Positions 1 through 22,721 of a DNA stretch of 22,721 nt are shown here, one piece after another (position 1 is the first letter of the stretch; every line of letters begins with the position of its first letter). The DNA comes from a virus. The stretch lies in the IMG/VR virus record IMGVR_UViG_3300011261_000266, positions 1 through 22,721 of that record; one strand, 5' to 3'. Below the pieces are notes generated by a model. It did no database searches, had not been told where the DNA came from, and saw only the letters and a program-made list of their open reading frames with translations. The translations under genes were made by a program, and so were the position numbers.

Positions 1-133
1 AAATAGCAGCATTATTATCTGGCCAAAACCCATTCTCGCGATTTTTTTCTGCTAGTTTTCTAACTTTGCAACACTTTCTCGGGTTTGATGAAGAAGCCAG
101 TCTTGCTGTTTCTTCCTGGGTAATTTGATCCAT
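1..133 (-). CDS. Unknown small protein, 3' end cut off by window edge
   Basis: An open frame begins with ATG at 133 on the minus strand and runs off the left edge after 44 codons. The start is supported by a strong Shine-Dalgarno site, GGAGG, five bases before the ATG. The peptide begins MDQITQEETARLASSSNP and contains a Cys-Cys pair and several basic residues (RKCCKVRKLAEKNREN). I do not recognise the family. It is the next leftward gene after the 22-bp repeat array, so the early operon continues beyond the window. Confidence 0.6.
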   Translation of the reverse strand, partial: MDQITQEETARLASSSNPRKCCKVRKLAEKNRENGFWPDNNAAI

Positions 134-198
134 TATAGCCTCCTTATTCAGCTTGATCTTTTGCAAATATCAATAGCCCCACTACCTTATCTTTAAAG

Positions 199-283
199 CG
201 TGGGAAGTAAGTGTACCAAACGTGGGAAGTAAGTGTACCAAACGTGGGAAGTAAGTGTACCAAACGTGGGAAGTAAGTGTACC
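199..283. repeat. Four tandem 22-bp direct repeats (iteron-like array)
   Basis: The unit CGTGGGAAGTAAGTGTACC plus AAA occurs at 199-220, 221-242, 243-264 and, without the last three bases, 265-283. The copies are identical with no spacer, and 22 bp is close to two turns of B-DNA, so protein bound to each copy would lie on one face. The array is followed by an AT-rich run (284-308). Arrays of this kind are known as initiator-binding iterons of plasmid origins and as partition or operator sites. Which one applies here is inference. No ORF uses this stretch. Confidence 0.85.
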
Positions 284-308
284 GTTTTTTACTTAAATTA
301 AAGCCTTC

Positions 309-346
309 ATATCTTGAGATATCTCGTGATATCTGTTGTCATATCT
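309..346. repeat. Helically phased ATATCT repeats next to the 22-bp array
   Basis: ATATCT occurs at 309, 319, 329 and 341, a spacing of 10, 10 and 12 bp. Within it, AGATATC (317-323) and GATATCT (328-334) form a 7-bp inverted repeat with a 4-base gap. The block lies 26 bp from the 22-bp array, across an AT-rich stretch. Regular spacing near 10.5 bp suggests side-by-side binding of one protein, or an easily bent or opened segment. A leftward 11-codon frame with a GGGAG SD site (342-307) covers the same bases, so part of the pattern could be coding. Confidence 0.55.
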
Positions 347-373
347 TCTCTCCCGGTGAAGATATATCGAAAA

Positions 374-640
374 CTAGACGCGTTCGGGTTCTTCCGTTTG
401 TCTTTGCTTGTTGAACTTATAGACCTCTTCAATGTAGTATTGCCAAAATACTTTCTCGTCTTTCAGTGTGTAGCTGTCACAGTTTTTAAAGTATTCAGAG
501 AGTGCATGTTGGATTACCGCGATGAATCCTTCTTCAGTGTTAACATTTCGGAGTTGCTGCATTTTTCGTATCATCTGAAGAAGATGTTCGTTGATAACTT
601 CTATTTCAGAGAGCTCTGTTTTTTCTTCCTGATTTCCCAT
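374..640 (-). CDS. Unknown small helical protein, 88 aa
   Basis: The ATG at 640 follows an AGGA Shine-Dalgarno element, and the 14 bases up to the ATG (TAGGAATTAATCATG) also occur at the 1073 ATG. The protein is charged and mostly helical: an acidic N-terminus (MGNQEEKTELSEIEVINEHL), a basic/Met-rich helix (LLQMIRKMQQLRN), then an aromatic stretch near residue 65 (KVFWQYYIEEVYKFN). It has no signal peptide or membrane span and no recognised family. It is the last complete gene before the repeat array in a run of tiny leftward genes. It could be an early host-takeover or regulatory protein, but nothing in the sequence shows this. Confidence 0.6.
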   Translation of the reverse strand: MGNQEEKTELSEIEVINEHLLQMIRKMQQLRNVNTEEGFIAVIQHALSEYFKNCDSYTLKDEKVFWQYYIEEVYKFNKQRQTEEPERV

Positions 641-656
641 GATTAATTCCTAAAAT

Positions 657-800
657 TTATTTACTTTCATTTTTTAATTTATTCATATAACCCAATACAA
701 CACAGCAAAGAAGAAAAAACCCCAGGGCAGGAATTACTATGTGAGGTGAATTGGATCCCGACAAAGACTCAAAAATATCTTGGTTTATGGGTTCAAACAT
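657..800 (-). CDS. 47-aa single-span membrane protein
   Basis: This gene is short and easily missed. The ATG at 800 has an AGGA Shine-Dalgarno site seven bases upstream (GTAGGATACACTCATG) and lies nine bases after the stop of the 810-1058 gene. The stop at 657 sits just before the SD of the next gene (start 640), so the three are closely packed. The product has a polar N-terminus of about 20 residues (MFEPINQDIFESLSGSNS), one hydrophobic span of about 18 residues (VIPALGFFLLCCVVLGYM) with two cysteines, and a short basic tail (NKLKNESK). The positive-inside rule predicts N-out, C-in. Function unknown; a holin-like or membrane-interfering peptide is possible. Confidence 0.6.
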   Translation of the reverse strand: MFEPINQDIFESLSGSNSPHIVIPALGFFLLCCVVLGYMNKLKNESK

Positions 801-809
801 GAGTGTATC

Positions 810-1058
810 CTACTTTGATTCTTTTTTTTCTCTTTCTAGCCTCTCTTTTTCTCTTTGGCGCGCTTCATCTCGAACCTTTTCAAGCCGCTGCTTTTCCTCT
901 CTACATATTCTTTCAATTCTTTCTCTTTCAATTCTGGCTTTTTCATCTCTTTCGGAATAGGGATCCCCAAACACCGCCAAGATTGGATAAGATTGCAAAG
1001 AAGAACTTAAACCCAAAAATGTGGAAAGAAATAGTCCTAAAAACATCGTGTTTTTCAT
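810..1058 (-). CDS. Exported or membrane-anchored charged-helix protein, 82 aa
   Basis: The N-terminal 25 to 30 residues are hydrophobic after a short basic start (MKNTMFLGLFLSTFLGLSSS), like a signal peptide or anchor. No lipobox cysteine is present. From about residue 33 the rest is nearly pure Arg/Lys/Glu helix (for example ARIERERIERICREEKQRL), a coiled coil or single alpha-helix. The ATG at 1058 directly follows the stop of a four-codon frame (ATG at 1073, MVGR) whose sequence supplies the GGAAG Shine-Dalgarno. A periplasmic rod, such as a spanin-type lysis protein, is one reading, but the position in an early operon argues against it. Function unknown. Confidence 0.55.
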   Translation of the reverse strand: MKNTMFLGLFLSTFLGLSSSLQSYPILAVFGDPYSERDEKARIERERIERICREEKQRLEKVRDEARQREKERLEREKKESK

Positions 1059-1075
1059 TTATCTTCCTACCATGA

Positions 1076-1273
1076 TTAATTCCTATGAGAGAATTGAGGA
1101 ACCGTAAGCAAATTTCTTCCTAAAGTACTTGGGTTTGTTTCCTTCACTATGTTTGACATAAAACCTCCTAATTTTTCTTTGGTCTGCCTTTTTTGTTGTG
1201 AAAAGTGGTTGCTTTTATCATTTGCAAAACTTATGCTGAAATCAAAATTGTTTGAATCTGTTTTTGTCTCCAT
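1076..1273 (-). CDS. Unknown 65-aa protein with two possible starts
   Basis: The frame opens with ATG at 1273 behind a GGGGG run (weak SD, spacing three) and contains a second ATG at 1159 behind a very strong TAGGAGG site at spacing four. The long form (65 aa) is polar with no recognised domain. The short form (27 aa) starts MSNIVKETNPSTLGRNLL. The stop TAA is two bases before the ATG at 1073. The better ribosome site favours the 27-aa product, or both forms may be made. No homology recognised. Confidence 0.4.
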   Translation of the reverse strand: METKTDSNNFDFSISFANDKSNHFSQQKRQTKEKLGGFMSNIVKETNPSTLGRNLLTVPQFSHRN

Positions 1274-1309
1274 TTGCCCCCTTCTGCCAGTTGGGGGTTT
1301 CTTTTTATC

Positions 1310-1546
1310 CTATTCTTCATTTTTTTTCCTTAAGATTGATTGTTTTTCGAGCCAAATATGAAATTTCTCTACATTCACATAAAATCGGCCATGGATCATT
1401 GAAAGAAACTCGGATGCATTGTTTTCTTCTCGCCTAGCAACAATATTTCTCATCGTACCTTGGGAGGGATAAGGAAAATGTTTTTTCCAATGAGTAAGTG
1501 GCAAGATTTGCGGTAGTGCGGTGTTTTTTAATTTTGAATTAGACAT
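1310..1546 (-). CDS. Excisionase-like small DNA-binding protein
   Basis: The chosen ATG at 1546 has AAAGGA eight bases upstream; the longer frame to 1588 lacks such a site. The 78-aa product has the pattern of small phage excisionase/AlpA-like winged-helix proteins: an N-terminal LPLTHWKKHFPYPSQGTMRN segment around residues 15-34, then a basic NIVARREENNASEFLSMIHG helix pair, then a wing-like GRFYVNVEKFHIWLEKQ at the end. Such proteins bind DNA as recombination directionality factors or as regulators. The family call rests on this pattern only. No integrase is in the window, so a role in excision is unproven. Confidence 0.5.
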   Translation of the reverse strand: MSNSKLKNTALPQILPLTHWKKHFPYPSQGTMRNIVARREENNASEFLSMIHGRFYVNVEKFHIWLEKQSILRKKNEE

Positions 1547-1577
1547 AATTATTGTCCTTTGTAAGAAATTAATATTT

Positions 1578-1613
1578 CTACAGACCATAAGTCTTCTTGG
1601 AAATAGGATTCAT
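1578..1613 (-). CDS. 11-codon micro-ORF with a perfect Shine-Dalgarno site
   Basis: ATG at 1613 is preceded by AGGAGG and exactly six bases (AAATTT), the best ribosome site in the left arm. It encodes only MNPISKKTYGL before a TAG stop at 1578, about 30 bases ahead of the excisionase-like start at 1546. It may be a leader peptide that sets translation of the downstream gene, a real micro-protein, or the scar of a truncated gene. The sequence does not decide. Confidence 0.35.
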   Translation of the reverse strand: MNPISKKTYGL

Positions 1614-1676
1614 AAATTTCCTCCTATGATTTTACTGAATGAAGTATTTTATTTATCTTCCTACCTTCACTAAAAG

Positions 1677-1865
1677 TTAAGTTTCTTCCTCTAATATAAA
1701 ATAGTCCCAAGTGTTAAAGCAAGCATAAATGCTCTCACTTCCTGTGACGGAGTCTCTATTGGTGATGATCAGTTGTTTCGAATCAGTCATCTCAAAAAGG
1801 TGTTTCGTGTATAACTCTTCGAATACATAGACGCTCGAGTTGGCGTACACTGTCATTTTCTTCAT
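1677..1865 (-). CDS. Unknown 62-aa protein coupled to RusA
   Basis: The start ATG overlaps the RusA stop in an ATGA arrangement, so translation is probably coupled; no independent strong SD is seen. The protein begins MKKMTVYANSSVYVFEELY and looks like a small alpha/beta fold with alternating strands, ending in acidic residues (WDYFILEEET). No membrane span, signal or known motif was found. Its coupling to RusA suggests use at the same time in replication or recombination, which is inference. Confidence 0.5.
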   Translation of the reverse strand: MKKMTVYANSSVYVFEELYTKHLFEMTDSKQLIITNRDSVTGSESIYACFNTWDYFILEEET

Positions 1866-2251
1866 CTTAGCTTCTTCACGGTAATGATTGTCTTAGGCTC
1901 CTCGGAATATATCTTTTTTGCTTTGATCTCGGCAATGACAGAGTCGTCCTCCCATAGTATTTCGTTAAGAGCATCTTCCGTGAATTTGATGAGATTGGAT
2001 ATGTCTGGCTTCTTTTGGTGTGGCTCTCCGACTGCTTTTAAGCGTGCTTTCTTCGAATAACTTTTTGGAATGGGCATATGGTACTCAAATTCCACTTTAA
2101 TCGATTCTGTGTGCGGGAAAAGGCCTACAGTTAGCGTTCTTACATCCCAAGCGAAGTTTGTTTTATCTTCAAAAGAAGGATCGTAGACTTTTCCTCTCGA
2201 AGTTCTGTGACGCTTGAGTGGCTTTGGATTTCCTAGTATTTCTATCTTCAT
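1862..2251 (-). CDS. rusA: RusA-family Holliday junction resolvase
   Basis: RusA enzymes are small dimeric endonucleases that cut four-way junctions symmetrically, resolving recombination and replication intermediates and clearing branched DNA before packaging. From ATG 2251 the product is 129 aa, the usual family size. The N-terminus MKIEILGNPKPLKRHR and the metal-site block KPDISNLIKFTEDALN (residues 81-96), followed by WEDDSV (100-105), match the family, in which conserved aspartates bind metal. The position often read as the second Asp of a DxD pair is Ser here (DIS), a variant I believe occurs in the family. An upstream ATG at 2296 would run through an inverted repeat (2270-2293), so the shorter start is preferred, although neither has a clear SD. 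Confidence 0.85.
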   Translation of the reverse strand: MKIEILGNPKPLKRHRTSRGKVYDPSFEDKTNFAWDVRTLTVGLFPHTESIKVEFEYHMPIPKSYSKKARLKAVGEPHQKKPDISNLIKFTEDALNEILWEDDSVIAEIKAKKIYSEEPKTIITVKKLR

Positions 2252-2269
2252 TTTGGCTTTACTTACGCT

Positions 2270-2293
2270 ATATATCCCTATTCGGGGATATAT
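2270..2293. repeat. 9-bp inverted repeat ahead of rusA
   Basis: ATATATCCC (2270-2278) and GGGATATAT (2285-2293) are perfect complements with a six-base loop. The element sits between the stop at 2312 and the preferred rusA ATG at 2251, too far from that ATG to hide it. There is no T-run on either side, so a terminator is unlikely. It could be an operator or an mRNA processing or stability stem. Confidence 0.5.
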
Positions 2294-2311
2294 CATGAGC
2301 TATATTTTTTG

Positions 2312-2593
2312 TTATGCTTCATTTTCATTGCGAATATATATTTTTCTGCCTCTCACTGTTCGTGAAGGAGCCCTCTGCCTAACGATGTACCCTCTCTCGT
2401 CTAGCTGTCTGATGAGCCTTTTGATCTTGGTGGTGTCGCACTCCAATCTCTCTCCCAACTCCTTGTCTGTGAAAGAGCAATAACCTTCTTGCCTTTGAAA
2501 GAATCCTATTACTTCTAAAAGGTTAAAGTGGTCTAGTGTAAGATCTTCTTTGGGATCATCTGGAATATCGTGATCGGCTAAGTATTGATTCAT
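2312..2593 (-). CDS. Small winged-helix protein (third of three paralogues)
   Basis: This 93-aa protein is almost only a winged helix-turn-helix: an N-terminal helix (DHFNLLEVIGFFQRQ, about 22-36), then EGYCSFTDKELGERLECDTT (37-56) with the GYC motif leading into the HTH, a recognition helix KIKRLIRQLDERGYIV, and a basic wing (RQRAPSRTVRGRKIYI). The same layout occurs in the two genes upstream. The ATG has GGAG at spacing six and overlaps the previous stop as ATGA. A DNA-binding function is well supported. Its role as regulator, origin-binding accessory or truncated initiator is inference. Confidence 0.7.
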   Translation of the reverse strand: MNQYLADHDIPDDPKEDLTLDHFNLLEVIGFFQRQEGYCSFTDKELGERLECDTTKIKRLIRQLDERGYIVRQRAPSRTVRGRKIYIRNENEA

Positions 2594-3258
2594 GTTTTCT
2601 CCGTCTGGTTAAGTTGTTCAGGATGCATTTGGAGAGGAAGTTTAGATTTACGAATGAACTTAGGTATCGCCTCTTCCAGGAAAGCCTCTATTCGATCTGC
2701 AACCTCACTATGACACTCTTCATCGGCTCTCGAAAACAGATGGTGATTAGCACACATCTCTGCCAAAATTTCTCCGTCTCTCAACCGAGGTAAAGAATAT
2801 GCCTTCTTGTAGAGACTGAGCGTGTCTGCTAAAAACATTGTTTCATCTTCTCCTACTTCACTGATAACCCGCTCGAGTTGAGATTTGGTAGCATAAACAT
2901 TAGCATATTCCCCAATAGCGAAAAAGAGTGGAGTTTTTCTTTTTTTTGCTACTTTGATTTGTTTCACATAAATTCTTCGATCACCAACTTCCTGGTCTTC
3001 TCCCAATATTATGTAAATGAAGTTGTGCAGACATAAATAGGAAATCATTAAGGTAACCATGATTGGTGAACATTCAAGGCAAGAAGATAGGAACCCATCT
3101 CCTGCATAGCAATACCCTTTTTTATAAGAGAGCCTTAAGAGAAGAGTATAGAGGGCTTTGTGTGAAAGTGTAAGATCCTCTCTGTCTCTGATACTGGAAT
3201 CTACTTCTTCCAAAGAATATATTTCCTCATTAAGAGACTCACATATATTGACAAGCAT
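2590..3258 (-). CDS. Winged-helix replication-type protein (second paralogue)
   Basis: About 222 aa from ATG 3258, which has GAGG at spacing nine; two other ATGs (3273, 3267) lie just upstream in frame without a site. Residues 29-85 form a winged HTH with SYKKGYC (44-50) at the same place as in the upstream gene. Bases 3113-3133 here are identical over 21 bp to 3906-3926 there, so the genes arose by duplication. The recognition helix is hydrophobic and less basic than in the paralogue (PIMVTLMISYLCLHNFIYII). The helical C-terminal half (about 110-222) is not shared. The start overlaps the end of the upstream gene by 20 bp. It may have lost or changed DNA specificity. Confidence 0.65.
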   Translation of the reverse strand: MLVNICESLNEEIYSLEEVDSSIRDREDLTLSHKALYTLLLRLSYKKGYCYAGDGFLSSCLECSPIMVTLMISYLCLHNFIYIILGEDQEVGDRRIYVKQIKVAKKRKTPLFFAIGEYANVYATKSQLERVISEVGEDETMFLADTLSLYKKAYSLPRLRDGEILAEMCANHHLFSRADEECHSEVADRIEAFLEEAIPKFIRKSKLPLQMHPEQLNQTEKT

Positions 3259-4063
3259 ATTTAACATCCTCATTGGTGATAAGTTCTCGATCGACTAGTT
3301 TTTTCATGAGCATTTCCTTAAAGAAGGGACTTTTAAATGAAAGCCTAAGGGGAGCTTCTCTGTTAGGTTCATGAATTTCTATTCCACTGGATGTTTTTTC
3401 GAAGAAGATGTTGGCACTATTAGATTTTGTTTGAGATCTGTTCCGCATTTCTTGAGCAAAAACTTTGTTGGAAAGTTTGCGCTTTTCTTCCTCTCTCTTT
3501 TTGACGTTGGATGGTTGTGAACAGTTTTGAGACCTCTCTCTTGTTCCCTCTTTCTTTCTCTCCCTCTTTCTTTCTATATATGACTTTTGTGTCACTATGT
3601 TGTGTGACTTTTGTGTCACTTTTGGGTGTTTTTTATGACACCCTCCTCCTGAGTTGTGAACTTTTTGGTCCGAGTTATGAACAGTTTTGATGTAGGAATA
3701 CGATTCCTGGGTATCTTCGAATTTATTGTTATTTAACCATCTCATGTGAGCTCCTAAGAAGATTTTTCTTTTCCGATTATGAAAGCTATCCTCATCAGTT
3801 TCTCTTAGAATATAGCCGAGTTTTTCTAACTGTGTTAAATATCTATAAAGCGTGCGAGTGGTTACTCCACAGTCGTTGGCAAGCCATCTCGTGCTGGCAA
3901 AGCAGTACCCTTTTTTATAAGAGAGCTTCGTTAGACGGATGAATAATATCTTCTCCGAATCGGAAAGTCTTCTATCGGATAGGACTTCGTCAGAAGCTTT
4001 AGTGAAAGATTGTGATGTTTTTTCTTGTATGCTTAATTCAGGAGATGATATGTTTGACATCAT
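3239..4063 (-). CDS. Putative replication initiator, winged helix with internal iteron-like repeats
   Basis: 274 aa from ATG 4063 (ATG 4060 is the alternative); the SD is weak. Residues 30-104 are a clear winged HTH: RRLSDSEKILFIRLTKLSYK helix, KGYCFASTRWLANDCGV, recognition helix TTRTLYRYLTQLEKLGYILR, then a basic wing (FHNRKRKIFLG). A low-complexity linker (about 125-185) follows, with repeated peptides KTVHNS/KVHNS and KVTQKS/IVTQKS and a highly basic RKRERKKEGTRER run. A separate C-terminal domain (about 225-274) closes the protein. Binding domain, repeat-bearing linker and C-terminal partner domain match the lambda O layout, where the origin lies inside the gene. The next gene has no helicase or loader motif that I recognise. 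Confidence 0.65.
   Translation of the reverse strand: MMSNISSPELSIQEKTSQSFTKASDEVLSDRRLSDSEKILFIRLTKLSYKKGYCFASTRWLANDCGVTTRTLYRYLTQLEKLGYILRETDEDSFHNRKRKIFLGAHMRWLNNNKFEDTQESYSYIKTVHNSDQKVHNSGGGCHKKHPKVTQKSHNIVTQKSYIERKRERKKEGTRERSQNCSQPSNVKKREEEKRKLSNKVFAQEMRNRSQTKSNSANIFFEKTSSGIEIHEPNREAPLRLSFKSPFFKEMLMKKLVDRELITNEDVKYACQYM
3514..3690. other. Candidate replication origin inside the initiator gene
   Basis: On the plus strand TGACTTTTGTGTCAC occurs at 3581-3595 and again at 3605-3619; each reads GTGACACAAAAGTCA on the gene strand, with GTGAC/GTCAC ends in inverted order. GTTRTGAAC occurs at 3514, 3653 and 3674, and the longer GTTRTGAACAGTTTTGA brackets the block at 3514-3530 and 3674-3690. 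A roughly 50-bp strand-biased polypurine tract (pyrimidine on plus, 3531-3580) adjoins the repeats. Lambdoid origins have this arrangement of iterons plus an easily melted purine tract inside the O gene. The repeats are seen directly; origin function is inferred. Confidence 0.5.
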
Positions 4064-4097
4064 AAATTTCTTTTTCCCTTTAAAGGATTTATATTCA

Positions 4098-4139
4098 GAG
4101 GCCAGAAGCACCATGCTTCTGGTCTTGTTTTTTCTTTTT
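4098..4139 (+). terminator. Rightward hairpin terminator, copy 1
   Basis: GAGGCCAGAAG (4098-4108) pairs with CTTCTGGTCTT (4116-4126) over 11 positions including two G-U pairs, around the loop CACCATG, followed by a T-rich run (4128-4139). This is the form of an intrinsic terminator for plus-strand transcripts. No gene lies to its left on that strand, so it would end an antisense RNA. Read leftward, it lies in the leader of the initiator gene. Confidence 0.6.
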
Positions 4140-4182
4140 GAGGCCAGAAGCACCATGGTTCTGGTCTTTTTTTTTTTTTTTT
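4140..4182 (+). terminator. Rightward hairpin terminator, copy 2, with T16
   Basis: The 29-base hairpin unit repeats at 4140-4168 with a single change (C4116 to G4158) and is followed by sixteen consecutive T (4167-4182). The tandem near-identical copies suggest recent duplication. Together the pair forms a strong double terminator for rightward transcription. Confidence 0.65.
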
Positions 4183-4342
4183 CCCGATCCTACCGTTTTC
4201 CAAAGATAGATGTCACGAAGAAAGGTATCCCACATAGATGTGCCTTAGGGTCCGAAAGTCCACTTTCACTATTTCTCTACGTATGTATCCGCTTTATGAA
4301 GTGTTTAACATTCACAATGGTAATAGTGGTCCTGTTTCTGAA

Positions 4343-4771
4343 TTAAGAAAATATTTTCTTCCACTGTTTTACCTTCACCGGCGAGATATTGAGTCCCACG
4401 TGGTCTCGGTCTAATCTGTGGAAGTGTTTTTGAAGAGGATCGTACTTAGCTCTAGAGATAATAGAATCGTTTTCGAGCATCAGGGAAACATCCTGGTAAT
4501 CCCCGGGCTTCCTAAAAGAGTAATCTATCCAGCTTTGCTGAGAGTTCAAAGACTCATTCATTTTCTTCTCAAGTCCAGAAAGAATTTCCTTCTGCTCGTT
4601 TAGATATTCCGATATTAGTACCCGTGGCTCAGAAGTCTCGAGGAGTATCCTTTTTAGTTGGAAAGCTTGTGCTTGTTGATTTTTTTTAATACCGGCTATG
4701 GAGTACCAAGTGATTCCAAAGAAAATTAAAATTAAAGTCAATCCGGCGAAAATAAGTGATTTTTCCATCAT
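4343..4771 (-). CDS. Membrane-anchored coiled-coil protein, 142 aa
   Basis: ATG 4771 (or the adjacent ATG 4768) is preceded by AGGA. Residues 4-24 form one transmembrane span (LIFAGLTLILIFFGITWYSI), then a basic stop-transfer (GIKKNQQ) and a helical, probably coiled-coil region (about 30-85, including LNEQKEILSGLEKKMNESL). The C-terminal part is soluble, with aromatic residues and His/Asp (HFHRLDRDHVGLN), and ends in WKKIFS. The basic segment after the span suggests the bulk is cytoplasmic. It lies between the repressor candidate and the initiator candidate, a place often used for lysogenic-conversion or exclusion genes, but no family is recognised. Confidence 0.6.
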   Translation of the reverse strand: MMEKSLIFAGLTLILIFFGITWYSIAGIKKNQQAQAFQLKRILLETSEPRVLISEYLNEQKEILSGLEKKMNESLNSQQSWIDYSFRKPGDYQDVSLMLENDSIISRAKYDPLQKHFHRLDRDHVGLNISPVKVKQWKKIFS

Positions 4772-4805
4772 TATTCCTGTTTAACTGTTCCTCTTGGGAT
4801 ATAAG

Positions 4806-5033
4806 TTAGTCTTTTATTTTTTTCCATTCTTCTTCTAGCTCTCTTCTTTCCGCTAAGATAACAGTAATGGCGTGCTCTATGACTAGCAGGTTCCGCTTCG
4901 TTAGAGGTGACGTTGAGCTTAAGATTCTTCCGATTTGCTCTCTTCGGTATCCTCCTTCGTCTCCTACTTCCTCCATCGTTATCTTGCTTTTCTTCATAAA
5001 ATTACGTATAGAATCAATCTTTGAGGCCATCAT
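4806..5033 (-). CDS. Small HTH protein, putative repressor or Cro-like regulator
   Basis: The 75-aa product (from ATG 5033; ATG 5030 and GTG 5051 are alternatives) reads as a lambda-repressor-like five-helix domain: KIDSIRNFMKKSKITMEEVG, then the HTH segment DEGGYRREQIGRILSSTSPL, then a packing helix (TKRNLLVIEHAITVILAERR) and a charged tail. No convincing Shine-Dalgarno is present at any of the starts, so translation may be weak or leaderless. The gene is divergent from the recombination operon, and a palindrome overlaps its own promoter -10, as expected for an autoregulated phage switch protein. Binding specificity and repressor-versus-Cro role cannot be read from the sequence. Confidence 0.6.
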   Translation of the reverse strand: MMASKIDSIRNFMKKSKITMEEVGDEGGYRREQIGRILSSTSPLTKRNLLVIEHAITVILAERRELEEEWKKIKD

Positions 5034-5065
5034 GTATCTTTTTGTGTGCACTTAATATTGATATG

Positions 5066-5075
5066 ATGATATCAT
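5066..5075. promoter_or_regulatory. Palindromic operator candidate
   Basis: ATGATATCAT is a perfect 10-bp palindrome lying across the leftward -10. GATA/TATC-containing half-sites recur in the surrounding 5056-5084. Binding of the adjacent HTH protein here would repress its own promoter. This is inference from position. Confidence 0.4.
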
Positions 5076-5094
5076 TCGATTATCTAAAAAGCAA
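5066..5094 (-). promoter_or_regulatory. Leftward promoter of the early operon
   Basis: On the minus strand TTGCTT (5094-5089) and TATCAT (5071-5066) are separated by 17 bp. The -10 matches five of six consensus positions, the -35 three of six. It would start transcription just ahead of the HTH gene at 5033. Confidence 0.45.
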
Positions 5095-5110
5095 CAAGCT
5101 AGGAAAATAA

Positions 5111-5139
5111 TTGAGAACAACGCCTGATGAGGCTATATA
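5111..5139 (+). promoter_or_regulatory. Rightward promoter of the recombination operon
   Basis: TTGAGA (5111-5116) and TATATA (5134-5139) are 17 bp apart, matching the sigma-70 consensus at five and four of six positions. TATAAA at 5136-5141 is an alternative -10. Transcription would begin near 5146, giving a leader of about 20 bases before the ATG at 5168. Confidence 0.55.
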
Positions 5140-5143
5140 AAAA

Positions 5144-5173
5144 CCAAACGTCACAACTGGAGAATTTATGAGC
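5144..5173 (+). repeat. Leader and start region shared with the gene at 20881
   Basis: CCAAACGTCACA, three bases, then GGAGAATTTATGAGC. The same two blocks with the same three-base gap are found on the minus strand at 20905-20876, ahead of a virion gene. 27 of 30 bases agree, although the downstream proteins are unrelated. Confidence 0.7.
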
Positions 5174-5452
5174 TATTACGAAACACCTGAGGACTTCTAT
5201 GAAGTCTTTGCCAACGAGAAAGATACAACACCCGAGCTTTCTGATATAGAGTACGCTCGTGAAAAGATGCAGGTCATACTTGATGGTCTGTATGGAGACA
5301 AGCCCCTAAACGATATGGAAGATGCTGTTTATGAAGTTTGTGGAGCTTTAGATATCCCCACGCCACTAAAGAAAGAGTTGAGCGTGAAAAAGAAGTCGAA
5401 TGAGTATTTCGAACTTGGCAAATACTTTATGGAGAATCAGGCCAAACTCTAA
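5168..5452 (+). CDS. Unknown acidic 94-aa protein, first gene of recombination operon
   Basis: The ATG has GGAG at spacing five and lies about 20 bases after the predicted transcription start. The protein begins MSYYETPEDFYEVFANEKD, is acidic in its first 55 residues and has a basic KKELSVKKKSNEY segment near residue 70. It has no membrane span and no recognised domain. It is followed after a few bases by the ERF gene and shares its transcript. An accessory role in recombination, or inhibition of a host nuclease as with lambda Gam, would fit the position but is not shown by the sequence. Confidence 0.65.
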   Translation: MSYYETPEDFYEVFANEKDTTPELSDIEYAREKMQVILDGLYGDKPLNDMEDAVYEVCGALDIPTPLKKELSVKKKSNEYFELGKYFMENQAKL

Positions 5453-5460
5453 AGGAGAAA

Positions 5461-6249
5461 ATGGCCGGAAAAATTATTAACTTTTCGGAGAATTTTATGA
5501 GCATACAACAAGAAACATACGTCACACAAGAACCGGTGAAGCCTGTCGACTTAAACAAGCTAACTGTCGAATTAAACAAGCTGTTTGAGGCCCTTGCCAA
5601 AGCGCAGCTAGAATATCAACCAGAACGAGCTCCTACTAAGCGTACGGAGTCTGTCGAATTAAACAAGCTGTTTGAGGCCCTTGCCAAAGCGCAGCTAGAC
5701 ATGGAAGTTGCTAAAACTGATAGCACCAACCCATATTTTAAAAGCAAATATGCAGACCTTAAAGCATTAATCGACGCCTCTAGGCCTTTTCTAGCTAAGA
5801 ATGGTATTTGTGTTGTTCAGAGACCTATTCCCGCTGAAGATGGTAGACCTTACCTTTACACAAGAATGGGGCATCTGTCTGGGCAGTGGATGGAGAGTTT
5901 TATGCCTATTAATCCTCCCAAGCAAGATATTCAAACCCTTGGATCGTATCTCACTTACTTAAGAAGATACTCTTACTCAAGTATGGTTGGAGTTGTTGCT
6001 GGAGATGAGGATGATGATGGTGAAACAGCCATGACGTCATCTAGGCAACCTACACAGATCCAGAGCATTGCGATATCCAAAGCTCAACTTAACATCCTTG
6101 CTGAAGAGCTCAAGGGTGAAGAGGGAATCCTTGAAAATATGCTAAAGGCTTTTGCTATATCAAAGCTTTCTGATTTACCTCAAACACGTTATACTAAGTG
6201 CATTGAAAGAATTAGAGAGATCAAACGTAACAGAGAAGGAGACAAGTAA
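5461..6249 (+). CDS. erf: ERF-family single-strand annealing protein
   Basis: ERF proteins coat single-stranded DNA and anneal complementary strands, recircularising or recombining phage genomes, usually with a partner exonuclease. The family core is clear: STNPYFKSKYADLKALIDA (88-106), LAKNGICVVQ (111-120), GHLSGQWMES (138-147), IQTLGSYLTYLRRYSY (157-172) and GDEDDDGETA (181-190). A C-terminal helical region with a basic end follows. The N-terminus is odd: a 49-bp segment is duplicated (5564-5612, 5651-5699), giving VELNKLFEALAKAQL twice. Two starts are possible: ATG 5461 (GGAG at spacing three) and in-frame ATG 5497 (GGAG at spacing six, in a context like the 5168 start). The second may be the true start. 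SSB follows with a TAATG overlap. Confidence 0.9.
   Translation: MAGKIINFSENFMSIQQETYVTQEPVKPVDLNKLTVELNKLFEALAKAQLEYQPERAPTKRTESVELNKLFEALAKAQLDMEVAKTDSTNPYFKSKYADLKALIDASRPFLAKNGICVVQRPIPAEDGRPYLYTRMGHLSGQWMESFMPINPPKQDIQTLGSYLTYLRRYSYSSMVGVVAGDEDDDGETAMTSSRQPTQIQSIAISKAQLNILAEELKGEEGILENMLKAFAISKLSDLPQTRYTKCIERIREIKRNREGDK
5543..5699 (+). repeat. In-frame duplication in the N-terminus of erf
   Basis: Forty-nine bases are identical at 5564-5612 and 5651-5699 (87-bp offset, 29 codons). A shorter third copy with one change covers 5543-5561. Identity at silent sites means the duplication is recent or kept uniform. It doubles a short amphipathic helix ahead of the annealing domain. Confidence 0.9.
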
Positions 6250-6620
6250 TGCAACAGATAATGATTCTTGGTTTTGTGGGCAAAGACCCCGAAGAAAAAT
6301 CAACACAAAAAGGCTCTAAAGGATATTTCTTTCCTGTAGCTGTAGAAAGCTTTTCTAAAGGTGAGAAGAAAACAATCTGGTACCAAATTCAAGTTTGGGA
6401 CGTTGGTCTGTTTAACATGGCCAAGGCTATAAAAAAGGGATCTCTTATTGTGGTTTCCGGAACGCTTGGTGAGACATCTATCTATCAAGCGAAAGACGGA
6501 GAAAACAGAGTAAACCTTTCTATTAAAGCGATGTCCCTCACTTTTGTTCCTGGTAAGAAATCTGATGCAGATCCTCAAAGCGTTAAGCAGGACGATGCTG
6601 ATATTTCGGGAATGTTTTAG
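6249..6620 (+). CDS. ssb: Single-stranded DNA-binding protein
   Basis: SSB protects single-stranded DNA in replication and recombination and recruits partners through its C-terminal tip. The 123-aa product opens MQQIMILGFVGKDPEEKSTQ, the usual beta-strand 1 and loop. It continues with YFFPVAVE, KKTIWYQIQVWD (a WY pair at a stacking position), KGSLIVVSGTL and INLS-like strands of an OB fold. The tail is short and acidic and ends DDADISGMF rather than the DDDIPF type, keeping the terminal Phe but lacking the Pro. AAGGAG lies seven bases before the ATG, and the start overlaps the erf stop as TAATG. Confidence 0.9.
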   Translation: MQQIMILGFVGKDPEEKSTQKGSKGYFFPVAVESFSKGEKKTIWYQIQVWDVGLFNMAKAIKKGSLIVVSGTLGETSIYQAKDGENRVNLSIKAMSLTFVPGKKSDADPQSVKQDDADISGMF

Positions 6621-6623
6621 ATT

Positions 6624-7505
6624 ATGAAAATTGTTAACTTTCTAGAAGGACAAGGGAGTGACGATTGGTTAAAATGGAGGCGCGGAGGAATCGGTGCCTC
6701 CGACATACCAGTTATCATGGGTACCAACCGCTATACTACTCCATTAAAGCTATGGAATAAGAAGTGCGGCTTTGAATCTGAAGACGTTGTAAATTCTGCT
6801 ATTATGCATGGAGTTAAAAATGAAGGTGTGGCTCGGGATTGGATTAATGAGAATCATAATCTTAAGCTAGAACCTATTTGCTTGGAAGATGAAGAGCATT
6901 CTCATTTTAGAGCTTCTTTAGATGGGTACGACAAAGACCAAAGAACCCTAGTAGAGATTAAATGCCCTGTTACTGACTCAATTTTAGATGATGTTCGAGT
7001 AAGGCAAAAAGTTCCGGAGTACTGGCTTGATCAAATCCAATGGCAAATAATCTTATGTAACCCCATTAGGGCAATGATTGCTGTATGGGACTATCGATAT
7101 AATTCGTGTGTAACTATTGAAGCTTTCTGTCTGCCTGAAAGACAAGAGAAGATGAAAGAGAGAGCTCATGATTTTTGGAGAAAGGTGGTATGTGGAGTAC
7201 AGCCAGAACCACAATCTCAAGACTACATTGTTATAGAGACCCCTGAGCTCAAAGAGTTTCTTAAGGAGTATGGAGAGTTAGATAAACAAGAAAAACGAGT
7301 TAAGACCCGCAAGAAAGAGCTCAAACAGCAGATCATAGAGCAAGGTGATGATGGGAACTTTTTGTCTTATGGCTATTGCATAACTCGGTGCATGCCTAAA
7401 ACTACCTACGATATTCCTAAAATGAAGATGGACGGAATCGATGTCGATAAATACATTCGTCAGTCAAAGTCGATTGGGTTTTATAAGATTAACGTTCCTA
7501 AATAA
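6624..7505 (+). CDS. YqaJ-family phage exonuclease (lambda Exo type)
   Basis: These nucleases resect double-stranded ends 5' to 3' and hand the single strand to an annealing protein. The 293-aa product carries the PD-(D/E)xK core: RRGGIGASDIPVIMG (19-33), HGVKNEGVAR (62-71), FRASLDG with catalytic Asp100, VEIKCP with Glu111 and Lys113, and DQIQWQIILC (136-145), the QxxxQ helix of the family. A helical, basic C-terminal region (about 210-260) may contact DNA or the ERF protein. The ATG is three bases after the ssb stop, with only a weak SD, suggesting coupling. It completes an exonuclease/annealase/SSB set. Confidence 0.9.
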   Translation: MKIVNFLEGQGSDDWLKWRRGGIGASDIPVIMGTNRYTTPLKLWNKKCGFESEDVVNSAIMHGVKNEGVARDWINENHNLKLEPICLEDEEHSHFRASLDGYDKDQRTLVEIKCPVTDSILDDVRVRQKVPEYWLDQIQWQIILCNPIRAMIAVWDYRYNSCVTIEAFCLPERQEKMKERAHDFWRKVVCGVQPEPQSQDYIVIETPELKEFLKEYGELDKQEKRVKTRKKELKQQIIEQGDDGNFLSYGYCITRCMPKTTYDIPKMKMDGIDVDKYIRQSKSIGFYKINVPK

Positions 7506-7524
7506 TCTCACACTATAATGGGGT

Positions 7525-7809
7525 TTACCTGCCTGCTCTTTCTTGAGCAGGTATATTTGAGTAATCTCCTGACCACTTCCCTTCGTTTTCATAGTAATAG
7601 AGCGCGTCTTTTAATTTTTGCTCGTATTGAATCTTTTCTAACTCGTTTTTTTGTCGGTACTTAGAAATGACTTCATCTATTTTTCTTTCTTGAGAGTGTT
7701 TATGGTTTCGCTCGCTTTTTTTAGACGATACTTTCCCTACGAAAAAAGTGGCGATGGCTATTAAAAACATAACAGCTGTTGTGACCATTGAGGCTTCTTT
7801 TATTTTCAT
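7525..7809 (-). CDS. One-span membrane protein with charged helical tail, 94 aa
   Basis: The ATG at 7809 is preceded by AGGA at about eight bases. Residues 8-26 are a transmembrane span (MVTTAVMFLIAIATFFVGK), followed by a strongly charged, probably coiled-coil region (SSKKSERNHKHSQERKIDEV to about residue 70). The C-terminus is short and polar (YSNIPAQERAGR). It is the last gene of the leftward late operon, downstream of the tail fibres, where lysis genes such as inner-membrane spanins are often found, and the topology fits. No endolysin is visible in the window, so the lysis role is a guess. It converges with the YqaJ gene. Confidence 0.6.
   Translation of the reverse strand: MKIKEASMVTTAVMFLIAIATFFVGKVSSKKSERNHKHSQERKIDEVISKYRQKNELEKIQYEQKLKDALYYYENEGKWSGDYSNIPAQERAGR
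7532..7551. terminator. Hairpin between convergent operons (weak terminator candidate)
   Basis: CCTGCTC (7532-7538) pairs with GAGCAGG (7545-7551) around a six-base loop. It lies 27 bases after the YqaJ stop and inside the last codons of the leftward gene. No long T-run follows on either strand, so termination would be partial. Confidence 0.3.
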
Positions 7810-7822
7810 AGTTTTTTCCTAG

Positions 7823-8818
7823 TTAGACAAAGTAAAATATGGTTTGATTTAAAAGGGTTCCGCTAGTGAATTCCGTATCAGTTACTGAGTTAAATATTTT
7901 ATTATCACCGCTTCTAGACAATAAGACATCTCCTACTGCACCCCTCACTCCAGCAAAAACTGAGGTGTATCCTACTCCAAGATTAATATTCGCGAATCCA
8001 CATGCTGAGGAGTATTCTGATAAAGTGGCAGGAGTAAAAGGAAGACCAGTGATAGTTGCTGCCCCAGTTTCAGATCCTTTTGAGGTAAGACTCACTCTAA
8101 ACCCAATGTAAACAATATTTCCAATGCGAGTATAATGCCCCTCTTGGGTAGAATATTCAATTCCTGTTGTTTCTCCTCCAAACTTGAGAACTGGAGTCCA
8201 AGTGCCAGTTTCATAGGCACTCATTATATTAGAGCCATCATCGAAAGTCAGTCCATCTGCGTAGACATTATCCCATGAGTTAGTAGCTGACCCTAAAGAA
8301 TCGGCCCTATCAGTTGAGGGGACTATTGGAGCAGCGGTTACTGAGATAGTTCCGGACCCATTAGGAGCAATTATGACATCTCCGTTAACATCCGTGCTTG
8401 AAAGAGTGTTTCCATTAAGCTCTAAATTATCTACAGTCAGTTGGGTTAGGCCCAGTACATTTGCATCTAAATTAACTGTTGCATTCGACCCAGCTCCACT
8501 GGTATTGACATTGGTTCCACCTAGAACTCCAACAACACCTGAACCATCAGGAGGTATGTTCCCTCCACTATCTCCAGCCAAAAACTGAACGTCACCCGTT
8601 GTCGCTCCTCCAAGCTTTATCCATACTCCGCTTGTTGTAGTTTTAGAAGTTAAATACCATAGATCATCGGATGAAGTATCATTCCAAAAATCTCTAACCT
8701 TGAAATTTCTATAATCGGTCGTTAATGGAGCTCTGTTGCGTCTAAATATACGAACGGGAACTTGATCATTGGCTGGATATTCGAGGGGAGACTGAGGTTG
8801 ATTATTGTTAGTGCTCAT
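7823..8818 (-). CDS. Tail fibre protein, paralogue of the tailspike C-terminal half
   Basis: 331 aa. The N-terminal about 85 residues include a virion-attachment-like segment (QVPVRIFRRNRAPLTTDYRN). Residues about 100-265 are the module also present in the upstream tailspike: GGTNVNTSGAGSNATVNLD, LTVDNLELNGNTLSSTD, VPSTDRADSLGSATNSWDNV, then GTWTPVLKFGG, typical of fibre shafts leading to a beta-sandwich tip. The last about 65 residues differ from the paralogue, consistent with a receptor-contact tip. The start overlaps the tailspike stop (ATGA) and has GGAGG nine bases upstream. It probably forms a second adhesin or a short fibre of the same tail. Confidence 0.75.
   Translation of the reverse strand: MSTNNNQPQSPLEYPANDQVPVRIFRRNRAPLTTDYRNFKVRDFWNDTSSDDLWYLTSKTTTSGVWIKLGGATTGDVQFLAGDSGGNIPPDGSGVVGVLGGTNVNTSGAGSNATVNLDANVLGLTQLTVDNLELNGNTLSSTDVNGDVIIAPNGSGTISVTAAPIVPSTDRADSLGSATNSWDNVYADGLTFDDGSNIMSAYETGTWTPVLKFGGETTGIEYSTQEGHYTRIGNIVYIGFRVSLTSKGSETGAATITGLPFTPATLSEYSSACGFANINLGVGYTSVFAGVRGAVGDVLLSRSGDNKIFNSVTDTEFTSGTLLNQTIFYFV
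8211..8522. repeat. Recombination-homogenised fibre module, copy in short fibre
   Basis: Bases 8211-8344 match 9200-9333 at 133 of 134 positions, and 8464-8522 match 9453-9511 at all 59. The 119 bp between the two tracts differ at many sites, mostly silent. This mosaic of identical and diverged blocks points to gene conversion. Confidence 0.9.
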
Positions 8819-10824
8819 GCAAAATACCCTCCCGTGACAGTTAAAATTGAATTGTTAGCGAAGTCAACATCCGAAAGTCCAGATGCCGTTCCAGAAGTGT
8901 CAGCTTCTTGTATTATAAGGGTGGTACTGGAATCCGCAAGAGCTACATAGGCCAGATATGCGGAAGATGTTAGGGTTATATTCGCGGACCTAGCCAAATT
9001 CCAATATACATCTCCTACAGAGGCAAACGGTAATCCTGTGATCGTCGCATTTCCCGTAGAAGAACCTTTGTTTGTAAGATTAAACACACACCTTATAAAA
9101 ACAAAATTTCCAATTCGGGTATAAGTCCCAGATTGATTTGAATAGGTAATTCCTACGCTCGCCCCTCCAAACTCTAAAACAGGAGTCCAACTTCCGGTCT
9201 CATAGGCACTCATTATATTAGAGCCGTCATCGAAAGTCAGTCCATCTGCGTAGACATTATCCCATGAGTTAGTAGCTGACCCTAAAGAATCGGCCCTATC
9301 AGTTGAGGGGACTATTGGAGCAGCGGTTACTGAAACTGTTCCCGATCCGTCGGGAGCTATTATCACATCCCCATTAGTATCAGTACTGGACAAAGTGTTT
9401 CCGTTAAATTCTAAATTATCTACTGTCAGATCCGTTAACCCCAGTACATCTCCATCTAAATTAACTGTTGCATTCGACCCAGCTCCACTGGTATTGACAT
9501 TGGTTCCACCTGCTAGGGTTAGAACTCCTGCCGCCGGCGTAGCAGTTCCTGAATCTGTAGGATACGAATTAGCGACCGTTCCTCCGCCCGCTTCTAGGTT
9601 TAAACTATTCGCTCCAGGAGTAAACGTAACTGTCCCTCCACTAGAGGTTAAAGAAGCAAAAGCTGGATCTGCTCCAGTAGCTCCAATCAATAACTCTCCA
9701 TTTGAACCAGCTGCAGTGGCCACCATATTAGTGGTAGCTCCCTGACCTAGAATGACTCCATGGTCGGTGTAATCAGATTTATAGGTGGCTGAATAGGAAT
9801 TTCCTCCAGCTATAGTCAGTGTACCTGCAATATTATTGTCGTCAGGAAATCCGATGGAAGTTAAAGTTAATGTTCCCGTTCCTGTACCACCTAGAGCTGG
9901 ATTATTTGTAGATTGAATCTCTCCATTTGAAATAGAAAAATTTCCAGTGGAGTTAAAAGTTAAGGCTTGTGCTGCCCCTCCTCTAAAATTGGTGTCTATC
10001 GCAAATCCTGTTAGAGATCCCCCAATAGTGACAGAGTTAGCAAATTTAACTCCGTTTTGAAAGAAAACATCTCCCGCTCCCTGCATATTGACTGGACAAT
10101 TTACATTGCATGTATCAAATCTAAGAAACCCGGATGCATCTCCATTGAGTTCCATAACTTTGGAGCCCGCTCCCATTTCTACATTTAAAAACTTTATGGT
10201 GGAAGACCCTGTAACATTATTTACCACTCCATCTTCAGTGCTCGCCTCAACGCAGTTATCCATTAATAATTCTCCCGTCCAATTGGGAAGATTAAAAATA
10301 TATCCGTCTGTGATGACTACGAAACAGTTATTAATGTTGAAAGTAGTAGTACCCGCCGCAGCAGAATTAAGGACATCGGTGGCTGTTACTAACACAAATC
10401 CATCAAAATTAACTGTTCCTGATGTAGGAGGGGTATGAACTCCCACTATCGTTGGCTCTCCATCACTACCTTGCAATGTAATTGAGGAAGTAATATTTAA
10501 ATCCTCAGTATATGTTCCAGGTTGTACCCAAATCATATTAACTCCGCCCGCTAAAGTGGCAGCATCTATTGCTGATTGAATAGTGGTATATCCTGCCTGA
10601 CCTGAAGGGCCTACCACATATGGGGTAATTGGATAGCCGCCTACAGAAGAATCTACAGTAAGTGTATTAGTTCCGGGATCTCCAGTGATCGTGGTGGTAT
10701 CTCCACCAAGTATATTAATATTAAAAGCCCCATCTGGTCCAACGGGACCTCCTGTATTTCCAGTAAGAGTTTCGATATCACTTCCAGCAGAGCTAAAGTC
10801 TGTCAACGGTCCTTGCTGCGACAT
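8815..10824 (-). CDS. Tailspike/tail fibre with beta-helix domain
   Basis: 669 aa. A short N-terminal glycine-rich part (residues 1-60, GGPVGPDGAFNINILGGDTT) precedes a pectate-lyase-like right-handed beta-helix beginning YTTIQSAIDAATLAGG (about 79-94) and WVQPGTYTEDLNI (99-111), with regular short strands and Asn/Gly turns to about residue 340. A linker then leads to the shaft module shared with the next gene (about 435-560) and a distinct C-terminal beta domain ending VTGGYFA. Such proteins bind and sometimes cut surface polysaccharide; I cannot identify catalytic residues. GGAGG lies before the ATG, which overlaps the upstream stop as TAATG. Confidence 0.8.
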   Translation of the reverse strand: MSQQGPLTDFSSAGSDIETLTGNTGGPVGPDGAFNINILGGDTTTITGDPGTNTLTVDSSVGGYPITPYVVGPSGQAGYTTIQSAIDAATLAGGVNMIWVQPGTYTEDLNITSSITLQGSDGEPTIVGVHTPPTSGTVNFDGFVLVTATDVLNSAAAGTTTFNINNCFVVITDGYIFNLPNWTGELLMDNCVEASTEDGVVNNVTGSSTIKFLNVEMGAGSKVMELNGDASGFLRFDTCNVNCPVNMQGAGDVFFQNGVKFANSVTIGGSLTGFAIDTNFRGGAAQALTFNSTGNFSISNGEIQSTNNPALGGTGTGTLTLTSIGFPDDNNIAGTLTIAGGNSYSATYKSDYTDHGVILGQGATTNMVATAAGSNGELLIGATGADPAFASLTSSGGTVTFTPGANSLNLEAGGGTVANSYPTDSGTATPAAGVLTLAGGTNVNTSGAGSNATVNLDGDVLGLTDLTVDNLEFNGNTLSSTDTNGDVIIAPDGSGTVSVTAAPIVPSTDRADSLGSATNSWDNVYADGLTFDDGSNIMSAYETGSWTPVLEFGGASVGITYSNQSGTYTRIGNFVFIRCVFNLTNKGSSTGNATITGLPFASVGDVYWNLARSANITLTSSAYLAYVALADSSTTLIIQEADTSGTASGLSDVDFANNSILTVTGGYFA
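9200..9511. repeat. Recombination-homogenised fibre module, copy in tailspike
   Basis: Partner of 8211-8522, with identical tracts at 9200-9333 (one mismatch) and 9453-9511 (none). The intervening 9334-9452 is diverged. Orientation is the same in both genes, so recombination between them would delete about 1 kb and fuse the fibres. Confidence 0.9.
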
Positions 10825-11168
10825 TATTTTCCTCCCTCAGCTGACATTACTTCAGCCCATACACTTCCTGAGGTTCCGAGTGTTGAGACGTACTTCACAT
10901 AGATTTGAGTTCCAGAAGCAATAAATAGCCCATCATCTCTAACTCTATTGGCTGATAAATCTAAAAGTTTGAATGAGTTAGAAGCTAATCGAAGATTATC
11001 AACAACTCCATCAAAGGAAATATATACTTGCTCGTTTGTTTGATTTTGAAAGGAAATAAGGCGGACATTATCCGAAGTAGGTACTCCTAAAGCCGCATAG
11101 GTTCCTGTGACTGAGCCGAACGCCAGCTCTCGTATTGCATCAAAATAAACTCGTGTTCCAAATGCCAT
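10824..11168 (-). CDS. Small virion structural protein, 114 aa
   Basis: The protein (starts MAFGTRVYFDAIRELAFGSV) is a compact beta-rich domain with TYAALGVP, VRLISFQNQTNEQVYISFDG and IYVKYVSTLGTSG segments. I associate this type with small neck or tail proteins of podoviruses, usually next to fibre genes. It has no signal or membrane span. It is translationally coupled to the tailspike (TAATG) and may form the adaptor on which the spike sits. That role is inferred from position only. Confidence 0.65.
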   Translation of the reverse strand: MAFGTRVYFDAIRELAFGSVTGTYAALGVPTSDNVRLISFQNQTNEQVYISFDGVVDNLRLASNSFKLLDLSANRVRDDGLFIASGTQIYVKYVSTLGTSGSVWAEVMSAEGGK

Positions 11169-11178
11169 ATATCATCCT

Positions 11179-11961
11179 TTATGATAAAAAGTTTTCAAGA
11201 GTTACATATTTATTTATTACAAAGTACATGTCGTAATTGCTAGTTATCGAAACAGTCCCACTTCCAGATAACTTTACTGCTTGCACTCTAATATCGGACT
11301 TACTAGGGGCTTGTATGGGAAAATTAAATGGTTGATAAAAGGACGCATCATTAATGTTAAGTCTAAATCGAGTTATCCACGCCCCCCCCTCTGTCCGAGT
11401 TTGTAATGTAACTAAAGCTCGATCATTATTTTCTGTACCTAGAGTCAAATTTTTAATAAAACCTGTGTATCCGGCAGGAACGGTACATTGACTCTTAAGA
11501 GTAGATCCTAAAGAAGCACTGATCTTTGCTTGAGGAGTTCCTGCGGTAGAAGCTGTCGCCGTAATCGTTCCCGCATTAACTCCGGCATTTCCCACCGAAC
11601 TTACAACCATTCGATTGATTCTAATAAAGCTGCTTTGGGTGGCGACCTCGGTAATCCCGTTCATAACAACCTCTTCTTTTAGAGATTGGTAATTATCATC
11701 TAATCCAAATATAGTGATAGTACGAGCTCCATCTCCTAAAGGATTTCCGTCGTCATCGGAGCTCGAAGAAACTATATCCATTTTTTCAGCTGAGGCAAGA
11801 AAGGAAAGTACTCCTCCTTCTTCCCACACATCTTCAGTGATGGTATCGATATCGGGGTTTATGGCATAGATGGTTTGTCCAGCTACTCCAAAAACTTTGT
11901 TAGCCGCTACTTTTAAATCAAAAGTCCAAGGCTCCCACGGAAGTTCGTTTTGTATACTCAT
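11179..11961 (-). CDS. Virion structural protein, 260 aa
   Basis: The product opens MSIQNELPWEPWTFDLKVAA and contains DVWEEGGVLSFLASAEKMDI and SSSSDDDGNPLGDGARTITI. I recognise this pattern from predicted structural proteins of aquatic and uncultured podoviruses, annotated there only as structural. The rest is beta-rich, with VNAGTITATASTAGTP, AGYTGFIKNLTLGTENNDRA and a C-terminal jelly-roll-like part (SDIRVQAVKLSGSGTVSIT). It precedes the 114-aa gene by 10 bp. It is now the first gene of the leftward fibre operon after the rightward cassette, and its original upstream neighbour survives only as a fragment. Confidence 0.7.
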   Translation of the reverse strand: MSIQNELPWEPWTFDLKVAANKVFGVAGQTIYAINPDIDTITEDVWEEGGVLSFLASAEKMDIVSSSSDDDGNPLGDGARTITIFGLDDNYQSLKEEVVMNGITEVATQSSFIRINRMVVSSVGNAGVNAGTITATASTAGTPQAKISASLGSTLKSQCTVPAGYTGFIKNLTLGTENNDRALVTLQTRTEGGAWITRFRLNINDASFYQPFNFPIQAPSKSDIRVQAVKLSGSGTVSITSNYDMYFVINKYVTLENFLS

Positions 11962-11971
11962 GGCTGACCTA

Positions 11972-12109
11972 TTAAAGTTGTCTTACGATAAAATAGTTCA
12001 CAACCGAAAGATCGCCCGTCTCAGTAGATCCCGGTGTTCCCGTTTGCAACGCGGTAATAGTGAAACTTGTGGCTGCACTAATCGAAACATCCAGTTCTCC
12101 GATTGTCCT
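11972..12109 (-). pseudogene. C-terminal remnant of a structural gene
   Basis: On the minus strand an open frame of 45 codons ends at TAA 11972. It encodes a peptide typical of the end of a tail protein: TIGELDVSISAATSFTITAL, then QTGTPGSTETGDLSVVNYFI, then VRQL. No start codon or ribosome site is present. The frame is closed upstream by TAG at 12112-12110, exactly where the sequence changes to the very AT-rich leader of the rightward cassette. The stop is ten bases before the next gene, normal operon spacing. I read it as the surviving end of a gene whose front was removed when the cassette arrived. Confidence 0.6.
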
Positions 12110-12161
12110 CTAAATTTTATTATTACTTTCTTTCCATTTACTACGAAAATTATTTTAATTC

Positions 12162-12189
12162 TTGGGGGAATAAGGGTTTGTGGTATAAT
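12162..12189 (+). promoter_or_regulatory. Extended -10 promoter of the rightward cassette
   Basis: TGGTATAAT at 12181-12189 is a perfect extended -10 (TGn plus TATAAT). A poor -35 (TTGGGG, 12162-12167) lies 16 bp upstream, as is common for extended -10 promoters. The first gene of the cassette begins 32 bp downstream of the -10. Confidence 0.65.
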
Positions 12190-12220
12190 TGGCTGTAAAT
12201 ACGGTAAATGGAGGAAGAAA

Positions 12221-12403
12221 ATGGTTAAGCAAAAGAAAGTTACGTTTGAAATGCCAAAAGAATTAGCCGCTAAAATTAAAGGCTACTCGGCTCTTTCTAA
12301 TATTCCTATGCGGCTTTTTATTGTTCGCACCTTATGGGATAAAATTCGTAAGATAGAAAAGGGTGAAGACAAGACCATTAAAATAGAAAAGAAGGAGACA
12401 TAA
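12221..12403 (+). CDS. Ribbon-helix-helix DNA-binding protein, 60 aa
   Basis: The start is fixed by GGAGGA five bases before ATG 12221; a longer open frame upstream is non-coding leader. The protein begins MVKQKKVTFEMPKELAAKIK, with a basic beta-strand (KKVTFEM), helix A (KELAAKIKGYSALSN), a turn at Pro, helix B (MRLFIVRTLWDKIRKIEKG) and a basic tail. This is the Arc/CopG fold order, in which paired strands enter the DNA major groove. It is the first gene of an opposing cassette directly under the extended -10 promoter, so it probably controls that promoter. It could also be the DNA-binding half of a toxin-antitoxin-like pair with the small membrane proteins. Both are inference. Confidence 0.65.
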   Translation: MVKQKKVTFEMPKELAAKIKGYSALSNIPMRLFIVRTLWDKIRKIEKGEDKTIKIEKKET

Positions 12404-12404
12404 A

Positions 12405-12614
12405 ATGGATTGGTATCAAATTTTAGCGCTGGTAGGACCTACGGTAACTCTTTTCTTATGGAGTCGTAGTGAATCTAGAGCTGATTCCAGGAGAGTTGAA
12501 TACTTAGTCGCCGCTATGAATACAGAAATGAAAGACTTTCATGGGCGTCTATGCAGTATTGAAGCTCAGTGGAAGGGAGTTAAATTAGAAAAAGACAAAT
12601 CGCAAGAAAGTTAA
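12405..12614 (+). CDS. Small one-span membrane protein with helical tail, cassette paralogue 1
   Basis: 69 aa beginning MDWYQILALVGPTVTLFLW, a single N-terminal transmembrane span (about 3-19), followed by SRSESRADSRRVEYLVAAMN and a helical charged tail to the end. AAGGAG lies seven bases before the ATG, and the stop of the regulator is one base away. The leader and first codons (AAGGAG, seven bases, ATGGATTGG) are repeated almost exactly at the next gene, showing tandem duplication. The basic residues just after the span put the tail in the cytoplasm. No family recognised. Confidence 0.7.
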   Translation: MDWYQILALVGPTVTLFLWSRSESRADSRRVEYLVAAMNTEMKDFHGRLCSIEAQWKGVKLEKDKSQES

Positions 12615-12634
12615 ACAAAAAAAGGAGAGCTAAA

Positions 12635-12823
12635 ATGGATTGGACACAAGTTTTTGTAATTCTAGGGGTTTTTGGAGGAGCATTTTTATATTTGTCTATC
12701 AAAGTCGATGGAATAAGAAAAGATGTACACAATGTGGATAAACGACTTACGCGTATTGAAGATAGATTAGAGTTTTCAAGCAAAGTGGTGTATGTACAAC
12801 ACGAAAAAATTAAAGAAAATTAA
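12635..12823 (+). CDS. Small one-span membrane protein with coiled-coil tail, cassette paralogue 2
   Basis: 62 aa. The span is WTQVFVILGVFGGAFLYLSI (3-22), then IKVDGIRKDVHNVDKRLTRI and EDRLEFSSKVV, a heptad-like amphipathic helix likely to pair with itself or its paralogues. AGGAG lies seven bases upstream. Start codons MDW match paralogue 1 and the layout matches paralogue 3. The tail pattern (hxxhxxRLxxhExxL) is shared with paralogue 3 (DSRLSKVEGYI), so hetero-oligomers are plausible. Function unknown. Confidence 0.7.
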   Translation: MDWTQVFVILGVFGGAFLYLSIKVDGIRKDVHNVDKRLTRIEDRLEFSSKVVYVQHEKIKEN

Positions 12824-12848
12824 TACTTAGAGAAGGAGGAGATGTAAG

Positions 12849-13067
12849 ATGGATGTAAATATAATTATTGGAGTGTGCACGGTCATTACCACCGTGGGAG
12901 CGCTAATGGGATTTATGGGCAAAAGATTCGACAAAATAGAAGTAAAATTGGAAAAAATTTCTTTGGATTTAAGACAATTAGATTCACGCCTTTCTAAAGT
13001 GGAAGGCTATATCGAAAGAGATTTAGTAAGTAAATATAGATCTTCCCCACCTACGGGAAGTGAGTAA
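12849..13067 (+). CDS. Small one-span membrane protein with coiled-coil tail, cassette paralogue 3
   Basis: 72 aa. The span is VNIIIGVCTVITTVGALMGF (3-22), then KRFDKIEVKLEKISLDLRQL and DSRLSKVEGYIERD, a clear coiled coil, ending in a flexible KYRSSPPTGSE tail. AAGGAGG lies nine bases upstream. It is the most diverged of the three in its span but has the same architecture and MD start. Holin accessory, superinfection exclusion or an abortive-infection pore are possible roles for such a family; nothing in the sequence selects one. Confidence 0.7.
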   Translation: MDVNIIIGVCTVITTVGALMGFMGKRFDKIEVKLEKISLDLRQLDSRLSKVEGYIERDLVSKYRSSPPTGSE

Positions 13068-13083
13068 AAAAGGAGGAAAACTG

Positions 13084-13128
13084 ATGGAAGAAATAGTGAG
13101 AGAATTAGTTGATGAAATCATTGGATAA
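13084..13128 (+). CDS. 14-aa micro-protein at the end of the cassette
   Basis: ATG 13084 follows GGAGG at spacing seven, as good a site as those of the larger cassette genes. It encodes MEEIVRELVDEIIG and stops with TAA. The peptide is an amphipathic acidic helix that could pair with the coiled coils encoded upstream. It may be a real micro-protein or the remaining start of a fourth, truncated paralogue. Confidence 0.4.
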   Translation: MEEIVRELVDEIIG

Positions 13129-13210
13129 TATATAGTGTTATCTTTATTATAAAAGATTACTTAATTCCTTTCCTTTATGGGATTTTCAAAACACTTAAAA
13201 AATCCAAAAG

Positions 13211-13239
13211 AGAGAAAAAAGAAATCCTTTCTCAGGATT
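13211..13239 (-). terminator. Leftward intrinsic terminator after the ejection-type gene
   Basis: On the minus strand AATCCT (13239-13234) and AGGATT (13228-13223) form a six-bp stem with a five-base loop, followed by TCTTTTTTCTCTC. The hairpin overlaps the stop codon of the 829-aa gene. If it works, the fibre genes beyond the cassette need their own promoter or readthrough. Confidence 0.55.
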
Positions 13240-15727
13240 AAGCCGATCGAATTTGTTTAAATTCCTTAGCTGTGAATCCCTTTTTTGTTTTGATCTTTTC
13301 ATATTCCTTGAGTAATTCTCCGCCTTTTTTAGATTTTAAAGATGCCGAAGCTCGAGATTTTCTTATCTTTTTGATAACTGCCGAAGTGATGGTGCTGGAT
13401 AGAGCTCCCACGGGGTGAGCCCTCCCACTAATAGAACTCAATCCGGCGACGCTTACTAAAGGAGCTTTCACAGCAGTCGGAAGCTTAATTCCAAAACCTT
13501 CTTGTAGTCCTTGATCAAGAGCTCCTAGAACCAATCCGGCTATAGTCTCAGTCTTCCAGTTTCTTAAAACCTTCTCCAGATATTTGTTAAAAAAAGTCCG
13601 CATTTCTTTGGGAGAAGAGATATCTGGAGGATTCTTTATTTTTTCCAGAGCCTGCGCGGCTTCTTTGGCGCTACTGGGTTTAGCCCCTTTTGTCACTAAT
13701 AAGGTCTCCACGGCAGCGGGACCTTCTTTCGTGGCTTTAGAACCAGCTTCCTCTATTTTCTTTATTGCAGTTTTAGAAATATTTCTTTCCCCGTGGGAAA
13801 TTTTATCTCCAATACGAATTAAATCCTTAGAGAAAAGATTGTTTTCTTTTTTGATATCATCTACCCACTTCCTATAATAAGTCCCCTTAGGACCCTTCAA
13901 AGACGCCAGAACCTTACGCTTTTGGTCTTGAACTGTGACAGCAGCTTCCAGACCCTTAATTCTTTTTTCTAATTGATGGAGAATCTCTGGTCCCGCTTGG
14001 GAAGCGTTCATACGAGACATCGGAAGGGCCATTTCTTGACGAACATGTTTTCTCAAATCTTTGTAAGCATTTAGATATTCTCGATTAATATTTAAGAAAG
14101 TGTCTTTTGCTACCGATTCTGGAAGAGTTCCTCTAATTAGATCTTTTTTTGATTTTTCAAGAAAAGTGTTCATCAATTTGTCATTCGTAGCGAACTTCTT
14201 CTTGACCTCAGGCCCCCCTTCCATTACATCTTTAACTAGAGTCTCTAGGGACTTTTCCACTTGAGATCCAATTTGTTGTGGAGAAGGTGGAAGCTTTCCA
14301 TATTTAATTTCGTGACCAAATTCATAGTTTTGTGCATGGAGTTTTTCTAGTTTTTGTTGAGAATTGCGAAGAGCTACCCCGGTTTCTTTGAATAGATTCT
14401 TTTCTACTTGTTGAATTTGGGTTCGATTTTTTTCTATTAAAGGAGTAAGTCTTTCTCTTCGTTCGATTAAACCAGTTTTTTTAATTTTTGGAGGCTTCAT
14501 ATATTCTTCAATGGGAGTTTCCGATAAAGCCTTGCTTTCTTTTTTAAATCTTTTTTCGGCTTCTTTTGGAGCCTCAGATCTACCCTTGATAGTTTCTCCC
14601 TTACCCTTCACATCAGGGGATACTTTTTGCTGTGTCTTTTTGGCTGTTTGATGAGCATCTTCCCTTAAAAACTTACTAAATTGTCGTACATCTTCTTTTT
14701 CCCCTTTCTGCAAAACTTCCGTAGACAAGCCACTTTTTTCTGCTCGTTTAAGTACTGCTTCCGAAGCTTCAGCGGCAGCTTTGCCAGTAAATTTCATTTC
14801 TTTAGCAAGAGCATTCCGGAACAATTTCGCTACTGGTTTAATAGCCGCTTCTCCTAGAGGAATAAGACCTCCGACAAGAGATTGAACCCCTATAAGGGGA
14901 AGATCAACTGGCTTGTCTGTGCCCAAAGTTCTAACTGCTTCAGCGACCATGGCATCTCCACCAAAAAACGCTGCTCCTTTAACCGCTTTCGCTACTAACG
15001 ATCCTTTTCCTAGAGCTGCTGGAATGAAAGGTAATTCTGAGGCAAATCGAGAGAAACCGGCTATTCCTGGAGGGGGCGCTAGATTAGGAGTAGCTTTTTC
15101 TCGGAATCTTTCTTCTAGTGCCTTTCCGATAAAAGGCACACCTGCTACTTTTGTACGTGCTTCGTGTTGTTTTACGAGCCCCGGAAGGATTTCCCTCAGT
15201 TGAGATTGTAATTCATTGGGCAAATTTTCAATGTCATCAGGATCCAAAGTTAGAATTTCTTCTAATGAGAATTCATCTAAAGAAGTGGCAGTCTTGGATT
15301 TTTCGGAGGAGCGTTTAGTAAGTTTTTTAGACTCCGGAGTTTCTTTCTCTTTAAATAAATCCCAAACACGAGCAGGTGTAGTGCCTTCTCCCAGAGACTC
15401 ATATTGACGGAAGGCCATCTCTTCAGCAGTGGCTCTTGGATAACCTTTTTCTAGGTTAGAGATATAAAGAGAATTAATATCATCCATGATATCAGATCTA
15501 TCAATATAAGATGATCTACCGGTATTCTTAGCGGTAGAAGCAAGTCTACTTTTTGCTTCATCTTTATATTTTTGGATCTCTTGTTGCCTTTTTAATCCGG
15601 ATGTAAGATTTCTAACTTTTTGTTCCGCTAAAGCTTGCAATCCTTCTCCTAAGAAACTTCCCGTTGCTTGTCCTAGGTTTTGAGCTAATGAAGGAGCGGT
15701 TGGAGATGCATCTCTATAAATAGTCAT
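13238..15727 (-). CDS. Large virion protein, putative DNA-ejection (internal) protein, 829 aa
   Basis: Short-tailed phages carry large helical proteins that leave the head and form a channel through the cell envelope. This product fits: a long, Lys/Glu-rich, helical protein with amphipathic or hydrophobic patches in an otherwise soluble chain (near 232-275, FIPAALGKGSLVAKAVKGAA, and near 740-770, VKAPLVSVAGLSSISG). It also has coiled-coil stretches about 370-480 and 560-640. The N-terminus is MTIYRDASPTAPSLAQNLGQ. No lysozyme or transglycosylase motif was found. It follows the 179-aa gene by five bases with no clear SD, so translation is probably coupled. The position after hub genes matches P22-type ejection genes. 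Confidence 0.6.
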   Translation of the reverse strand: MTIYRDASPTAPSLAQNLGQATGSFLGEGLQALAEQKVRNLTSGLKRQQEIQKYKDEAKSRLASTAKNTGRSSYIDRSDIMDDINSLYISNLEKGYPRATAEEMAFRQYESLGEGTTPARVWDLFKEKETPESKKLTKRSSEKSKTATSLDEFSLEEILTLDPDDIENLPNELQSQLREILPGLVKQHEARTKVAGVPFIGKALEERFREKATPNLAPPPGIAGFSRFASELPFIPAALGKGSLVAKAVKGAAFFGGDAMVAEAVRTLGTDKPVDLPLIGVQSLVGGLIPLGEAAIKPVAKLFRNALAKEMKFTGKAAAEASEAVLKRAEKSGLSTEVLQKGEKEDVRQFSKFLREDAHQTAKKTQQKVSPDVKGKGETIKGRSEAPKEAEKRFKKESKALSETPIEEYMKPPKIKKTGLIERRERLTPLIEKNRTQIQQVEKNLFKETGVALRNSQQKLEKLHAQNYEFGHEIKYGKLPPSPQQIGSQVEKSLETLVKDVMEGGPEVKKKFATNDKLMNTFLEKSKKDLIRGTLPESVAKDTFLNINREYLNAYKDLRKHVRQEMALPMSRMNASQAGPEILHQLEKRIKGLEAAVTVQDQKRKVLASLKGPKGTYYRKWVDDIKKENNLFSKDLIRIGDKISHGERNISKTAIKKIEEAGSKATKEGPAAVETLLVTKGAKPSSAKEAAQALEKIKNPPDISSPKEMRTFFNKYLEKVLRNWKTETIAGLVLGALDQGLQEGFGIKLPTAVKAPLVSVAGLSSISGRAHPVGALSSTITSAVIKKIRKSRASASLKSKKGGELLKEYEKIKTKKGFTAKEFKQIRSA

Positions 15728-15732
15728 TTTTA

Positions 15733-16272
15733 TTATGCCGGAGGTTGGGGAAAATTAACTTGGGGTCTTCCTGCATAGGCCGCTAAAGCTTTTCCGCCAC
15801 TTCCTGCTAAAGCCATAACTAATTTCTCTAGAAAACCTGACTGTCGAGGCGTAGTTGTAACTTCTTGTGTAGGAGATAATGCCGGATCTAATAGTTGCAT
15901 TAATTGTTGAAGTGCACCTTGTTGCATTCCAAGCCTTTGAGAAAAGATGTCTTCTTCAAATTCTTTACCTGCCTGACCTAACTGTTGCCCAAATGCAGAT
16001 GAACGTTGACTCCCTTCTCCTAATGATCCGGTAAATCTTTCAGCTATTGATGGGAGAGTCTTTTGCTCAAACCCTCTACGAGCCGGGGCAAAAAACGATT
16101 CAAAAGTTTCTTCGTCTCCCCCCAAAATCTTTCGGAGATTCTCTAGTCCCGTGGGAAGCTGCTGCTGCAAACCGCCACGAGCAGTTCCTAAGATCTGTTC
16201 TTGCTGAGGATTATATAAGGGGCGAGACTTAGTCTTTTCACCTTCACCTAGAAGAAAATCCATAAAGGCCAT
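15733..16272 (-). CDS. Virion protein upstream of the ejection-type gene, 179 aa
   Basis: The protein begins MAFMDFLLGEGEKTKSRPLY, followed by a Gln-rich helical region (NPQQEQILGTARGGLQQQLP), RGFEQKTLPSIAERFTGSLG and SSAFGQQLGQAGKEFEEDIF. This layout I know from proteins of unknown function beside ejection or tail genes of aquatic podoviruses. The C-terminal part has a small hydrophobic glycine-rich helix (FLEKLVMALAGSGGKALAAY) that could insert into membrane. It is likely a second, smaller ejection or internal protein. TAGGTG precedes the start. Role inferred from composition and place. Confidence 0.6.
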   Translation of the reverse strand: MAFMDFLLGEGEKTKSRPLYNPQQEQILGTARGGLQQQLPTGLENLRKILGGDEETFESFFAPARRGFEQKTLPSIAERFTGSLGEGSQRSSAFGQQLGQAGKEFEEDIFSQRLGMQQGALQQLMQLLDPALSPTQEVTTTPRQSGFLEKLVMALAGSGGKALAAYAGRPQVNFPQPPA

Positions 16273-16287
16273 AGGAACACCTACTTT

Positions 16288-16812
16288 TTAAGTTTCTTTG
16301 ATATATTCTATTACTACAAAACTTCTCGTAAATCCAGTGTAATTAGCAGTAGTTGTAGTGATATTTATGTTTGTTGCATCGACAGTTAACGTTACACTAT
16401 CCCCAGGAGTTGTTGTATTAATGTGTGGAAGAGGAATTCCTTTTGTAAGAGTAGAGGCTCCTGGGGCGGTGGCTCCTCCATAAAAGGCTATAATAGAGTA
16501 ATTTTCAGTAGTATTAATACCGTGGGCTGTAGTGCTTGTTCCCGCATTAGGAAGTGCTCCTGTATCTACAACTACTCGGAATACATCTCTATAAGTAGCA
16601 TTCGAGCTTTTAGTTGTCGAAAATGTCGGGATAAACTGCTTTCCCGTGATGCTTTCTTCTGTAACATAGAGTCCGCTATCTTTGCTGTTAGTGGCTAAGG
16701 ATATCTGATTTAAATACTCATATAGCTTTATTTTAAACTCAGCATCATCTTCTGGGAGAATGAAGGTTTCAGGAAGGAAATTGTTAGGATTGGGAGGAAA
16801 GGAACTACTCAT
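16288..16812 (-). CDS. Virion structural protein with beta-rich C-terminus, 174 aa
   Basis: The N-terminal half (PETFILPEDDAEFKIKLYEY, LNQISLATNSKDSGLYVTEE, SITGKQFIP) is a pattern I recognise from tail-associated proteins of uncultured podoviruses. The C-terminal half is a beta-sandwich with HGINTTENYSIIAFYGGA and ITTTTANYTGFTRSFVVIEY. The fragment at 11972-12109 has a similar kind of ending but no clear sequence identity. The gene lies one base after the hub stop. It probably belongs to the tail tip or spike collar. Confidence 0.65.
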   Translation of the reverse strand: MSSSFPPNPNNFLPETFILPEDDAEFKIKLYEYLNQISLATNSKDSGLYVTEESITGKQFIPTFSTTKSSNATYRDVFRVVVDTGALPNAGTSTTAHGINTTENYSIIAFYGGATAPGASTLTKGIPLPHINTTTPGDSVTLTVDATNINITTTTANYTGFTRSFVVIEYIKET

Positions 16813-16813
16813 T

Positions 16814-18964
16814 TTATCCTGTTATCCTGCCTTGTGGTTCTACATAGAGAATTATAGCATGCAGCTGAAAATCGGATTGAGAAATCGCTGCGTTTTTCAT
16901 CTGGTCATCAGACATAGAAAATATGAGCTGAATAAAAGCGCCCTCAGATTGAATAAAATATCGATGCCAAATTTGCTGTTGATTTGGTTGAAATGTCTGG
17001 TTGTCTTCAGGTTGAGTATATAGAACATTACTTCCAAGCAAAACACCTGGAGCAGCCATTTCTTCCATAGAATCGTTAACTGTGGTGTCGATTAGATAGT
17101 CTAAACTTACTTGTCCTAGAGAGGTGCGATCTAAAAGAAAGTCAGCATAAGGCATGCTAAATTGCTGCCCTATTGGGGTTCCGGGGTTGAACTGTTTAGA
17201 GACGATTTTTAAATTGCTTATACGGGTAGCCTTTGCCCCTCCACTGTAGGTGCCTATAAAGGTCCCATCTATAACAATATTATTAGAATCGGTTATAGAC
17301 GCCACTCTATAAACATTGCCATTTAGAGAGGTGATACCAACACCTTCTTCAATTAAAATATAGTCTCCTGAGTAGAGATTATGATCAATAATAGTAAGAG
17401 TCGATGAAGCGGTCATATTTGTGATATAAAGTGACTGGGAGTTTGAAGACTTTTCATTGTCTAAAACAAACACAAACCCTTCTTGGTTTCCTGAAATTAT
17501 AAGAGGAGTAGCTGATTGGAAGAGAGGAGAGCCCCATGGAGTATTCCACGCAGCCCAAGTTCCATACATTGGTCCTAAATCAGCCCAAGTAATGTCAGAT
17601 TCTCGCTGATAATTTCCAAAACAGGTGAAAGAGTCATTAAAAATCCCCCAAGTCCCGTTTTCATAATTATAGAGTAAAACGCGAGTTGGAAAAGTTGTGT
17701 CTTCAGAAGCGTCAGGAAAAGTCCAATATACAAGTTCGTTATAAAAATCCCGTATGCCATAAACGCGCTCAGGACCACTATTATCATTATGAATTTTAAA
17801 CACTTCATTAGGAATTTTTTCATCGATTCTGTTTACATTTACCCCGTTGCAGTTATGAACCCCTACATTTCCAACCCCTAAAACTGTCTTATCAAAACCA
17901 ATAATCGAGAAAGAACTTTCACACCCTAATTCATCATTCAGTTGTTGCCACCTAAATGGAGCACTTTCATTTCCGGTGTACAACAACTCCCACGTACTTC
18001 TTTCAAAATATACAATCAGTTTATCACGCAGTCTCTTTGCCGAGATAATAGCCTCTTGGGTGGGAGCATCAATATACCCTCCCCTTCCAGGGACATCATC
18101 AAGCCATGATGTAGCCGCAGCTCGCGGGTCTCCATTCTGAGAAAATCTTGCTCTATTTTGATAGGTTCGATCTTCAATCGTATTTAAAGCAATGAGACGG
18201 TCCTTAAATGCTACCAGAACTCTGCATGTTTCGAGATATCGAGTAGCTCCACTATTAAGTTGAGGTCTTAAAGGAGTCCAAGTAGAAGAACCAGAAGGTA
18301 AGTATTTAATGTTGTCAGCAGGGATATTGTTGACCACGTAGAAAAAGGTTTGATAAGGATTGGCTCCTCGATAGTTAACGCTCCAAAAAAAATCTGAATT
18401 AGATCCCGACCATAACTCCGTTCCGAGTCTTTCCCACGCCCCTGCAGTTCTTTCATAGGCAAATTGAGTATCAAATCCAATTACTTTCTCAGCATTAACA
18501 GATGAAGTTTCTCTAACTTTAAGTCCCATCACAGGATCAGCAGGATAAAAATAAACAGCAGTAGAAGGGTTCTCTGTTTTCCCAGTGATAACAAGAGCAC
18601 CAGTAGTTGTATTGTAGGTTCCAGTTGCAGATCCGGTTGTAAGTAATGTCCCAGGAGTTCCGGTAACATTGACCGTGAATCGAGTGGTTCCAATTGAAAA
18701 CATTTGTCCCACTTTAAAGAGAGCACCAGGAACCGTAACAGAAAAGTTGCCAGTCACAGCATCGGTAGTTCCGACATTTACCCTGAGACGAGATTCCAAT
18801 TCTGTTTGTCCAATCAAGGAGTATCCGAATCTTTTACGTACTCTTCCCCTCCAAACATACATATCTTCTAGTTCGTAAAAAGCTTCTTCGGGTAAATAAA
18901 ACGGTTTTACTCGATTTGCCCACCCCTCTTGCATAGGACCTATAAGAAAACTTTTGAGCACCAT
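16814..18964 (-). CDS. Tail hub protein, P22 gp10-like beta-propeller, 716 aa
   Basis: P22 gp10-type proteins form the hexameric hub below the adaptor and hold packaged DNA in place. The N-terminus (MVLKSFLIGPMQEGWANRVK, then FYLPEEAFYELEDMYVWRGR) is typical. Propeller blades follow: YLETCRVLVAFKDRLIALN, then KRLRDKLIVYFERSTWELLY, PFRWQQLNDELGCESSFSII, DKTVLGVGNVGVHNCNGVNV and VLLYNYENGTWGIFNDSFTC. Two beta-rich insertions are seen: about 62-141 (with TYNTTTGALVITG), similar to one in the adaptor gene, and about 525-590 (TASSTLTIIDHNLYSGDYIL). The gene abuts the preceding stop (TAAATG). Confidence 0.7.
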   Translation of the reverse strand: MVLKSFLIGPMQEGWANRVKPFYLPEEAFYELEDMYVWRGRVRKRFGYSLIGQTELESRLRVNVGTTDAVTGNFSVTVPGALFKVGQMFSIGTTRFTVNVTGTPGTLLTTGSATGTYNTTTGALVITGKTENPSTAVYFYPADPVMGLKVRETSSVNAEKVIGFDTQFAYERTAGAWERLGTELWSGSNSDFFWSVNYRGANPYQTFFYVVNNIPADNIKYLPSGSSTWTPLRPQLNSGATRYLETCRVLVAFKDRLIALNTIEDRTYQNRARFSQNGDPRAAATSWLDDVPGRGGYIDAPTQEAIISAKRLRDKLIVYFERSTWELLYTGNESAPFRWQQLNDELGCESSFSIIGFDKTVLGVGNVGVHNCNGVNVNRIDEKIPNEVFKIHNDNSGPERVYGIRDFYNELVYWTFPDASEDTTFPTRVLLYNYENGTWGIFNDSFTCFGNYQRESDITWADLGPMYGTWAAWNTPWGSPLFQSATPLIISGNQEGFVFVLDNEKSSNSQSLYITNMTASSTLTIIDHNLYSGDYILIEEGVGITSLNGNVYRVASITDSNNIVIDGTFIGTYSGGAKATRISNLKIVSKQFNPGTPIGQQFSMPYADFLLDRTSLGQVSLDYLIDTTVNDSMEEMAAPGVLLGSNVLYTQPEDNQTFQPNQQQIWHRYFIQSEGAFIQLIFSMSDDQMKNAAISQSDFQLHAIILYVEPQGRITG

Positions 18965-19525
18965 TTAACTTCCAAACGCCATGTAATAAAATAAAGTCCC
19001 TCCTCCTGATCCTATACTTGCTAACGTGAATCCATTAACAGATAGTGCCTGAGCATTCCATGCATTTACAGTGGCCGCTGCTCCAATCGGAGTAAGCATT
19101 ACCGTATATGCATCCCCAAGAAACGGAGATGAAAATACCACCGGGGTTGAAGTTCCCGTATGAGTAACCGTTCCCAATCTTATTTTAAGGCCATCAGCAA
19201 AATTCCAGTGACGATTAGGAGAAACAGTTACAGGAACAGTGTTTGTCATTTGCTGCTCGGATCCACTAGATTCATTTCTCCAGTACAAATCTGGCTGACT
19301 TCCTGAATCTTTTGTATAAAGTGCTCCTTCATTAGAAGCTGTTGCGGGGGCAGAAGATTCTTCAGGCATTTGAAGGAATTTATGTTTTCCTTCATCAGGA
19401 TCATTAAATTGGACGTGATTGACAGCTACAGCGGTAGAAATAGACTGAAAGTTTTGAAGGATTTGATCTTGACTTCTTGAGGGGTTATCAGTCGGCTGCG
19501 GAATATTGGAAGTATATGTGGACAT
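18965..19525 (-). CDS. Tail appendage protein with fibre-type C-terminus, 186 aa
   Basis: The first 60 residues (SNIPQPTDNPSRSQDQILQN, FQSISTAVAVNHVQFNDPDE, GKHKFLQMP) form a conserved module I have seen in predicted structural proteins of podoviruses. A short linker mentions YWRNESSGSEQQM. The C-terminal about 85 residues (SPNRHWNFADGLKIRLGTVT, HTGTSTPVVFSSPF, VNGFTLASIGSGGGTLFYYM) resemble the gp53-like tail-fibre tip domain. It sits between the adaptor and the hub genes, so it is probably a tail-side appendage rather than the main adhesin. Confidence 0.65.
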   Translation of the reverse strand: MSTYTSNIPQPTDNPSRSQDQILQNFQSISTAVAVNHVQFNDPDEGKHKFLQMPEESSAPATASNEGALYTKDSGSQPDLYWRNESSGSEQQMTNTVPVTVSPNRHWNFADGLKIRLGTVTHTGTSTPVVFSSPFLGDAYTVMLTPIGAAATVNAWNAQALSVNGFTLASIGSGGGTLFYYMAFGS

Positions 19526-19527
19526 TC

Positions 19528-20514
19528 TTAAAACCTATTGTTGTTTCCATATCCCATGGAAGTCATTTCCGTGTATATGGTCGCTGTTCGTTGATTAGTC
19601 TGTTGGACAACATGTCTATTTAAGACGAGTTGTTCTTGTTCTTTAAAGCCTCTCATAATTTGATCCACGCCTTCGGCATCTTGGGAGTCTTCGAAAATCT
19701 TTTTAGCTGCTCCGTAAGCTAAATATTGCCACCACTGATTCAAAATCGGAGCTTGATTAGAAGAAATAAGTGCTGAAGGTGTTAAAAAAGCGTTTAATTC
19801 CACTGGGTAGGGTTTATCCGGCACAGGACGAAGTGTTAGTACGTTGTCATAGAACAATACTGCTTGAGGCCTGTTAGCGGCATATGGAGTGAATATGAAG
19901 GTGATTTCATTGCCACTTGGGATATTATTTGCAAAAGTAATGGTCCCTACACCAGTGGTATAATCGATGCTTCCGGTGACATCAGTCTCTAGTAAACTAA
20001 TCTCCCAGTTACCTGTTGTTCGATTAGCTGGACTGTCCACTACCTTTACCGTAGCTCCGGTATTATCAATTGTTCCAACAGTAATAGAGTTCTGAAGAAT
20101 GGGGACATTGGGAAGAGTAAAATTATAAGGTCCTGGAGTTCCATTGCCAGTAACAGCGGAAGTGATATCGCCAAGTTCTGGATAAATAGTTAAAAACTGC
20201 TCCCTAGACTGGGAATAAAAGCATTGATAACCTGATACGTAAGCTGGTGGCTGGAGGTTATAATAAACATTCACAGCTGTTTCTGTTCCACCATCGAATG
20301 GTACTTGTATAGTCCTCAGATCATATTCAGCTACATTCGCCTCTGTCATAAACTTGAAGGTAGAAGTATTAGAAAAAACTCTCAAATGTTCAGGAAAGTC
20401 ATATTGATAAAAAGTATTCACATACTCATCGATCTGAGTATCGGTAATTTGTTGTGGAGAAGGACGGCCTGTTAGCCGCCTTACTTTAGTCCTTATTGTT
20501 GCTAGAGTGCTCAT
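19528..20514 (-). CDS. Head-tail adaptor, P22 gp4-like, 328 aa
   Basis: Gp4-type adaptors bind below the portal ring and recruit the hub. The N-terminus (MSTLATIRTKVRRLTGRPSP, QQITDTQIDEYVNTFYQYDF) and the C-terminal helical block (LNQWWQYLAYGAAKKIFEDS, QDAEGVDQIMRGFKEQEQLV) match the type. An extra beta-rich module (about 119-211, ending near GSIDYTTGVGTITFANNIPS) is inserted in the middle. ATG 20514 has AAGGAG close upstream; a TTG at 20529 could extend it by five residues. The start overlaps the 131-aa gene by 29 bp in another frame. Confidence 0.7.
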   Translation of the reverse strand: MSTLATIRTKVRRLTGRPSPQQITDTQIDEYVNTFYQYDFPEHLRVFSNTSTFKFMTEANVAEYDLRTIQVPFDGGTETAVNVYYNLQPPAYVSGYQCFYSQSREQFLTIYPELGDITSAVTGNGTPGPYNFTLPNVPILQNSITVGTIDNTGATVKVVDSPANRTTGNWEISLLETDVTGSIDYTTGVGTITFANNIPSGNEITFIFTPYAANRPQAVLFYDNVLTLRPVPDKPYPVELNAFLTPSALISSNQAPILNQWWQYLAYGAAKKIFEDSQDAEGVDQIMRGFKEQEQLVLNRHVVQQTNQRTATIYTEMTSMGYGNNNRF

Positions 20515-20881
20515 CTTCTCCTTCAACAATATCTTGGAATTCTAAACTATCAAATGTGCAACGTTGGACTTTTTTGCCCACATCAACCGAAGGATGACCA
20601 TTAGAATCTAAAACATGAGAATGCTGTGGCCACCAGCAATTTTGATTCAGGTGCTTTGCTACCATAAGAGGAAGTTCATAGATGTCTCCATCTACCAAAG
20701 TATATTTAAGGACATCGTCTCCCTTGTACTTTCGGAAACTAAATGTCATAGAACCACCACGTGGTTCATAACAACGAAAAATCCCTTTCACAATTTTGTG
20801 ATCGGCTTTCATCATATGTCGCATTTCTTCATCAGAAGTCTTGCGAACATTTCTAGGTTTTTTTAAAGTAGTGGTGCTCAT
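20486..20881 (-). CDS. Small head or neck protein, 131 aa
   Basis: The product starts MSTTTLKKPRNVRKTSDEEM, then GIFRCYEPRGGSMTFSFRKY and KYTLVDGDIYELPLMVAKHL, with NQNCWWPQHSHVLD and GKKVQRCTFDSLEFQDIVEG. I know this pattern from unnamed proteins between capsid and adaptor genes in podoviruses; it is a compact beta domain with a basic N-terminal arm and acidic tail. AAGGAG precedes the ATG in the leader shared with 5144-5173. It may act at the head-tail connection. Confidence 0.65.
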   Translation of the reverse strand: MSTTTLKKPRNVRKTSDEEMRHMMKADHKIVKGIFRCYEPRGGSMTFSFRKYKGDDVLKYTLVDGDIYELPLMVAKHLNQNCWWPQHSHVLDSNGHPSVDVGKKVQRCTFDSLEFQDIVEGEDEHSSNNKD

Positions 20882-20905
20882 AAATTCTCCTTATGTGACG
20901 TTTGG
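20876..20905 (-). repeat. Leader and start region shared with the gene at 5168
   Basis: Read leftward: CCAAACGTCACA (20905-20894), TAA, GGAGAATTTATGAGC (20890-20876). It matches the rightward copy at 5144-5173 in 27 of 30 bases with the same gap. Confidence 0.7.
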
Positions 20906-20916
20906 AGTTAATTTAA

Positions 20917-20969
20917 GGGGAGAATGTATTTCTCCCCATTAGGGGAGGTTTAATCCTCCCCTTTTTTTT
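20917..20969. terminator. Two adjacent hairpins after the capsid-region genes
   Basis: GGGGAGAA/TTCTCCCC (20917-20924, 20930-20937) is an 8-bp stem with a 5-base loop. AGGGGAGG/CCTCCCCT (20941-20948, 20955-20962) is an 8-bp stem followed on the plus strand by T8. As a terminator the second points rightward. For leftward transcripts the pair could cause partial termination or protect the abundant capsid mRNA end. Confidence 0.6.
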
Positions 20970-21933
20970 AGGTAACTAGAGAAGATTTACCGGCTTTCCA
21001 ATAAATAACATCTCCAGAAGAACCAGCAGGTCCATCAATTCCTGAACTTAGACGCATACCGATGAGAGACTGATTATCAGTCGCATCATCAAGAGTATTT
21101 GCATAAGTACCATTAGCTGTTTCTCCAACCGGAATAACTTGAGCTTGTGTAAAGGGAACACTAGCAGTTAACGGGAAAGAGAAAGCAGTAAATGCTGAAG
21201 AATCGACATCAACTGTTATAGTGTTGTTGGCAGTGCTTACCGCAGTAATATTCGCGAGAAGACCATCCATTTCAGTCATACCAAAAGCAGACGGGACGTT
21301 AAGTCTAATAGACTGCCCAGCCGTTAACCCGTGAGTCACTGACATAGTGATGACTGCACTGGTTGCTTGAGTAATTGATGTGATAAATCGTCGTCTTGGA
21401 TAAAACTGAGCATCAAAGTCAATTTTTCTCCATGAACCAGTAGTTCCAGCAACAATTTGAGCCATGTAGTCTAGGCTAAATGTAGTGGTACTTAAGGTAC
21501 TATTACCTACAGTAAAATCCATTCCACCAAGCTGCTGTGCACCGGTAACGTCGATAATTCTAACGACATCTCCGGCAGCTAAACCGTTAGTACCAGAATT
21601 GGTAACAACTGGAATAGCAGCATTTGCAATAGCTGTAATTGTCGCATTTAGGGTTCCTGGAGCTTGACTTGATGTATCTAGAAGTGTGAATCCACCGCTA
21701 GCAAGAGTTTCTCCTTGTAGAGTATCTGTTCCATCGGCCTTAGTGAATTCTACACCAGTACCAGTTGCCATTCCTCTTAACCACTCAAACTTTACACCAC
21801 GTCCGGGTGTTTGTTGAGTAGCCATTTGTGTGTAGTTAATTACTTCCACCCAATCAACGTCTGAACGAAGATCGAGGTCTACAGATACACCTGTAGAAGT
21901 AAAGCTACCTGATTGAATTATTGTTGATGCCAT
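20968..21933 (-). CDS. Head decoration or structural protein, 321 aa
   Basis: The gene follows the capsid gene by 11 bp with GGAGG before its ATG. The N-terminus (ASTIIQSGSFTSTGVSVDLD) is followed by beta-rich modules of the kind found in phage head and tail surface proteins: TNSGTNGLAAGDVVRIIDVT (about 111-130) and SVTHGLTAGQSIRLNVPSAF (about 198-217), each continuing GM-x-E/D-x-x-G and ending in ITVDVDSSAFTAFSFPLT-like strands. These two are internal repeats of one fold. A capsid-stabilising decoration protein is the natural reading from position; no direct evidence. Confidence 0.65.
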   Translation of the reverse strand: MASTIIQSGSFTSTGVSVDLDLRSDVDWVEVINYTQMATQQTPGRGVKFEWLRGMATGTGVEFTKADGTDTLQGETLASGGFTLLDTSSQAPGTLNATITAIANAAIPVVTNSGTNGLAAGDVVRIIDVTGAQQLGGMDFTVGNSTLSTTTFSLDYMAQIVAGTTGSWRKIDFDAQFYPRRRFITSITQATSAVITMSVTHGLTAGQSIRLNVPSAFGMTEMDGLLANITAVSTANNTITVDVDSSAFTAFSFPLTASVPFTQAQVIPVGETANGTYANTLDDATDNQSLIGMRLSSGIDGPAGSSGDVIYWKAGKSSLVT

Positions 21934-21944
21934 TACTTGCCTCC

Positions 21945-22721
21945 TTAAACGCTTAATGTTGTTCTAAGATTAAGGACCCATGCATCGTTTGTGATACGTG
22001 GTACTTGTGCAAATTTATATCCAACAGAAGCATTGAGGGCTAAAGGTCCATCATAGATAGGTGGACGGTAGATAAACTGCGCACTGTAACCATCTTGTTC
22101 AACCACTGCATAAGCTTCCATACCAACACAGAAAACGTTGTAAACATCGTTTCCATTGTTTGATCCAGCTGTAGATACAGATCCGATTGAAGAAAGAAGG
22201 AAACGTAGGTTTGAGACACTTCCCCACTCAGGGCGGAGTGTACTCATTTGACTTGGATACTGTGCTTTAGCAATGAAACCGTTTACTTGTTCAAGATCGC
22301 CAATAAGCTGAGTTGAACCAAGAGCAAAGTAAGCATCCCTAACAGGAGCAGTTCCAAACCGGTCTTCTCCTTCGATATTATCAGCAATTGTGTAAGCGTT
22401 GTTATCAGCAAGAGTGCGGATAATAACGTCGACATCGCTACGAGTGAGTTCAGTTGGATTATCGCCATTTGTTCCCCCTACACAGTTAATGAAGGAAGCG
22501 GTTGATGCTAGCATGTTTCTAGTTAATTCATCTTCAGTTTGTCTGCTTTTTCTGTTACTTTCCTCGCGATTAAAACGAGTACTGACTGCACTTTTAAATG
22601 CAGCGGGGAGTCTTGTTATTCCTCCCTCCCATGATTTCCCATGGGGTCGGACTATCGCATATGCCTGTTTATCAGCATCTCGACCGCTTAGTCTCTGCGG
22701 GTCTTGACATTTCTTCAGTTT
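21945..22721 (-). CDS. Major capsid protein, N4-gp56-like, 5' end outside window
   Basis: The frame is open from the right edge to the stop at 21945, giving the last 258 residues. An internal ATG at 22514 is not the start: the 69 codons before it continue the same protein (AYAIVRPHGKSWEGGITRLP, NRKSRQTEDELTRNMLASTA). Family features are INCVGGTNGDNPTELTRSDV, the Q-x-P-S stretch (FIAKAQYPSQMSTLRPEWGS), LRFLLSSIGS, NVFCVGMEAYAVVEQDGYSA and the C-terminal PLALNASVGYKFAQVPRITN, all in the order seen in N4-gp56 type coat proteins. It forms the icosahedral shell. Confidence 0.75.
   Translation of the reverse strand, partial: KLKKCQDPQRLSGRDADKQAYAIVRPHGKSWEGGITRLPAAFKSAVSTRFNREESNRKSRQTEDELTRNMLASTASFINCVGGTNGDNPTELTRSDVDVIIRTLADNNAYTIADNIEGEDRFGTAPVRDAYFALGSTQLIGDLEQVNGFIAKAQYPSQMSTLRPEWGSVSNLRFLLSSIGSVSTAGSNNGNDVYNVFCVGMEAYAVVEQDGYSAQFIYRPPIYDGPLALNASVGYKFAQVPRITNDAWVLNLRTTLSV

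Follow-up and report, generated by a model that had tools for sequence, protein, structure and literature searches.

A putative mobile exclusion cassette in the sieA-like slot of an uncultured P22-like phage

Set into the late genes of the window (the whole stretch of DNA analysed here, an IMG/VR record that is linear and 22,721 bases long) is a short opposite-strand cassette in which a regulator gene is followed by genes for small one-span membrane proteins. In slot, orientation and gene order, the cassette matches the mnt-orf59-sieA operon of phage P22, the flanks being equated with P22 genes 16/20 and 9 through gene order rather than sequence. The explanation we prefer, a tentative one to which we give somewhat less than an even chance, is that the cassette is a mobile moron that occupies the sieA slot and uses its membrane proteins to keep out related phages that superinfect. 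Position, membrane anatomy and mosaicism, not sequence membership, suggest this reading. An earlier note on this DNA had raised the idea of exclusion, and the sieA slot lends it new support (PMC10883804), with function still being something that we infer. The virus itself is uncultured and P22-like, and its putative hosts are probably amoeba-dwelling relatives of Chlamydia.

The cassette comprises five ORFs, all on the + strand and each preceded by a purine-rich Shine–Dalgarno (SD) sequence, set between leftward genes at 11179-11961 and 13238-15727. The first encodes a 60 aa ribbon-helix-helix (RHH) DNA-binding protein (12221-12403), an Arc/Mnt-like putative autoregulator, and is followed by ORFa (69 aa; 12405-12614), ORFb (62 aa; 12635-12823), ORFc (72 aa; 12849-13067) and an ORF of 14 aa with a strong SD (MEEIVRELVDEIIG; 13084-13128). 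A 38-nt direct repeat is found at the gene starts at 12387, 12617 and 12831, with identities of 82% and 68%. Upstream of the RHH gene is an extended -10 promoter motif (TGGTATAAT; 12181-12189, + strand) with no good -35, from which transcription is predicted to start near 12196; it is identical in a sister phage, IMGVR_UViG_3300037245_004426 (L003, L020, L030 and G237 in our numbering; L030 for this region). The exact motif TGNTATAAT is present in five of 30 homologous cassette leaders where 0.5 would be expected, and in none on the other strand. That a rightward cassette with an extended -10 and SDs opposes the virion genes, as the earlier note had described, is borne out, the promoter being a motif rather than a mapped start. 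At 35%, the GC content of the cassette is below the 41-42% of the virion genes on its flanks, and no terminator was found 3' of the cassette on the + strand. The best candidate for an RHH operator palindrome, at 12113-12151, is a 13-nt inverted repeat (77%) and is unconvincing. Five other loci (L034, L064, L067, L074 and L092) have in common a leader motif upstream of the cassette, TTTACAATACCAT ... TGTGTCAAAAATATTTTA, that is a possible operator or promoter; the first gene of these cassettes encodes another small TM protein.

The comparison with P22 rests on gene order. In P22 the late genes run 1-8-5-4-10-26-14-7-20-16 and are followed by sieA, orf59 and mnt on the opposite strand, mnt being the first transcribed of the three, and then by arc, ant and the tailspike gene 9. 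In the window the order is coat, tail-adaptor-like and head-completion genes, a gene of 829 aa, the opposite-strand RHH and membrane genes, and the tail genes. The 829-aa virion gene (13238-15727, - strand) takes the place of P22 genes 20/16, which encode ejection proteins, by position; no family match was found for it in Pfam or PHROG. On the other flank is a gene for a virion or tail-side protein (11179-11961, - strand; phrog_8198), the first of the tail-fibre block. As in the P22 immI region (AF217253), the slot falls between ejection-protein genes and a tail gene, the operon runs against the late genes, an RHH gene heads it and an inner-membrane protein gene comes last. It is this mnt-orf59-sieA slot that we use in support of exclusion (PMC10883804). 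Unlike immI, the arc-ant arm is missing here, there being no ant-like gene between the phrog_8198 gene and the cassette, and the regulator is exchangeable among related phages. The sieA gene likewise lies between genes 16 and 9, or here their equivalents, opposite to the late genes, but SieA is a protein of ~160 aa with three spans, whereas the cassette proteins have 62-72 aa, one span and tandem coils. ORFa has no match in the phage collection that includes P22, and the cassette proteins are unlike SieA in sequence.

The earlier note had proposed a search of related phages for an RHH gene followed by repeated small TM genes, and a regulator gene followed by TM genes was found in many of them at the same site and in the same orientation. 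In 27 distinct cassettes the family members are flanked by tail-fibre cluster c2 on one side and by internal-virion clusters on the other, both encoded on the other strand, and large opposite-strand genes are present on both flanks in 39 of 99 groups. P22-type portals are encoded by 16 of 18 related records; in the case of the window the portal gene would lie beyond its end, and it is present in the sister phage. Elsewhere in the window, two adjacent tail-fibre genes (7823-8818 and 8815-10824, - strand) have a duplicated C-terminal module in common.

Comparison with the sister phage points to mobility. Over most of the genome, the two are 82-88% identical in DNA sequence (~85% for most of the backbone), but identity rises to 95% across 12393-12840 (+ strand), suggesting recent exchange of this block, and is 75% in the RHH region. 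From 12841 to 15823 there is no DNA similarity, and the 829-aa gene is swapped in the sister for genes of 434 and 340 aa. The ORFb genes differ by five synonymous and no nonsynonymous codon changes, the ORFa genes by five synonymous and three nonsynonymous changes; in addition, codon 19 of ORFa is TGG in the window and a TAG stop in the sister. ORFa and ORFb are thus common to two phages with different virion genes and so no pairing with a phage's own ejection proteins is visible. The proposal that the cassette is a moron holds up well on such features: it has its own promoter motif, opposite orientation within a late operon, lower GC and a mosaic boundary that is sharp when compared with the sister, and its gene order and site recur. 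Prophage expression, which the earlier note had envisaged, is unsupported: none of the 18 related records encodes a tyrosine integrase, and a serine recombinase is found in four of the 18, the sister phage included. Lysogeny of these phages is uncertain. Even a virulent phage could employ such genes at an early stage of infection, in the way that T4 does with Imm. Two further genes may be mentioned here. The sister has an extra ORF for a soluble coiled-coil protein (L003:5847-5999), the tail of which, RLEYSQKVVYVKH, resembles that of ORFb, RLEFSSKVVYVQH, as if the span had been lost. In another phage, G252, a gene (L134:13613-14179, - strand) for a beta-barrel protein of the outer membrane (OMP_b-brl) is a possible receptor-masking moron.

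The identity of the first gene product as an RHH protein, assigned earlier from the sequence, is confirmed by several methods. It matches the Arc-like repressor family phrog_582 (E 3.7e-5), and a profile of the cassette RHH proteins matches solved RHH structures (2kel, E 4.9e-5; 4aai, E 6e-4). The AlphaFold (AF2) model (pLDDT 84) has two helices, at residues 13-25 and 30-46, with no strand assigned in the monomer, and in Foldseek it resembles Arc of P22, CopG and the RHH antitoxins KacA, TacA1 and AtaR, with weak E values because the protein is tiny. The sister's RHH protein is 57-60% identical to that of the window. RHH proteins lead the cassettes of the window and several other phages, but the regulator at the head varies: an HTH_17-type protein leads ten loci (cluster c25; Pfam E 1.1e-9 and 5.6e-7 in the two tested) and a Phd/YefM-like protein leads one (E 2.5e-6, narrowly short of the curated cut-off). 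Regulators at the cassette head are exchanged among related phages.

ORFa, which carries the box EMKDFHGRLCSIE, is the founder of a protein family with a predicted N-out span, a cytoplasmic helix and a C-terminal box, MKDFHGRLCSIEERNK. In two alignments, A1 (16 members) and A5 (58 members), the order is an N-terminal span, W-x-R-x-E-x-x-x-D, a helix that varies in length and K-D-F-H-[G]-R-L-[C] near the C-terminus. Positive charge just after the span is seen in 114 of 125 members and the N-terminus is therefore predicted to be outside and the helix cytoplasmic. The AF2 model of ORFa is a single helix (residues 3-68), and we considered a possible zinc site formed by the H and C that are conserved in the box. 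One scan of IMG/VR for the C-terminal box returned 209 stretches, 196 of which encode ORFa relatives; none was found in 50,697 GenBank phage records or in GenBank plasmids. Pfam and PHROG scans of the RHH protein, ORFa, ORFb and ORFc recognised the RHH protein alone. The ORFa family is apparently undescribed, is missing from protein-family databases and is widespread in environmental phages. Tandem amplification, also proposed earlier, is real and exceeds the claim: 44 of the 87 loci examined have two to five members each by HMM, and one locus (L085) has nine TM-coil ORFs in a row. Other C-terminal boxes, DFHGRLCSIEERNK, RTDRLYEMFIDLLKERK and IKTVLIMKxIMPxELA, are found within the same arrays. 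Other copies of the ORFa family are located in early regions near recombination genes, far from the sieA-like slot.

Are the three membrane proteins of the window paralogues, as was first claimed? A single N-terminal span is predicted in each, and the layout of all three is the same. When scored against a family model built without the window phage or its sister, ORFa reached 84.7 bits and ORFb 24.9 bits, a value attained by none of 1000 shuffles that preserved the layout (span and tail composition kept). ORFa and ORFb belong to a single family, of which ORFb, with a coiled coil after its span, is a divergent member. ORFc scored 5.9 bits, which nine of the 1000 shuffles reached, and no relatives of it were found in IMG/VR; the three paralogues therefore become two, plus one protein of similar layout. 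The 14-codon ORF fares less well. It has a good SD but is absent at that place from the sister phage, in which the ORF after ORFb is a different one of 30 aa, and we found no other support for the micro-protein. We also considered it as a remnant of a longer lipoprotein, with nothing found in favour.

How might such a cassette exclude other phages? We propose that the RHH protein would bind near its own promoter, at ~12181-12196, and so control how strongly the operon is expressed, whatever the level of late leftward transcription. ORFa, ORFb and probably ORFc would be anchored in the inner membrane of the host, the N-terminus on the outside and the long helix inside, where the helix may drive the formation of homo- or hetero-oligomers and the conserved C-terminal box would hold a target. 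The most likely result would be that the membrane oligomers block the DNA-delivery conduit made by the ejection proteins of related phages, as SieA does. Tandem duplication and the swapping of members and regulators could then track changing targets. Counting for a moron with this function are the sieA slot, the P22-type portals, the 27 cassettes, the regulator leaders, the charge after the span, the 95% versus 85% identity and the copies in hosts; counting against exclusion are the lack of similarity to SieA, an ejection gene assigned by position only, the missing tyrosine integrase, the early-region copies, the stop in the sister's ORFa and the fact that ORFa and ORFb stay the same where the neighbouring virion genes differ. 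HK97 gp15 offers a parallel, being a small phage membrane protein that is encoded among the virion genes and blocks DNA entry. The likeness is that of a small membrane-protein moron among virion genes; the differences are that no sequence match was found, that HK97 is a siphovirus and that gp15 is a single gene. In PMC10883804, gp15 is cited as a superinfection-exclusion moron. Collinearity with P22 mnt-sieA turns anonymous small ORFs into a testable exclusion hypothesis and the conserved C-terminal box is a handle for finding the target.

The main rival to exclusion, which we regard as unlikely, is that the tandem one-span proteins act in lysis, as holins, antiholins or spanin-like proteins of an unusual kind in phages of hosts with little or no peptidoglycan, and that the RHH protein times lysis. 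It owes its standing to the fact that no endolysin family was recognised among 57 proteins of two related phages, nor Phage_lysozyme in the 18 related records. Lysis cassettes often include small TM genes in tandem, and the proteins of the cassette studied here, like holins and XhlA-type proteins, are small, have one span and a coiled coil and are often tandem. There are weak, non-significant matches to Rz-like and holin PHROGs, but nothing in Pfam or PHROG rises above noise for a holin family, the XhlA span sits at the C-terminus, and no relative of the cassette proteins proved to be a recognised holin when we looked for a known holin or lysis set among them. The promoter motif and opposite orientation within a late operon also argue against a lysis role, as do neighbours that are virion genes with no endolysin or spanin, the copies in early regions or alone on chlamydial contigs, and the strong conservation of a cytoplasmic C-terminal box, which is not a holin feature. 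In addition, the window has a separate Rz-like candidate lysis gene (7525-7809, - strand). This encodes a 94 aa protein with an N-terminal span and a coiled coil, adjoins the tail fibres, has weak matches to Rz-like spanins and to a gp16.7-like family and is conserved in the sister (L128:5574-5849).

Ranked below lysis, and improbable in our view, is a role in host takeover or replication, in which membrane-anchored coiled coils would hold proteins of the phage or the host to the inner membrane, different boxes having different partners. The presence of several C-terminal boxes on one scaffold within the same arrays fits this, as does the location of several copies next to RecT, YqaJ and recombinase genes, and phi29 p16.7 likewise has an N-terminal span and a coiled coil. 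The cassette proteins, however, are TM proteins without the DNA-binding C-terminal domain of p16.7, and a scaffold leaves regulator-led cassettes in the sieA slot unexplained. A toxin–antitoxin-like addiction module, with the RHH, HTH or Phd protein as antitoxin and the small membrane proteins as toxins, is very improbable: RHH and Phd/YefM are typical antitoxin folds and are encoded ahead of the membrane genes, and the RHH model resembles antitoxins in addition to Arc, but HTH_17 proteins occupy the same place, the RHH protein lacks a toxin-binding extension of normal length, many family copies have no adjoining regulator and the sister has an in-frame stop in ORFa with ORFb left intact.

Clues to the host come from a single scan of species genomes, which identified seven loci with ORFa relatives. 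Five of the seven genomes (G003-G007) belong to one GTDB phylum, that of the chlamydial MAGs, whilst the remaining two loci are on contigs labelled Bacteroidales and Alphaproteobacteria that are possibly misbinned. More genomes of the chlamydial phylum gave matches, the counts there being 7/234 with A1 and 8/234 with A5. Some chlamydial copies adjoin ordinary genes (a sugar epimerase gene and an ftsY-like gene, named by eye), away from other phage genes, and two chlamydial genomes have multi-copy relatives of a second box type, some of them in tandem. Chlamydia phages characterised to date are, as far as is known, small microviruses with ssDNA; the present analysis links to Chlamydiota a large set of environmental contigs that encode P22-type portals and have in common a gene family missing from Pfam, PHROGs and cultured phages. 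That orphan and tandem relatives occur on chlamydial chromosomes raises the possibility that hosts retain such genes for defence. A broader proposal, which we consider doubtful at present, is that the family is part of an undescribed system for exclusion or defence against phages, present in both Chlamydiota and their tailed phages, in which arrays of one-span proteins with a common helical scaffold and different address boxes would form mixed oligomers, regulators and members would be exchanged and relatives would reside on host chromosomes. In the chlamydial genomes G042 and G080 (L150-L153), dispersed and tandem TM-coil proteins end in RSDKLYEMFIDLLK, and the gene for one of these adjoins type III secretion sctRST-like genes.
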